Origin: Streptomyces albofaciens JCM 4342
GTDB lineage: Bacteria; Actinomycetota; Actinomycetes; Streptomycetales; Streptomycetaceae
Direction: 5' to 3'
Assembly (NCBI RefSeq): GCF_008634025.1
Contig: NZ_PDCM01000001.1
Coordinates: 2,477,501-2,541,500 of the forward strand
DNA: 64,000 nt
Of this stretch, positions 1 to 64,000 are shown piece by piece. The notes beneath the pieces are model-generated. The model saw only the letters and a program-made list of their open reading frames with translations. It had not been told where the DNA came from and ran no database searches. The translations under genes and the position numbers were made by a program. Position 1 is the first letter of the stretch, and every line of letters begins with the position of its first letter.

Positions 1-360
1 TCCCTGTCCCGATTCCCTTGGTACGTGCATGTCAGTACGCGGCGGTCGCGGGCCGGGGCGGGCCGCGCCGTACGACGCAGTGCCCGAGCCGGGGGAGCGG
101 GCGGACGGGACGTATCCGGCGGCGTACCGCGCGCGGGCCGGCGGCGGACGGTCCGCCGGACGGCGCTCCCGGCCGTGCCCCGGTCCGCTCCATGCCCGGA
201 GTCTGCCATGAGCACGGCGATCCGCAGGGTCAAGATTCGGCATCGGCGTACGCCGGAGCCCCGGACCGGGACATCGGTCCGGGGCTCCGGGAAGGGCGCT
301 CTGGGAGATGCGCTCAAGCGGATGCGCTCAAGCAGAGGTGTTCAAGGAGGGACGCTCAGG
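1..360. other. Non-coding stretch at window start
   Basis: No convincing gene is seen here. The open frames are GC-driven and have neither start-site signals nor recognisable protein motifs. The only clear structure is the strong hairpin at 253-290, which serves the minus-strand gene ending at 361. A gene lying mostly outside the window could still end here, but none is recognisable. Confidence 0.5.
253..290 (-). terminator. Strong hairpin terminator after the DsbA-like gene
   Basis: A perfect 15-bp stem (253-267 pairing with 276-290) encloses an 8-nt loop, about 70 bp beyond the stop codon of the minus-strand gene at 361-1203. There is no long T tract, which is usual for high-GC actinomycetes. 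Transcription termination is inferred from stem strength and position. Confidence 0.7.
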
Positions 361-1203
361 TCAGCCCTTCATCGCCTTGTCGACCTCCGCGTTGAACGCG
401 TCCGGGGTGGACGGCGCGACCTTGCCGTTCGCCGAGTCGGTGCCCAGCACCGTGTCGTCCAGCTTGACCGTCGGCGTGCTCTTGACGTCCTTGAAGGAGT
501 TGAAGTTCTCCGACATCTCCAGCGCCCAGCGGTTGTACGTACCGGCCTTCACGGCGCTCTCGAACTTGTCGTTGCCCTTCAGCTCCGGCACCGTGTCGGC
601 CACCTTCAGCAGGTAGGCGTTGTCGGCGAACTTGTCCGGCCCGGTCTCCTCCGGGTGGTACTTCTTCGAGAACAGCGCTTCCTTGTACTTCAGGAACGCG
701 TCCGGGCTCACGTTGAGCGCGGCCCCCATCGCGCTGAGCGCGTTTTTGGAGCCGGTGCCCTGGAGGTTGTTGTCCAGGAAGGTGCCCAGGTGGATGGAGG
801 CCTTGTACTTGCCGTCCTTCAGGTCCTTCTGGATCGTCTCGCCGACGTTCTGCTCGAAGTTGGCGCAGCCGGGGCAGCGGGCGTCCTCGAAGAGCGACAG
901 CGTGTGCTTGGCGTCCTTCTTGCCGAGGGTGATGTCCGTGCCGTTCTTGCCGGCGGTGTTGGCCGGCTGGACCAGCTTGGCGCTCGCGGCCTTGGCCCAC
1001 TTGTCGGCGCCGCCGCCCGAGTCGCCGCCGCCCGAGTTGGCCACGGCGACGCCGATGCCGCCCGCGATGGCCAGCACGGCGACGATCGCGCCGCCGACGG
1101 TCAGCTGCCGGCGGACCTTCTCCTTCTTCTTCTGGCGCTCGCGCTCGGCGCGCAGCCGCTCACGGGCTGCCTGCTTGTTGGCCTGGCTGTTGCGGTTGCT
1201 CAT
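361..1203 (-). CDS. Membrane-anchored DsbA-family thioredoxin-fold protein
   Basis: Predicted thiol oxidoreductase of the DsbA family (280 aa), acting outside the membrane. A very basic, Arg/Lys/Glu-rich N-terminus (about 1-35) is followed by one hydrophobic segment (about 36-56), a Gly/Ser/Asp linker, and a thioredoxin-like domain. The active-site pair is Cys110-Pro-Gly-Cys113 and the cis-proline loop is Thr243-Pro244-Thr245. These are the features expected of an oxidase or isomerase of secreted-protein disulfides. A paralogue with the same architecture but a CPAC centre lies at 41544-42587. It appears monocistronic, with a terminator hairpin downstream. The substrate is unknown. Actinobacterial proteins of this kind are often annotated simply as thioredoxin domain-containing. 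Confidence 0.85.
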   Translation of the reverse strand: MSNRNSQANKQAARERLRAERERQKKKEKVRRQLTVGGAIVAVLAIAGGIGVAVANSGGGDSGGGADKWAKAASAKLVQPANTAGKNGTDITLGKKDAKHTLSLFEDARCPGCANFEQNVGETIQKDLKDGKYKASIHLGTFLDNNLQGTGSKNALSAMGAALNVSPDAFLKYKEALFSKKYHPEETGPDKFADNAYLLKVADTVPELKGNDKFESAVKAGTYNRWALEMSENFNSFKDVKSTPTVKLDDTVLGTDSANGKVAPSTPDAFNAEVDKAMKG

Positions 1204-1265
1204 GACTGTCCTGCTCCTGGGAAAGGTGTGAACGGGTGCCTGTCCGACGAGCCGCGGCCCGAAGG

Positions 1266-1925
1266 CTACGCGGCGAGGGAGCAGGGCGGTCCACGCCGTA
1301 CGACACAGTGCACGAGGAGGGGGACGGCCCGCGGGGCCGGTTCGGTACGCGTGGGCCGGGCCGTCGGGCGGTGCGGCACGGGCAGCGCCCGGACGACCGC
1401 CACCGCCAGCAGCAGCGGCCGGAACGCGAACGCGGTCACGGCCCCCAGCAGCTGGGCCAGCGCCGCCTCGCCCCGCCGCAGCCAGGCCGCCGCGAGCAGA
1501 CCCACCGCGACATGCGCGGCGAGCAGCAGCAGCCAGGTCGAGACGGGCGCCGGATCGTCACCGGACAGGTGCGCCAGCGGCGTGCCCACATTGCCGCCGC
1601 CGCACAGCAGGTCCACGCCCAGGGACCGCAGCGGACCGGTGACCGGCCCGCCGGCCCGCCCGTAGCAGGTGTGCTGGCCGGTGCTGAAGACCGTGTCGGC
1701 GGCCAGCTCCAGCGGTACGAGCAGGGCGGCGATGCGCCAGAAGCCGCGCTCCCGGCCGGCCAGCGCGTACGAGACGGTGAAGACGGCGGCCGAGAGGGCG
1801 GCGACGAGGGTCAGGGGCAGCGGCATCCGGGACAGCAGCACATGGCCCGCGGCGGACAGCGTCACGCACAGCGCCGTGAAGAGCGCCGCGCGCAGTGCCC
1901 GCAGGTGTGCCGCCGAGATGTCCAT
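1266..1925 (-). CDS. Hypothetical multi-pass membrane protein
   Basis: A 219-aa protein with several hydrophobic stretches (roughly residues 8-30, 35-55, 62-80, 125-150 and 160-180), so probably five or so membrane segments, and a charged C-terminal tail. A periplasmic or cytoplasmic loop around 85-115 holds two cysteines (in GQHTCYG and DLLCGGG). I do not recognise the family. The ATG at 1925 has no obvious ribosome-binding site, so the start is uncertain. It sits between two minus-strand genes but its 60-bp gap to the DsbA-like gene gives no clear operon link. Confidence 0.6.
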   Translation of the reverse strand: MDISAAHLRALRAALFTALCVTLSAAGHVLLSRMPLPLTLVAALSAAVFTVSYALAGRERGFWRIAALLVPLELAADTVFSTGQHTCYGRAGGPVTGPLRSLGVDLLCGGGNVGTPLAHLSGDDPAPVSTWLLLLAAHVAVGLLAAAWLRRGEAALAQLLGAVTAFAFRPLLLAVAVVRALPVPHRPTARPTRTEPAPRAVPLLVHCVVRRGPPCSLAA

Positions 1926-2034
1926 TGCAGCGAGTCTGCCATGGTCCGGTGTAAGAGGGGACTAAGAGGCGCGAACACGTGACCGCGCCCCTCGCCCCGC
2001 TCACTCCGTGACCGGGCTCACCCGGTGTCCGGGC

Positions 2035-3375
2035 TCACAGCCCCGGGATGCGGCCGTTGCGGAAGAGGTCCACGAAGATCTGGTGGTCGGCGCGGGCCCG
2101 GGCCCCGTACGCGTGCGCGAAGTCCACCAGGAGCCGGCCGAAGCCCTCCTCGTCGGCGGCGATCGCCGCGTCGATGGCGCGCTCGGTGGAGAACGGCACC
2201 AGGGAGTGGCCGCTCTCGTCGTCCGCGGCGGCGTGCATCGTCGCGGTGGCCCGCCCCAGGTCCGCGACGACCGCCGCGATCTCGGCCGGGTCGTCGATGT
2301 CCGACCAGTCCAGATCCACCGCGTACGGCGAGATCTCGGCCACGAGCTGGCCGGCGCCGTCCAGCTCGGTCCAGCCCAGCCACGGGTCGGCGTGGTCCTG
2401 GAGCGCGCGCTGCGAGATCACCGTGCGGTGGCCCTCGTGCCGGAAGTAGCCGCGCACCCGCGGGTCGGTGATGTGCCGCGACACCGCCGGGGTCTGCGCC
2501 TGCTTCATGTAGATCACGACGTCGTTCTCCAGGGCGTCGCTGTTGCCCTCCAGCAGGATGTTGTACGAGGGCAGGCCCGCCGAGCCGATGCCGATGCCGC
2601 GGCGCCCCACCACGTCCTTGACCCGGTAGGAGTCCGGGCGGGTCAGGCTGGACTCGGGCAGCGTCTCCAGATAGCCGTCGAAGGCCGCCAGGACCTTGTA
2701 GCGGGTCGCCGCGTCCAGCTCGACGGTGCCGCCGCCGTCGGTGAAGCGGCGCTCGAAGTCGCGGATCTCGGTCATCGAGTCCAGCAGGCCGAACCGGGTC
2801 AGCGAGCGGGCCATGCGCAGCGCGCCCAGCAGCGGGCCCTCGGCCGTGTCCAGGGTGAAGGGCGGCACGTCGTCGTCCTTGGCCCCCGTGGCCAGCGCGC
2901 GGATGCGCTCGCGGTAGGCGGTGGCGTAGATGCCGACCAGCTCGCCGATCTGCCCGTCGCTCAGCGCCTTGGCGTAGCCGAGCAGGGCCACCGAGGCGGC
3001 GAAGCGCTTCAGGTCCCAGGTGAAGGGGCCTACGTACGCCTCGTCGAAGTCGTTGACGTTGAAGATCAGCCGGCCGGTGGCGTCCATGTACGTGCCGAAG
3101 TTCTCGGCGTGCAGATCGCCGTGGATCCACACCTGGCCGGTCCGCTCGTCCTCGTACGGGCCGCTGCCCGCGCCGCCCTGTTCCTGGAGGTCGTGGTAGA
3201 AGAGGCAGGCCGTACCCCGGTAGAAGGCGAAGGCGGACGCGGCCATCTTCCGGAACTTGACGCGGAAGGCCGCCGGGTCGGCGGCGAGCAGCTGTCCGAA
3301 GGCGGTGTCGAAGACGGCGAGGATCTCCTCGCCGCGCCGATCGGCGTCCGGCGCCGGGACGTGCTGGGACGACAT
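2035..3375 (-). CDS. DUF2252 family protein (kinase-like fold)
   Basis: A 446-aa member of the DUF2252 family, common and uncharacterised in actinobacteria. The central motif HGDLHAENFG followed about 20 residues later by NDFDEA resembles the catalytic HGDxxxxN loop and metal-binding DFD of aminoglycoside-phosphotransferase or choline-kinase-like folds, so phosphotransfer is possible but not shown. A Gly-rich GRRGIGIGSAG stretch lies about residue 230. The start ATG at 3375 is supported by AGGAGG nine bases upstream. It is divergent from dnaE with a 235-bp gap, where I see no clear operator. The family call is good. The biochemical role is inference. Confidence 0.85.
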   Translation of the reverse strand: MSSQHVPAPDADRRGEEILAVFDTAFGQLLAADPAAFRVKFRKMAASAFAFYRGTACLFYHDLQEQGGAGSGPYEDERTGQVWIHGDLHAENFGTYMDATGRLIFNVNDFDEAYVGPFTWDLKRFAASVALLGYAKALSDGQIGELVGIYATAYRERIRALATGAKDDDVPPFTLDTAEGPLLGALRMARSLTRFGLLDSMTEIRDFERRFTDGGGTVELDAATRYKVLAAFDGYLETLPESSLTRPDSYRVKDVVGRRGIGIGSAGLPSYNILLEGNSDALENDVVIYMKQAQTPAVSRHITDPRVRGYFRHEGHRTVISQRALQDHADPWLGWTELDGAGQLVAEISPYAVDLDWSDIDDPAEIAAVVADLGRATATMHAAADDESGHSLVPFSTERAIDAAIAADEEGFGRLLVDFAHAYGARARADHQIFVDLFRNGRIPGL

Positions 3376-3610
3376 CGCGGTGTGCCTCCTGAGGCAGGTG
3401 ATGCAGACGGGTGTGCCGTCTCTTCCAACGGCCGAGGCTACTCAGGGGTGCCCGGCGGCCGGCCGCCCGGACCGCGTGCCGGGGCCCCGGGGTGTCGGTG
3501 GAGGGCCGTAGACTTCGAGACCGTCCCTGCCCCGCCCGCCCGTCGCCCGACCACCACCCCTGATCGAGGCGGCGCGCGCCGCAACCCCTACCGTCCGGAG
3601 GTCGTCCACC

Positions 3611-6600
3611 GTGGCCAAGCCGCCCTTCACGCATCTGCACGTGCACACCCAGTACTCGCTGCTGGACGGTGCCGCGCGGCTGAAGGACATGTTCGAGGCG
3701 TGCAAGGAGATGGGCATGACGCACATCGCCATGTCCGACCACGGCAACCTCCACGGCGCCTACGACTTCTTCCACAGCGCGCAGAAGGCCGGCATCACGC
3801 CGATCATCGGCATCGAGGCCTACGTGGCGCCCGAGTCGCGGCGTACCAAGCGCAAGATCCAGTGGGGCCAGCCGCACCAGAAGCGCGACGACGTCTCCGG
3901 TTCCGGTGGTTACACCCACAAGACGATCTGGGCGGCGAACAAGACCGGGCTGCACAACCTCTTCAAGCTCTCCTCCGACGCGTACAAGGAAGGCTGGCTG
4001 CAGAAGTGGCCCCGGATGGACAAGGAGACGATCTCCCAGTGGTCCGAGGGCCTGATCGCCTCCACCGGCTGCCCTTCCGGTGAGCTGCAGACCCGGCTGC
4101 GCCTCGGCCAGTTCGACGAGGCCCTGAAGTCGGCCGCCGAATACCAGGACATCTTCGGCAAGGACCGGTACTTCCTGGAGCTGATGGACCACGGCATCGA
4201 GATCGAGCGCCGGGTCCGCGACGGCCTGCTGGAGATCGGCAAGAAGCTCGGCATCCCGCCGCTGGTGACCAACGACTCCCACTACACCTACGCGCACGAG
4301 GCGACCGCCCACGACGCCCTGCTGTGCATCCAGACCGGCAAGAACCTCACCGACCCGGACCGCTTCAAGTTCGACGGCACCGGCTACTACCTGAAGTCCA
4401 CGGACGAGATGTACGCCATCGACTCCTCGGACGCCTGGCAGGAGGGCTGCCGCAACACCCTCCTGGTCGCCGAGCAGATCGACACCACCGGCATGTTCGA
4501 GAAGCGCGACCTCATGCCGAAGTTCGACATCCCCGAGGGGTACACCGAGGTCACCTGGTTCCAGGAGGAGGTCCGCCGCGGCATGGAGCGCCGCTACCCG
4601 GGCGGCGTCCCCGAGGACCGCCAGAAGCAGGCCGAGTACGAGATGGACGTCATCATCCAGATGGGGTTCCCCGGCTACTTCCTCGTGGTCGCCGACTTCA
4701 TCATGTGGGCCAAGCGCAACGGCATCGCGGTGGGCCCCGGCCGTGGCTCCGCGGCCGGCTCGATCGTCGCGTACGCCATGGGCATCACCGACCTCGACCC
4801 GGTCACCCACGGCCTGATCTTCGAGCGGTTCCTCAACCCCGAGCGCGTCTCCATGCCCGATGTCGACATCGACTTCGACGAGCGCAGGCGCGTCGAAGTG
4901 ATCAGGTACGTCACCGAGAAGTACGGCGAGGACAAGGTCGCCATGATCGGTACGTACGGCAAGATCAAGGCGAAGAACGCCATCAAGGACTCCGCCCGCG
5001 TGCTGGGCTACCCGTACGCGATGGGCGACCGCATCACCAAGGCGATGCCCGCCGACGTCCTCGGCAAGGGCATCGACCTGGACGGCATCACCAACCCGCA
5101 GCACCCCCGCTACAACGAGGCGGGGGAGGTCCGGTCGATGTACGAGAACGAACCGGACGTGAAGAAGGTCATCGACACCGCCAAGGGCGTCGAGGGCCTG
5201 GTCCGGCAGATGGGCGTGCACGCGGCCGGCGTGATCATGTCCAGCGAGCCGATCATCGACCACGCCCCGGTCTGGGTGCGGCACACCGACGGCGTCACCA
5301 TCACCCAGTGGGACTACCCGCAGTGCGAGTCGCTCGGCCTGCTGAAGATGGACTTCCTGGGCCTGCGCAACCTCACCATCATGGACGACGCCCTGAAGAT
5401 GGTGAAGGCGAACAAGGGCGTCGACCTGGAGCTGCTGGAAGTCCCGCTGGACGACCCCAAGACCTTCGAACTGCTCTGCCGCGGTGACACCCTCGGCGTC
5501 TTCCAGTTCGACGGCGGCCCGATGCGGTCGCTGCTGCGCCAGATGCAGCCCGACAACTTCGAGGACATTTCCGCCGTATCGGCCCTGTACCGCCCGGGCC
5601 CGATGGGCATGAACTCGCACATCAACTACGCCGAGCGCAAGAACGGCCGCCAGGAGATCACCCCGATCCACCCTGAGCTGGAGGAGCCGCTCAAGGAGAC
5701 CCTCGGCCTGACCTACGGCCTGATCGTCTACCAGGAGCAGGTGCAGAAGGCCGCCCAGATCATCGCCGGGTACAGCCTCGGCGAGGCCGACATCCTCCGT
5801 CGCGTCATGGGCAAGAAGAAGCCCGAGGAGCTGGCGAAGAACTTCACCATCTTCCAGGCCGGTGCCCGCAAGAACGGCTACAGCGACGAAGCGATCCAGG
5901 CCCTGTGGGACGTGCTGGTCCCGTTCGCCGGCTACGCGTTCAACAAGGCCCACTCCTCCGCGTACGGCCTGGTCACGTACTGGACCGCCTACCTGAAGGC
6001 GAACTACCCCGCGGAGTACATGTCCGCGCTGCTCACCTCGGTGCGCGACGACAAGGACAAGTCGGCGGTCTATCTGAACGAGTGCCGCCGCATGGGCATC
6101 AAGGTGCTCCCGCCGAACGTGAACGAGTCGCTGGCGAACTTCGCCGCCCAGGGCGACGACGTGATCCTCTTCGGCCTCACCGCCGTCCGCAACGTCGGCC
6201 AGAACGTCGTCGACTCGATCATCCGCTGCCGCAAGGCCAAGGGGAAGTACGCCTCCTTCCCCGACTACCTCGACAAGGTCGACGCGGTCGTGTGCAACAA
6301 GCGCACCACCGAGTCCTTGATCAAGGCGGGCGCGTTCGACGAGATGGGGCACACCCGCAAGGGCCTGACCGCGCACTACGAAGCCATGATCGACAACGTG
6401 GTGCAGGTCAAGCGCAAGGAGGCCGAGGGGCAGTTCGACCTCTTCGGCGGCATGGGCGACGACAGCTCCGAGGACGGCCCCGGCTTCGGCCTGGACGTCG
6501 AGTTCTCCGACGTCGAGTGGGACAAGACGTACCTGCTCGCCCAGGAGCGCGAGATGCTCGGCCTGTACGTCTCCGACCACCCGCTGTTCGGCCTGGAGCA

Positions 6601-7153
6601 CGTACTGTCCGACAAGGCGGACGCGGCGATCTCCCAGCTGACCGGCGGCGACTACTCGGACGGCTCGATCGTCACCATCGGCGGCATCATCTCCGGCCTC
6701 CAGCGCAAGATGACCAAGCAGGGCAACGCGTGGGCCATCGCCACCGTCGAGGACCTGGCCGGCTCCATCGAGTGCATGTTCTTCCCGGCGACGTACCAGC
6801 TGGTGTCCACCCAACTCGTCGAGGACACCGTGGTCTTCGTCAAGGGACGCCTGGACAAGCGCGAGGACATCCCGCGACTGGTCGCCATGGAGATGATGGT
6901 CCCCGACCTCTCCGAGGCCGGCGCCAACGCGCCCGTGACGATCACGATCCCCACGGTCAAGGTCACCCCGCCGCTGGTCGAGAAGCTCGGCGAGGTGCTC
7001 ACCAGCCACCGCGGCGCGACCGAGGTCCGCATCAAGCTCCAGGGGACACGCAAGACGACGGTGCTCCGGCTGGACCGGCACCGGGTCACGCCCGATCCGT
7101 CGCTCTTCGGCGACCTGAAGGTGCTGCTGGGGCCGTCCTGCCTGGCGGGCTGA
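3611..7153 (+). CDS. dnaE: DNA polymerase III subunit alpha
   Basis: Catalytic subunit of the replicative polymerase (1180 aa, typical for DnaE1). The N-terminal PHP domain begins with HLHVHTQYSLLDGAARL. The polymerase acidic triad lies in PDVDIDFDERRR near residue 416-428. The GPGRGSAAGS motif lies upstream of it and a helix-hairpin-helix region lies in the last third. An OB-fold follows near the C-terminus (around GSIVTIGGIISGLQ). It starts at GTG 3611, with a CCGGAGG ribosome-binding site just upstream. The PHP motif retains its first metal-binding histidines, so a proofreading-type PHP centre is possible. It appears monocistronic and ends before a strong bidirectional hairpin at 7263-7295. 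Confidence 0.97.
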   Translation: MAKPPFTHLHVHTQYSLLDGAARLKDMFEACKEMGMTHIAMSDHGNLHGAYDFFHSAQKAGITPIIGIEAYVAPESRRTKRKIQWGQPHQKRDDVSGSGGYTHKTIWAANKTGLHNLFKLSSDAYKEGWLQKWPRMDKETISQWSEGLIASTGCPSGELQTRLRLGQFDEALKSAAEYQDIFGKDRYFLELMDHGIEIERRVRDGLLEIGKKLGIPPLVTNDSHYTYAHEATAHDALLCIQTGKNLTDPDRFKFDGTGYYLKSTDEMYAIDSSDAWQEGCRNTLLVAEQIDTTGMFEKRDLMPKFDIPEGYTEVTWFQEEVRRGMERRYPGGVPEDRQKQAEYEMDVIIQMGFPGYFLVVADFIMWAKRNGIAVGPGRGSAAGSIVAYAMGITDLDPVTHGLIFERFLNPERVSMPDVDIDFDERRRVEVIRYVTEKYGEDKVAMIGTYGKIKAKNAIKDSARVLGYPYAMGDRITKAMPADVLGKGIDLDGITNPQHPRYNEAGEVRSMYENEPDVKKVIDTAKGVEGLVRQMGVHAAGVIMSSEPIIDHAPVWVRHTDGVTITQWDYPQCESLGLLKMDFLGLRNLTIMDDALKMVKANKGVDLELLEVPLDDPKTFELLCRGDTLGVFQFDGGPMRSLLRQMQPDNFEDISAVSALYRPGPMGMNSHINYAERKNGRQEITPIHPELEEPLKETLGLTYGLIVYQEQVQKAAQIIAGYSLGEADILRRVMGKKKPEELAKNFTIFQAGARKNGYSDEAIQALWDVLVPFAGYAFNKAHSSAYGLVTYWTAYLKANYPAEYMSALLTSVRDDKDKSAVYLNECRRMGIKVLPPNVNESLANFAAQGDDVILFGLTAVRNVGQNVVDSIIRCRKAKGKYASFPDYLDKVDAVVCNKRTTESLIKAGAFDEMGHTRKGLTAHYEAMIDNVVQVKRKEAEGQFDLFGGMGDDSSEDGPGFGLDVEFSDVEWDKTYLLAQEREMLGLYVSDHPLFGLEHVLSDKADAAISQLTGGDYSDGSIVTIGGIISGLQRKMTKQGNAWAIATVEDLAGSIECMFFPATYQLVSTQLVEDTVVFVKGRLDKREDIPRLVAMEMMVPDLSEAGANAPVTITIPTVKVTPPLVEKLGEVLTSHRGATEVRIKLQGTRKTTVLRLDRHRVTPDPSLFGDLKVLLGPSCLAG

Positions 7154-7262
7154 GGCGGTGCGGGGCGGGCGGCCGCGGCTGCCCGCCCCCATGTTTGTTC
7201 ACCCGGCGAACAAAGCCCGGATGCCGGCCGGGTGACGTGCCCCGGCGGCCCTTGTAGCGCGG

Positions 7263-7295
7263 AGAGGGGCGCACCCCAAACGGGTGCGCCCCTCT
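7263..7295. terminator. Bidirectional terminator between dnaE and the small basic gene
   Basis: A perfect 14-bp stem (7263-7276 with 7282-7295) with a 5-nt A-rich loop lies between the convergent dnaE and the 7314-7490 gene, so it can stop transcription from both sides. The position and stem strength are direct observations; function is inferred. Confidence 0.75.
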
Positions 7296-7313
7296 ACTGC
7301 TGCGCGACAGTGA

Positions 7314-7490
7314 TCAGTTGTGACCAAAACGGCGCTGGTGCTTACGGGCAACATCGCTCGGGGTCGCCTCGAACGGCTGGGCCGACGCCTGGGCATCCGC
7401 CGCCGACCTCTCGGCTTCCTGGCGGCCGCGCTCGGCGGCCTGCCCGGCCTTCTGTTGCTGATTGCGGTCGCGATTCTTGTTTTTGGCCAT
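7314..7490 (-). CDS. Small basic hydrophilic protein
   Basis: A 58-aa protein beginning MAKNKNRDRNQQQKAG, rich in Lys, Arg, Gln and Ala, with no membrane segment or cysteine. An upstream in-frame ATG at 7571 exists, but the start at 7490 has an ideal AGGAGG eight to ten bases before it, so I chose it. Similar short proteins are widely conserved in Streptomyces and annotated as hypothetical. The composition suggests an RNA- or ribosome-associated or disordered protein, but there is no direct evidence. It is convergent with dnaE and divergent from the NYN-domain gene. Confidence 0.7.
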   Translation of the reverse strand: MAKNKNRDRNQQQKAGQAAERGRQEAERSAADAQASAQPFEATPSDVARKHQRRFGHN

Positions 7491-7763
7491 GATCGTGCCT
7501 CCTGAGGGGGATCCTGGGACCGGAACCGTGACCAGGCTTACACGCAACGCCGAGGGGTGCATTTTGGACAATTACCGTCAGTTATCCGGTGTGTCACGTG
7601 GTGTGTTCGCCGTTGGCACCGAATCCGCCACGCCGATGATCGAGTTCGGGCAGTTAACCCCCGTACGGTCGGGCAGACTCGAAGGAAAGCCGTAGGAAAA
7701 CCTCGTGCCACAGGCCGAGCCGGGGGGCGTCCGACTTCAGCACCTCAGGGAAGAGGGTGGAAC

Positions 7764-9089
7764 GTGGATCGCTGCGTCGTCCTGGTGGACGCCGGATACT
7801 TGCTGGGCGCCGCCGCGAGCCTGCTCGCCGGAGAGCCCACCCGCTCCCGCATCACCGTCGATCACGCCGAACTCATCCAGGGTCTGCGCCAGCGCGCCGA
7901 AGCCGACACCGAACGGCCGTTGCTGCGCATCTACTGGTTCGACGGCGCGCCCGACCGCGTACCGCAGCCCGAACACCGGCGGCTGCGCGTGATGTCCCGC
8001 GTCACGGTCCGGCTCGGCGCGCTGACCCGCAGCGACGGACGCTGGGCCCAGAAGGGCGTGGACGCCGCGATGCACGCGGAGTTGACCGAGCTCGCGCGCA
8101 ACCGGGCCTGCTCCGACATCGTGCTCGTCACCGGCGACGGCGACCTGCTGCCCGGCCTGATGTCGGCCAAGGAACACGGCGTCGCCGTGCACCTGTGGGC
8201 CGTCCAGGCGGCCGACGGCGACTACAACCAGTCCGAGGACCTGGTCGCCGAGGCCGATGAGCGGCGCGTGCTGGACCGGGAGTGGATCACTCGCGCCGTA
8301 CGCCTGAAGGAACTCGGCGGGCCCTGCGCGGCGCCGCCCGCGCCACGGCCGGAGATCGCCGCGATCCTCTCCGCCCCGCTGCCCGAGTCCGCCGTCGCCG
8401 CGGCGGCCGCGGCTGCGGCCGCGGCGTCCGCCGCGCATGAGACGGACCGGGGCGGCGGCCACGAGCGCAACGGCACGAACGGTACGGCCCGGCCCGAGCG
8501 CGTGCCTGCGGAGCGGTGCGCCCGGTCGGACGCGGATGACCGGGACGGCGGGAGCGGGCCGGCCGGTGGCCGGAGCGCTTCGGTGCCCACCCCGAAAGAT
8601 CTCGCCGACCTCAACCGCGGCCCCGGAGCCGGGCCCGGCGGGGCCACCGCGACGCCGGCGCCCGTGCCGAGCGCGACGCTGCGGTGGTCCTCCGACAAGG
8701 GCTGGGTCGAGCGCGGCGGTCCCGTCGGCGAACCCCCCGAAACCGCGTCCCTGCCGACGCTCGCCCAGCTCACGAGTGCGGAGCAGCGCTGGGCGGACCG
8801 TGAGGAGGACATCACGGCGGTCAGCGGCGACCCCTTCGAAGTGGGCCAGGTCTTCGCCCGCCGCTGGACGGAACGGTTGTCCGACGCGTCACACCTTCAG
8901 CAGATCTCCACGGAGTACCCCCGGATTCCGCACCGGATCGACGGGGAGCTGCTGCGGTACGCGGCGCGGTTCGGGCTGCTCGCCCATAAGGACGATCAGA
9001 TCGACGAGCATGATCGATATGCGATTCGGGCCGGGTTTTGGCGGGAGGTGGATCTGCGTACCGCGGCGGGGGTTCCCGTGGGGGAGTGA
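7764..9089 (+). CDS. NYN/PIN-like domain nuclease family protein
   Basis: A 441-aa protein with an N-terminal NYN domain (about 1-165), a PIN-like fold of predicted metal-dependent RNases. Conserved acids are visible in CVVLVDAGYL (Asp near 9), in WFDG, in KGVDAAM (Asp near 93) and in VLVTGDGDLLPG (about 115-126). A low-complexity alanine run and a Pro/Gly-rich linker (about 200-310) lead to a C-terminal domain (about 330-441) of unknown type, possibly an RNA-binding or OST-HTH/LOTUS-like module. The GTG at 7764 was chosen because GAGGGTGG directly precedes it and the domain starts there. The longer upstream reading lacks family-like sequence. Nuclease activity is inferred from the fold only. 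Confidence 0.85.
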   Translation: MDRCVVLVDAGYLLGAAASLLAGEPTRSRITVDHAELIQGLRQRAEADTERPLLRIYWFDGAPDRVPQPEHRRLRVMSRVTVRLGALTRSDGRWAQKGVDAAMHAELTELARNRACSDIVLVTGDGDLLPGLMSAKEHGVAVHLWAVQAADGDYNQSEDLVAEADERRVLDREWITRAVRLKELGGPCAAPPAPRPEIAAILSAPLPESAVAAAAAAAAAASAAHETDRGGGHERNGTNGTARPERVPAERCARSDADDRDGGSGPAGGRSASVPTPKDLADLNRGPGAGPGGATATPAPVPSATLRWSSDKGWVERGGPVGEPPETASLPTLAQLTSAEQRWADREEDITAVSGDPFEVGQVFARRWTERLSDASHLQQISTEYPRIPHRIDGELLRYAARFGLLAHKDDQIDEHDRYAIRAGFWREVDLRTAAGVPVGE

Positions 9090-9164
9090 GGTACTGGCCC
9101 GCGCTTCGCGCGGATCGCGCTTGCGCGCTGGTTCGCATGGGTTGCGTCGTGGGGCGGGGGTGCG

Positions 9165-9246
9165 CAGGGGGCCATCTCCTCGGCGCCTGGAGTGAACCAG
9201 TGTTCGTTGGTGACCGGGGCTACGGTCGTCCTGCGGGGAGTGTCCC
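9165..9246 (+). repeat. Left arm of imperfect inverted repeat
   Basis: This arm matches, in reverse complement, the segment 9451-9547 at roughly 80% over about 75 bp. The best blocks are CTCCCCGCAGGACGACCG and GGCGCCGAGGAG (read on the opposite strand). The right arm carries an extra 10 bp or so near its inner end. The arms are separated by about 200 bp. Confidence 0.75.
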
Positions 9247-9450
9247 CCTGCACACCCCCTCCCGCCGGTTTGGCGAGTGCGGGCCGGTGGGGGGAGGAAA
9301 AAGATGACCTTGGTGCGCGCCCACCCTGTGGTCACATTCACGGTACGTAAGCGCAGGGCCGGGGGCGCCTCCGCGTCGTGCGTAAGCCGCTGCCGGGGTC
9401 TGTAAAGACCCCAGCCACGGCGGCGGGAAAGCCGCGAACGGCGCGGGCTC

Positions 9451-9547
9451 GGGGACACGTAGGGGTCTCCCCGCAGGACGACCGAGACCCCGGTCACGAA
9501 TGACCACACGGTTGACTCCCGGCGCCGAGGAGTGACCCCTGCGGGGC
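9451..9547 (-). repeat. Right arm of imperfect inverted repeat
   Basis: Partner of 9165-9246. With its mate it could form a long stem with a 200-base loop, or mark the ends of a non-autonomous mobile element (MITE-like). No transposase or clear target-site duplication is visible next to it. Confidence 0.75.
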
Positions 9548-9717
9548 CCCGAGCCCCCACCCACCGAACCCTAGGCGCGAAACGCGCACCCCCACCCACC
9601 GGACAGCCCGCGCAGCACCCGCACCCCCGCCACGCAAACGCTCCACGAAGACATACCCACCCCACCCACAGGGGGTGAACGAGAGCCAAGCCGCAGGGAC
9701 GCGTAGGCTCGTGGGTC

Positions 9718-10731
9718 GTGAGGATGGGTGCGAAGCAGGTGGAGTGCGGCGAGCTGGTGTGTGCCGTGCGGGACCTGGTCAAGACGTACCCCGCGGTGCG
9801 CGGGCGACGGGGAGCGGCGGGGGCGCCGGCCGTCCGGGCGAGTGACGGGATCAGTCTGGACGTACGGCGCGGTGAGATCTTCGGGCTGCTCGGCCCGAAC
9901 GGCGCCGGCAAATCGACCCTGGTGCGCCAGCTGACCGGCCTGCTGCGCCCCGATTCCGGCAGTGTCACCGTGCTGGGCCACGACCTCGTCCGGTATCCGG
10001 AGCGCGCCGCGCGGCTGCTCGGCTACCTGGGGCAGGAGTCGAGCGCCCTGGACGAGATGACCGTCGCGCTGGCCGTGGAGACCACCGGCCGCCTGCGCGG
10101 CCTGACGGCACGGGACGCGCGCGCGGAGCGGGACGCGGTCGTGGAGGAGCTGGGGCTCGGCGACATCACCGGGCGCCCGCTCAAACGCCTTTCCGGGGGC
10201 CAGCGCCGCCTCGCATGCTTCGCCGCCGTACTCGTCGGCGAGCGGCCGCTGCTCGTTCTGGACGAGCCGACCACCGGCATGGACCCGGTGGCGCGCCGCG
10301 CCGTGTGGGCGGCCGTGGACCGCCGCCGGGCCGAACGCGGCGCCACCGTGCTGCTCGTGACGCACAACGTGATCGAGGCCGAGAGCGTGCTCGACCGGGT
10401 CGCGGTGATCGACCGCGGCCGGGTCATCGCCTGCGACACGCCCGGTGGCCTGAAGGGCCTGGTGGGCGAGGAGGTCCGGCTGGAGCTGGTGTGGCGGGAG
10501 CGGGCGCCGCTGGACGTGCCCGAGGTGGCCGCCCTCGGCGAGGCCGCGCGGACCAGCGGGCGCCGCTGGACGCTGCGGCTGCCGCCGGACCGCGCGCGGG
10601 AGGCGGTGGCCGCCGTGACGGCCGGCCCGGCCTTCGCCGCGCTGGACGACTTCACGCTCGCGACGCCGAGCCTGGAAGATGTGTATCTCGCGCTGGGGGG
10701 CCGTACGGAGGAAGGCTTGGTGAAGGCGTGA
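9718..10731 (+). CDS. ABC transporter ATP-binding protein (multidrug/daunorubicin type)
   Basis: A 337-aa ATPase that should drive export through the membrane protein encoded next to it. Walker A is GPNGAGKST (59-67), the Q-loop is in YLGQESS, the signature is LSGGQ (158-162) and Walker B is LLVLDEP (178-184), followed by a switch histidine in VTHN. The C-terminal 100 residues match the extra domain seen in DrrA-like ATPases. The start is GTG 9718 or ATG 9724. Its stop codon overlaps the permease start by 4 bp (GTGA), indicating translational coupling. The substrate is unknown. No antibiotic gene cluster is adjacent. Confidence 0.92.
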   Translation: MRMGAKQVECGELVCAVRDLVKTYPAVRGRRGAAGAPAVRASDGISLDVRRGEIFGLLGPNGAGKSTLVRQLTGLLRPDSGSVTVLGHDLVRYPERAARLLGYLGQESSALDEMTVALAVETTGRLRGLTARDARAERDAVVEELGLGDITGRPLKRLSGGQRRLACFAAVLVGERPLLVLDEPTTGMDPVARRAVWAAVDRRRAERGATVLLVTHNVIEAESVLDRVAVIDRGRVIACDTPGGLKGLVGEEVRLELVWRERAPLDVPEVAALGEAARTSGRRWTLRLPPDRAREAVAAVTAGPAFAALDDFTLATPSLEDVYLALGGRTEEGLVKA

Positions 10732-11621
10732 GCGTGGTTCCCGCCGAGGCGGACGCGGTGCCGGAGACGGCGGCGAAGACGGTGGCGCGGGCCGCGACCG
10801 CCGAGGCCGGGGAGGCGACCCGTACGGCGGGCGCACCCGGTGTCGAGGACGCGCCCCGTACCGCCGCCGCGCCGCTGGCGCCCCGGGCGCGCCTGCTGCC
10901 GGCGCTGGGCGCCGTCTACCGGGCCCAGCTGTCGCGGGCCCGGGTCGCCCGGATCCCGCTGCTGTTCGTGGCCACCTTCCAGTCCATCGGGATCATGGTC
11001 CTGATGCGCGGCGTGGTCGACGGCGGCGACGCCGCCCGGGCCGTCGTCTCGGGCTCCAGCGTGCTGGTCGTGGCGTTCGTGGCGCTGAACCTGCTGGCCC
11101 AGTACTTCGGGCAGCTGCGGGCCGGCGGCGGGCTCGACCACTACGCCACGCTGCCGGTGCCGCCCGCCGCCGTGGTGCTCGGCGCGGCGGGGGCGTACGC
11201 CTCGTTCACCGCGCCCGGCACGGTGGTCACGGCCGTGACCGGCTGTCTGCTGTTCCAGCTGCCGATGGCGAACCTGTGGGTGCTGATCGCGGTCATCCCG
11301 CTGGCCGGGGCCGCCCTCGCCGGGCTCGGCGCCGCGCTCGGCCTGCTCGCGCCCCGCCCTGAACTGGCCACGCTCTGCGGCCAGTTGGGCATGTCGGCGG
11401 CCCTGCTGCTGGGCGTGCTGCCGGCCTCCGGGCTGCCCGCGCCGATCTCGTACGCGCGTGATCTGCTGCCGTCCACGTACGGCGTCGAGGCCCTGGCGCG
11501 TGGTTTCGACGCCCACCCGGACTGGCTGGCGGTCGTCGCGGACCTGGGCGTCTGCGCGGCTGTCGGTGTGCTGTCGCTGATGGTGGCGACCTGGGCGTAC
11601 CGCCGGGCGGCCGTACGGTGA
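10728..11621 (+). CDS. ABC transporter permease (ABC-2 type)
   Basis: A 297-aa integral membrane partner of the preceding ATPase. An Ala/Glu/Thr-rich N-terminus of about 45 residues precedes six predicted membrane segments, the first around LLFVATFQSIGIMVLM. The layout fits ABC-2 type exporter permeases (DrrB-like). The GTG at 10728 lies inside the ATPase stop codon (GTGA), and its own stop overlaps the next start in the same way, so the three genes form one coupled operon. The exported compound cannot be deduced from the sequence. Confidence 0.88.
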   Translation: MSVVPAEADAVPETAAKTVARAATAEAGEATRTAGAPGVEDAPRTAAAPLAPRARLLPALGAVYRAQLSRARVARIPLLFVATFQSIGIMVLMRGVVDGGDAARAVVSGSSVLVVAFVALNLLAQYFGQLRAGGGLDHYATLPVPPAAVVLGAAGAYASFTAPGTVVTAVTGCLLFQLPMANLWVLIAVIPLAGAALAGLGAALGLLAPRPELATLCGQLGMSAALLLGVLPASGLPAPISYARDLLPSTYGVEALARGFDAHPDWLAVVADLGVCAAVGVLSLMVATWAYRRAAVR

Positions 11622-12472
11622 CGGACCCGGCGGGCCACCGCGCCCGGCCGGACGGGTGCGGGCAGACCGGCGGGAACCGGTCGCGGCCCCGGCCTCCCGC
11701 CGACCGCACCGTGTCCACCTGGCACGATGACGGGGTGACCGCACCACAGACGCCGCCCAACGACCAGCCGCCCCATGACCAGCCGGCCGACGGCCGGCCG
11801 CACGACCACCAGCCGCCCGAGCGTGCGTACGCCCCCTGGACCGGGGCCGGGACGGCCCAGGGGGCGTACGCCGCTTCGACCACCGAGGGGACTGCCGTGC
11901 ACGACCGGGCCGAGTTCCGCCGGGAGCTGCGCGAGGCGGTGCTGATCGCGATCGTGGCGACGGTGTGCGGCGTGCTGCTGGGCGTCCTGTGGGCGTGGCT
12001 GGCACCGCACGTTCCGCTGGTCGCGGACGGCCGCGGCAATGTCTACCTCAAGAACAGCGAGGGCGAGGAGTCCATCGGCGGGGACGGCACGTTCGTCCTG
12101 CTGGGGCTCGGCTTCGGGGTGCTGTGCGCGCTGGCGGCCTTCTTCTACCGCAAGGGCGGCGGCATCCCGCTGGTGGTGGCGCTGACGGTGGGCGGGCTGC
12201 TGGGTTCAGTGGTGGCCTGGCGGCTCGGCATGTGGATGGGGCCGACGTCGGACCTGGCGGCCCGGGCCGCCGAGGTCGGCAAGGGCGTCACGTTCGACGC
12301 GCCGCTGCGTCTCCAGGCCAAGGGCGCGCTGCTCGCCTGGCCGGTCGGCGCCATGGTCACCCATCTGCTCGTGACCGGCTTCTTCGGCCCCCGCGACCCG
12401 GAGCCGCCGCAGCCGGACTGGGCCACCGGGCCGCATCAGGCACCGCCCCCGCCGTCGTCGTCGGACAGCTGA
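11618..12472 (+). CDS. DUF2567-like membrane protein
   Basis: A 284-aa protein coupled to the permease by a GTGA overlap. The first 105 residues are hydrophilic, with repeats of His/Pro/Asp, and look disordered. They are followed by four predicted membrane segments (about 108-130, 155-178, 185-205 and 245-262), with an extracytoplasmic loop containing VYLKNSEGEESIGGDG. I think it belongs to the DUF2567 group of actinobacterial membrane proteins, but this is from memory. An internal start such as GTG near 11735 or 11897 is possible, because the N-terminus is poorly constrained. Its position suggests an accessory role for the ABC exporter. Confidence 0.7.
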   Translation: MTDPAGHRARPDGCGQTGGNRSRPRPPADRTVSTWHDDGVTAPQTPPNDQPPHDQPADGRPHDHQPPERAYAPWTGAGTAQGAYAASTTEGTAVHDRAEFRRELREAVLIAIVATVCGVLLGVLWAWLAPHVPLVADGRGNVYLKNSEGEESIGGDGTFVLLGLGFGVLCALAAFFYRKGGGIPLVVALTVGGLLGSVVAWRLGMWMGPTSDLAARAAEVGKGVTFDAPLRLQAKGALLAWPVGAMVTHLLVTGFFGPRDPEPPQPDWATGPHQAPPPPSSSDS

Positions 12473-12544
12473 CGGACGGCCCCGGACGAGCATCGGGCGG
12501 GGGCCCCGCGGGAAGCCCCGGGCGGGTTCACGCGTCCGGGGGAA

Positions 12545-12569
12545 CGGGCCCGCGGCGCGCACGGGCCCG
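12545..12569. terminator. GC hairpin between convergent genes
   Basis: Two copies of the palindromic octamer CGGGCCCG (12545-12552 and 12562-12569) can pair around a 9-nt loop. They lie between the convergent DUF2567-like gene and the bL37 gene, so they probably act as a shared terminator. Confidence 0.45.
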
Positions 12570-12579
12570 CCCCGGTCAC

Positions 12580-12654
12580 TCAGGCGGGCCGACGCCCGTG
12601 GTTGGCCTTGCCCTTCTTGATGCGCCACTTCCGCTTGCGGGTCTTCTTCGACAT
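12580..12654 (-). CDS. Ribosomal protein bL37 (24 aa)
   Basis: A 24-residue, very basic micro-protein: it begins MSKKTRKRKWRIKKG and ends KANHGRRPA. The KANHG(K/R)RP ending and the exact 24-residue length match what I remember of bL37, the small 50S protein found in mycobacterial ribosome structures. The start ATG at 12654 has GGAGGAGG at ideal spacing, which supports real translation. It is short enough to be missed by gene finders. It lies next to, but is not overlapped with, the YbaK-like gene, also a translation-related function. The related but distinct bS22 family has a different sequence. Confidence 0.8.
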   Translation of the reverse strand: MSKKTRKRKWRIKKGKANHGRRPA

Positions 12655-12802
12655 GGCGTACCTCCTCCACGGGTCGTAGCGGAGGAAACGGAGGGCGTAA
12701 AGGCCCCGCACGGTGACGGCCGGGGCGTACGGGACGCATTCGGCCGCGCGGGTCTGCGAAGCGCGCGCCCGCCCTCGGCCGCCCGCGCCCGGCCGTACCC
12801 GC

Positions 12803-13333
12803 TCAGCCGCGCGCGATCTCCGCGAGCGTCGCCCCCGTGAGCTCCCGCAGGTCGTCGGGGGCCAGCTCGACCTCCAGCCCGCGGCGCCCGGCCGACACGC
12901 ACACCGTGGAGTGCGCGGCGGCCGACGCGTCGATGACCGTGGGCAGCCGCTTGCGCTGGCCGAGCGGCGAAATGCCGCCGCGTACGTAGCCGGTGCTGCG
13001 TTCCGCCGCGGCCGGGTCGGCCATCGCGGCGCGCTTGCCGCCGGCCGCGGCGGCCAGGGCCTTGAGGTCGAGGGAGCCGGAGACCGGCACGACGGCGACG
13101 GTCAGGGCGCCGTCCACCTCGGCGAGCAGTGTCTTGAAGACCTGGTCGGGGGAGACGCCGAGCGCTTCGGCGGCCTCCTCGCCGTACGAGGGGGCGGCCG
13201 GGTCGTGTTCGTACGCGTGCAGGGTGAAGTCGACGCCGGCCTCGGTGAGGGCGACCGTCGCGGGCGTGCCCCCGGCGCCGGCCGGCTGCTTCCCGTTCTT
13301 CGCCTGCTTGGTCCGCTTCGGCTTCTTGGACAT
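12803..13333 (-). CDS. ybaK: YbaK/EbsC family Cys-tRNA(Pro) deacylase
   Basis: A 176-aa trans-editing protein that should hydrolyse Cys-tRNA(Pro) misacylated by prolyl-tRNA synthetase. A Lys-rich N-terminal extension of about 20 residues precedes the YbaK fold. Family landmarks include AYEHDP, QVFKTLLAEVDG with the conserved catalytic lysine, the GYVRGGISPLGQRKRLP stretch near 115-135, and the final AGRRGLEVELAPDDL. Length is normal for the family. The start ATG at 13333 is preceded by GAGGGCG. It is probably transcribed with or just upstream of the bL37 gene on the same strand. Confidence 0.92.
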   Translation of the reverse strand: MSKKPKRTKQAKNGKQPAGAGGTPATVALTEAGVDFTLHAYEHDPAAPSYGEEAAEALGVSPDQVFKTLLAEVDGALTVAVVPVSGSLDLKALAAAAGGKRAAMADPAAAERSTGYVRGGISPLGQRKRLPTVIDASAAAHSTVCVSAGRRGLEVELAPDDLRELTGATLAEIARG

Positions 13334-13412
13334 GTCGTCGCCCTCGTAAGACGTATCGGGGTGGTACGGGCACGGGTCGGTGGGGGTACGGGCGGGACGG
13401 CCGCCCGCGCGC

Positions 13413-14231
13413 TCAGTTCGGGCTGGTCGGGTGGCGGGTCAGGTCCACCGCGGGCAGCGACGGGAGCTTACCGATCACCGCCGTCTCCCGGCGAAGGAGT
13501 TCCAGCTCCTGCGTGAGCCGGGCCGCGTTGTCCGGCGCCTCCAGGAGGCGCTGCTTGGCCGGGATGTCGAGCACGGCGGCCGCCGCGACGAGGTACGACA
13601 GCACCGACGGCTCGGCGGGCAGGTCCTGGCCGCCGGCCAGCGTGCGCTCGTTCGCCCAGGCCAGCCGCTTCTGGTAGGTACGGAACGCCCGTACGACACC
13701 GGAAGCCAGCGCGCCGGCGCCCTCGCCCTCGACCTCCGGCAGCTCCTCCACCTCGCCCATCAGGTAGGGACCCGAGGCGTCCACCGACAGCAGCTTGAAG
13801 CGGGTGGTGCCGGTGGCCAGCACCTCGTAACCGGGCGCCTCCGGCCCGCCGCCGGGGGCCGTCCCCGCCGCCTCGGCGTCGGCGTCCTCGTCGGACGCGG
13901 GGGCGGAGCCGGGGGTGCCGCTCTTCTCGCGGATGGTCGCCGCGTCCGCCACGCACCCCACCGTGTGGAAGGCGCTGATCGGGTCGGGGCCGAAACCGGC
14001 GCCGGGCCCGCCGACGGGCATCGCCGTGCTGTCCGGCAGGCCGGGGGCGGACGGCGCCACCTCGCGGCCGTCGCGGATCGCGACGACCCCGAACCGGCGC
14101 TCGTCCTCGGGCAGCGCGAGCAGGTCGCGCATCAGGGCCCGGTACCGCGCCTCGAAGACGTTCAGCGGGAGGACGAGTCCCGGGAACAACACCGAGTTCA
14201 GCGGGAAGAGCGGTAGGCGCACGGAGGTCAC
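13413..14231 (-). CDS. LON peptidase substrate-binding domain protein
   Basis: A 272-aa protein with only the N-terminal substrate-recognition domain of Lon protease (PUA-like), with no ATPase or protease part. The hallmark start RLPLFPLNSVLFPGLVLPLN is at residues 5-24. YRALMRDLL and FGVVAIRDG follow, then a Gly/Ala/Glu-rich insertion around 95-130, and YEVLATGTTRFKL. I set the start at GTG 14231 because the domain begins there. A longer reading to 14372 only adds low-complexity sequence. The function of stand-alone LON domains in Streptomyces is unknown. Confidence 0.88.
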   Translation of the reverse strand: MTSVRLPLFPLNSVLFPGLVLPLNVFEARYRALMRDLLALPEDERRFGVVAIRDGREVAPSAPGLPDSTAMPVGGPGAGFGPDPISAFHTVGCVADAATIREKSGTPGSAPASDEDADAEAAGTAPGGGPEAPGYEVLATGTTRFKLLSVDASGPYLMGEVEELPEVEGEGAGALASGVVRAFRTYQKRLAWANERTLAGGQDLPAEPSVLSYLVAAAAVLDIPAKQRLLEAPDNAARLTQELELLRRETAVIGKLPSLPAVDLTRHPTSPN

Positions 14232-14465
14232 AGCCCGTAAGCCTAGAGCCTGTGGAGACGGGTGTGGTTCGCGGCCCGCGATCCGGCGCCCGGCGCCGGG
14301 GGCGGACGGCCCCCGTACGACGGCCGGGTGGCCCCGGAGCGGGCGCCGGAAACCCGGGGCGCCCGCCCCCACGAGCGGGGACGGCGCCCGGGCCGGGCGT
14401 CCGGAAGCCCGCCCCCGCCACGCGCCCCCACGCGCTCCCGCCGCCGCGGCTGCGCCCCCCCCCCG

Positions 14466-16070
14466 CTACTGCCGCCGCAGCAGCCGCGACGCGCCCGCCG
14501 CGACCGTCGTCGCCAGCACCCAGCCCGTCAGAATCATGATCGCGGCCACCCACTGGGACGCGCCGTCCGGCTTCCACGACGAGCCCTGGTAGAGGTCGAT
14601 CACCGGCAGCAGCAGGTCGAGGGAGTAGAGGTACGGGTTCCAGGGCGGCGCCTCGCCGGGCTTGAGGGCCGGGGGCGGGGACTGGGCGAAGTAGACCGTG
14701 CCGAGCGCCCACAGGATCGCCATCCACACCGCGGCCCGCCCCGGCCGGTAGCCGTACGCCACCGTCCAGTCCTGGAGGACGCCCCACGCCTTGGCGGCCA
14801 GCGGCAGCGTCTCGCGCCGCCGCCGCTGCTTGGCGAGCAGCACCTCGCGCGCGTCGGAGTCCTCGCCGCTGCGGCGCAGGGCGGCGGCCAGCATCTCGTA
14901 CGGCTCGGGCGCGTACTCCGGCGTGGCGGCGGCCACCCACTCCAGCCGCCGGGACAGCGGGAAGTGCCCGCGCGGGATCAGCGTCTCGTAGGCGAAGCCC
15001 GCCATCCACAGACCGCCCAGCCCCGGCCAGCTCGCCGCCTTGTCGACCAGGTTGACCACCCGCGCGCCCGAGAGGATGACCCGCCCCCGCTGCGGCCGCT
15101 CGCCCAGGAAGCGCAGCTCAGGGGTCTGGATGCGGCGCAGCGACAGCTCCTGGTCGGGTTCCATGATGAAGCGGGCCTGCTCGAAGTCGACGGCGTCGCC
15201 GAACCGCCCGTCGTCCAGCCGCATCCCGCCCTCGCACTCGAAGCGCTGCATGCGGGTGCCGCGGGTGGGGGTGTGGGCGATGCCGTACGGGGGAGTGGCG
15301 GCCGTGCTGGAGAACGGCGAGTTGGCCAGGCCCGCGCCGGTCAGGTACAGCGTGCGCTCGACCGTCATCTGCGGGGCGTTCAGCGCGCGGCGGCCGTACG
15401 GGTTGCTGAGCCGGCTGCCGCGCAGGCTCAGCGACACGCCGATCGTCGCGCCGCGCAGCGACAGCTCCCCGTAGGACTCCATCATCTCGGCCTGGAGGTC
15501 CTGGGCGACGGTGAGCCCGTCCGCCATCACCGACCGGCCCTGCCGGTCCTTGTGCACCACCGTCTGGTTGAGCAGCAGGTCCGTGCCGATGTGCGCGTCG
15601 GTCAGCCGGATGCCGGAGCGCACGACGCAGCGCGGCAGGTGCAGATCGCCCTCGGTGTGCAGGCGGGCCGCCTCGAACCGGGGTATCGCGCAGCCCACCA
15701 CGCGCAGCGTGGTGAAGCGGCTCTCGGGCAGCACGACCTCGTTCTGGAAGCGGCAGTCGCGCAGCTCCACGAATGGCTTGATCGTGCCGCCCGCAAGGTC
15801 GAGAGTGTCGGTGATGTACGCACCCGCCAGTTTCAGTGCGGAGACCCGGCCGGGCTGCGCGGGCGGCCCTTCCAGCAGCAGGAGCGCCAGGATGCGGGCG
15901 CGCACCCGCCGCTCCGGGCCCCACCGGAACTGCCCGTGCGGGTCGTCCCTGGCCGGATCGCCGGTGCGCAGATCGCAGGTGCTGCCGTTGCGGAACGCCT
16001 GCCACATGCTCCACTCGGCAGGGTTGAGCATCAGCTCCGCAGGCGCGTCGCCCTCCTCCGGCGTGGCCAC
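14466..16070 (-). CDS. Membrane protein with pentapeptide/beta-helix-like N-terminal domain
   Basis: A 534-aa protein. The first 350 residues contain repeated short strands such as LKLAGAYITDTLDL, LRVVGCAI, IRLTDAHIGTDLLL and LSLRGATIGVSLSLRG. This pattern is typical of right-handed beta-helix or pentapeptide-like folds. The C-terminal part has two predicted membrane segments (near AAVWMAILWALGTVYFA and VAAIMILTGWVLATTVAAGA). Relatives in Streptomyces are sometimes labelled oxidoreductase, but I see no nucleotide-binding motif or redox cysteines supporting that. The GTG at 16070 follows an AAGGGGG box; the extra 55 residues from 16235 are low-complexity. It is divergent from the his operon. 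Confidence 0.8.
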   Translation of the reverse strand: MATPEEGDAPAELMLNPAEWSMWQAFRNGSTCDLRTGDPARDDPHGQFRWGPERRVRARILALLLLEGPPAQPGRVSALKLAGAYITDTLDLAGGTIKPFVELRDCRFQNEVVLPESRFTTLRVVGCAIPRFEAARLHTEGDLHLPRCVVRSGIRLTDAHIGTDLLLNQTVVHKDRQGRSVMADGLTVAQDLQAEMMESYGELSLRGATIGVSLSLRGSRLSNPYGRRALNAPQMTVERTLYLTGAGLANSPFSSTAATPPYGIAHTPTRGTRMQRFECEGGMRLDDGRFGDAVDFEQARFIMEPDQELSLRRIQTPELRFLGERPQRGRVILSGARVVNLVDKAASWPGLGGLWMAGFAYETLIPRGHFPLSRRLEWVAAATPEYAPEPYEMLAAALRRSGEDSDAREVLLAKQRRRRETLPLAAKAWGVLQDWTVAYGYRPGRAAVWMAILWALGTVYFAQSPPPALKPGEAPPWNPYLYSLDLLLPVIDLYQGSSWKPDGASQWVAAIMILTGWVLATTVAAGASRLLRRQ

Positions 16071-16397
16071 CTGATTCCCCCTTTCCCCGCTGCTCCCCGC
16101 TGTTCCCCGCGCCTCCCGCGCCCCGGGGCGGGTCCGTACGGTCCCGCGTGTGCGGCGCCCGCGTCCAGCCGTTTCCCGTACGCCCGGCGCCCCGTGCGTC
16201 AGCCCCGTCACTCCGTACGCCCGTACGAACCCCATGCCCGCTGCGTGACCGTCTCAACACGATCCGTGAGGACCGGTTCCGGCCGGTCTTCCGCCAGGTC
16301 CGGTGCGGTCCGCCGTGATCCGGCGCGGTCCGCGTGCTGTGTATCACCGACTGATACGGGCGGCCGCGCCCGGGAACGGGTCTGAGACACTGGAGGG
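16071..16397. other. Divergent intergenic region upstream of hisD
   Basis: No gene is seen. The part near 16100-16260 is simple GC-rich sequence. The only notable site is the palindrome at 16341-16357 described separately. The his operon promoter should lie in this region, but I could not fix a confident -10/-35 pair. Confidence 0.5.
16341..16357 (+). promoter_or_regulatory. Palindrome upstream of hisD
   Basis: A perfect inverted repeat GTATCA-N5-TGATAC lies 41 bp before the hisD start codon. It is unusually AT-rich against its surroundings. It has the form of an operator for a dimeric repressor. The regulator is not identified. Confidence 0.45.
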
Positions 16398-17720
16398 GTG
16401 ATCTCCCGAATCGATCTGCGCGGTGACGCCCTCCCCGAGGGCGCCGCCCTGCGCGACCTGCTGCCCCGTGCCGAGTTCGACGTGGAAGCCGCCCTGGAGA
16501 AGGTGCGGCCCATCTGCGAGGACGTGCGCCATCGTGGGACGGCCGCGCTGATCGAGTACGCCCATCGGTTCGACGGGGTCGCCATCGAGCGCGTACGGGT
16601 GCCCGCCGAGGCGCTCCAGCGGGCGCTCGCGGAGCTGGACCCGGCCGTACGGGCCGCCCTGGAGGAGTCGATCCGGCGCGCCCGGATCGTCCACCGCGAA
16701 CAGCGCCGCACCGACGTCACGACCAAGGTCGTGCCCGGCGGCACGGTCACCGAGCGCTGGGTCCCGGTCGAGCGCGTCGGCCTGTATGTACCCGGTGGCC
16801 TGGCGGTCTACCCGTCCTCCGTGGTCATGAACGTCGTCCCGGCCCAGGAGGCGGGCGTCGACGCGGTCGCCGTCACCTCCCCGCCGCAGGCGGAGTTCGG
16901 CGGCCTGCCGCACCCGACCATCCTCGCCGCCTGCGCCCTGCTCGGCGTGGACGAGGTGTACGCGGCCGGCGGCGCCCAGGCGATCGCGATGTTCGCGTAC
17001 GGCACCGAGGAGTGCCGCCCGGTCAACCTGGTCACCGGCCCCGGCAACATCTACGTCGCCGCCGCCAAGCGCCTGCTCAAGGGCCGCATCGGCATCGACG
17101 CGGAGGCCGGGCCCACCGAGATCGCGGTCCTCGCGGACGCCACCGCCGACGCCGCGCACGTCGCCGCCGACCTGATCAGCCAGGCCGAGCACGACACGCT
17201 GGCCGCCGCCGTCCTGGTCACCGATTCGGCCGAACTGGCCGCGGCCGTCGAGACCGAGCTGAAGACCCAGGTCGCCGCCACGAAGCACACCGAGCGGATC
17301 AGCACCGCGCTGGCCGGCCGGCAGTCCGCGATCGTGCTGGTGGACGGCGTGGACGAGGGCCTGAAGGTGGTCGACGCGTACGGCGCCGAGCACCTGGAGA
17401 TCCAGACCGCCGACGCCTCCGCGGTCGCCGCCCGGGTCCGCAACGCCGGCGCGGTCTTCGTCGGCCCGTACGCCCCCGTCTCGCTCGGCGACTACTGCGC
17501 CGGCTCCAACCACGTCCTGCCCACCGGCGGCTGCGCCTGCCACTCCTCGGGCCTGTCCGTCCAGTCCTTCCTGCGCGGCATCCATGTCGTGGACTACAGC
17601 CGCGACGCGCTGGCCGAGGTCGCCCACCACGTGGTGACCCTCGCCGAGGCCGAGGACCTCCCGGCCCACGGCGCGGCGCTGAAGGCCAGGTTCGACTGGA
17701 AGATCCCGCAGGGCGAGTGA
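16398..17720 (+). CDS. hisD: Histidinol dehydrogenase
   Basis: Catalyses the last two steps of histidine synthesis, oxidising L-histidinol to histidine with NAD and zinc. The 440-aa length and N-terminus [10 protein letters not shown] are typical. Landmarks include [29 protein letters not shown], the Glu/His-rich [18 protein letters not shown] and [10 protein letters not shown], which together carry metal and substrate ligands. It starts at GTG 16398, with a GGAGG very close to the start codon, so initiation may be inefficient or leaderless. It is the first gene of the his operon; its stop overlaps hisC by 4 bp (GTGA). Confidence 0.97.
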
Positions 17721-18844
17721 GCGAGCACGTGACGAAGATCGACGACCTTCCCATCCGGGACGAGCTGCGCGGCAAGTCCCCGTACGGCGCGCCGCAGCTG
17801 GACGTGCCCGTACGCCTGAACACCAACGAGAACCCGTACCCGCTGCCCGAGCCGCTGGTGCGGCGCATCGCCGAGCGGGTCACCGAGGCCGCCCGCGAGC
17901 TGAACCGCTACCCCGACCGGGACGCGGTCGAGCTGCGCACGGCGCTGGCCGCCTATCTGACGCGCACCGGCGGCCACGAGGTCACGCTCGCGAACGTCTG
18001 GGCCGCCAACGGCTCCAACGAGGTCATCCAGCAGCTGCTCCAGACCTTCGGCGGCCCTGGCCGCACCGCCATCGGCTTCGAGCCCTCGTACTCGATGCAC
18101 GGCCTGATCTCCCGCGGCACCGGCACCGGCTGGCTCTCCGGCCCGCGCAACGACGACTTCACCATCGACGTCGAGGCGGCCGTGGCGGCCATCGGCGAGC
18201 ACCGGCCCGACGTGGTCTTCATCTGCTCGCCCAACAACCCCACCGGCACCGCCGTCGCCGCCGAAACGGTTCTCGCGCTGTACGAGGCCGCGCAGGCGGC
18301 CCGCGCGGACACCGGCGGCGCGCTGGTCGTGGTGGACGAGGCGTACGGCGAGTTCAGCCACCGCCCCTCGCTGCTCCCGCTGATCGAGGGCCGCCCCAAC
18401 CTGGTCGTCTCGCGCACCATGTCCAAGGCGTTCGGCGCCGCCGGCCTGCGCCTGGGCTACCTGGCCGCCGACCCCGCCGTGGTCGACGCCGTCCAGCTCG
18501 TCCGCCTGCCGTACCACCTCTCGTCCGTCACCCAGGCCACCGCGCTCGCCGCCCTGGAGCACACCGACACGCTCCTGAAGTACGTCGAGCAGCTCAAGGC
18601 CGAGCGCGACCGGCTGGTGGACGAGCTGCGCGCCATCGGCTGCGAGGTGGTGGATTCGGACGCGAACTTCGTCCAGTTCGGGCGGTTCGACGACCAGCAC
18701 GCCACCTGGCAGGCCATCCTCGACCAGGGCGTCCTGGTCCGTGACAACGGCGTACCGGGCTGGCTGCGGGTCACCGCGGGAACCCCGGCCGAGAACGACG
18801 CGTTCCTCGACGCGGTCCGTGCAGTACTGAAGGAGAACCGATGA
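17717..18844 (+). CDS. hisC: Histidinol-phosphate aminotransferase
   Basis: PLP enzyme (375 aa) converting imidazole acetol phosphate to histidinol phosphate with glutamate as amino donor. It has the class I/II aminotransferase fold, the substrate loop [14 protein letters not shown] near 35-48, SPNNPTGT (171-178), Asp207 in [10 protein letters not shown], and Lys237 in SRTMSKAFG as the PLP Schiff-base residue. The start GTG 17717 sits in the hisD stop (GTGA). A second in-frame GTG at 17729 is possible. Its end overlaps hisB by ATGA, so translation is coupled on both sides. Confidence 0.96.
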
Positions 18845-19434
18845 ACCGCGTTGGGCGCGTGGAGCGCACCACGAAGGAGACCTCGGTGCTGGTCGAGATC
18901 GATCTCGACGGCACCGGGCAGGTCGATGTGTCGACAGGCGTCGGCTTCTACGACCACATGCTCGACCAGCTCGGCCGGCACGGTCTGTTCGACCTCAAGG
19001 TCAAGACCGACGGCGACCTGCACATCGACACCCACCACACCATCGAGGACACCGCCCTCGCGCTGGGCGCCGCCTTCAAGCAGGCCCTCGGCGACAAGGT
19101 CGGCATCTACCGCTTCGGCAACTGCACCGTCCCGCTGGACGAGTCGCTGGCCCAGGTGACCGTCGACCTCTCCGGCCGTCCCTACCTGGTGCACACCGAG
19201 CCGGAGAACATCGCGCCGATGATCGGCACGTACGACACCACGATGACCCGGCACATCCTGGAGTCCTTCGTGGCGCAGGCGCAGATCGCCCTGCACGTCC
19301 ACGTCCCGTACGGCCGCAACGCCCACCACATCGTGGAGTGCCAGTTCAAGGCGCTGGCCCGCGCGCTGCGGTATGCCAGCGAGCGCGACCCGCGCGCCGC
19401 CGGCATCCTCCCGTCCACCAAGGGAGCGCTGTGA
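18841..19434 (+). CDS. hisB: Imidazoleglycerol-phosphate dehydratase
   Basis: Monofunctional IGP dehydratase (197 aa), without the phosphatase domain found in enterobacterial HisB. Histidine-rich manganese-binding motifs are visible as [27 protein letters not shown] and [16 protein letters not shown]. The ATGA overlap with hisC and the GTGA overlap with the following small gene show tight operon packing. Confidence 0.97.
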
Positions 19435-19595
19435 ACGGCCTGTCCACCGTCTTCATCGTGCTCGGCCTCTTCCTGCTCGGCGGGCTCTACTCCTTCTGGA
19501 AGCAGGGGATGGGCAAGAGCGTGCTCGTCCTGCTGGGCATCGGCTCGGCCATGTGCCTGGCCGCCGGCATTCTCCGTCTGGATGTGTGGAATTGA
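19431..19595 (+). CDS. Small conserved membrane protein in the his operon
   Basis: A 54-aa protein with two predicted membrane helices (about 5-19 and 28-46) joined by [10 protein letters not shown]. It starts with GTG 19431 inside the hisB stop codon and ends inside the hisH start (TTGA), so it is coupled to both neighbours. From memory a protein like this sits between hisB and hisH in other Streptomyces. It has no known role in histidine synthesis. Its strict placement suggests either membrane tethering or a purely translational relay. Confidence 0.8.
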
Positions 19596-20239
19596 GTACC
19601 GCACCCGCGAAGAAGGTCGTCGTCTTCGACTACGGCTTCGGCAACGTCCGCTCCGCCGAGCGCGCCCTCGCCCACGTCGGCGCCGACGTGGAGATCACCG
19701 GTGACTACGACAAGGCGATGAACGCCGACGGGCTGCTCGTCCCCGGCGTCGGCGCCTTCGCCGCCTGCATGAAGGGCCTGCGCGAGGCCCGCGGCGACTG
19801 GGTCATCGGCCGCCGCCTGGCCGGCGGCCGCCCCGTCATGGGCATCTGCGTCGGCATGCAGATCCTCTTCTCCCGCGGCATCGAGCACGGCGTGGAGACC
19901 GAGGGCATGGACGAGTGGCCCGGCACGGTCGGCCCCCTCAAGGCCGACGTCGTCCCGCACATGGGCTGGAACACCGTCCAGGCCCCGGAGGACTCGCGCC
20001 TGTTCGCCGGGCTGCCCGCCGACGCCCGCTACTACTTCGTGCACTCCTACGCCGTACGCGACTGGGAGCTGGAAGTCGGCAACCCCAACATGCGCGCGCC
20101 CAAGGTCACGTGGGCCACGCACGGCGAGCCGTTCGTGGCCGCCGTCGAGAACGGCCCGCTGTGGGCCACCCAGTTCCACCCCGAGAAGTCCGGCGACGCC
20201 GGCGCCCAGCTGCTGTCCAACTGGACCCAGACCCTCTAG
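19592..20239 (+). CDS. hisH: Imidazole glycerol phosphate synthase, glutaminase subunit
   Basis: Class I glutamine amidotransferase (215 aa) that supplies ammonia to HisF. The catalytic triad is visible as Cys86 in GICVGMQ, and His196 and Glu198 in QFHPEKS. The oxyanion region is PGVGAF. The start is assigned to TTG 19592, which overlaps the stop of the small membrane protein gene (TTGA) and immediately precedes the conserved [10 protein letters not shown]. No other start fits without a long non-family extension. It acts with HisF as a channelled heterodimer. Confidence 0.95.
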
Positions 20240-20250
20240 GACCCTCCGCG

Positions 20251-20976
20251 ATGAGCAAGCTCGAACTCCTCCCCGCCGTCGACGTCCGCGACGGCCAGGC
20301 GGTCCGCCTCGTGCACGGCGAGTCCGGCTCCGAGACCTCCTACGGCGACCCGCTCCAGGCCGCGCTGGCCTGGCAGCGCGCGGGCGCCGAGTGGCTGCAC
20401 CTGGTCGACCTCGACGCGGCGTTCGGCACCGGCGACAACCGCACGCGGATCGCCGAGGTGGCCCGCTCGATGGACATCAAGGTCGAACTGTCCGGCGGCA
20501 TCCGCGACGACGCCTCCCTGGAGGCCGCGCTCGCCACCGGCTGCACGCGCGTCAACCTCGGTACGGCGGCCCTGGAGACCCCCGAGTGGGTCGCCAAGGT
20601 CATCGCCGAGCACGGCGACAAGATCGCGGTCGGCCTGGACGTCCGCGGCACCACGCTGCGCGGCCGCGGCTGGACCCGCGACGGCGGCGACCTCTACGAG
20701 ACGCTGGCCCGCCTGGACTCCGAGGGCTGCGCCCGCTACGTCGTCACCGACATCAACAAGGACGGCACCCTCCAGGGCCCCAACCTGGAGCTGCTGCGCA
20801 ACGTGTGCGCCGCGACCGACAAGCCGGTCGTCGCCTCCGGCGGCGTCTCCTCCCTTGATGACCTCCGCGCGATCGCCACCCTGGTACCGGAAGGCGTCGA
20901 GGGCGCCATCGTCGGCAAGGCGCTCTACGCCAAGGCGTTCACCCTGGAAGAGGCATTGGAGGCCGTGTCGTCATGA
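20251..20976 (+). CDS. priA: Phosphoribosyl isomerase A (HisA/TrpF bifunctional)
   Basis: A (beta/alpha)8-barrel isomerase of 241 aa. In actinobacteria this enzyme performs both the HisA reaction (ProFAR isomerisation) and the TrpF reaction (PRA isomerisation). Asp11 in [10 protein letters not shown] and the [10 protein letters not shown] segment (164-173) carry the expected acid pair, and WTRDGG lies in the active-site loop. The trp genes in this window lack trpF, consistent with the dual role. Its ATG is 11 bp after the hisH stop. Its end overlaps ridA by ATGA. Confidence 0.95.
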
Positions 20977-21368
20977 CCATCGAGCGCGCGCAGACCGACA
21001 GTCCCTGGGAAGAGATCATCGGATTCGCGCGCGCCGTGGCGGCCGGCGACCGCGTCCTGGTCGCCGGCACGATGCCACTGGTCGACGGCGTGCTGTACGG
21101 GGAGGGCGACCCGTACGAGCAGACCAAGGTCGCCTTCTCCAACGCGCTGGCCGCCCTGGAGCCCTTCGGGCTGGGCGCCGGCGCGGTCATCCGCACCCGC
21201 ATGTACCTGACCCACGCGCGGGACGTGGACGCGGCGGCCCGCGCCCACAAGGAACTCTTCGACGCCGTACGGCCCGCCGCGACCCTGGTCGTGGTCTCCG
21301 GCTTCGCCGACTCGCGCGTACTGGTCGAAGTCGAACTGGAAGCATTCAGAGAGGCCACGAGCACATGA
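20973..21368 (+). CDS. ridA: RidA family enamine/imine deaminase-like protein
   Basis: A 131-aa member of the RidA/YjgF/Rid family, which hydrolyses reactive enamines and imines formed by PLP enzymes. Family features are the beta strand around [30 protein letters not shown], the arginine in IRTRMYLTH (substrate carboxylate binding) and a C-terminal VEVELEAF. It is inserted between priA and hisF and translationally coupled to both (ATGA at each end), so it may protect or assist histidine synthesis. Assignment to a Rid subfamily needs an alignment. Confidence 0.88.
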
Positions 21369-22120
21369 CCCTGGCGGTCCGAGTCATCCCCTGCCTGGAC
21401 GTGGACAACGGCCGGGTCGTCAAGGGCGTCAACTTCAAGAACCTGCGCGACGCCGGCGACCCCGTCGAAATGGCCAAGATCTACGGCCAGGAAGGCGCCG
21501 ACGAGCTGACCTTCCTCGACATCACGGCCTCCTCCGGCAACCGCGAGACCACCTACGACGTGGTCCGCCGCACCGCCGAACAGGTCTTCATCCCGCTCAC
21601 GGTCGGCGGCGGCGTCCGCACCCCCGAGGACGTCGACAAACTCCTGCGCGCCGGCGCGGACAAGGTCGGCGTCAACACCGCCGCCATCGCCCGCCCCGAC
21701 CTGATCCGCGAGATCGCCGAACGCTTCGGCAGCCAGGTCCTGGTCCTGTCCGTCGACGCCCGCCGCACCGGAACCGGCTCCTTCGAGGTCACCACGCACG
21801 GCGGCCGCCGCGGCACCGGCATCGACGCCGTCGAATGGGCCCACCGCGCCGCCGACCTCGGCGCCGGCGAGATCCTCCTGAACTCCATGGACGCCGACGG
21901 CACCAAGGACGGCTACGACACGGAGATGATCGCCGCCGTCCGCAAACACGTCACCGTCCCCGTCATCGCCAGCGGCGGCGCGGGCCGCCTGGCCGACTTC
22001 CCGCCCGCCGTCGAGGCCGGCGCGGACGCGGTGCTGGCCGCGTCCGTCTTCCACTTCGGGGACCTGCGGATCGGCGAGGTGAAGGAGACGCTGCGGGGGG
22101 CGGGGCATCCGGTGCGGTGA
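21365..22120 (+). CDS. hisF: Imidazole glycerol phosphate synthase, cyclase subunit
   Basis: A (beta/alpha)8-barrel cyclase (251 aa) that combines PRFAR with HisH-derived ammonia to form IGP and AICAR. Catalytic Asp11 lies in [14 protein letters not shown] and Asp130 in [18 protein letters not shown] and ASGGAG are phosphate-binding loops. It starts inside the ridA stop codon (ATGA) and is the last gene of the his operon here. hisI lies 12 kb further on and hisG/hisE are not in the window. Confidence 0.97.
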
Positions 22121-22160
22121 GGGGCGTGCGCGGGGCGCGCGTGGGGTGGCGCACGTCCGG

Positions 22161-22189
22161 TTCACTCCTGGTAGTGAATCTGGTAGTGA
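22161..22189 (+). promoter_or_regulatory. Operator of the toxin-antitoxin operon
   Basis: A perfect inverted repeat TTCACT-N6-AGTGAA (22161-22178) overlaps a 10-bp direct repeat CTGGTAGTGA (22168-22177 and 22180-22189, 12-bp period). A candidate -10 TAGCCT lies at 22208-22213, seven bases before the ATG at 22220. The transcript would therefore be leaderless, and the operator covers the -35 region. This is the layout expected for autorepression by the antitoxin. Confidence 0.6.
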
Positions 22190-22219
22190 TCAAGGTGGCG
22201 CCGGGTCTAGCCTGCGCAT

Positions 22220-22438
22220 ATGCCTGGAATCACGATTGAGTTCACCGAGGAAGAGCTGTCCGAGCTGCGCGCCGAGGCCAAGGAGCAGGGCGTCGCGATC
22301 AAACGGCTGGCGCACGGGATACTGACCGAGAGCGTGGTGCGGCGGCGGCAGCGGCAGAAGTTCGTCGAAGGCGCGAGCGACAAGTTCGCGGCTCTGGCGC
22401 CCGAGTTCCTCGACTCCTTCGAGGCGGGGGACCGATGA
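22220..22438 (+). CDS. Ribbon-helix-helix-like antitoxin
   Basis: A 72-aa protein with an N-terminal strand (ITIEFTEEELSELR) followed by a helix-turn-helix-like pair (AEAKEQGVAIKRLAHGIL). This is the pattern of RHH DNA-binding antitoxins, with a charged C-terminal tail (about 38-72) that may wrap the toxin. No Shine-Dalgarno sequence is present, and the likely -10 is immediately upstream, so the mRNA is probably leaderless. It overlaps the toxin gene by ATGA. It likely binds the palindrome at 22161-22178. Confidence 0.75.
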   Translation: MPGITIEFTEEELSELRAEAKEQGVAIKRLAHGILTESVVRRRQRQKFVEGASDKFAALAPEFLDSFEAGDR

Positions 22439-22809
22439 TCCTTGCCATCGACGCCGGCTGGATCCTGGGAATCCAGGCCAGCCACGTCCCCAGCGACCCG
22501 CGTCTGCGGGACTGGGGCGCGCTGCACGCCGTCGTGGAAAGGCACCGGTTCGAGAGGTTCGCAGGCGAGGTCTATTACGAGGAGACTCCGACACGCGCCG
22601 CCACGCTACTCGAAACCATGGTGCTCCTGCGGCCGTTCGAGGACTACAACGGCATCATCGGAGCTGCGTGCGCCTGGACGTACATGGAGGATTCCGGCGA
22701 GGACATTGCGCCACCCCCAGGCGCGATGTCGCAACTGGTACGCGACCTCCGTGAGAAGCGGACGGACCTGCTGGATGCCGCGCGTCGGCTGCGGAGCTGG
22801 AAATCTTAG
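22435..22809 (+). CDS. Doc/Fic-like toxin with degenerate active-site motif
   Basis: A 124-aa protein coupled to the antitoxin gene. The N-terminus MILAIDAGWILGIQ, the segment DWGALHAVVERH and EETPTRAATLLETMVLLRPF resemble the short Doc-like toxins annotated in Streptomyces as Fic-family TA toxins. The canonical Doc/Fic loop HxFx(D/G)xNKR is represented by RPFEDYNGIIG: the catalytic histidine position is Arg and the Lys/Arg after Asn is absent. It either acts by a different chemistry or is a non-enzymatic inhibitor. Length and operon layout are typical of this TA group. Confidence 0.7.
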   Translation: MILAIDAGWILGIQASHVPSDPRLRDWGALHAVVERHRFERFAGEVYYEETPTRAATLLETMVLLRPFEDYNGIIGAACAWTYMEDSGEDIAPPPGAMSQLVRDLREKRTDLLDAARRLRSWKS

Positions 22810-22814
22810 GAGGT

Positions 22815-22848
22815 GCGGCCCGCGTGGTAAGTGACCGCGCGGGCCGCC
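22815..22848 (+). terminator. Terminator of the toxin-antitoxin operon
   Basis: GCGGCCCGCG (22815-22824) pairs with a CGCGGGCCGC arm ending at 22848, around an AT-richer loop. It starts 6 bp after the toxin stop codon. Termination is inferred. Confidence 0.6.
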
Positions 22849-22971
22849 GCGCGTAACGGGCCTATCGGGACAGTCGCTGCCCGATTCCCCCGTGGTGCTT
22901 GTGTTCATGGTCGGGGGCTCCCTACCGTTCTCGCGTTCGGATCCCGGACGCCCACCGGAAGGGAACCCGCC

Positions 22972-23739
22972 ATGATGTTTTCCCCGACAGGCCGCCACCG
23001 AGCCCCGCGTCGCCGCAGCGGTGCGGGCCGATTACTCACCCGCGCCTCGACCGCGGCCGCCACCCTCGCGCTGCCGGTCGTCGGCGCGTCCGTCGCCTCC
23101 GCCGCGGACGGCGGGACGTACACCGTCGCCCCCGGCGACAGCCTCTCCGAGATCGCCGCGAAGCACGGCGTCAAGGGCGGCTGGACGAAGCTCTACGCGA
23201 GCAACCGGTCCGCGGTCGGCGGTGATCCGGACCTGGTCAAGGTCGGTACGAAACTGAAGCTGAGCGGTACGGCCGCCACCCCGCAGCGGCACGTCTCGCG
23301 CTCCGCCGACCGGCCCGCCGTGCGTGCCGCGGCCGGTGACGCCGTACGGCCCGTCAGCGGCGGCACGCTCACCGCCGGGTTCGGGGCCTCGGGAGGCCGT
23401 TGGGCACGCGGGCACACGGGGCAGGACTTCGCCGTGCCGGTGGGGACCGCCGTACGGGCCGCCCGCGGCGGGACCGTGGTGAAGGCCGGCTGGGGCGGCG
23501 CGTACGGGTACGAGGTCGTCATCCGGCATCACAGCGGCTCGTACACGCAGTACGCGCACCTCTCGCAGATCCGGGTGCCGGTGGGCAGCTCCGTGGACGC
23601 CGGTGAGCGCATCGGGCGGTCCGGTGCCACCGGCAACGTCACCGGACCGCACCTGCACTTCGAGGTCCGGGCCACCCCGGACTACGGGTCCGCGGTGGAC
23701 CCGATGGCCTGGCTGCGCCGGCACGGCGCGTTCGATTAG
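22972..23739 (+). CDS. Secreted LysM / M23 family peptidase
   Basis: Predicted extracellular cell-wall endopeptidase (255 aa). A Sec signal peptide with an Arg-rich start ends near ASVASA-AD (cleavage about 45/46). A LysM peptidoglycan-binding domain follows (about 49-97, YTVAPGDSLSEIAAKHG), and a linker leads to a lysostaphin-type M23 domain (about 128-255). The zinc site is complete: His148 and Asp152 in GHTGQDF, and His227-x-His229 in GPHLHFE. The ATG at 22972 follows a GGAAGGG ribosome-binding site; upstream in-frame codons lack a signal sequence. It is convergent with sdhB, with only 15 bp between. Confidence 0.93.
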   Translation: MMFSPTGRHRAPRRRSGAGRLLTRASTAAATLALPVVGASVASAADGGTYTVAPGDSLSEIAAKHGVKGGWTKLYASNRSAVGGDPDLVKVGTKLKLSGTAATPQRHVSRSADRPAVRAAAGDAVRPVSGGTLTAGFGASGGRWARGHTGQDFAVPVGTAVRAARGGTVVKAGWGGAYGYEVVIRHHSGSYTQYAHLSQIRVPVGSSVDAGERIGRSGATGNVTGPHLHFEVRATPDYGSAVDPMAWLRRHGAFD

Positions 23740-23754
23740 GCGGTGGCTCTCGCC

Positions 23755-24497
23755 TCACCGCCTGCCCTTGCGGGCCGCCCGTACGTACTCCCGGTTCATC
23801 CTGGTGATGCTGAACAGCGGGATGCCCTTCGGGCAGGCGGTGGCGCACTCCCCGGTGAGGGTGCAGCCGCCGAAGCCCTCCTCGTCCATCGTGGACACCA
23901 TGTCCAGGACCCGCGACTCGCGTTCGGGCGCGCCCTGGGGCAGCACGTTGAGATGGTTGACCTTGGCCGAGGTGAACAGCATGGCCGAGCCGTTCGGGCA
24001 GGCGGCCACGCACGCGCCGCAGCCGATGCACTCGGCGTGCTCGAAGGCGGTGTCCGCGTCCGGCTTCGGTACGGGTGTGGCGTGCGCCTCGGGCGCGGCG
24101 CCGGTCGGCGCGGTGATGTAGCCGCCGGACTGGATGATCCGGTCGAAGGCGGAGCGGTCCACGACCAGGTCCCGTACGACGGGGAAGGCCGCCGCGCGCC
24201 ACGGCTCGACGTCGATGGTGTCGCCGTCCCGGAAGGAGCGCATGTGGAGCTGGCAGGTCGTGGTGCGCTCCGGGCCGTGTGCCTCGCCGTTGATCACCAG
24301 GCTGCACGCGCCGCAGATGCCCTCGCGGCAGTCGTGGTCGAAGGCGACCGGGTCGTCGCCCTTGAGGATGAGTTCTTCGTTGAGGGTGTCGAGCATCTCC
24401 AGGAACGACATGTCGGGCGAGATGCCGTCCACGTCGTAGGTGGTCATGCCGCCGTCGGCGCCGGCGTCGCGCTGGCGCCAGACGCGCAGGGTGAGCT

Positions 24498-24501
<4 letters not shown>
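23755..24501 (-). CDS. sdhB: Succinate dehydrogenase iron-sulfur subunit (Sdh1-type)
   Basis: Electron-transfer subunit (248 aa) linking the flavoprotein to the quinone site. The [2Fe-2S] ligands are Cys58, Cys63, Cys66 and Cys83 (CREGICGAC). The [4Fe-4S] motif is [12 protein letters not shown] (from 158) and the [3Fe-4S] motif is [12 protein letters not shown] (from 213). Size and motifs match the shorter Sdh1/fumarate-reductase-like class, as in mycobacterial Rv0247c. Its ATG overlaps the sdhA stop by 4 bp. Confidence 0.95.
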
Positions 24502-26447
<1,946 letters not shown>

Positions 26448-26449
26448 GG

Positions 26450-27154
26450 TCAGCTCACTGCTCCGGTCACGACGGCCACCGGTACGGCGACGAAGCCCGC
26501 CGTCAGCACCAGGGCGAGGAGGTTGGCGACGGTCTTGAGCGCCCGGTCCCGGGCGGCGCTGCCCACGCCCAGCGTCTGCGCGGCGCTCCAGAACCCGTGC
26601 CGGACGTGCAGGCCGAGGGCGAGCATCGCCACGATGTAGAGCGTGGTGACGGGCCAGCGGTCGAAGGACGCGATCAGGTTCTCGTACGGGTGTCCGGCCT
26701 CGGCGTGCGGGTTCACCGTCAGCGTCGTCAGGTCGAGGATGTGCCAGACGATGAACAGCGCGAGGATGACGCCGCCCCAGCGCATGGTGCGGGTGGCGTA
26801 GCTGGTGCGCGCCTTCTTGTGCACGTACCCGCTCGGCCGCGCCTTGATGTCGCGGCGGCTGAGCTGGAAGGCGGCCACTCCGTGGGTCAGCACGGCGGCC
26901 AGCAGCACCACCCGCGCGATCCACAGGAACCACTCGTGGTGCAGGAAGGGTTCGCCGACGGTCCGCAGCCAGTGCGCGTAGCCGTTGAACTCGTCGGGGC
27001 CGAAGAAAATCTTGAGGTTGCCCATCATGTGCGCGACCAGGTACAGCAGCATCACCACGCCGCTGACCGCCATCGCGGTCTTCTTGCCGACGGTCGAGCG
27101 CCACAGCAGGCCCGCGAAGGACGGCCGCCGATCCGTCCGGGTGTCCAGTGCCAT
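26450..27154 (-). CDS. sdhC: Succinate dehydrogenase cytochrome b subunit (single fused anchor)
   Basis: Membrane anchor (234 aa) with five predicted helices and several membrane-placed histidines (in AHMMGN, THGVAAF, WHILDL and LHVRHGFW) that suit a di-haem cytochrome b. One such protein replaces the SdhC/SdhD pair in this enzyme class. It is the first gene of the sdhCAB operon and faces a divergently transcribed LysR gene 95 bp away, which is the obvious candidate regulator. Confidence 0.92.
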
Positions 27155-27214
27155 GGGTCCCGACGGTAGGGACCGACCGGCCCATCAGTCCAAGACATGG
27201 AACAGCTCATCTCC

Positions 27215-27229
27215 ATAGCCGCTGCCTAT
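27215..27229. promoter_or_regulatory. Possible LysR binding site in the sdhC/lysR gap
   Basis: ATAG-N7-CTAT fits the T-N11-A palindrome that LysR-type regulators bind. It lies 21 bp before the lysR start. A CCTATC direct repeat (27225 and 27235) is next to it. Autoregulation and control of sdhCAB are inferred. Confidence 0.45.
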
Positions 27230-27249
27230 CGACGCCTATCATCGGCCGT

Positions 27250-28152
27250 ATGCAGCTCCAGCAGCTCCGCTACTTCGCGGCGGTCGCCGACACCCGCCAC
27301 TTCACCCGCGCCGCCGAACGCGAGCACGTCGCACAGCCCTCGCTGTCGCAGCAGATCAGAGCCCTGGAACGGGAGCTGGGCGCCGAACTGTTCCACCGGG
27401 CGCGCGGCCACATCACCCTCACCGACGCGGGCCGTACGCTGCTGCCGCTGGCCCGCCGCATCCTCGCCGACACCGAGACAGCGCGGCGCGAGGTGCAGGA
27501 GGTGGCGCAGCTGCGGCGCGGCCGGCTGCGGCTCGGCGCGCCGCCGAGCCTGTGCGCGAGCCTGGTCCCGGACGTGCTGAGCGTCTTCCACACCGCGTAC
27601 CCGGGCGTGGACCTGGTCGTCCACGAGGACGGTTCGCAGGATCTCGTACGGGTCCTGGCGGCCGGCGAACTGGACCTCGCGCTCATCATCACCCCGCTCC
27701 CGGAGCAGGCCCCGGCGCTGGCCACCGCCGAACTGCTGCGGGAGGAACTGGTCGTGGTCTCGGCGCCGGACCGTCCGGCCCCGGCGCGGCGCGGGCGCCG
27801 GCTGCGCGTCGAAGACCTCCGGGACCACCCGCTGGCGATGTTCCGGCGCGGCTACGACCTGCGGGAGTTCACCGTGGCGGCCTGCCGCGCGGCCGGCTTC
27901 GAGCCGGTCTTCACCGTCGAGGGCGGCGAGATGGACGCGGTACTGGGGTTCGTCCGCGCCGGGCTGGGCGTCGCGGTGGTGCCCAGCATGGTCGCCGAAC
28001 GCTCCGGACTGCGCGTCACCCGCTTCGCCACCCCCGACATGCACCGGGTGATCTCGGTGGCCCACCGGGGAGATGTCTCGCCGCCGCGGGCCGCCCGCGA
28101 ACTCCGGCGCATTCTGCTGGGGCATCTGGGGCTGGAGATGCCCGGTGAGTGA
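27250..28152 (+). CDS. LysR family transcriptional regulator
   Basis: A 300-aa regulator. The N-terminal winged helix (MQLQQLRYFAAVADTRHFT, then QPSLSQQIRALERELG) is textbook LysR. Residues 90-295 form the periplasmic-binding-protein-like effector domain. It is divergent from sdhCAB (start-to-start about 95 bp), so it probably controls that operon and itself. It also lies 270 bp upstream of the five-gene island on the same strand, so control of that cluster is a second possibility. The effector is unknown. Confidence 0.93.
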   Translation: MQLQQLRYFAAVADTRHFTRAAEREHVAQPSLSQQIRALERELGAELFHRARGHITLTDAGRTLLPLARRILADTETARREVQEVAQLRRGRLRLGAPPSLCASLVPDVLSVFHTAYPGVDLVVHEDGSQDLVRVLAAGELDLALIITPLPEQAPALATAELLREELVVVSAPDRPAPARRGRRLRVEDLRDHPLAMFRRGYDLREFTVAACRAAGFEPVFTVEGGEMDAVLGFVRAGLGVAVVPSMVAERSGLRVTRFATPDMHRVISVAHRGDVSPPRAARELRRILLGHLGLEMPGE

Positions 28153-28422
28153 CGGTGTCCGGCGCATCGGTGGCGGTTTCTGATCCCCTGCGAGGGGGCG
28201 GTTTCCGGCCACGCGGAAGCAGGGGTGCGCGCGTCCGTACGGAGCGGCGCGCAGGTGGCAGGGGGCGCGAACCGGCGTGCGACACAGTGGTCCCAAGGTG
28301 AACAGACCGTTTTCGGGCAGAAGCAGGGGCGACCATTGCGCTTTCTACGTTTGCGGCGCTAAAAAAGCTGCATTCGCCCAATCGGCGGAACCGCAATGGA
28401 TTTACGGGGGGAAGATCCGAAA
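28153..28422. other. AT-richer leader before the five-gene island
   Basis: This 270-bp gap has an obviously lower GC content from about 28290 on, including a run of six A at 28363-28368. It likely holds the promoter of the island. No terminator for lysR and no clear -10/-35 pair could be fixed. Confidence 0.45.
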
Positions 28423-28995
28423 ATGCCGATGTTGCTGGAAGATGTGTACGCGGGAGCGCCGACCGTAAAATCGGGACGGCATCTCACCACCGTCAACGAA
28501 TTCACCGACCAATCACCCGCACTCCGCCCCGAGGTGCTCGCCGAGGCGACCCGGCGGCTGGTCGAACTGGGGGACTTCGAGGCCGGGAAGATCCTGGTCG
28601 AGGAGGACAAGGGCGCCATCCTCGGCAGCGCGGTCTCGCTGGCCGTGGGACTGCCGCTCGCGGTGGCCCGCTGGTACACCTACGACCTGGGCGGCCACGG
28701 CATCTCGGTGCCCATCGACAGCGAATACTTCACGGGCACGCTCTACATCAACGGCGTCGAACCGGGGGACCGGGTGACGATCGTCGACGACACGATCAGC
28801 ACCGGCGGCACCCTCGTCGCCCTGATCGAGGCCGTCCGGGCGGCCGGCGCACGGGTCGAGGAAGTCCTGGTGGCGGTGGAGAAGCCGGAGAACGGCGGCC
28901 GCGAGCGGATCGCCGCCCGCTTCGGCATCGCGGTCCGCTCGGTCATCCGCATCGCCGTCGACCCGGGCACCGGGCGCGTCGTCGTCCTGGGCTGA
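28423..28995 (+). CDS. Purine-type phosphoribosyltransferase (archaeal Hpt/Apt-like)
   Basis: A 190-aa type I phosphoribosyltransferase. The PRPP-binding motif VTIVDDTISTGGT is at 118-130. The preceding LYINGVEPGDR and the following LIEAVRAAGARVEEVLVAVEK strongly recall archaeal hypoxanthine/adenine PRTases rather than the housekeeping bacterial Apt or Hpt. The start at 28423 is preferred over 28396 because GGGGGAAG lies just before it. It is the first gene of a five-gene set. It may make a nucleotide from an unusual base or salvage a by-product; the substrate is not deducible. The opening codons include AAA, TTG and GAA, unlike the neighbours. Confidence 0.8.
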   Translation: MPMLLEDVYAGAPTVKSGRHLTTVNEFTDQSPALRPEVLAEATRRLVELGDFEAGKILVEEDKGAILGSAVSLAVGLPLAVARWYTYDLGGHGISVPIDSEYFTGTLYINGVEPGDRVTIVDDTISTGGTLVALIEAVRAAGARVEEVLVAVEKPENGGRERIAARFGIAVRSVIRIAVDPGTGRVVVLG

Positions 28996-29104
28996 GGCCG
29001 TACGGGAAACAGCGCCGCACACCGGCGCACCGCCTTTCCCCGGCGTTCCCACATTTTCCCGCACGCCGGAGCACAACCGTCCACGCCCGCCCGAGGAGTT
29101 TTGT

Positions 29105-30073
29105 GTGAGCACGACCGATCCCGGCGCCGAGACCGGCCGCACGGAATTGTACGAACTACGCCGCATCGCCGAGCCGGGAGCCGCCCGGATATTCGCCAAG
29201 TGTGAATTCCGCAATCCCACCGGCAGTCACAAGGACCGGGTCTTCTCCTACATGATCGACGAGCTGGAGAAAGCCGGGACGATCAGCCCCGGAATGACCC
29301 TGGTCGAATGCTCGACCGGAAACGGCGGTGCCGCGCTGTCCCGGGTCGGCGCACAACGCGGATATCGCATCGTCATCATCATGCCGGAAGGCATGACCGA
29401 GGAACGCAGGAAACAGATCGCGTCATGGGGCGGCACGGTCGTCGAGACCTCCGCGGACGGCTTCCTGCTGGAGGGCGAGGAGACCGCCCGGCGGTACACG
29501 GCCGAAAACCCCGGCAGCCACTTCCTCGACCAGTCCACCAATGACCTCAACTGGCGCGCGTGGCGCTCCTGCGGCCACGAGATCGTCACCGAGCTGCGCG
29601 CGGCCGGCCGGACCCCCGGCCACTTCATCTGCTCCCTCGGCACCGGCGGCACCTTCACCGGCATCGCCGACGTCCTCAAGGACGCCCACCCCGGCCTGCG
29701 CACCTGGGCCGTCGAGGTGGACCGCTCGGCCGCCCTCCACGCCAAGCGCAACGGCCTGCCCTTCGAGCACCACACCCACAACCTGATGGGCCTGGGCCCG
29801 GGCAAGGTCCCCTCCAACCTGCGCGAGGAACTCGTCGACGAGGTCGAACTGATCACCGGCGACGACGGCTGGAGCACCATGAAACGCCTCATCGCCGAGG
29901 AGGGCCTGCCCGTCGGGCCCACCGCGGGCGGCAACGTCTTCGCCGCCCAGCGGCTGGCCAGGAAGCTGCCGCCGGAAGAGGTCGTGGTCACCGTGCTGTT
30001 CGACTCCGCCTGGAAGTACTTCAGCATCTGGGACGGCCGGTACGACCGTTACCGTACGGAGCCGGACTCATGA
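29105..30073 (+). CDS. Cysteine-synthase-like PLP enzyme
   Basis: A 322-aa fold-type II PLP enzyme of the cysteine synthase / cystathionine beta-synthase group. The Schiff-base lysine is Lys43 in NPTGSHKDRV, where ordinary O-acetylserine sulfhydrylases have NPGGSVKDR. The substrate loop is ECSTGNGGAALS (CysK usually reads TSGNTG), and the phosphate cup is GTGGTFTG. These changes suggest a beta-replacement (or elimination) on a serine-type substrate with a non-sulfide nucleophile. It starts at GTG 29105 after GAGGAG and is coupled (ATGA) to the YggS-like gene. Confidence 0.85.
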   Translation: MSTTDPGAETGRTELYELRRIAEPGAARIFAKCEFRNPTGSHKDRVFSYMIDELEKAGTISPGMTLVECSTGNGGAALSRVGAQRGYRIVIIMPEGMTEERRKQIASWGGTVVETSADGFLLEGEETARRYTAENPGSHFLDQSTNDLNWRAWRSCGHEIVTELRAAGRTPGHFICSLGTGGTFTGIADVLKDAHPGLRTWAVEVDRSAALHAKRNGLPFEHHTHNLMGLGPGKVPSNLREELVDEVELITGDDGWSTMKRLIAEEGLPVGPTAGGNVFAAQRLARKLPPEEVVVTVLFDSAWKYFSIWDGRYDRYRTEPDS

Positions 30074-30822
30074 CCGCCGAGCGCCGGGCCGTGGGGGGCC
30101 CGGACGCCGCGAGCCGCCGGGCCACCGGGGAGCCCGGCGGCACCGCGGAACCCGGCGGCATCGCGGAGCGCCTGGCCGCCGTCGCCCGCCGCCTCGGCCT
30201 GGCCTGCGAGCGGGCCGGGGCGGCGCCCCGGGACGTGCGGTTCGTCGCCGTCAGCAAGTTCCACGGCACGCCCGCGCTCACCGCCGCCCTGGAAGCAGGC
30301 CACCGCCACTACGGCGAGAGCCGCGTACAGGAGGCCCGGCGCAAGTGGCCGCCGCTCCAGGAGCGCTACCCCGGCACCCGCCTCCACCTCATCGGCCCGC
30401 TCCAGACCAACAAGGCCGCCGCGGCCGTCGGGACGTTCGACGTCCTGCACAGCCTGGACCGCCCCCGCCTCGCCGCGGCCCTGGCCACCGCCATGGAGCG
30501 CACGGGCCGCCGCCCGGACTGCTTCGTGCAGGTCAACACCGGCGGCGAAGCGCACAAGAGCGGCGTTCCGGCAGCCGAGGCGGACGCGTTCGTCAAGGAG
30601 TGCGTGGGCACGTACGGGCTGCCCGTCGTCGGCCTGATGTGCATCCCGCCCTACGGCGGCGACCCCCGTCCGCACTTCCGGCTGCTGCGCGCCCTGGCCG
30701 CCGAACAGGGCCTGCGGCAGCTCAGTATGGGGATGAGCGCCGACTTCGAGACCGCGGTGGCGGAGGGCGCGACCACGGTCCGGGTCGGCGAGGCGGTCTT
30801 CGGGCCGCGCCCGCGTCCCTGA
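30070..30822 (+). CDS. YggS-family PLP-binding protein (paralogue)
   Basis: A 250-aa alanine-racemase-N-terminal-fold protein. Lys63 in FVAVSKFHG should bind PLP. GESRVQEA, HLIGPLQTNK, VNTGGEAHKSGV and LSMGMSADF are the family motifs. YggS proteins buffer PLP and affect amino acid homeostasis. Streptomycetes normally have one copy near ftsZ, so this one, carrying a 30-residue low-complexity N-terminus and embedded in a PLP-enzyme cluster, is likely a specialised paralogue. It might supply PLP or act as a racemase-like enzyme; the C-terminal racemase domain is absent. Confidence 0.85.
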   Translation: MTAERRAVGGPDAASRRATGEPGGTAEPGGIAERLAAVARRLGLACERAGAAPRDVRFVAVSKFHGTPALTAALEAGHRHYGESRVQEARRKWPPLQERYPGTRLHLIGPLQTNKAAAAVGTFDVLHSLDRPRLAAALATAMERTGRRPDCFVQVNTGGEAHKSGVPAAEADAFVKECVGTYGLPVVGLMCIPPYGGDPRPHFRLLRALAAEQGLRQLSMGMSADFETAVAEGATTVRVGEAVFGPRPRP

Positions 30823-30831
30823 GGAGCCACC

Positions 30832-31767
30832 GTGGCCGCGCTGTTCGTCTTCAGTCTCTTCTCCGCGCTGGTGGACGTCTTCGCCTCCGAGCGCCTGCAA
30901 CACGTGGACCCGGGGAGCGTGGCGGCGGTCGCCTTCACGCTCACCGGGGCGTTCTTCTGCCTGCTCACCGTCGTACGGCTGCGTCCGGCCCGGCTCCGCG
31001 CCGTCATCCGGGCGCACGCCGCCGACCTGGCCGTCCTCAACATCACCACCGCCGTCACCTGGCTGACCCTGCTGTACGCCCTCAAGCTCATGGAACCGGC
31101 CGTCGCCAATGTCGTGTCCATCGCCATCGGCCCGGCCTGCACCGTCCTCCTCCAGTTCCTGTGGTGGAAGCGGGACCGCGTCCTGCCGGGCGAACTCCTG
31201 TCCGCGCTGGGCATCCTGCTCACCCTGGCCGGCCTGGTCTGGGCGTCGCTGGACGGCCGCAGCGGCGTGGGGGACCGCGCCGCGCTCGCCATGACGCTGG
31301 GCCTGTGCGCCGCGGTCGCCTCCGGCGCCGGCGGGGCCGCCAACGTCGTCTTCTCCGCCCGCCTGGGCGCCGCCGGGGTGGACGTGCCCACCGTCATGGG
31401 CCTGCGGTTCGCCCTGGTGGCGGCCGTCGGCTGGACGCTGGCCGCGTTCTCCGGCACCGAGCAGCTGGGCCGGGCGCTGGTGCCGGGCGCGGTGGTGGCC
31501 GTCATCGGCGTCTCGATCCCCGCGTACCTGGTGCAGATCGGGGTGCGGAAGGTGACCCCGATGACCGCCGCCATGATCTGCTCGCTCGCCCCGGGCCTGA
31601 CCCTCCTGATCCAGCTGGCCGACGACCGGCTGACGTTCTCGGTGCCGTCGGCCGCCGGCATCGCCGTGATCACCGTCTTCATCGCGTTCGGGCTGCTGGC
31701 CCGGCGGGGCGCGCCCCCGGCCGCGGCGGTCCAGGAAGGCACACCCCATGCAGTGTCTGATCGTTGA
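30832..31767 (+). CDS. EamA/DMT-family exporter
   Basis: A 311-aa membrane protein with about ten predicted helices arranged as two EamA repeats. Drug/metabolite transporters of this type export amino acids and small metabolites. The GTG at 30832 follows a GGAG box, 9 bp after the previous stop. The end overlaps the ATP-grasp gene by 20 bp, showing close coupling. In this setting it is likely the exporter of, or resistance factor for, the cluster product. Confidence 0.85.
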   Translation: MAALFVFSLFSALVDVFASERLQHVDPGSVAAVAFTLTGAFFCLLTVVRLRPARLRAVIRAHAADLAVLNITTAVTWLTLLYALKLMEPAVANVVSIAIGPACTVLLQFLWWKRDRVLPGELLSALGILLTLAGLVWASLDGRSGVGDRAALAMTLGLCAAVASGAGGAANVVFSARLGAAGVDVPTVMGLRFALVAAVGWTLAAFSGTEQLGRALVPGAVVAVIGVSIPAYLVQIGVRKVTPMTAAMICSLAPGLTLLIQLADDRLTFSVPSAAGIAVITVFIAFGLLARRGAPPAAAVQEGTPHAVSDR

Positions 31768-33004
31768 CGCCTACTCCACCGGCCGCTTCCTGCCGGCCGC
31801 CCTCGCCGAACGCGGTGTCAAGTGCGTCCATGTGCAGAGTTCGCCGGACATCCCCGACTTCCTCCGGCGCACCTTCCCGCAGGGCGCCTTCACCGAGACC
31901 CTGATGTACGACGGCGACCTGGAGGCGCTGCTGGAGGCGGTCCGCCCGTCCGCCCCCGCCTTCGTCCTCCCCGGCAACGAGACCGCCGTCGACCTCACCG
32001 ACACCCTCGCCCGCCGCCTCGGCCTGCCCGGCAACGTCCCGGACGAGCGGCGGATACGGCGCGACAAGTACGACATGGCCATGGCCGTACGGGCCCACGG
32101 GCTGCGTGCCCCCGACACCCTGCGCACCTCCCGCTTCGACACCGCCTACGCCTGGGCCCGGGCGCACGGCCGGTGGCCGCTGGTGGTCAAGCCCGCCGAC
32201 AGCGCGGGCACCGACAACGTCTTCTTCTGCGCCGACCCGGTCGAGCTGTGCACCGCCTTCAACCACATCCTCGGTTCGCCCAACGTCCAGGGCGCCCGCA
32301 ACAAGACCGTCGTCCTCCAGGAACGCCTGGCCGGAACCGAGTACTTCGCCAACACCGTCAGCGTCGACGGACGCCACCACATCGCGGAGATCTGGCGCTA
32401 CCACAAGCGGCGCGGCCGCGGCGGGGCGGCGATCTACGACTACGAGGAGCCGCTGACCCCGGACGACCCCGCTGCCGCCGCCCTCAGGCCGTACCTCCTG
32501 GGCGTCCTGGACGCGCTCGGGGTACGGCACGGGCCCGCCCACTCCGAGGTCATGCTGACCGACGAGGGGCCCGTCCTGATCGAGACCGGCGCCCGGCTGG
32601 CCGGCAGCATCCTGCCGCACGTGGTCAGCCGCTGCTTCGGCACCGACCACGTGGAGCTGACGGCCCTGGCCGCCAGTGACCCGGCCGCCTTCGCCGCCCG
32701 CACCGCGGTCCCGGCCGAGCCCCGCACCGGGCTGCGCTACGTCTCGCTGATCTCCCCGTTCACCGGGCGGCTGACCTCCCTGGACGGGTTCGAGCGGCTG
32801 CGCGACCTGCCGTCGTACGCCGATCACTTCCTCGGCGTCCGGGCGGGCGACTACCTCAGCCCCACCGTCGACTCCACGACCTCGCCCGGCGTCTGCTACC
32901 TCCTGCACGAGGACGCGCGGCAGATCGAGGCGGACTACCGGCGGCTGCGCGCGCTGGAACTCCAGGAGCCGGGCGGCCTTTACGAGATCGCGCGGACCAG
33001 GTGA
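31748..33004 (+). CDS. ATP-grasp ligase (amino-acid ligase-like)
   Basis: A 418-aa ATP-grasp enzyme, the group that includes L-amino acid (dipeptide) ligases and carbamoyl-phosphate-synthase-like ligases. An N-terminal pre-ATP-grasp domain (about 1-105) is followed by the ATP-binding core with Lys148 in PLVVKPADSAGT and the QERLAGTEYF strand. Acidic metal ligands lie in HSEVMLTDEG (Glu267) and IETGARLAG (Glu279, Arg283). It should join a carboxylate to an amine through an acyl phosphate. Paired with two PLP proteins and an exporter, it suggests a dipeptide-like or amino-acid-derived product. Confidence 0.85.
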   Translation: MQCLIVDAYSTGRFLPAALAERGVKCVHVQSSPDIPDFLRRTFPQGAFTETLMYDGDLEALLEAVRPSAPAFVLPGNETAVDLTDTLARRLGLPGNVPDERRIRRDKYDMAMAVRAHGLRAPDTLRTSRFDTAYAWARAHGRWPLVVKPADSAGTDNVFFCADPVELCTAFNHILGSPNVQGARNKTVVLQERLAGTEYFANTVSVDGRHHIAEIWRYHKRRGRGGAAIYDYEEPLTPDDPAAAALRPYLLGVLDALGVRHGPAHSEVMLTDEGPVLIETGARLAGSILPHVVSRCFGTDHVELTALAASDPAAFAARTAVPAEPRTGLRYVSLISPFTGRLTSLDGFERLRDLPSYADHFLGVRAGDYLSPTVDSTTSPGVCYLLHEDARQIEADYRRLRALELQEPGGLYEIARTR

Positions 33005-33020
33005 GCAACCCGGGGGGAGG

Positions 33021-33050
33021 GCCCGGGGTGCGGCGATCAGCGCCCCGGGC
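33021..33050. terminator. Terminator between the island and the TIGR03085 gene
   Basis: GCCCGGGG (33021-33028) pairs with CCCCGGGC (33043-33050), and three further inner pairs are possible. It lies between convergent genes just after the ATP-grasp stop codon and just before the stop of the minus-strand gene. Confidence 0.65.
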
Positions 33051-33683
33051 TCACAGCCCCAGCGAGGCCTCCAGCACCCTGGCCACCGCGTCCTTGTCCC
33101 CGTCCAGCTCGACATCGGCCGCCGACTGCCGCCCGTAGACGAACAGCACCAGCTCGCCCGGCCCGCCGGTGGCCGTGACGACCGGGGTGCCGCGGTGGGC
33201 CACCGCGGTCTGGCCGTTCGGGCGGCGCAGCACCAGCCCCACCGGCGACTTGCGGCCCAGCACCCGCGCCATCTTCTCCAGGCGCGACCACAGCGCGTCC
33301 GAGAAGACCGGGTCCAGCTCGCGCGGCGTCCAGTCCGGCTGCGCCCGCCGTACGTCCTCGGCGTGCACATAGAACTCGACGGTGTTCGACGCCTCGTCGA
33401 TCTGCTTGAGCGCGAACGGCGACATCCGGGGCGGGCCGGTCCGGATCAGCCGCACCAGCTCGTCGTACGGCTTCGCGGCGAACTCCCGCTGCACCCGCTC
33501 CAGACGGCCCGCCAGCGGCTTGATCAGCAGGCCGCCGGCCGCGTCCGCGCGCCGCTCGCGCACCACCACGTGGGCGGCGAGGTCGCGGGCCGTCCAGCCC
33601 TCGCACAGTGTCGGCGCGTCGGGCCCGGCACCCTCCAGCAGGTCCGCCAGCAGCAGCCGTTCACGGTTCGCATGGGTCGACAT
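33051..33683 (-). CDS. TIGR03085 family metal-binding protein
   Basis: A 210-aa protein of the TIGR03085 family within the mycothiol-dependent maleylpyruvate isomerase / DinB-like group. The start [32 protein letters not shown] (His in the four-helix metal site), [18 protein letters not shown] and the small C-terminal beta domain with [13 protein letters not shown] are all typical. The substrate is unknown. It is a common neighbour of the his/trp genes in Streptomyces as far as I recall, so the island appears to be inserted next to an otherwise normal region. Confidence 0.9.
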
Positions 33684-33786
33684 GGGGCCAGCCTACGGGC
33701 GGGCGCCGACCGGTGCCACGGTGCCGCGCGGCCCTGTCGCGCCGGATGTGTCCGGATCGCGTCGCGGGCACCGCGGCCGCACCGCC

Positions 33787-33906
33787 TCAGCTCCGCAGCA
33801 GCAGGACGGCGGCGACCACCAGCCCGGCGACGAAGATCGCGAGCAGCACCACCGACGCGACCTTCGCCGTGCGGTCGGCGTCCGGAGGCGGCGGCTGGCG
33901 GGTCAT
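33787..33906 (-). CDS. Small single-helix membrane protein
   Basis: A possible 39-aa protein: a short Pro/Asp-rich start ([15 protein letters not shown]), then one hydrophobic helix ([22 protein letters not shown]). No clear ribosome-binding site precedes the ATG at 33906. The sharp cytoplasmic-plus-helix layout is better than chance sequence, and small proteins of this sort are common beside hisI. The role is unknown. Confidence 0.5.
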
Positions 33907-34026
33907 GGGTGCAGCATGCCGTACGCCGCCCGCTCGCGTGCGCCGACGGGACAGCCCCGGCGGCGCACACTGCCCGGCGCACGCGGCCCGGCGCACGGGT
34001 GGCCCGCCGCACGGCACAATGGGGCC

Positions 34027-34392
34027 ATGAGCAGCCGCGTCCTGGATTCCCAGCTCGACCCCGCCGTCGCCGCCCGCCTCAAGCGCGACGCCGACGGCCT
34101 GGTCCCCGCCATCGCCCAGCAGTACGACACCGGCGAGGTGCTGATGCTCGGCTGGATGGACGACGAGGCGCTGCACCGCACGCTCACCACCGGCCGCTGC
34201 ACGTACTGGAGCCGCAGCCGTCAGGAGTACTGGGTCAAGGGCGACACGTCCGGCCACGTCCAGCACGTGAAGTCCGTCGCCCTGGACTGCGACGCGGACA
34301 CGATCCTGGTGAAGGTCGACCAGGTCGGCGCGGCCTGCCACACCGGCGCCCGCACCTGCTTCGATGAGGATGTGCTCAGCGAAGGGCAGTAG
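34027..34392 (+). CDS. hisI: Phosphoribosyl-AMP cyclohydrolase
   Basis: Zinc- and magnesium-dependent cyclohydrolase (121 aa) for step three of histidine synthesis. The Zn-binding cysteines are Cys88 in VALDCDAD, and Cys104 and Cys111 in [12 protein letters not shown]. It lacks the fused HisE domain, as expected for a monofunctional actinobacterial HisI. It is separated from the main his operon by 12 kb and ends only 10 bp before trpE, so the two are probably co-transcribed. Confidence 0.96.
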
Positions 34393-34402
34393 GCTCCGCG
34401 CC

Positions 34403-35926
34403 ATGACCTCGGGAACCACCGGCACCGCCACACCGGACCTGGAGAACTTCCGTACGCTCGCGAAGGACCGCCGGGTCATTCCCGTCACCCGGCGCCTGCT
34501 CGCCGACGGCGACACCCCGGTGGGCCTCTACCGCAAGCTGGCCGCCGAACGGCCGGGCACCTTCCTGCTCGAATCGGCCGAAAACGGCCGCACCTGGTCC
34601 CGCTACTCCTTCATCGGCGTGCGCAGCGCCGCCACCCTGACCGTGCGCGACGGGCAGGCCCACTGGCTGGGCACCCCGCCGGTCGGCGTGCCCACCGACG
34701 GCGACCCGCTGGCCGCGCTGCGCGCCACCGTCGAGGCCCTGCACACCCCCCGGGACCTCATGGAGGGCCAGGGCCTGCCGCCGTTCACCGGCGGCATGGT
34801 CGGCTACCTCGGCTACGACATCGTGCGCCGGCTGGAGAAGATCGGCGACAGTACCGCGGACGACCTAGGGCTGCCCGAGCTGACCATGCTGCTCACCTCC
34901 GACCTGGCCGTACTGGACCACTGGAACGGCACGGTCCTGCTGATCGCCAACGCCATCAACCACAACGACCTGGAAACGGGCGTGGACGAGGCGTACGCGG
35001 ACGCCGTGGCCCGCCTGGACACCATGGCCTACGACCTGGCCCGCCCGGCCCCCGCGAGCGCCGCGGCCCTGCCGCCGTCCGAACTGCCCCCGTACACGGC
35101 GAAGTGGGGCGGCGCGTCGTACCAGGAGGCGGTCGAGGACATCAAGGAGCGCATCCGCGCGGGCGACGCCTTCCAGGTCGTACCGTCCCAGCGCTTCGAA
35201 ACCGCCTGCACCGCCTCGGCGTTGGACGTCTACCGGGTGCTGCGCGCCACCAACCCCAGCCCGTACATGTACCTGCTGCGCTTCGAGGACGGCGTCGACG
35301 TGGTCGGCTCCAGCCCGGAGGCGCTGGTCAAGGTGGAGGACGGGCGGGCCACGCTGCACCCCATCGCCGGCACCCGGCCGCGCGGCGCGAGCGTCCCGGA
35401 GGACCAGGCCCTGGCCGACGAGCTGATGGCCGACCCCAAGGAGCGCGCCGAGCATCTGATGCTCGTCGACCTCGGCCGCAACGACCTGGGCCGGGTCTGC
35501 GAACCCGGCAGCGTCGAGGTCGTCGACTTCATGTCCATCGAGCGCTACAGCCACGTCATGCACATCGTCTCCACGGTGACCGGCCGGCTGGCGCCCGGCC
35601 GCACCGCCTTCGACGTGCTCACCGCCTGCTTCCCGGCGGGCACCCTCTCCGGCGCCCCCAAGCCGCGCGCGATGCAGATCATCGAGGAACTGGAGCCCAG
35701 CCGACGCGGCCTGTACGGCGGCTGCGTCGGCTACCTGGACTTCGCCGGGGACTCCGACACCGCCATCGCGATCCGCACCGCGCTGCTGCGCGACGGCACG
35801 GCGTACGTCCAGGCGGGCGCGGGCGTCGTCGCGGACTCCGACCCGGTGGCGGAGGACACGGAGTGCCGCAACAAGGCGGCGGCGGTGCTGCGGGCGGTGC
35901 ACACGGCCAATGGGCTGGGTGCCTGA
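34403..35926 (+). CDS. trpE: Anthranilate synthase component I
   Basis: Converts chorismate to anthranilate using glutamine-derived ammonia (507 aa). The N-terminal half contains the LLES tryptophan-feedback motif (in [12 protein letters not shown]). The C-terminal chorismate-binding domain shows [21 protein letters not shown] and [13 protein letters not shown]. No amidotransferase domain is fused, so a separate TrpG must come from elsewhere; it is not in this window. The start at 34403 is chosen since the family N-terminus begins there. Confidence 0.96.
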
Positions 35927-35929
35927 GCC

Positions 35930-36043
35930 GGGCCGCTACGAGGCTGTGGGGCTGGCGCCCGGGCCGGGTTCCCGAAGCTCGCGGCCGGGCCGCTGTGGTG
36001 CTGTGGGGCTGGCGCCCGGGCCGGGTTCCCGAAGCCCGCGGGC
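35930..36043 (+). repeat. Tandem 57-bp repeat, two copies
   Basis: Two adjacent imperfect 57-bp units (35930-35986 and 35987-36043). Each contains the same 36-bp block, at 35943-35978 and 36000-36035. The repeat starts four bases after the trpE stop codon. It is not coding in any plausible frame. It may be a slippage product, or it may form alternative RNA stems between trpE and the next gene. Confidence 0.85.
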
Positions 36044-36122
36044 CGGTGCCCGGGCCGGGACGCTGCCCGGCGGGGGCACCGCGCGCGGCGGTCGGGCGCG
36101 CCGTCTCCGTACAGTGGTAGGC

Positions 36123-36776
36123 GTGACTGCCGTAGACCACCCCCGTACCGGCGCGACCGCCTCCGCGTCGGCTCCGCCGGCCAAGCCCGCGCGCAGCGGA
36201 AAGAGCCTGGCGCTCGCGCTGATCGCCGGCGCGGCCGGCGCAGCCGTCGTCCTGCTGGCCTCCGGCCGCACCTGGGCCAGGGCCACCGCCGTCGTCGCCC
36301 AGGGCGAGCTGCCGCAGACCGCGTCGGGCCAGGACGTGACGGGCGTGCCCGGCGCGCTCGCCATCGTCGGCCTGGCCGCCCTGGTCGCCCTCTTCGCGGT
36401 GCGCGGGGCGGGCCGGACCGCCGTCGCCGCGCTGCTCGCCCTCAGCGGCCTGGGCACCGTCGTCGGCGCGTACCTGGGCATCTCCGACACCGGGGCGCTG
36501 CGCGAGAAGGCCGCCACCGCGACCGGGCTGTCCGACGCCGGCGTGCAGGACGTCTCGCACACCTTCTGGCCCTGGGCCGCGGTCGTCGGCGGCCTCCTGC
36601 TGCTGGTCGCCGGGGTGCTGGCGCTGCTGTACGGGCGCCGGTGGCCCGCGATGTCGGGGCGCTACGAGCGCGCCGGCGCGTCCCCCCGCGGCCCGCGCCG
36701 CCGGACCGCCACCGACCCGGACCGGCCGGAGGAGATGTGGAAGTCGCTGGACCGGGGCGAGGACCCGACCCGGTAG
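36123..36776 (+). CDS. TIGR02234 family Trp-region membrane protein
   Basis: A 217-aa membrane protein of the actinobacterial tryptophan-operon-associated family (TIGR02234). Four predicted helices lie at about 30-48, 78-98, 104-124 and 158-180. The first extracytoplasmic loop has GRTWARATAV and a Gln/Thr-rich part, and the C-terminus ends with EEMWKSLDRGEDPT. The GTG at 36123 gives the expected short Ala/Pro-rich N-terminus. Its function is unknown; constant linkage with trp genes suggests a role in tryptophan handling. Confidence 0.88.
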   Translation: MTAVDHPRTGATASASAPPAKPARSGKSLALALIAGAAGAAVVLLASGRTWARATAVVAQGELPQTASGQDVTGVPGALAIVGLAALVALFAVRGAGRTAVAALLALSGLGTVVGAYLGISDTGALREKAATATGLSDAGVQDVSHTFWPWAAVVGGLLLLVAGVLALLYGRRWPAMSGRYERAGASPRGPRRRTATDPDRPEEMWKSLDRGEDPTR

Positions 36777-36861
36777 TGGCCGCCCCCCGGCCATCGGGGA
36801 CAATGGACCCGAGGGATCACCGCGCCCCGACCCGGGCGCGAAAAAGCTACGAGGAGCACTC

Positions 36862-37107
36862 ATGTCGAGCAGTGGCCACGGACACACTCCCGCCGCCTGG
36901 ACCGGCGTCATCATCTCGTTCATCGGCTTCTGCGTGGCCGGCGCCTTCACCGTGCTGGCGAACGTGACCGGGTTCTGGGCCGGCATCGTGCTGATCGGCA
37001 TCGGCGCTGTGGCGGGCGGCGTGATGAGCGCGATGGGCATGGGCCAGGCGGGCAAGAAGGGCGCGACGGCGCGCGCCCAGGCCAAGGCCCGGCCCCAGGA
37101 GGGCTGA
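36862..37107 (+). CDS. HGxxPAAW motif membrane protein
   Basis: An 81-aa protein carrying the name-giving motif HGHTPAAW at 6-13, two predicted helices (about 15-35 and 38-58) and a basic Ala/Lys/Arg-rich tail. ATG 36862 follows GAGGAG. This family is limited to actinobacteria and typically sits between trpE and trpC; its role is unknown. Confidence 0.88.
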   Translation: MSSSGHGHTPAAWTGVIISFIGFCVAGAFTVLANVTGFWAGIVLIGIGAVAGGVMSAMGMGQAGKKGATARAQAKARPQEG

Positions 37108-37142
37108 CCCCGCGCCGGGCCCGGCCCGGCGGCAGCGATCCT

Positions 37143-37742
37143 GTGACGGCGCGGCTTTCCGGCCCGTACGAGCCAGGTGCCGGCGGCACCATCCGTACGG
37201 GGCCGGGGGACGCGCCGTTTCGCGTACGGCGGCCGCGCCGTCCCCCGGACGGCCGTCCCGAAGCTGCGCCGGTTCCCGTACGGCAGCACCATCGGCACGT
37301 GAGTGAACCGGTGGGCCCGGTCAGCGGGCCGGTTTCCGTCCCCCGCCCCGTCCGGCGGCTGCGGGCGCCGCTCGGCACGCTGGCGGCCGTCGTCGCCGCC
37401 TTCGCCTACGTGGGCGCCGTCGACCCCAACGAACCCGGCCACTACCCCGTGTGCCCGCTCCTCGACCTGACCGGCATTTACTGCCCGGCCTGCGGCGGCC
37501 TGCGCAGCGCGCACGCCGTCGCACACGGCGAGCTGGGGACGGCCGCGGGCGCGAACCTCCTCGCGGTCGCCGGTTACGCGGCCTGCGCGCTCTTCTGGGC
37601 GGTCTGGACCGTACGGGCCGCGCGTGGCCTCCCGACGGCGGGGCCCCGGCCCCGGGCGGTCCACTGGTGGGCGCTGGGCGGGCTGCTGCTGGTGTTCACG
37701 GCGGTCCGCAACCTTCCGTTCGGGGCGGGACTGTCGCCGTAG
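37143..37742 (+). CDS. DUF2752 family membrane protein
   Basis: Up to 199 aa. The DUF2752 signature is GIYCPACGGLRSAHAVAHGE, with two cysteines in a CPxCG arrangement. It is preceded by one membrane helix and followed by two more. The first 52 residues (from GTG 37143) are Arg/Pro/Gly-rich and poorly conserved, so GTG 37299 may be the real start, giving 147 aa. I kept the longer reading because neither start has a clear ribosome-binding site. Function unknown; it is another frequent trp-region neighbour. Confidence 0.8.
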   Translation: MTARLSGPYEPGAGGTIRTGPGDAPFRVRRPRRPPDGRPEAAPVPVRQHHRHVSEPVGPVSGPVSVPRPVRRLRAPLGTLAAVVAAFAYVGAVDPNEPGHYPVCPLLDLTGIYCPACGGLRSAHAVAHGELGTAAGANLLAVAGYAACALFWAVWTVRAARGLPTAGPRPRAVHWWALGGLLLVFTAVRNLPFGAGLSP

Positions 37743-37803
37743 CGGTACGGCGGCACGGGGGCGCGGTGAGGCATGTGCGCGGGGCGTGACGAGCGAGGTT
37801 TTG

Positions 37804-37932
37804 ATGTCCGTCGAAACCCCTCTGACCTGCTGCTTCACGGCTGCTCCGGGGCCGGGGACGTCCACCTGGTGGGACCGCCGTCAACCGGATGTGAGACCTT
37901 TGCCCCTTGCCGGATACCATCGGAGAGCCTGA
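37804..37932 (+). CDS. Possible Trp-containing leader ORF upstream of trpC
   Basis: A 42-codon frame (ATG 37804) with two adjacent Trp codons (37867-37872) lies in the 250-bp gap before trpC. The peptide is not like the short WWW leader peptides known from actinobacterial trpE genes, and no ribosome-binding site is obvious. A hairpin (37934-37942 with 37960-37968, one mismatch) follows right after the stop. This could be a weak attenuator or chance. Confidence 0.3.
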   Translation: MSVETPLTCCFTAAPGPGTSTWWDRRQPDVRPLPLAGYHRRA

Positions 37933-37995
37933 CAGGGCGACACCGGCCGCGAGGCAGGCTGTCACCCTCCACCGCTCAAGAAGGAGGCCGCTCGC

Positions 37996-38805
37996 GTGAG
38001 TGTGCTCGACGAGATCATCGAGGGAGTCCGCGCCGACCTCGCCGAGCGGCAGGCGCGCGTCGGCCTCGACGAGCTCAAGGAGCGGGCCCTCAAGGCGCGC
38101 CCGGCCAAGGACGGCGCCGCGGCCCTCAAGGGCGACAGCGTCACGGTGATCTGCGAGGTCAAGCGCTCCAGCCCGTCCAAGGGCGCGCTCGCCGCCATCG
38201 CCGACCCGGCCGGCCTGGCCGCCGACTACGAGGCGGGCGGCGCGGCCGTCATCTCCGTACTGACCGAACAGCGCAAGTTCGGCGGCTCCCTCGCCGACCT
38301 GGAGGCCGTCCGGGCCCGGGTCGACATCCCCGTCCTGCGCAAGGACTTCATCGTCACCGCCTACCAGCTGTGGGAGGCCCGCGCGTACGGCGCCGACCTG
38401 GCGCTGCTGATCGTCGCCGCGCTGGAGCAGGAGGCGCTGGTCTCGCTCATCGAGCGCGCCGAGTCGATCGGCCTGACGCCGCTCGTCGAGGTGCACGACG
38501 AGGAGGAGGCGCAGCGCGCCGTGGACGCCGGTGCGCGCGTCATCGGGGTCAACGCCCGCAACCTGAAGACCCTCGAAGTGGACCGCGGGAACTTCGCGCG
38601 GATCGCGCCGGAGATCCCCGACCACATCGTCAAGGTCGCCGAGTCCGGCGTGCGCGGGCCGCACGACCTGATCGCCTACGCCAACGAAGGCGCCGACGCC
38701 GTCCTGGTCGGCGAGTCGCTGGTCACCGGCAAGGACCCGAAGACCGCCGTCGCCGACCTGGTCGCGGCCGGTTCGCACCCCGCCATCCGGCACGGACGGG
38801 GCTGA
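37996..38805 (+). CDS. trpC: Indole-3-glycerol phosphate synthase
   Basis: (beta/alpha)8-barrel enzyme (269 aa) closing the indole ring. The catalytic lysines and glutamate are in [19 protein letters not shown] and [34 protein letters not shown] and VGESLVTG form the substrate and phosphate sites. GTG 37996 is preceded by a perfect AAGGAGG. It is monofunctional: no TrpF domain is fused, so PriA (20251-20976) must supply PRA isomerase. Confidence 0.97.
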
Positions 38806-38814
38806 CCTCCTCCC

Positions 38815-39048
38815 ATGACCACCGCCCGCCTCCACCGCCCCGGCCCGGGACCGCTCCCGGGCCCGGCCGGCGTGCTCGCCGCGGCCGGTGCCGCGCGCGA
38901 CCCGCACGCGGCGCTGGGGCGCGGGTGCCGGCCGCGCGGCTGCCGCGCGCCGGCGCGCCGGGTGCGCGGGCGGCGGGTCAGGTATCACATCGGCGCGGAG
39001 CCGGGCCAGATCAACGGCCGGCGATGGCGTCGTAACGGCGCGCTGTAG
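38815..39048 (+). CDS. trpM: Tryptophan biosynthesis modulator TrpM
   Basis: A 77-aa protein between trpC and trpB. The conserved core RGCRAPARRVRGRRVRYHIG followed by EPGQINGRRWR matches TrpM, a small protein shown in S. coelicolor to modulate tryptophan synthesis and development. The N-terminal 35 residues (Gly/Pro/Ala) are variable, so the exact start is uncertain. ATG 38815 is 9 bp after the trpC stop and has no good ribosome-binding site. High Arg content suggests binding of a nucleic acid or acidic protein partner. Confidence 0.85.
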   Translation: MTTARLHRPGPGPLPGPAGVLAAAGAARDPHAALGRGCRPRGCRAPARRVRGRRVRYHIGAEPGQINGRRWRRNGAL

Positions 39049-39346
39049 CCGCTCGTTGCCGAGCGCGGGTGATTGATCCCCGTACGGGGGTTCCGCCCCT
39101 TGCGCCGGATCGTTCGCGTCTTGTCGGCCCGTGTGCCGTTCCGTCCCGCCCCTGCCCACGCGGTCAGGTGTTCCGGACGGACCGTCGCAAGGCCATGGCA
39201 CGCACAGCGCTCCGCAGTCCCCGCCCTGCCGCCGTCTCGCCGTACGCGCGCGACGGGCGCCCGGGGCCGGCGGGACGCACCGCACACCGTGATGCCCGTA
39301 TGTCCACACTTCCGGGGCGCGAGCCCCGTACCGAGGAGTACGTCGG
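39049..39346. other. Intergenic region before trpB
   Basis: About 300 bp with no gene. A small hairpin CGGGGC-GCGA-GCCCCG (39313-39328, GNRA tetraloop) stands just before the GAGGAG ribosome-binding site of trpB and could adjust its access. A second short stem CCCCGTACGGGG occurs near 39078. No Trp-codon leader is seen here. Confidence 0.5.
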
Positions 39347-40650
<1,304 letters not shown>

Positions 40651-40651
<1 letters not shown>

Positions 40652-41469
40652 TGGCGGGCAACGTCGGGCTGCTCGGCAGCACCCTGGCCGCGGCCAAGGA
40701 GGAGAACCGGGCCGCGCTGGTCGGATACCTGCCGGCCGGCTTCCCGACCGTGGACGGCGGCGTACGGGCCGTCACCGCGATGATCGAGGGCGGCTGCGAC
40801 ATCGTCGAGATCGGGCTGCCGCACAGCGACCCGGTCCTGGACGGGCCGGTCATCCAGACCGCCGACGACATCGCGCTGCGCGGCGGCGTCAAGATCAAGG
40901 ACGTCATCCGCACGGTCGGCGAGGTGCACGCCGCGACCGGCGCGCCGGTGCTGTGCATGACGTACTGGAACCCGGTGGACGCGTACGGCGTGGAGCGCTT
41001 CGCCGCCGACCTGGCCGCGGCGGGCGGCGCCGGCTGCATCCTGCCCGACCTGCCGGTCGAGGAGTCCGGGGTGTGGCGCGCGGCGGCCGAAGAGCACGGT
41101 CTGGCCACCGTGTTCGTGGTCGCGCCGAGCAGCCGGGACGAACGCCTGGCGAAGATCACCGCGGCGGGCAGCGGATTCGTGTACGCGGCCTCGCTGATGG
41201 GCGTCACGGGCACCCGTGAGTCGGTCGGCCGCGAGGCGCAGGACCTGGTGCGGCGCACCCGCGCCACCACCGAACTGCCGGTCTGTGTCGGCCTCGGCGT
41301 CTCGAACGCCGAACAGGCCGCCGAGGTCGCGCAGTTCGCGGACGGCGTCATCGTCGGCTCGGCCTTCGTCAAGCGGCTGCTGGACGCCGGGGACGACCTG
41401 GCGGCCGGCCTCGCGGGCGTCCGCGAGCTGGCGGGGGAACTGGCGGCGGGCGTGCGCAAGCGCGGCTGA
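40651..41469 (+). CDS. trpA: Tryptophan synthase alpha chain
   Basis: (beta/alpha)8-barrel subunit (272 aa) cleaving indole-3-glycerol phosphate. Catalytic Glu53 and Asp64 lie in VEIGLPHSDPVLDGPVIQ. PVLCMTYWNPV and VGLGVSNAEQA are the family motifs. The Phe/Ser of the usual PFSDP is replaced by PHSDP, a common actinobacterial variant. It is followed by a strong terminator, so trpC-M-B-A ends here. Confidence 0.97.
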
Positions 41470-41499
41470 CGCGCGTCCCTCGTTAGGACGAAGAACGCG

Positions 41500-41527
41500 G
41501 CGGAGGGGTGCGGCGGCGCCCCTCCGC
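41500..41527 (+). terminator. Terminator after trpA
   Basis: GCGGAGGGG (41500-41508) pairs with CCCCTCCGC (41519-41527) around a GC-rich 10-nt loop, followed by a T-containing tail. It separates the trp operon from the DsbA-like gene starting at 41544. Confidence 0.7.
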
Positions 41528-41543
41528 TTCGTTGTTCAGGGGC

Positions 41544-42587
41544 GTGAGCCAGAACAATCAAGACAAAAAGAACAGCGCCCGTGAGCGGCTGCAGGCCCAG
41601 CGCGCGAAGGAGAAGCAGCGCGAGCGCCGCGGCCGGCAACTGAAGGTCGGGGGAGCGGTGGTGGCGGTACTGGCCGTGGCCGGTGGCATCGCCGTATGGG
41701 CGGCCTCCTCGGGCGACGACTCCGGCGGCAGCGGCAAGGTGGCCATGCCCAAGGGCGCGCAGGACAGCGACAAGCCCGCGGTGCCGGTCGGCAAGAAGGA
41801 GGCCCCGTCCACGCTCACCGTGTGGGAGGACTTCCGCTGCCCCGCGTGCGCCCAGTTCGAGAAGGGCTTCCGCGGCGCCATCCACGAACTGGAGGACGCC
41901 GGGCAGCTCAAGACCGACTACCACCTCGCGACGATCATCGACGGCAGCATGGGCGGCAAGGGGTCGGTCACCGCCGCCAACGCCGCGCTCTGCGCCCAGG
42001 ACGCGGGCCGCTTCCGCGAATACCACGACGTGCTCTACGAGAACCAGCCGCCGGAGCAGCAGGACCGGTTCTCGGACAAGAAGTACCTGATCCAGCTGGC
42101 CGGGAAGGTGAACGGACTGGTCAGCGACACCTTCACCCAGTGCGTCGAAAAGGGCACGTACACGGACTTCGTCTACAAGTCCAACTCCGCCTTCACCAAC
42201 ACCGGCTACCGCGGCACCCCGACGGTCCTGCTGAACGGCAAGAACCTCGCGGAGGACAAGAACCTCACCCCCGACGGGCTGAAGCAGAAGGTCCGGGACG
42301 CGGCCAAGGACAAGAAGGCGGGCGGCGGCGCCACCGGGGACAAGCCGTCCGGACCGAAGGCCGCCGGATCGGAGCAGAGCGGCGGCGGCTCGGCGGGTGC
42401 TTCCGCGGGCTCCTCGGCGGGTTCCTCGGCGGGCAACGCGGCCGGGCACTCCGCGGGCGCGGGGACGGCTGCTGGGGCGGGGCATGGGGCCGGGACGGGG
42501 CACAGTGCCGGGGCCGGGCACTCGGGAGCCGGGCACACGGGGCGGGATGCGGACGGGAGTACGGGCGGCCGGGCGCCGGCTCCGTGA
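41544..42587 (+). CDS. Membrane-anchored DsbA-like protein with Gly/Ser/His tail
   Basis: A 347-aa protein with the same plan as the protein at 361-1203: basic N-terminus, one membrane helix (about 35-55) and a thioredoxin/DsbA domain. Active-site Cys99-Pro-Ala-Cys102 and cis-Pro226 (RGTPTV) are intact, and an extra Cys pair occurs at 150 and 200. Unlike its paralogue it ends in about 75 residues of Ala/Gly/Ser/His repeats (units like GAGHSAG), which could be metal-binding or wall-spanning. GTG 41544 lies in the terminator-proximal region after a GGGG box. The function is probably disulfide exchange of secreted proteins. Confidence 0.85.
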   Translation: MSQNNQDKKNSARERLQAQRAKEKQRERRGRQLKVGGAVVAVLAVAGGIAVWAASSGDDSGGSGKVAMPKGAQDSDKPAVPVGKKEAPSTLTVWEDFRCPACAQFEKGFRGAIHELEDAGQLKTDYHLATIIDGSMGGKGSVTAANAALCAQDAGRFREYHDVLYENQPPEQQDRFSDKKYLIQLAGKVNGLVSDTFTQCVEKGTYTDFVYKSNSAFTNTGYRGTPTVLLNGKNLAEDKNLTPDGLKQKVRDAAKDKKAGGGATGDKPSGPKAAGSEQSGGGSAGASAGSSAGSSAGNAAGHSAGAGTAAGAGHGAGTGHSAGAGHSGAGHTGRDADGSTGGRAPAP

Positions 42588-42913
42588 GGGGTGGGGGCGA
42601 GATGGCGGGGCCGTGACCGGCGGGGCCATGGCGGGCGGGGTCGTGACTGGCCCGTCCATGACGGGCGGGGTCGTGACCGGCGGGCCCGGTCCGGCGGCGG
42701 CTCCGGCAGATCGCGTGGCCGTCGGCGCAGCCGCTCCCGTGGTTGTTCCCGTGGCCGCTCCCGTGGTCGCTCCCATGACCGCTCCCATGACCGCTCCCAC
42801 GGCCGTCCCCATAGCCATCCCCGTAACCGACCGTCGACAGTGACGGTCGTTACACAGCCGTAGCCGGGTGGGTTGTCGCCGCGCCCACCTGGCGCGGTAG
42901 CGTCATCCCTGCC
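42588..42913. repeat. Purine-rich then pyrimidine-rich simple-repeat intergenic region
   Basis: About 326 bp between the DsbA-like gene and lgt. It holds G-rich repeats of the type GGGCGGGGTCGTGACCGG (42600-42690), then a C-rich series of 12-bp units like GCTCCCGTGGTC or GCTCCCATGACC (42735-42800). Open frames here reflect the repeats and are not believed to be genes. The lgt promoter must lie in the last 70 bp. Confidence 0.65.
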
Positions 42914-43948
42914 ATGGACCTCGCATTCATTCCCAGCCCCTCGACGGGTGTCGTACACCTCGGCCCGATCCCCCTGCGCGGCTACGCCTTCTGCATCATC
43001 ATCGGCGTGTTCGTCGGCGTCTGGCTCGGCAACAAGCGCTGGATCCAGCGCGGCGGCCGCTCCGGGACGGTCGCGGACATCGCCGTGTGGGCCGTGCCCT
43101 TCGGGCTCGTCGGAGGCCGCCTCTACCACGTCATCACGACGTATGAGCCGTACTTCGGCAAGGGCGGCAACCCCCTCAACGCCTTCAAGGTCTGGGAGGG
43201 CGGCCTCGGCATCTGGGGCGCCGTCGCGCTCGGCGCGGTGGGCGCCTGGATCGGCTGCCGCCGCCGCGGCATCCCGCTGCCCGCGTACATGGACGCACTG
43301 GCGCCGGGCCTCGCCCTGGGGCAGGCGATCGGCCGCTGGGGCAACTGGTTCAACCAGGAGCTGTACGGCCGTGCCACCGACCTCCCGTGGGCGCTCAAGA
43401 TCAGCGACGACCCGTCCGTCGGCCGGATCGGCGGCACCTACCACCCCACGTTCCTGTACGAGTCGCTGTGGTGCATCGGCGTCGCGCTGCTCGTCATCTG
43501 GGCCGACAAGCGCTTCAAGCTCGGACACGGACGGGCCTTCGCGCTGTACGTGGCGTCCTACTGCGCCGGCCGCGCCTGGATCGAGTACATGCGGGTCGAC
43601 GAGGCCCACCACATCCTGGGCCTGCGCCTGAACGTGTGGACCGCGCTCATCGGCCTTGTGCTCTCCATCCTCTACATCGTCATCTCGGCGAAGAAGGTGC
43701 CGGGCCGCGAGGAGGTCGTCGAGCCGGGGGCCCAGGACGAGGTCACGGACGGCGCGGACAAGGACACCGAGGCCGCCGGGCGCGCCGGGGACAAGAGCCC
43801 CAAGAAGGCCGGAACTCCCGAGAAGGCCGGAGCCCCCAAGGCCGCGGGCAGCGGCAAGGAGAGCGTGGCCAACGGCGCCGCGAAGCTCACGAAGGACGCC
43901 GGATCCGGGAGCCCGGGCGGCGGAACCCGGAGCGGCAAGGAGTCCTGA
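42914..43948 (+). CDS. lgt: Prolipoprotein diacylglyceryl transferase
   Basis: Membrane enzyme that attaches diacylglycerol to the lipobox cysteine of prolipoproteins. About seven helices in the first 270 residues. The signature GRWGNWFNQELYG (140-152) contains the essential Arg and Asn residues, and GGRLYHV and GGTYHPTFLYESL are also conserved. The C-terminal 75 residues are a hydrophilic Lys/Ala/Pro/Glu-rich extension common in Streptomyces Lgt. Downstream there is a 12-bp-stem terminator. Confidence 0.96.
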   Translation: MDLAFIPSPSTGVVHLGPIPLRGYAFCIIIGVFVGVWLGNKRWIQRGGRSGTVADIAVWAVPFGLVGGRLYHVITTYEPYFGKGGNPLNAFKVWEGGLGIWGAVALGAVGAWIGCRRRGIPLPAYMDALAPGLALGQAIGRWGNWFNQELYGRATDLPWALKISDDPSVGRIGGTYHPTFLYESLWCIGVALLVIWADKRFKLGHGRAFALYVASYCAGRAWIEYMRVDEAHHILGLRLNVWTALIGLVLSILYIVISAKKVPGREEVVEPGAQDEVTDGADKDTEAAGRAGDKSPKKAGTPEKAGAPKAAGSGKESVANGAAKLTKDAGSGSPGGGTRSGKES

Positions 43949-43972
43949 CCCCGGCGGCACGCCGCCCAGGCC

Positions 43973-44018
43973 CGACGGAGGCCGTCCTGACCCAGCGGGG
44001 CCGGGGCGGCCTCCGTCG
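43973..44018 (+). terminator. Terminator after lgt
   Basis: A perfect 12-bp stem CGACGGAGGCCG / CGGCCTCCGTCG (43973-43984 with 44007-44018) starts 25 bp after the lgt stop codon. Confidence 0.7.
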
Positions 44019-44208
44019 CGTCCGGCGGGCTGACGGGGTGGCCGCTGCCGCGGGCGGAGGCCGGTGGTCCGTTCCGTACGGGGGCGGCGGGATGGCACCG
44101 CGCTTCTCTCTTCCCCCCCGCCCCCGGGGGCCCCGCCCCCCCCGCCCCACCACCCCCTTCCCGCCCCGGCTCCAGGCTTCCGGCTTCCGGCCCTGCTCCC
44201 GGCTCCCC

Positions 44209-44247
44209 GCTCCCGGGCCCTGCTCCCGGGCCCTGCTCCCGGGCCCT
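44209..44247 (+). repeat. 13-bp tandem repeat, three perfect copies
   Basis: GCTCCCGGGCCCT repeats at 44209, 44222 and 44235 without a mismatch, inside a longer imperfect C-rich repeat field. Because the unit is 13 bp it cannot be coding in a constant frame. Confidence 0.85.
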
Positions 44248-44672
44248 CGTCCCGGCCCCGATTCCCGGCTCGGTCCCGGCTTCCGGCCCCAGCCCCCAGC
44301 TTCCGGTTCCGGGCCCCAGCCCGGGGGCCTGGTTCCCGGCCCTAACCCCGGTTCCCGCCCCGGCCCCGGCTTCCGGTCCTGCTCCCAGCTCCCGACCCCC
44401 GCCCCCGAAGCCGCTTACAGCTTCCCGCCCCCACACCCCCACCCGCATTGCGGTTTCCCGCAGTCTTGTCTGCGGCTTTCCGTATTCCGCCGGTCCGCGT
44501 TCTGTGATCCGGCCCTCACCCGCAGCCATCGGCTCCGCAAAGCCGCAGGTCAGCGAGGTAAGTTCGGCCTTCCTTGCTAGCGCGAACGGGCAAGTGGCGC
44601 ATAGCGTCGAGGTGTTGGAGGGGGAAGCGCCGGAGTCGGCCCACACCTCGTGAGAAGGGAACGGGTCCCTAC

Positions 44673-45413
44673 ATGTCCGTCATGGAAGCCATGGACGCTT
44701 CGGCGCCCACGCACATAGCCCACCGCGACAACCACACCCACCGCGACGTGAACGGCGGCTGGCTGCGCCCCGCCGTCTTCGGTGCGATGGACGGGCTGGT
44801 GTCGAACCTGGCTCTGATGACCGGTGTCGCCGGCGGCGCGGTCTCGCAGCAGACCATCATCATCACCGGCCTCGCGGGGCTGGCCGCCGGCGCCTTCTCG
44901 ATGGCGGCCGGCGAGTACACCTCGGTGGCCTCCCAGCGCGAGCTGGTCCTCGCCGAGCTGGACGTGGAGCGGCGCGAGCTGCGCAAGCACCCCAAGGACG
45001 AGCTGGAGGAACTCGCGGCGCTGTACGAGTCGCGCGGGGTGGAGCCGAAGCTGGCCCGTGAGGTGGCCAAGCAGCTGTCCAAGGACCCCGAGCAGGCGCT
45101 GGAGATCCACGCCCGCGAGGAGCTGGGCATCGACCCGTCCGACCTGCCGTCGCCGATGGTCGCCGCCGTCTCGTCCTTCGGGTCGTTCGCGCTGGGCGCG
45201 CTGCTGCCGGTGCTGCCGTACCTGCTGGGCGCCTCCCAGCTGTGGCCCGCGGTGCTGCTGGCGCTGGTGGGGCTGTTCGGCTGCGGGGCGGTCGTGGCCC
45301 GTGTGACGGCGCGGTCCTGGTGGTTCAGCGGGCTGCGGCAGCTGGCCCTCGGCGGCGCCGCGGCGGGTGTGACGTACGTCCTGGGCGCATTGTTCGGTAC
45401 GGCCGTAGGGTGA
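44673..45413 (+). CDS. VIT1/CCC1 (DUF125) family transporter
   Basis: A 246-aa membrane protein of the vacuolar iron transporter family, which moves Fe(II)/Mn(II). Two helices at the N-terminus carry GAMDGLVSNLALMTGVAGG and GLAAGAFSMAAGEYTSV. A cytoplasmic helical segment (about 85-150) holds many Glu residues suitable as a metal-binding domain, and three C-terminal helices follow. ATG 44673 is chosen over the upstream frame because the family N-terminus begins there and an AAGGGA lies nearby. The substrate is inferred from the family. Confidence 0.9.
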   Translation: MSVMEAMDASAPTHIAHRDNHTHRDVNGGWLRPAVFGAMDGLVSNLALMTGVAGGAVSQQTIIITGLAGLAAGAFSMAAGEYTSVASQRELVLAELDVERRELRKHPKDELEELAALYESRGVEPKLAREVAKQLSKDPEQALEIHAREELGIDPSDLPSPMVAAVSSFGSFALGALLPVLPYLLGASQLWPAVLLALVGLFGCGAVVARVTARSWWFSGLRQLALGGAAAGVTYVLGALFGTAVG

Positions 45414-45454
45414 CGCCGCGTGCGGCGCTATGCGGGCGTGCGCATAATTACCGC

Positions 45455-45470
45455 GTTACTTGGCGGTTTC
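45455..45470 (-). promoter_or_regulatory. GlnR-like half-site pair, distal
   Basis: Read on the minus strand this is GAAAC-N6-GTAAC, made from the a- and b-type half-sites known for Streptomyces GlnR (GTnAC and GAAAC, 6 bp apart). It lies about 255 bp before the gltB start. Confidence 0.45.
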
Positions 45471-45646
45471 GTTTCGCTGAGGGCCGGGCATAAGGCCCAA
45501 GCGTTGCGGGCAATGTCGCCTGCTCGAAAACGACGCTCACGATGCCGGCGGAGGCCGATCCGTCCGCCCGCGTCCTCGGTCCACCGCCACCAGTGGTGTC
45601 CGCATGCTGGAAGGCTCCATCCGCTTTTCGAGAAGCGAGCCATCCT

Positions 45647-45662
45647 GTAACCTGCACGAAAT
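45647..45662 (+). promoter_or_regulatory. GlnR-like half-site pair, proximal
   Basis: GTAAC-N6-GAAAT matches the GlnR consensus GTnAC-N6-GAAAC at 9 of 10 defined positions. It lies 63 bp before the gltB start codon, so it could control the glutamate synthase promoter in response to nitrogen. The site is seen directly; binding is inferred. Confidence 0.5.
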
Positions 45663-45673
45663 TTCGCGGAGGG

Positions 45674-45716
45674 CCAACGTCGTCCCTCGGCACATGACAT
45701 GCCACGACGACGTTGG
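45674..45716 (+). promoter_or_regulatory. Hairpin overlapping the gltB ribosome-binding site
   Basis: A perfect 10-bp inverted repeat CCAACGTCGT / ACGACGTTGG (45674-45683 with 45707-45716) ends on the first bases of the GGGAGAG ribosome-binding site for the ATG at 45725. The loop can pair internally (GGCA with TGCC). In mRNA it could limit translation of gltB; as DNA it could be an operator. Confidence 0.5.
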
Positions 45717-45724
45717 GAGAGCCG

Positions 45725-50345
<4,621 letters not shown>

Positions 50346-50353
<8 letters not shown>

Positions 50354-51806
50354 CCCCAAGGGCTTCCTGACCACCGGCCGCGAGGTCGCCAAGACCCGGC
50401 CCGTCGCCGAGCGCGTCAAGGACTGGAACGAGGTCTACGTCCCCGGTTCGCTGCTGCCGATCATCAGCAAGCAGGCCGGGCGCTGCATGGACTGCGGCAT
50501 CCCCTTCTGCCACAACGGCTGTCCGCTGGGCAACCTCATCCCCGAGTGGAACGACTACGCCTACCGCGAGGACTGGACGGCCGCCAGCGAGCGGCTGCAC
50601 GCGACCAACAACTTCCCGGAGTTCACCGGTCGCCTGTGCCCCGCCCCGTGCGAGTCGGCGTGTGTGCTGGGCATCAACCAGCCGCCGGTGACCATCAAGA
50701 ACGTCGAGGTCACCATCATCGACAAGGCGTGGGACAACGGGGACGTCACCCCGCAGCCCCCGGAGCGGCTGTCCGGCAAGACGGTCGCCGTCATCGGCTC
50801 GGGTCCGGCGGGCCTGGCCGCCGCCCAGCAGCTGACCCGGGCGGGCCACACCGTCGCCGTCTACGAGCGCGCGGACCGTATCGGCGGCCTCCTCCGCTAC
50901 GGCATCCCCGAGTTCAAGATGGAAAAGCGCCACATCAACCGCCGCATCGAGCAGATGCGGGCGGAAGGCACCAAGTTCCGTACGGAGGTGGAGATCGGCC
51001 GGGACATCGACGCCGCCAAGCTGCGCAAGCGCTACGACGCCGTCGTGATCGCCGCCGGCGCCACCACCTCCCGCGACCTGAAGGTCCCCGGCCGCGAGCT
51101 GAACGGCATCCACTTCGCGATGGAGTACCTGCCGCTCGCCAACAAGGTGCAGGAGGGCGACCTGACGGTCTCCCCGATCACCGCCGAGGGCAAGCACGTC
51201 GTGGTCATCGGCGGCGGCGACACCGGCGCGGACTGCGTCGGCACGGCACACCGCCAGGGCGCGAAGTCCGTCACCCAGCTGGAGATCATGGGCAGGCCCG
51301 GCGACGAGCGGAACCCGAACCAGCCGTGGCCGACCTTCCCGATGCTCTACAAGGTCACCTCCGCGCACGAGGAGGGCGGCGAGCGGCTGTACTCCGTCTC
51401 CACCACCCACTTCGAGGGCGACGAGGACGGCAACGTCCAGTGGCTGCACCTGGTCGAGGTGGAGTTCAAGGACGGCCGTCCGGAGCCGAAGCCGGGCACC
51501 GAGCGGAAGATCCCCGCGCAGCTGGTCACCCTGGCCATGGGCTTCACCGGCACCGACCAGGAGAACGGCCTGGTCGAGCAGTTCGGCCTGGAGCTGGACG
51601 CACGCGGCAACATCGCCCGCGACGCGGACTTCGCCACCAACGTCCCCGGCGTGTACGTTGCCGGTGACGCGGGCCGCGGCCAGTCGCTGATCGTCTGGGC
51701 CATCGCCGAGGGCCGCTCCGCGGCGCGCGGCGTGGACCGCTACCTCGCGGGCGCCAGCGCGCTGCCCGCCCCCATCAAGCCGACGGACCGCGCACTGACC
51801 GTGTAG
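50346..51806 (+). CDS. gltD: Glutamate synthase small subunit
   Basis: NADPH-dependent beta subunit (486 aa) that feeds electrons to GltB. An N-terminal Fe-S segment has [17 protein letters not shown] and CPAPCESAC. The FAD-binding [11 protein letters not shown] and NADPH-binding [11 protein letters not shown] motifs follow. The C-terminal [18 protein letters not shown] closes the FAD domain. The start ATG lies within the end of gltB, giving coupled 1:1 translation. A T-tailed terminator follows. Confidence 0.97.
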
Positions 51807-51851
51807 CGGCCCCGGCCTCCAGATGTCCCGCACAACGACGTGCGGAACACC

Positions 51852-51892
51852 GCGGCGCCTGTCCCCCTCCCCGACCGGAGCGCAGGCGCCGC
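51852..51892. terminator. Intrinsic terminator after gltD
   Basis: A perfect 10-bp stem GCGGCGCCTG / CAGGCGCCGC (51852-51861 with 51883-51892) is followed by ACTCTTTT, one of the few T-tailed terminators in the window. It serves gltBD and can also stop the convergent MarR gene. Confidence 0.8.
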
Positions 51893-51931
51893 ACTCTTTT
51901 CCCCGGCCGCACTCCTTCTCCCGACCGGGCG

Positions 51932-52471
51932 CTACTCGCCCACCTGCGTGATCCGGTCGTCGCCCAGCCGCGCCTGCACGTCCTGGAGGAGGATCTTCAG
52001 CAACCCGGCGAGCTGCTCCTGCTGGTCCGGGGTCAGACAGCAGACCAGTTCCGTCTCCCGGTGCAGCACCTGGTCCACGGTCCGCTCGACGAGTTCATGA
52101 CCCGCCGGGGTCAGTTCCACCCATACCGTACGAGGGCGGCCCTCGCCCGCGCGGCGCACCACCAGCCCCTCCCGCTCCGCGCGCGCGACGCGCTGGGAGA
52201 TCGCGCCGGCCGTCACCATGGAGCGCGCCGCCAGGTCGCGGGTGCTGAGGGTGTACGGCTCACCGGCCCGGCGCAACACGCTGAGCAGGTCGAGGGTGGC
52301 GGTGTCCACCCCGGCGCGGGCCAGCACCCGGCGCCGGTCGTCGCCGAGCAGCTTCGCCAGCTGCCAGACGGGCGTGACGATCCCGATGGCCGAGACGGGG
52401 GTCCCGGGGCGCTCGCGTTCCCAGGCGTCGGCGATCTCCTGGACGGGGTACGGGGTGTCCGCACTTGCCAT
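51932..52471 (-). CDS. MarR family transcriptional regulator
   Basis: A 179-aa winged-helix regulator. The core DLLSVLRRAG, STRDLAARSMVTAGAISQRVARAEREGLVVRR and GRPRTVWVELTPAGHELV is the MarR DNA-binding domain, flanked by helices that form the dimer. It is divergent from an SDR gene, and an AT-rich palindromic site lies between them (52494-52517), so it probably represses both. The effector is unknown. The sequence ERERPGTPVSAIGIVTPVWQ indicates an N-terminal extension of about 35 residues. Confidence 0.92.
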   Translation of the reverse strand: MASADTPYPVQEIADAWERERPGTPVSAIGIVTPVWQLAKLLGDDRRRVLARAGVDTATLDLLSVLRRAGEPYTLSTRDLAARSMVTAGAISQRVARAEREGLVVRRAGEGRPRTVWVELTPAGHELVERTVDQVLHRETELVCCLTPDQQEQLAGLLKILLQDVQARLGDDRITQVGE

Positions 52472-52493
52472 GGGCCCTCCTGGTGGTGTTACG

Positions 52494-52517
52494 TTCAGAC
52501 CTAAATTTAGACCTGAA
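52494..52517. promoter_or_regulatory. Likely MarR operator between the MarR and SDR genes
   Basis: TTCAG and CTGAA flank the 10-bp perfect palindrome CTAAATTTAG (52501-52510), with AGACCT repeated directly on either side of the centre. This is a strikingly AT-rich 24-bp element in a 70-bp divergent gap. It lies 22 bp from the MarR start and 23 bp from the SDR start, so binding would block both promoters. Confidence 0.65.
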
Positions 52518-52540
52518 TGAATGACGTCGGGAGCTACCTT

Positions 52541-53269
52541 ATGTCACGCACCATCCTGGTCACCGGCGGCGCCACCGGCATCGGCCTGGCCGTCGCCCGC
52601 CACTTCGCCGCGCAGGGCGACGCGGTCACCGTCACCGGCCGCCGCCCCGCGCCCCTGGAGAAGGCCGCCGAGGAGACCGGCGCCCGCGCGGTCGTCTGCG
52701 ACCACACCGACCCCGCCGCGCTGGACCGCCTGCTCGCCGAACTGCCCGCCTCGATCAACGTCCTGGTCAACAACGCCGGCGGCAACACCGACCTGGACGA
52801 CGCGCCGGGCGACGACCTGGCCTCGTACGCCCGCGCCTTCCGCGCCAATCTCGACGCCAACCTGCTCACCGCCGCCCTCACCACCAAGGCCGTCGAGGCC
52901 CGGCTCGCCCCCGGCGGCGCCGTGGTGCACATCGGCTCGATCGCCGCGGACCGGGGCGCCGGCTCCCTGGGCGCGTACGGCGCGGCCAAGGCCGGGCTGA
53001 CCACCTGGAACCTCGACCTGGCGAACACGCTCGGCCCGCGCGGCATCACCGCCAACGTCGTCTCGCCCGGCTACATCGAGGACACCGAGTTCTTCCGGGA
53101 CCACCTCGCCGACGAGCGGCGCACCCAGCTGATCGCGCAGACCGCGACCGGCCGCGCGGGCCGTCCGGAGGACATCGCGGCGACGGTGGCGTTCCTGGCG
53201 TCCGAGGGGGCGCGGCACATCACGGGACAGGTGATCGGCGTCAACGGAGGGGCGTACATGAGCCGTTGA
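52541..53269 (+). CDS. SDR family oxidoreductase
   Basis: A 242-aa short-chain dehydrogenase. The Rossmann motif TGGATGIG is at 8-15, NNAGG at 77-81, and the catalytic Ser133, Tyr146 and Lys150 are in place (YGAAK). TGRRP at 32-36 indicates NADP(H) preference through its arginine pair. The start ATG 52541 is preferred to ATG 52517 because the fold begins there, GGGAG precedes it, and the upstream codons overlap the operator. It is the divergent partner of the MarR regulator; its substrate is unknown, with 3-oxoacyl reductases the closest general match. Confidence 0.9.
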   Translation: MSRTILVTGGATGIGLAVARHFAAQGDAVTVTGRRPAPLEKAAEETGARAVVCDHTDPAALDRLLAELPASINVLVNNAGGNTDLDDAPGDDLASYARAFRANLDANLLTAALTTKAVEARLAPGGAVVHIGSIAADRGAGSLGAYGAAKAGLTTWNLDLANTLGPRGITANVVSPGYIEDTEFFRDHLADERRTQLIAQTATGRAGRPEDIAATVAFLASEGARHITGQVIGVNGGAYMSR

Positions 53270-53357
53270 CCGAGTGGGGCGGGCCGGGGAGCCGTTCCCG
53301 CGCGCTCCTCCCTCGCCCCTCCCTCTCTCCTTCCTCTCTCCTTCCGCTGCGGGCCCT

Positions 53358-53828
53358 CTACGAGTCCTCGACGAGGCGGGCCGGGAAGCCGCCCTTGGCG
53401 ATCGGCCCCCACCGCAACGGCGTCACCCGGATCAGCGACTTGCCCTGCGTGAGCATCGCGGCACGGTATTCGTGCCAGTCCGGGTGCTCGCCCGCGATGT
53501 TGCGGTAGTACTCGACCAGCGGCTCGACCGAGTCCGGCGCGTCCAGGATCTCCGCCTCGCCGTCGACCTGCACCCAGGGGCCGTTCCACTCGTCCGACAG
53601 GACGAGCACGCTCACCGACGGGCTCCGGCGCGCGTTGCGCACCTTGGCCCGCTCCGGGTACGTGGCCATCACCAGGCGCCCGGAGTCGTCCACGCCGCAG
53701 GTCAGCGGGGACGCCTGCGGGGTGCCGTCGGAGCGGCGGGTGAGCAGGACCGCGCGGTGCCGGGAGCGGACGAAGTCCAGCAGGCCGTCGAGATCCACGC
53801 GGGTGTTGGTGGCGATGGAAGGGCTCAT
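53358..53828 (-). CDS. PPOX class F420-dependent oxidoreductase
   Basis: A 156-aa split-barrel flavin/F420-binding protein of the PPOX class. Family motifs include VLLTRRSDGTPQASPL, LVMATYPERAKVRNARRSP and VQVDGEAEILD. RVTPLRWGPIAKGGFPARL lies at the C-terminus. ATG 53828 is chosen because the family N-terminus starts there; the longer frame from 53861 adds only basic residues. Such enzymes reduce varied substrates with F420H2. No partner gene is evident, and the gene ends close to the convergent SDR gene. Confidence 0.88.
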   Translation of the reverse strand: MSPSIATNTRVDLDGLLDFVRSRHRAVLLTRRSDGTPQASPLTCGVDDSGRLVMATYPERAKVRNARRSPSVSVLVLSDEWNGPWVQVDGEAEILDAPDSVEPLVEYYRNIAGEHPDWHEYRAAMLTQGKSLIRVTPLRWGPIAKGGFPARLVEDS

Positions 53829-53893
53829 ACGGGCGAGCCTAGGCGGTGGAGTGCGCTCCAAGGAGGGTGTGACATTCCTGGGGGCGGCGGTTC

Positions 53894-54295
53894 GTGCCGT
53901 CCACGCTATTGACTAAAAGTCAGCGTGGCACGACGCTGCTGGGCAGCCGTCGTAGCCGCACCCCGGGAGGACCGGTGGGTACAGGTATAGGCACAGGCAC
54001 GGGAACGGGAACGGGAACGGGTGCCGGCAAAGGTTCCGGTTCCGATACAGGTACGGACGCACAAGCCGGCGCGGGTCCGGACTCCGCTGCCCTGCGCGAA
54101 CTGGCCGAAGCGCTCGGCGCACCGCCGCCGCCCGGCCTCGCCGCCGCCGCGCCCGAAGGACTCGCCCTCCTGGCGCGCGCGGTGCGCGCCCGCCGCGAGA
54201 GCCACGCCGCCGGCCTCAACGACGCGGCCGAAGCGGCCTTGCAGTTGGTGCCCGCCCTCGCTCGCGGCCCCGTACGCCGCATTCTCTTCCGCTGA
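53894..54295 (+). CDS. Hypothetical protein with Gly-Thr repeat linker
   Basis: A 133-aa protein. Residues 25-60 are Gly/Thr dipeptide repeats encoded by a 6-bp DNA repeat (GGAACG/GGCACG types, about 53990-54040). The C-terminal half (about 65-133) is predicted helical: DSAALRELAEALGA, GLALLARAVRARRE and LNDAAEAALQLVPALARG. Conserved homologues were not identifiable by eye. It may belong with the helical-repeat protein gene that follows after the minisatellite. The GTG start at 53894 is uncertain. Confidence 0.55.
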   Translation: MPSTLLTKSQRGTTLLGSRRSRTPGGPVGTGIGTGTGTGTGTGAGKGSGSDTGTDAQAGAGPDSAALRELAEALGAPPPPGLAAAAPEGLALLARAVRARRESHAAGLNDAAEAALQLVPALARGPVRRILFR

Positions 54296-54317
54296 CCTGA
54301 GGAATGACCTGAGGGCT

Positions 54318-54437
54318 GATCCGCCGACCGATCCACCGACTGATCCACCGACTGATCCACCGACTGATCCACCGACTGATCCACCGACTGATCCACCGAC
54401 TGATCCATCGGCTGGTCCGTCGACTGACCCATCGACC
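54318..54437 (+). repeat. 12-bp minisatellite, about ten copies
   Basis: Unit GATCCACCGACT repeats in tandem from 54318 to 54437. The six central copies (54330-54401) are identical, while the first and last three are diverged. Because 12 is a multiple of three, one plus-strand frame reads (DPPT)n and runs to a stop at 54471-54473 overlapping the next gene's GTG. A copy-number-variable linker or leader is therefore possible. Confidence 0.9.
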
Positions 54438-54469
54438 CTGCCGATCCCGCTGACCCCGCCGACCGGACG

Positions 54470-55582
54470 GTGACCCCCATGGACACGCTCAGCAACCGCG
54501 CCGAGGCGCAGAAGATCGCCCAGTTGCTCGACGTCCTGCCGGAACAGCTGGACTTCCTGCACGGGCTGCCCGCCGAGGACGTGCGGCAGCTCCGCGCCCG
54601 TACCGTCGACGCGCTCCACGACGACGTGCCGGACATGCTCGACCGCATCGCCGCCGCCACCAAGCTCGTCCCGGCCGGGGTCGCCGCCGCCATCTCGCAG
54701 AAGGCCCTCGGGCCGCGACTCGCCGCCTCCGTGGCCGGACGGCTGGAACCGGCGCGCGCCGCCGACATCATCGAGAAGCTGCCGGTCGCCTTCACCGCCG
54801 AGTCCTGCGGCCACCTCGACCCCCGCCGCATCGCCGCGATAGTCGACCGGCTGGACGAGGACCTGGTGGTCCGTATCGCCGTCGCCCTCGCCGAGCGCGG
54901 CGACCACCTGACGATGGGCCGTTTCGTCGGCCACCTGCGCGAGGGCGCCCTGCGGCGCATACTCCAGCTCATCGACGACGATGTGGTGCTGCGCGTCGGA
55001 TTCTTCATCGACATGCCCGAACGCCTCGACGCCATCCTGGAACTGATGGGGGAGGAGCGGCTGACCTCGGTGGTGGCCACGGCCGGTGACGGGCTCTGGC
55101 CCGAGGCGCTGGCCGTGGCCGGGCTGGCCGGGCCCGAGCGGCGCGCCCGGATGGCGGCGCTGGCCGCCCGCCAGGACCCCGTACGGCTGGACGGGCTGGT
55201 GCGCACCGCACACGAACAGGGCCTGTGGGAGGCGCTGTTGCCGCTGGTGGCGCTGCTGTCCGAGGAGGACCGGCGCGCGGTGGCCGCGCTGCCGTCGCTG
55301 CGTGACGCCCAGGTGCTCGGCGGGGTGGTGCGGGCGGTGGTGGCGACCGGGCTGTGGGCGGAATTCCTGCCCCTGGTGAGCGTGTTGCCGCCGGAGTCGC
55401 GCAAGGCGGTGGCGGACGCGGCGGGGGAGTTGCCGGACGCGGAGCTGGACGCGATGGTGCTGGACGTGGAGAAGCGCGACCTGTGGGGCGCGGTGCTGCC
55501 CCTGGTGGAGTTGATGGACGACCCCGCCAAGGAGCGGGTGTTCGCGCTGCCGTCCTTCCAGGAGCGGGGGCGGCAGGGGTAA
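54470..55582 (+). CDS. Helical-repeat protein resembling MgtE N-domain repeats
   Basis: A 370-aa protein made of short paired helices. ARAADIIEKLPVAFTAESCG, HLDPRRIAAIVDRL and EDLVVRIAVALAERGDH recall the superhelical MgtE intracellular N domain, but there is no CBS pair or membrane domain. Later parts (LPLVALLSEEDRRAVAALPS; LPLVSVLPPESRKAVADAAG; LPLVELMDDPAKERVFALPS) form a visible triplicate repeat of about 50 residues. It is soluble, with no cysteine-based site. The start is GTG 54470 or ATG 54479. The role is unknown; a scaffold or regulatory function is a guess. Confidence 0.75.
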   Translation: MTPMDTLSNRAEAQKIAQLLDVLPEQLDFLHGLPAEDVRQLRARTVDALHDDVPDMLDRIAAATKLVPAGVAAAISQKALGPRLAASVAGRLEPARAADIIEKLPVAFTAESCGHLDPRRIAAIVDRLDEDLVVRIAVALAERGDHLTMGRFVGHLREGALRRILQLIDDDVVLRVGFFIDMPERLDAILELMGEERLTSVVATAGDGLWPEALAVAGLAGPERRARMAALAARQDPVRLDGLVRTAHEQGLWEALLPLVALLSEEDRRAVAALPSLRDAQVLGGVVRAVVATGLWAEFLPLVSVLPPESRKAVADAAGELPDAELDAMVLDVEKRDLWGAVLPLVELMDDPAKERVFALPSFQERGRQG

Positions 55583-55677
55583 CGGGGGCGGCGGTCGGCG
55601 GACGTTCGCCGTCGGCCCAATTCGCCCCGGGCGCAAAGCGGGTGACCCGTGAAGGGCCGCCCGTTAGCGTCCCGATC

Positions 55678-56460
55678 ATGGATGCCTCTTCGGACACCAC
55701 ACCCACCACAACCACTGCCGCGCCCGCCCCCGCCGCTCCCGGCCGGATGGCCCCCGGCATCTGGCACGTGCCGTTCCCGGTCGGACACGTCTACCTCGTA
55801 CGGCTTTCCGACGGCGGGTTCGCGGCCGTCGACACCGGCGTGCCGGGCTCGGCCCCCGCCGTCCTGGACGCGCTGGCCGCCATCGGCGGCCGGCCGGACG
55901 CGCTGCGGCAGATCGTGATCACCCACTTCCACATCGACCACATGGGCTCCGCCGCCGATCTGGTGGCCGCCACCGGCGCCCGGGTCCTGGCGGGCGCGGC
56001 GGACGCCCCGTACATCCGCGGCACCGCCACCGAGCCGACGCCGCTCCTCACCGCCAAGGAGCGGGCCCTGCACGAACAGGCCCTGGCGGGGCTCGCCGCG
56101 GCGGGCACGCCGCCGCTCCGGCACGTCCGGGTGGACACCGAACTCCACGACGGCGACACCCTCGACGGCTGGCCGGAGGGGACCCGCGTCCTGCACGTCC
56201 CGGGTCACACGCCGGGCAGCATCGTCCTCCACCTGCCCGCCGCCGGCGTGCTGTTCACCGGCGACACCATGGGCCTGGGGCCGGACGGCCGCCTCGTCCT
56301 CGGCCCGTTCAACGTCGACCGGGACGAGGCCGTCGCCTCCTTCCGGCGGCTCGCGGCGCTGCCCGGCGTGGACACCCTGTGCGTCTCGCACGGCGAACCG
56401 CTCCGCACCGGCGCGGCGCGCGCCCTCCAGGAGGCCGCGCCGGAGACCGACTGGCTGTGA
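55678..56460 (+). CDS. MBL-fold metallohydrolase
   Basis: A 260-aa metallo-beta-lactamase-fold enzyme. The zinc motif HFHIDH is at 83-88, a further metal ligand lies in VPGHTPGS, the bridging Asp in LFTGDTMG and the final His in CVSHGEP. A Thr/Ala/Pro-rich N-terminus of about 22 residues precedes the fold. ATG 55678 directly precedes this; upstream codons are in the intergenic region. The family is broad (glyoxalase II-like, lactonases), so no substrate is offered. A long stem-loop follows the gene. Confidence 0.92.
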   Translation: MDASSDTTPTTTTAAPAPAAPGRMAPGIWHVPFPVGHVYLVRLSDGGFAAVDTGVPGSAPAVLDALAAIGGRPDALRQIVITHFHIDHMGSAADLVAATGARVLAGAADAPYIRGTATEPTPLLTAKERALHEQALAGLAAAGTPPLRHVRVDTELHDGDTLDGWPEGTRVLHVPGHTPGSIVLHLPAAGVLFTGDTMGLGPDGRLVLGPFNVDRDEAVASFRRLAALPGVDTLCVSHGEPLRTGAARALQEAAPETDWL

Positions 56461-56483
56461 GGCGGGTGACCTGACCCGCGCGA

Positions 56484-56527
56484 ACGGGCACGGGCGGCGG
56501 GCCGGATTCCCGGCCGTCCGTGCCCGT
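56484..56527 (+). terminator. Terminator after the MBL-fold gene
   Basis: ACGGGCACGG (56484-56493) pairs with CCGTGCCCGT (56518-56527), and an inner GGCCGG-ATTC-CCGGCC stem lies within. The combined hairpin is one of the strongest in the window. Confidence 0.75.
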
Positions 56528-56612
56528 CGCGTACGGGCAGAATGTCGCGTACGGGAGAACAGGCCGGCGCGCCGCCCGACCGCGGTGCCGGAGGTGACAG
56601 AAAGGTTCCGTC

Positions 56613-57308
56613 ATGCAGCTGCACACCCACGAGTGGGGGACCGGTGACCGGCTCGCGGTGCTGGTCCACGGCATCATGTCGGACCACCGCACCTGGCGCC
56701 GGGTGGGCCCGGCGCTGGCCGACCGCGGTTACCGGGTCATCGCCGTCGACCTGCGCGGCCACGGCGCGAGCCCGCGCGGCCCCTACAGTGACGCGCTGTT
56801 CGCCGACGACCTGGTGGAGACCCTGCCCGCGGGCGCGGAACTGGCGCTGGGGCACTCCCTCGGCGCGTTGGCGCTGTCGCTGGCCGTGGAACGGCTGCGC
56901 CCGAAGCGCGCGGTCTACTCGGACCCGGCCTGGACCCGCGGCAACACGCAGCTGCCGATGGATCCCGCGCTGTTCGCGGAGTTCAAGCGCGCCACCCCGC
57001 AGATGGTGCGCAGCTTCAACCCGTGCTGGGAGGAAGCCGACGTACAGCTGGAACTGGCGACGATCGACGCCTGGGACGAGGCCAGCGCGTACGCCCTGTC
57101 CGGCAGCCACCGCGAAGAGCGCATACCGGAGCGGGCGGTCGTGCCCTCCCTGGTGCAGGTGGCGGGGGAGGGCTTCCTCTTCACGGAGGCGGACAAGGAG
57201 CGGGTGGTGGCGCGCGGCTTCGAGGTGCGCACGGTCGAGGGCGCCGGGCACGTCATCCACCGGGACGACTTCGACGGCTTCATGAAGTCGCTGGAGGGCT
57301 GGATCTAG
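56613..57308 (+). CDS. Alpha/beta hydrolase
   Basis: A 231-aa alpha/beta-hydrolase fold protein. VLVHGIMSDHRTW forms the oxyanion loop, the nucleophile is Ser82 in LGHSLGALAL, and the general base is His213 in GAGHVIHRDDF. The cap region (about 110-165) is short and helical. The ATG at 56613 is 11 bp after a GGAGG. The substrate is unknown. It ends 242 bp before the ECF sigma operon. Confidence 0.92.
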   Translation: MQLHTHEWGTGDRLAVLVHGIMSDHRTWRRVGPALADRGYRVIAVDLRGHGASPRGPYSDALFADDLVETLPAGAELALGHSLGALALSLAVERLRPKRAVYSDPAWTRGNTQLPMDPALFAEFKRATPQMVRSFNPCWEEADVQLELATIDAWDEASAYALSGSHREERIPERAVVPSLVQVAGEGFLFTEADKERVVARGFEVRTVEGAGHVIHRDDFDGFMKSLEGWI

Positions 57309-57444
57309 TCGTGGGAGGGCCGGAACCGGTGGAAGTCGCCCGGCCCGGAGCGCGCTTGCCGGAATTGATGCCGAATGTTCAAAGTTGTACCACTGGTCGT
57401 CCGGCCACCCGCGGTGCGGGGCGCGGGTGTGCCGCCGGGGTGTT

Positions 57445-57474
57445 TTGCCGCGCTCGACGGCGGCTGATTAGGGT
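57445..57474 (+). promoter_or_regulatory. Likely housekeeping promoter of the sigma factor operon
   Basis: TTGCCG (57445-57450) and TAGGGT (57469-57474) are 18 bp apart, close to the HrdB consensus TTGACr-N16-18-TAGrrT. Transcription would start near 57481, 70 bp before the sigma factor ATG. Confidence 0.5.
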
Positions 57475-57550
57475 GTGGTCCGTGGTAGTAGCAACCACCC
57501 GCTCCCGGCCTGCGGACCGGCGTCCCGAATCCCCCTGAGGCAGCACGACG

Positions 57551-58162
57551 ATGACCGAACCGGCGATTGCGGCCCGAGGCCCTGCCGCCGCGCCGGAGCG
57601 CCCCGGGCCGGCCCTTCCGCCGCCCGCGCGGCGGTTCACCGAGGACCGCATCACCAGCCTCGTCCTGACCTACCGTCAGCCGCTGTTACGGTACGTCACC
57701 GGCCTGCTGCCCGCCGACCCGCAGCGCGCGGAGGACGTCGTCCAGGAAACGCTGCTGCGCGCCTGGCAGGAAAGCGACATCTCGCGCGTCCGGGACACCC
57801 GGCGCGAGGCCGGATGGGAACCGGGACTGCCCTGGCTGTTCAGGGTCGCCCGCAACGTCGTGATCGACTGGAGCCGGCGCGACAGCTCCCGGCCGGTCGT
57901 GCCGACCGGGCTGCCGCCGGAGACGGCCGGCCCCGCGGACGAGATCGCGCACGTCGTGGAGCGGACGCACGTCGTCGAGTTGCTCGCCCAACTGTCCCGC
58001 CCCCATCGAGAGGTTCTGGTGTACACATACCTGCTCGGCTGTTCCGGCCCCGACACGGCGCACGCGCTGGGCATACCGCCCGGCACGGTGAAGTCCCGGC
58101 TGCACCACGCCATGCACCACCTGCGGCGGGCGGCCGCGCCCGAGGCCGGGGAGCGCGGATGA
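57551..58162 (+). CDS. ECF-type RNA polymerase sigma factor
   Basis: A 203-aa group 4 sigma factor. Region 2 runs about 38-105 (YRQPLLRYVTGLLPADPQRA, EDVVQETLLRAWQE, WLFRVARNVVIDWSRR). Region 4 covers about 135-195 (LSRPHREVLVYTYLLGCSG, IPPGTVKSRLHHAMHHLR). No anti-sigma factor with a zinc motif is next to it; instead its stop overlaps the next gene by 4 bp (ATGA), a membrane protein that could serve as the regulator. The N-terminal 30 residues are Pro/Ala-rich. Confidence 0.92.
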   Translation: MTEPAIAARGPAAAPERPGPALPPPARRFTEDRITSLVLTYRQPLLRYVTGLLPADPQRAEDVVQETLLRAWQESDISRVRDTRREAGWEPGLPWLFRVARNVVIDWSRRDSSRPVVPTGLPPETAGPADEIAHVVERTHVVELLAQLSRPHREVLVYTYLLGCSGPDTAHALGIPPGTVKSRLHHAMHHLRRAAAPEAGERG

Positions 58163-59976
58163 GCGGCGTCGGCCACCCGGCGCCGCCGGGCCCGGCGGCG
58201 GCGCACGCACCGCTGCCGCTGGCCCTCGGCATGCCGGACCGCAACTCCTGGCTGATCCTCATCGGCTTCCTCGTCGCGCTCGTCCTGATCCTCTGGCTCA
58301 TCGGCCGTGCCGTGCGCAAACAGGGCGGCTTCCGCCGCGCCTGCCGCCGGATCGCCTGGGAGGTCCGGATGACCGCGCGCGCGTTCACCGCGCCGCTGCG
58401 CGCCTACCGGCGCCACCGGCGCTGCGCCCGCACGCTCGCCGCGTACTTCGCCGACCCGGCCGCCTACGCCACCTCGCGCGCCGCGCTGGACCGCGCGGAC
58501 GCGGACGCGGGCGACGGCTGCTACGCACCGGCCGTCCAGCTCGCGCAGACCCGCGACCGGGTGCGCGTCGTCGTGGCGGGCCGCGACCCGGCCGGTGCCG
58601 CCGGGCCGGCCCTGCCCTGGACGGACGCGTCGGGCGAGCCGGGGGAGTGGACCTGGTCCGCACCGGCCGACGCGGTACGGGGCCCCGCCGGCCACGGCCG
58701 GGCCGTACGGCTGCCGCTCGTGCTGGGCGTGGACCGCAGGACGCCGGGCGTGGTGCTCGTCGACTGGCTGCGCGGTCCCGCGGCGCTGGGCGTCGAGGGC
58801 GACCCCCAGGTGTCCCGCAGCGTGCTCCAGGCGCTGGCCGCGCAGGTGGACCGGATGCCCGACGGGCCGCCCGTCCTGATCACCGCGGGCGTCCACCCGC
58901 GCTTCCCGGGCCGTCCGCTGGACGACGTGCTCGCGGAACTCGCCGCCGGAATCCCCGGCCAGAGGCCGGAAGCGCAGGGGCCGGACGCTCAGGATCCGGA
59001 CGCGACGGCGGTGCCGGTGGTGGTCTGCTGGGCGCCCGCACCCGAACAGGCGGCACGGCTCGCGGACCTGTGCGCACGGGGCCGCGCCCGCGCCCTCGTC
59101 GGCGGCCGGCTGCCCGGCGCCTGCTGGGTCCTGCACGCCGAGCCGGACGGGCGGCTGCTCGGCCCCGGGCCGCGGGTGGACGTGGAGTCGCCCGCGCTCG
59201 GCCCGGCCGTGGCCCGCGCGGTACGGCGGCGGCAGCCCGCGCCGTACTGCGTGCTGCCGGGGGCCGGTATGGCTACGGGTCCGGGGACAGACACTGGTAC
59301 GGGGGCAACTGGGCCTGTACCCGCGCAGGCGGACCTGCGCAAGCCGGCGCCCGCACCCGAGCCGGAGCCCGCCCCCGTACGGCAGGCACAGCCCGCGCCG
59401 GACCTGCGGAAACCGGAACCCGCCCCGGACTCCACCGGTCCTCAGTCCTCCCCGGACTTCGCCGGTCCTCAGTCCTCCCTGGACTCCACCGGTCCTCAGT
59501 CCTCCCCGGACTTCGCCGAGCCCGTACGGGAACCGGCAGCCGCCGTACGCCCGCCCGAGCCGGAGACCGGCCCCACCGCGCCCCCGCAGGCAGCCCGTAG
59601 GGACGGCGCGCCGCGCGAATCCGCGGCACTGAGCGCCGACTTCGCCGAGCCCGAACCCGAGCCGGGCATGGGCACGGGCACCTCCGCACCGGCCCCGGCC
59701 CAGTCCCCGGCCCCTGCGCAGCCCTCAACCACGCCCGCCCACCGCCCGGCCGAAGCCTCCCCGGCGCCCGCCTCCGGCACCGCGTCCGCCTCCGGCACCG
59801 CGCCCGCCCCCGGCGCCGACTTCGCGGAGCCGGACTTCGCGGAACCGGACCTGGCCGAGCCCGGGTCCGCCGCCGCGCCGCCCGGCCTGGCCGGGGTGTC
59901 CGCCGCGGGCACCTCCGAAGCCGACTCCGACCCCGCCCCCGGCGATCCCCAGGAACGGACTCCCCGAACCCCGTGA
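58159..59976 (+). CDS. Proline-rich membrane protein linked to an EssC-like ATPase
   Basis: A 605-aa protein with one predicted membrane helix (about 30-50, WLILIGFLVALVLILWLIG). A folded domain of about 65-370 follows, with no recognised motif (contains VRVVVAGRDPAG, VVLVDWLRGP, and LGVEGDPQ). The last 230 residues are Pro/Ala/Glu-rich with repeats such as STGPQSSPDFA and DFAEPDFAEPDLAEP, the first being a 54-bp DNA repeat starting at 59428 and 59482. Both ends overlap the neighbours (ATGA, GTGA). It is probably a structural or anti-sigma-like partner of the sigma factor and of the ATPase. Confidence 0.75.
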   Translation: MSGVGHPAPPGPAAAHAPLPLALGMPDRNSWLILIGFLVALVLILWLIGRAVRKQGGFRRACRRIAWEVRMTARAFTAPLRAYRRHRRCARTLAAYFADPAAYATSRAALDRADADAGDGCYAPAVQLAQTRDRVRVVVAGRDPAGAAGPALPWTDASGEPGEWTWSAPADAVRGPAGHGRAVRLPLVLGVDRRTPGVVLVDWLRGPAALGVEGDPQVSRSVLQALAAQVDRMPDGPPVLITAGVHPRFPGRPLDDVLAELAAGIPGQRPEAQGPDAQDPDATAVPVVVCWAPAPEQAARLADLCARGRARALVGGRLPGACWVLHAEPDGRLLGPGPRVDVESPALGPAVARAVRRRQPAPYCVLPGAGMATGPGTDTGTGATGPVPAQADLRKPAPAPEPEPAPVRQAQPAPDLRKPEPAPDSTGPQSSPDFAGPQSSLDSTGPQSSPDFAEPVREPAAAVRPPEPETGPTAPPQAARRDGAPRESAALSADFAEPEPEPGMGTGTSAPAPAQSPAPAQPSTTPAHRPAEASPAPASGTASASGTAPAPGADFAEPDFAEPDLAEPGSAAAPPGLAGVSAAGTSEADSDPAPGDPQERTPRTP

Positions 59977-62900
59977 GACTCTTCGTCACCCTCGCTCCGG
60001 CCGCCCCGGAAGCCTCCGCTCCGGCCCGGCCCGGCTCCCCGCACGCCGCCCCGGAGCGGCGCGACCTGGTCCTGCACACCCCGGGCTCGACCACCGTCGG
60101 CGCCCTGGCCGCGCGCCTGGCCGGCCAGGACGCGACCGAGGACGCGCCGCCCGCGCTCTACCTCGGCGACCGTGAACTGCCCGCCAACCTGCCGATATCC
60201 GCCACCGGCATACGCGACGGCGCCACGCTCGGCCTCGGTGGCCCCGTACCGCCCGACCCGGACGGCGGCTACGGGCCCGAGCGCGCCGAGCTGCCGCCGC
60301 CGTCCCGCTCCGCCGACGGCGAGCGGCTGCCCCGCGCGCCCCGCGTGGAACTCCAGCTGATCGGCGGGCGCGGCGCCGGCCGCGTCTGGCCGCTGGACGT
60401 CGGTACGCACACCGTCGGCCCGGCGGCGGGCAGTTCCGTACGTCTGACCGGCCGTGACGTGCCGGCGGCGGGCGTGCGCGTCACGGTGCGCGCGGACGGC
60501 ACGGTGCTGCTCGACGCGGGCCCGGCGGCCCGCAGGCCCGCGAGCCGTACGGGCGCGGACGGCGGCACCGGCGCCACGCCCGGCCACCGCACCGACGTGT
60601 GCCTGTCCGTGCCCGAACCGCCGCCCGCCCGGCCCCGCGCCGACGCGACCCCGCTGCCGCCCCCGCCGCCGCCCGAACTGCCCGACCCGTACGCCGACAC
60701 CCACGAGCCGCTTCCCGAGGGCTGGGTGGAATGGCCGCTCGGCGGTGAACTGCGGCTGGGCGAATACCTGCTGCGGGTGGCCGAGCCGACCGAGGCGGAC
60801 GCCGCCGTGGCCACCTCCGAGGACGGCGCCTACCTGGACTTCAACCGGCCGCCGCGGATCGTGCCGCCGCTGGTGCCGGAACGGTTCACCCTGCCCTCGC
60901 CGCCGGTGCCGCCGCCCCGGCGCACCATCCCGCTGCTGGTGGTCGTCGCGCCGATGTTCATGGGCGTCGGCATGGTCGTCTTCCTGCACTCGTACTTCTA
61001 CCTGATGTTCGCGTTCTTCAGCCCGGTGCTCGCCATCGGCAACTGGATCAGCTCCAAGCGCAGCGGCTGGCGCGACTTCCTGACCTCGGTCGCCAACTAC
61101 CGCGCCCGGCGCACCTCGCTGGAGGAGGACGTCAAGGGCATGGTCGAGCGCGAGCGCGGCCTGCGGGTCGCCGCCGGGCCCGACCCGGCCGCCGCCGGCA
61201 TGTGGGCCGTCGGCCCCGGCGCCCGGCTGTGGGAGCGCCGCCGCGGCCACCCGGACCACCTGCTGCTGCGCGTCGGCACGGTCCGCCAGGCGTCGCTGCT
61301 GACGATCGAGGACGCCTCCCGCGAGGACAACCACCGCTCCGTCAACTGGCAGATACCGGACATGCCGATCGGCGTGGACCTGTGCGGGGACGGCGTCGTC
61401 GGCATCTCCGGCGAGACCGACGCGGCCCGCGCGCTGGCCCGCTGGACCGTGGCGCAGGCCGCGATCCTGCACAGCCCGCGCGACGTACGGATCACCGTGC
61501 TCACCGACGCGGCGGGCGCGCAGGCCTGGGAGTGGGTGCGCTGGCTGCCGCACGCCCGCCCCGGCGAGGGCGGCGTCGCCGCGCCGCCCTCCGGCGGCCC
61601 CACCGTCACCGTCGGCAACGACCCGGAGACGGTCGCCAACCGGGTCTCCGAACTGGTCTCCGCGATCCGCTCCCGGGCCCGTTCGCGGGAGTCCGCGATG
61701 GGCGGCGCGCTGCTCGCCGAACCGGACCTCGTCGTGGTCCTCGACGGCGCCCGGCGGCTGCGCGACGTGCCCGGCGTGGTGCAGGTCCTCAAGGAGGGCC
61801 CGGCCGTACGGGTCTTCCTGATCTGCCTCGACCAGGAGGAGCGGATGCTCCCCGAAGAGTGCGTCACCGTATGCGCGGTCGGCGCCCGCGAGGTCACGCT
61901 GCGCCGTACCGGCAGCGCCGACCTCACCGGCATCCGGCCCGACCTGGTGGACACCGGCTGGTGCGAGCGGATCGGGCGCGCCCTGGCCCCCGTACGCGAC
62001 GTCACCCCGGACGGCTCCGACGGCCTGCCGGACCGCGTCAAGCTGCTGGACCTGCTGGGCCTGGAGCCGCCGCGGGCCGACGAACTGGCCGCCCGCTGGA
62101 CCAAGCGCCCGGCCTCCACCGGTGTCCTGCTCGGCACCGGCTACACCGGCCCGGTCACCTTCGACCTGGTCAAGGACGGCCCGCACGGCCTGATCGCGGG
62201 CACCACCGGCGCCGGCAAGTCCGAACTCCTCCAGACGCTGGTGGCCTCCCTCGCGGCGGTCAACCGGCCGGACGAGATGACGTTCGTGCTCGTCGACTAC
62301 AAGGGCGGCAGCGCCTTCGCGGGCTGCGAGCGGCTGCCGCACGTGCTGGGCATGGTCACCGACCTGGACAGTCACCTGGTCGAGCGGGCCCTGACCTCGC
62401 TGACCGCCGAACTGACCCGCCGCGAACGCATCCTGGCCGACGCGGGCGCCAAGGACCACACCGAATACCGGGCGATGCGCCGCCGCGACCCCGCGCTGGC
62501 CCCGCTGCCCAGGCTGCTGCTCATCATCGACGAGTTCGCCACCCTGGCCCGCGACGTGCCCGAGTTCGTGCCCGGCCTGGTCGGCATCGCCCAGCGTGGC
62601 CGGTCGCTCGGCCTGCACCTGCTGCTCGCCACCCAGCGCCCGGCCGGTGTGGTCACCGCCGACATCCGCGCCAACACCAACCTGCGGATCTCGCTGCGCG
62701 TCACCGACGCCCTCGACAGCCAGGACGTGCTGGAGGTCAACGACGCGGTCAGCATCTCCAGCGACACCCCGGGCCGTGCCCTGGCCCGGGTCGGGCACCG
62801 CTCGGTGCTGCCGTTCCAGACCGCCTTCGTCGGCGCCGTACGCGACGGCGCGCAGGCCGCGCCCGCGGACGACGCGGACACCCCGGCCGGGCCGCAGCCC

Positions 62901-64000
62901 GAGGCGGAGGTGTGGACCAGCGAACTGACCTGGTCGCTGCTGGGCCGTACGGCGGCCGAGCCCGCCGAGGAGACCGCGGACCTCTTCGACGCCATCCAGG
63001 AGGCGATGGACGAACGCGACGCGGCCACCGACCTGACGGCCCTGGTCGACGCGATCCAGGAGGCCGCCGGGCAGCTGGGGATCGAGCGGCAGCCCAGCCC
63101 CTGGCTGCCCGCGCTGCCGCCCGCGGTCAGCCTGGCCGAACTGCCCGAGCGGCCCGACCCGGGCGACGGGCGCCTCGCGCCGGTCGTCTGGGGCGTGGCC
63201 GACCTGCCGGGCGCCCAGCGCCAGGAGCCCCTGGAGCTGGACCTGGCCCGCTTCGGGCACCTGTACGTCCTGGGCACCCCGCGCTCCGGCCGCTCCCAGG
63301 TCCTGCGCACCATCGGCGGCGCCCTGGCCCAGCGGCACTCCAGCGCGGACGTGCACCTGTACGGCATCGACGCGGCTGGCGGCGCGCTGGCGGCGCTGTC
63401 CGAACTGCCGCACTGCGGCGCCGTCGTACCGCGCGCCGACCTGGAACGGCTCGGCCGCCTGCTGACCCGCCTTACCGCCGAGATGAGCGCCCGCCAGGAA
63501 CTGCTCACCTCGCACGGCGCGGCCAACCTCACCGAACTGCGCGCCCTCCTGAAGCCCGCCGAACGCCCCGCCCACATCGTCGTCCTGATCGACGGCTGGG
63601 ACTCGCTGGCCGCCCTCCTCGGCGACCACGACAACGGCCGGCCGGTCCAGGAGCTGACCGCGCTGATCCGCGAGGGCGCGCCGATGGGCCTGCACGTCAT
63701 CGCCACGTCCGAGCGGGCCCTGATGACCGGCAAGGTCGCCTCGCTCAACGACGAGCGGCTGCTGCTGCGGATGTCCGACCGCAACGAGTACAGCCTGGCG
63801 GGCATCTCGCCCAAGCAGGTGCCGGCCGTCGTCCCGCAGGGCCGCGGCTGGCGCGGCGGCAGCGGCACCGAAATACAGGTGGCGCTGCTCGGCGAGCCGA
63901 CGGAGGGGCCGGTCACCGGCCGCGATCAGGCCGAGGCGCTCAAGCGGATCGGGGAGCGGGCCGCCCGGCGCGACCGCGACCTGCCCGCGGCCCGCCGCCC
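59973..64000 (+). CDS. FHA-TM-FtsK/SpoIIIE type VII secretion-like ATPase (cut by window end)
   Basis: At least 1342 residues, running past the window. An N-terminal ubiquitin-like part (about 1-85) and an FHA-like domain (about 120-200) precede two membrane helices (about 317-358). Then come FtsK/SpoIIIE domains: the first has Walker A GTTGAGKSELL (about 742-752), Walker B LLLIIDEF (about 848) and RGRSLGLHLLLATQRP. The second P-loop region GTPRSGRSQVL (about 1100) has Arg for the usual Lys. This architecture is that of EssC (FHA-containing) and EccC, motor ATPases of type VII secretion. The GTG overlaps the previous stop (GTGA). No WXG100 substrate gene is visible in the window. Confidence 0.85.
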   Translation, partial: MRLFVTLAPAAPEASAPARPGSPHAAPERRDLVLHTPGSTTVGALAARLAGQDATEDAPPALYLGDRELPANLPISATGIRDGATLGLGGPVPPDPDGGYGPERAELPPPSRSADGERLPRAPRVELQLIGGRGAGRVWPLDVGTHTVGPAAGSSVRLTGRDVPAAGVRVTVRADGTVLLDAGPAARRPASRTGADGGTGATPGHRTDVCLSVPEPPPARPRADATPLPPPPPPELPDPYADTHEPLPEGWVEWPLGGELRLGEYLLRVAEPTEADAAVATSEDGAYLDFNRPPRIVPPLVPERFTLPSPPVPPPRRTIPLLVVVAPMFMGVGMVVFLHSYFYLMFAFFSPVLAIGNWISSKRSGWRDFLTSVANYRARRTSLEEDVKGMVERERGLRVAAGPDPAAAGMWAVGPGARLWERRRGHPDHLLLRVGTVRQASLLTIEDASREDNHRSVNWQIPDMPIGVDLCGDGVVGISGETDAARALARWTVAQAAILHSPRDVRITVLTDAAGAQAWEWVRWLPHARPGEGGVAAPPSGGPTVTVGNDPETVANRVSELVSAIRSRARSRESAMGGALLAEPDLVVVLDGARRLRDVPGVVQVLKEGPAVRVFLICLDQEERMLPEECVTVCAVGAREVTLRRTGSADLTGIRPDLVDTGWCERIGRALAPVRDVTPDGSDGLPDRVKLLDLLGLEPPRADELAARWTKRPASTGVLLGTGYTGPVTFDLVKDGPHGLIAGTTGAGKSELLQTLVASLAAVNRPDEMTFVLVDYKGGSAFAGCERLPHVLGMVTDLDSHLVERALTSLTAELTRRERILADAGAKDHTEYRAMRRRDPALAPLPRLLLIIDEFATLARDVPEFVPGLVGIAQRGRSLGLHLLLATQRPAGVVTADIRANTNLRISLRVTDALDSQDVLEVNDAVSISSDTPGRALARVGHRSVLPFQTAFVGAVRDGAQAAPADDADTPAGPQPEAEVWTSELTWSLLGRTAAEPAEETADLFDAIQEAMDERDAATDLTALVDAIQEAAGQLGIERQPSPWLPALPPAVSLAELPERPDPGDGRLAPVVWGVADLPGAQRQEPLELDLARFGHLYVLGTPRSGRSQVLRTIGGALAQRHSSADVHLYGIDAAGGALAALSELPHCGAVVPRADLERLGRLLTRLTAEMSARQELLTSHGAANLTELRALLKPAERPAHIVVLIDGWDSLAALLGDHDNGRPVQELTALIREGAPMGLHVIATSERALMTGKVASLNDERLLLRMSDRNEYSLAGISPKQVPAVVPQGRGWRGGSGTEIQVALLGEPTEGPVTGRDQAEALKRIGERAARRDRDLPAARR

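Follow-up and report, generated by a model that had tools for sequence, protein, structure and literature searches.

A horizontally spread gene cassette pairing a purine-type phosphoribosyltransferase with a cysteine synthase-like enzyme in Streptomyces albofaciens

Overview

Five adjacent genes in the window, the 64,000-nucleotide stretch of S. albofaciens DNA analyzed here, belong to a compact, horizontally spread unit, probably for biosynthesis and export. Based on neighbor counts, natural gene fusions and a probable double recruitment of the ligase described below, the core of this cassette is a phosphoribosyltransferase (PRT) and a cysteine synthase-like (CysK-like) enzyme, with an EamA protein as the exporter; an L-amino-acid ligase (LAL) and a YggS protein are add-ons. 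A purine-salvage-type enzyme, a cysteine synthase-like enzyme and an exporter are thus found together and, therefore, the product is probably an unusual amino acid or dipeptide that is made and secreted.

Organization of the cassette and its surroundings

The cassette consists of five intact open reading frames on the same strand, and is preceded by an AT-rich region and a regulator gene:

27250..28152, + strand, LysR regulator (PF00126/PF03466), upstream of the cassette
28290..28422, + strand, AT-rich leader, a possible promoter or leader region 5' of the cassette
28423..28995, + strand, PRT, purine-type type I phosphoribosyltransferase of the PRK12560 family, 190 aa, Pfam Pribosyltran
29105..30073, + strand, CysK-like fold-type-II PLP enzyme of a distinct clade, 322 aa, PALP (PF00291)
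30070..30822, + strand, YggS-family PLP-binding protein, Ala_racemase_N/YggS, TIGR00044
30832..31767, + strand, EamA exporter of the DMT superfamily, 311 aa, PF00892 in two stretches
31748..33004, + strand, LAL, an ATP-grasp L-amino-acid ligase, 418 aa, ATP-grasp_4, PRK07206

The PRT gene lies 109 bp ahead of the CysK-like gene, and the remaining junctions are a 4-bp ATGA overlap, a 9-bp gap and a 20-bp overlap, exactly as given in an earlier note on this DNA, whose family calls (Pribosyltran, PALP, Ala_racemase_N/YggS, EamA and ATP-grasp_4) were also reproduced by profile matches. An upstream ATG (28396) is a possible alternative start for the PRT, and most aligned homologues begin at the position of the ATG at 28429. 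The same note placed AT-richer DNA 5' of the cassette, a LysR gene on its left flank and a terminator at its right end. The LysR gene is present and the leader has a GC content of 55.6%, compared to 72.7% for the window; among 481 tiles of 133 bp, a single one is equally low in GC, and it possibly overlaps the leader. The terminator was not recovered: a consensus scan of 28100–33150 found none at the right end, and its sole terminator-like site is on the minus strand (30426–30414; shuffles give 1.5). No sigma-70 consensus was found in the leader. A riboswitch or leader RNA was considered for the cassette and rejected, with no Rfam match in 27000–34600 at E values up to 1 and, in eight other loci, four matches that are each several kb away from the cassette.

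The five genes are the only ones between the LysR gene and a TIGR03085 gene. LysR also adjoins the cassette in four named Streptomyces loci and in a decayed S. niger locus. No LysR match was found at the S. morookaense cassette locus, and the S. rimosus contig stops short of that position. The LysR protein is a possible, as yet unproven, regulator of the cassette.

Recurrence, gene fusions and distribution

A PRT scan yielded 39 loci, on which the following counts are based. The CysK-like gene adjoins the PRT gene in 32 of these, EamA is found in 30, LAL in 27 and full-length YggS in ten. The genes in the recurrent loci mostly overlap or nearly touch. Hosts include Streptomyces, Sorangium, Pseudomonas, Photorhabdus, Yersinia, Edwardsiella and Vibrio, and the flanking genes differ between genera. 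The full cassette is present in six other Streptomyces loci, all with the 20-bp EamA/LAL overlap and three with an identical series of 4-bp overlap, 9-bp gap and 20-bp overlap. Co-occurrence in other genomes had been named beforehand as a test of the cluster idea, and the gene set does recur, in several phyla and with different neighbors. The five-gene cluster of the earlier note thus stands as a recurrent unit, but not as a fixed set: YggS is optional and LAL was seemingly recruited at least twice. The evidence that the cassette functions as a unit is good.

Both Pfam domains, those of PRT and the CysK-like enzyme, occur in a single protein in 32 of 120 homologues among the matches listed for the CysK-like query. 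With a fused protein as the query, 35 of 120 among the matches listed are fusions, largely the same proteins. In one named MAG (L065), EamA is directly 3' of the fusion gene and no LAL lies within the 20-kb locus. In this second search, which scored the 7999 candidates with the most words in common, no triple fusion with LAL or PurF was present among the best 120 of 129 passing matches. PRT and CysK-like distances correlate across 27 loci with r = 0.943, a value with no species-tree control.

The PRT is rare, being found in 6 of 392 Streptomyces genomes and in one of 396 in a phylum sample, namely the genome of the window itself. At the same site in other Streptomyces, the cassette is absent from all 29 loci within the available flank, indicating an accessory placement. 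Only two of 72,556 plasmid records contain a relative of the PRT (46–50% identical). Importer genes near the cassette differ by host and were discounted, with peptide-type ABC genes in Photorhabdus and P. karstica, and FecCD-type genes in Y. similis and E. ictaluri.

The phosphoribosyltransferase

The PRT scores above the cut-off of the PRK12560 "adenine phosphoribosyltransferase" model (NF009211; 190.6 bits vs. 188), a name for which we take homology to be the only footing. Four other PRTs fall on both sides of this cut-off (Vibrio, 266.9, and Paenibacillus, 198, above; Natrinema, 183.9, and Pyrinomonadaceae, 162.8, below). The score against the archaeal HPT model (NF040646) is 125.8, below its cut-off of 200. 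In correction of the "archaeal-type" label of the earlier note, the protein is nearer to PRK12560 than to archaeal HPT.

The predicted fold is that of a purine PRTase of the XPRT/APRT type with a PRPP motif, as in adenine and xanthine PRTases; the fold matches take in XPRT, APRT and OPRT alike, plus the PurR repressor. As in APRT, the flexible loop contains a nearly invariant glutamate (in SEY), which presumably resembles the APRT catalytic glutamate. In contrast to adenine and xanthine PRTases, the cassette PRT has its own conserved stretches, TTVNEFTDQxPALRP and EEDKG. It is only about 26% identical to bacterial APRT and scores 52.1 against the apt equivalog (cut-off 185.85), and an ordinary APRT is also encoded in the genome. 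A Pfam profile search found no DNA-binding domain in the 190 residues.

An additional PurF-like gene lies behind the cassette in two of the 39 loci. The copy in a Pyrinomonadaceae MAG has intact Cys1 and PRPP loop, whereas the Sorangium copy appears, from its sequence, to be catalytically altered. Clusters of another type also contain members of this PRT family, with an IMP-cyclohydrolase-like gene nearby (tested in L077) and with a thymidylate-kinase-like domain adjacent or fused to the PRT (fusion in P0265; L096).

The CysK-like enzyme

The CysK-like enzyme scores below the cut-offs of the cysteine synthase CysK/CysM models (TIGR01139, 215.6 vs. 350.95; TIGR01136, 216.3 vs. 344.15; TIGR01138, 152 vs. 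394.2) and of the SbnA 2,3-diaminopropionate family (TIGR03945, 150.9 vs. 349.95). It separates from five paralogues of its own genome, and its clade has 28 clade-specific positions. Within this clade, the asparagine loop TSGNTG is changed to STGNGG and, in the alignment rows shown, QF/QY to QS/QA/QG. Such changes would suit a nucleophile that is not sulfide. O-ureido-L-serine synthase (PDB 3x43) is a sequence match of the enzyme (E value 1.7e-39).

YggS and the ligase

The YggS protein scores above the cut-off of the YggS/PLPBP model TIGR00044 (145.6 bits vs. 106.25), and is the second copy in the genome (the other is at G000:C1:2461352). The LAL exceeds the cut-offs of L-amino-acid ligase PRK07206 (373.7 bits vs. 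302) and ATP-grasp_4 (31.9 vs. 27), and is just below that of LAL_C2 (28.3 vs. 29.4). After PRK07206, its best curated model is that of the dapdiamide synthase DdaF. As for similarity to L-amino-acid ligases, the match to PDB 30vh ("L-amino acid ligase") covers almost all of the protein (residues 10–410 of 30vh; E value 9e-80), and those to BL00235 (E value 7e-19) and BacD cover part of it. We know of no solved or assayed member among the 27 cassette ligases; in the LAL tree, 30vh groups instead with non-cassette ligases.

LAL was probably recruited twice into the cassette (AU p = 0.026, from a tree that carries a long-branch warning and in which non-cassette status comes from a longer reading for 18 loci and from 1.5 kb on each side for nine, L022–L030). 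LAL was rejected as a cassette marker, since 144 of the 199 genomes searched contain an LAL-like match. Twenty LAL loci were read at longer range (17 of 19–20 kb, three shorter), and only two, from S. rimosus and S. violens, contain the cassette.

Comparison with known systems

The D-cycloserine (dcs) cluster of Streptomyces is likewise small and brings together a CysK-like enzyme acting on O-acetylserine (DcsD; compare O-ureido-L-serine synthase, PDB 3x43), an ATP-grasp protein and an exporter of the EamA type. Its hallmark is that the CysK-like and ATP-grasp genes are accompanied by arginase-, DAP-epimerase- and serine-acetyltransferase-like genes. In contrast, no gene of these three kinds is found between LysR and the TIGR03085 gene, and the cassette ATP-grasp protein is an L-amino-acid ligase; to our knowledge, the dcs cluster contains neither a PRT nor a YggS. 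In the dapdiamide cluster, the dipeptide ligase is likewise an ATP-grasp enzyme from this broad family, and PLP-dependent beta-replacement takes place on serine-derived substrates. The cluster differs in that our LAL misses the DdaF equivalog (NF041595, dapdiamide A synthase; 203 bits vs. 840) and our CysK-like enzyme misses SbnA, and we know of no purine PRTase in it. There is a chemical parallel with plant CysK-family beta-(N-heterocyclyl)alanine synthases, which make willardiine and lupinic acid by adding a ring nitrogen to aminoacrylate; no PRTase partner of these is known to us. Searches of the open-access full-text literature, judged by titles and abstract openings among the matches listed, yielded no description of this gene set or its chemistry, and no known case of a PRTase coupled to O-acetylserine-type PLP chemistry. 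The passages found in PMC13338154 mention neither PDB 30vh nor the gene set.

Proposed product and alternatives

An amino acid or dipeptide product is likely. The link to amino acids is indicated by the PALP-family enzyme, LAL and EamA, and the link to purines by the XPRT/APRT-type fold, the PurF-like gene in two loci, and the PRT-family kin beside the IMP-cyclohydrolase-like gene and thymidylate-kinase-like domain. The exported dipeptide-like or base-amino-acid compound suggested in the earlier note fits this evidence and is strengthened by the PRT-CysK fusions, with its chemistry still a proposal. We infer the identity of the purine, the direction of the PRT reaction, the substrates, the product and its bioactivity. 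Our tentative reading is that the core may make a beta-substituted L-alanine, most simply a purine-alanine conjugate, with LAL converting it to a dipeptide and EamA exporting it. The PRT, run towards base release, would free a purine from its nucleotide with PPi. The CysK-like enzyme would convert O-acetyl-L-serine (or O-phosphoserine) to aminoacrylate-PLP and add a purine nitrogen, giving purinyl-alanine. LAL would couple this to a second amino acid, EamA would export the amino acid or dipeptide, and YggS would look after PLP.

The two enzymes might act in the other order, which we consider unlikely: the CysK-like enzyme would make a heterocyclic or amine-bearing beta-substituted alanine, the PRT would phosphoribosylate it with PRPP, and host phosphatases would trim the nucleotide-like amino acid before export. 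PRTases generally favor the forward, PRPP-using direction, and the fusion to a thymidylate-kinase-like domain fits a nucleotide product; however, the five genes include neither a phosphatase nor a kinase, nor any that would synthesize a special base, and we know of no nucleotide export by EamA proteins. In an improbable second alternative, the PRT (together with PurF in the loci that have it) would act on phosphoribosylamine or a different small nucleophile containing nitrogen rather than on a purine, and the CysK-like enzyme would then form an amino acid of the 2,3-diaminopropionate type, like SbnA-type enzymes. The extra PurF-like genes, one with intact Cys1 and PRPP loop, and the rank of DdaF among the LAL models speak for such a route, but the SbnA score is far below its cut-off, the five genes include nothing SbnB-like, the PurF-like protein of Sorangium appears catalytically altered, and the PRT fold is of the APRT/XPRT type.

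Equally doubtful is a PRT that is protective, in salvage or sensing, clearing a base analogue or sensing PRPP, with the CysK-like enzyme, LAL and EamA alone making and exporting the product. With an ordinary APRT already encoded in the genome, self-protection could be the role of a special one, and PurR is among the fold matches. Against this, no DNA-binding domain was found in the PRT. Moreover, the PRT occurs fused to the CysK-like enzyme, and the adjacency of the two is nearly constant whereas LAL and YggS vary, which argues that they catalyze successive steps. Finally, each family has common housekeeping members, and APRT, YggS and PALP paralogues are found elsewhere in the genome. The suggestion that these are housekeeping paralogues (for purine salvage, cysteine synthesis and PLP homeostasis) that are neighbors by chance is nevertheless contradicted by the recurrence across phyla, the fusion, the rarity and the accessory placement, and is highly improbable.

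The purine-alanine proposal may be extended, more speculatively and at a level that we regard as somewhat unlikely, to a dedicated bacterial nucleobase-amino-acid route. The purine PRT would hand the purine to its fused or partner CysK-like enzyme; the ligase would hide purinyl-alanine in a dipeptide to be imported and cleaved by rivals, and the extra PurF-like gene would mark purine synthesis as the target or provide self-protection. Purinyl-alanine resembles the building blocks of alanyl peptide nucleic acids.

Significance

Carriers of the cassette include the S. rimosus group, which are industrial antibiotic producers, Pseudomonas, and insect- and fish-associated bacteria. Where public names are given among the matches listed, its members are mostly called phosphoribosyltransferase and cysteine synthase family protein. 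Thanks to the natural PRT-CysK fusions, a coupling of PRTase and PLP chemistry could be tested directly on one purified protein. Should the purine reading be correct, the cassette would provide nucleobase amino acids from genetically encoded enzymes and represent a new class of antimetabolites. Should it fail, there is still a defined, rare and horizontally spread cassette with a sharp signature for genome mining, the PRT-CysK pair.

Locus organization and rarity

The genome holding the window (G000) is 9.25 Mb in size. The closest named locus is that of S. rimosus NRRL WC-3904, whose proteins are 94–96% identical to those of the cassette (91% for YggS). The features of the locus are:

28423..33004, plus strand: five cassette genes, encoding a phosphoribosyltransferase (PRT), a CysK-like PLP enzyme, YggS, an EamA exporter and an ATP-grasp L-amino-acid ligase (LAL), flanked by a LysR gene and a TIGR03085 gene (minus strand)
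Beyond the TIGR03085 gene: hisI- and trpE-like genes, with names assigned by eye

The gene spacing described in an earlier note was borne out and its AT-rich leader ahead of the island is real; the terminator proposed on the right was not found by a consensus scan.

Few genomes carry the cassette, and it is accessory. At E ≤ 1e-15, members of the PRT family occur in six of 392 Streptomyces genomes, of which five have the cassette (the carriers include G414 and G296, which are the contigs of loci L059 and L062) and the sixth has a PRT-kinase fusion. In samples of the actinobacterial phylum (1/396) and the Sorangium phylum (1/235), only the centre genome of each sample contained the family. At the same site in 29 other Streptomyces loci, the flank that was available (at most 1.5 kb) contains no cassette gene in any of them; in 28, hisI adjoins the TIGR03085 gene.

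Recurrence and gene order

Scanning genome contigs with the PRT alignment yielded 39 loci, which are not independent, as they include close kin (5 Photorhabdus, 9 Pseudomonas and 6 Streptomyces full-cassette loci). A CysK-like gene (counted if longer than 150 aa) adjoins PRT in 32 loci, one of which (Pantoea) stops at a contig edge; EamA is present in 30, LAL in 27 and YggS in 10. The order is PRT-CysK-(YggS)-EamA-LAL in Streptomyces and Sorangium, and CysK-PRT-(YggS)-EamA-LAL in Proteobacteria. All five genes are present in Vibrio sagamiensis; no LAL match was found in the stretch examined in Marinomonas and Stutzerimonas. The genes flanking the cassette differ between genera.

The seven loci without a CysK-like gene are from S. 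niger, two Paenibacillus and four haloarchaea. At the same site in S. niger (L063:10001-11781) only PRT and YggS are recognizable, without CysK-like, EamA or LAL, so the cassette there is a decayed one. The haloarchaeal loci (L086, L090, L091 and L093, at position ~10 kb), with no adjoining CysK-like gene, have a UbiA-type prenyltransferase next to PRT in L086 and a homologue at the same place in the others. Four Photorhabdus loci (L066, L067, L068 and L074, at positions ~7.3–8.6 kb) contain a second-cassette remnant just upstream of the full cassette, consisting of a short CysK or PRT piece and a full-length EamA. Beside the PRT-CysK pair of a Pyrinomonadaceae MAG, L092:279-4099 encodes a free condensation domain, a TauD-type protein, a cupin_8 protein and a small tRNA-binding-domain protein.

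Core pair and added genes

The core of the cassette is PRT plus the CysK-like enzyme. A PRT domain is also carried by 32 among the 120 matches listed for the CysK-like protein, and with a fused protein as query both domains occur in 35 among the 120 matches listed, largely the same proteins. Six fused sequences cluster in a single clade (SH-aLRT 99), and several fused genes sit on contigs of at least 200 kb, which makes assembly error unlikely. At L065, in a named MAG, EamA comes after the fused gene, and the locus contains no match to LAL. When the window is compared with the proteobacterial loci, identities are 46–58% for PRT and 47–52% for the CysK-like protein, versus 23–30% for EamA (where matched) and 31–37% for LAL.

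A tree of 27 cassette and 28 other ligases requires two changes and rejects a single clade (p = 0.026); it includes long branches, and 9 of the 28 other ligases are placed outside cassettes on the basis of 1.5 kb on each side. The tree lends modest support to two separate additions of LAL to the core. Pairwise distances of four genes across 27 loci correlate (r 0.88–0.97), which, without species-tree control, indicates shared history only. At L043:9400-11483, an EamA gene (36% identical to that of the window) adjoins a ligase 64% identical to PDB 30vh, and the locus has no PRT or CysK-like match, suggesting that EamA and LAL are a separate module of their own.

Possible purine connection and a second cluster type

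Besides the PRT fold, the link to purines comes from an additional PurF-like gene in two of the 39 loci, located 149 bp behind LAL in Sorangium (L064:4984-6393) and behind a YggS fragment in the Pyrinomonadaceae MAG (L092:6240-7694). Each genome has another, better-scoring PurF elsewhere, that of the MAG being truncated by a contig edge. In the Sorangium PurF-like copy, the glutaminase Cys1 is missing, as is the RGTT portion of the PRPP loop; the Pyrinomonadaceae copy keeps both. These copies may be either self-protection copies or biosynthetic enzymes.

The PRT family also occurs in a different cluster type, in two Paenibacillus loci (L075 and L077, at positions ~4.8–14 kb) and Streptomyces G372, accompanied by a ketosynthase, an AMP-ligase and a thymidylate-kinase-like domain that adjoins PRT in Paenibacillus and is fused to it in G372 and in the protein P0265. 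An IMP-cyclohydrolase-like gene is also present (tested in one Paenibacillus, L077). This second cluster type appears to be an unknown pathway for a nucleotide natural product. L096:7872-12629 and P0265 were grouped with the Paenibacillus loci, which also contain a second PRTase, OPRT-like by eye.

Proposed function

The cassette is almost certainly a functional unit. Searches of an open-access library gave no description of it, which is not proof that none exists. The gene content, fusion, family clades and fold are observed, and the product predicted for it is a beta-substituted alanine. No gene for making a base is found among the five; any base would therefore be drawn from primary metabolism, and a purine would be the simplest choice for the PRT fold. 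PRT may either supply the CysK-like enzyme with a freed base or ribosylate the product of that enzyme. The relatives of PRT that are fused to a kinase point somewhat towards a PRT that forms nucleotides, and the lack of a phosphatase together with the EamA exporter points somewhat towards a base-releasing one. From family knowledge, LAL would then form a dipeptide and EamA would export it.

The product is probably an exported amino acid or dipeptide; that it is a purine-alanine conjugate is a tentative, somewhat doubtful proposal. The cassette is real, unexplained, rare and biosynthetic, and a twofold joining of LAL would mean that the product of its core was repeatedly found worth ligating.
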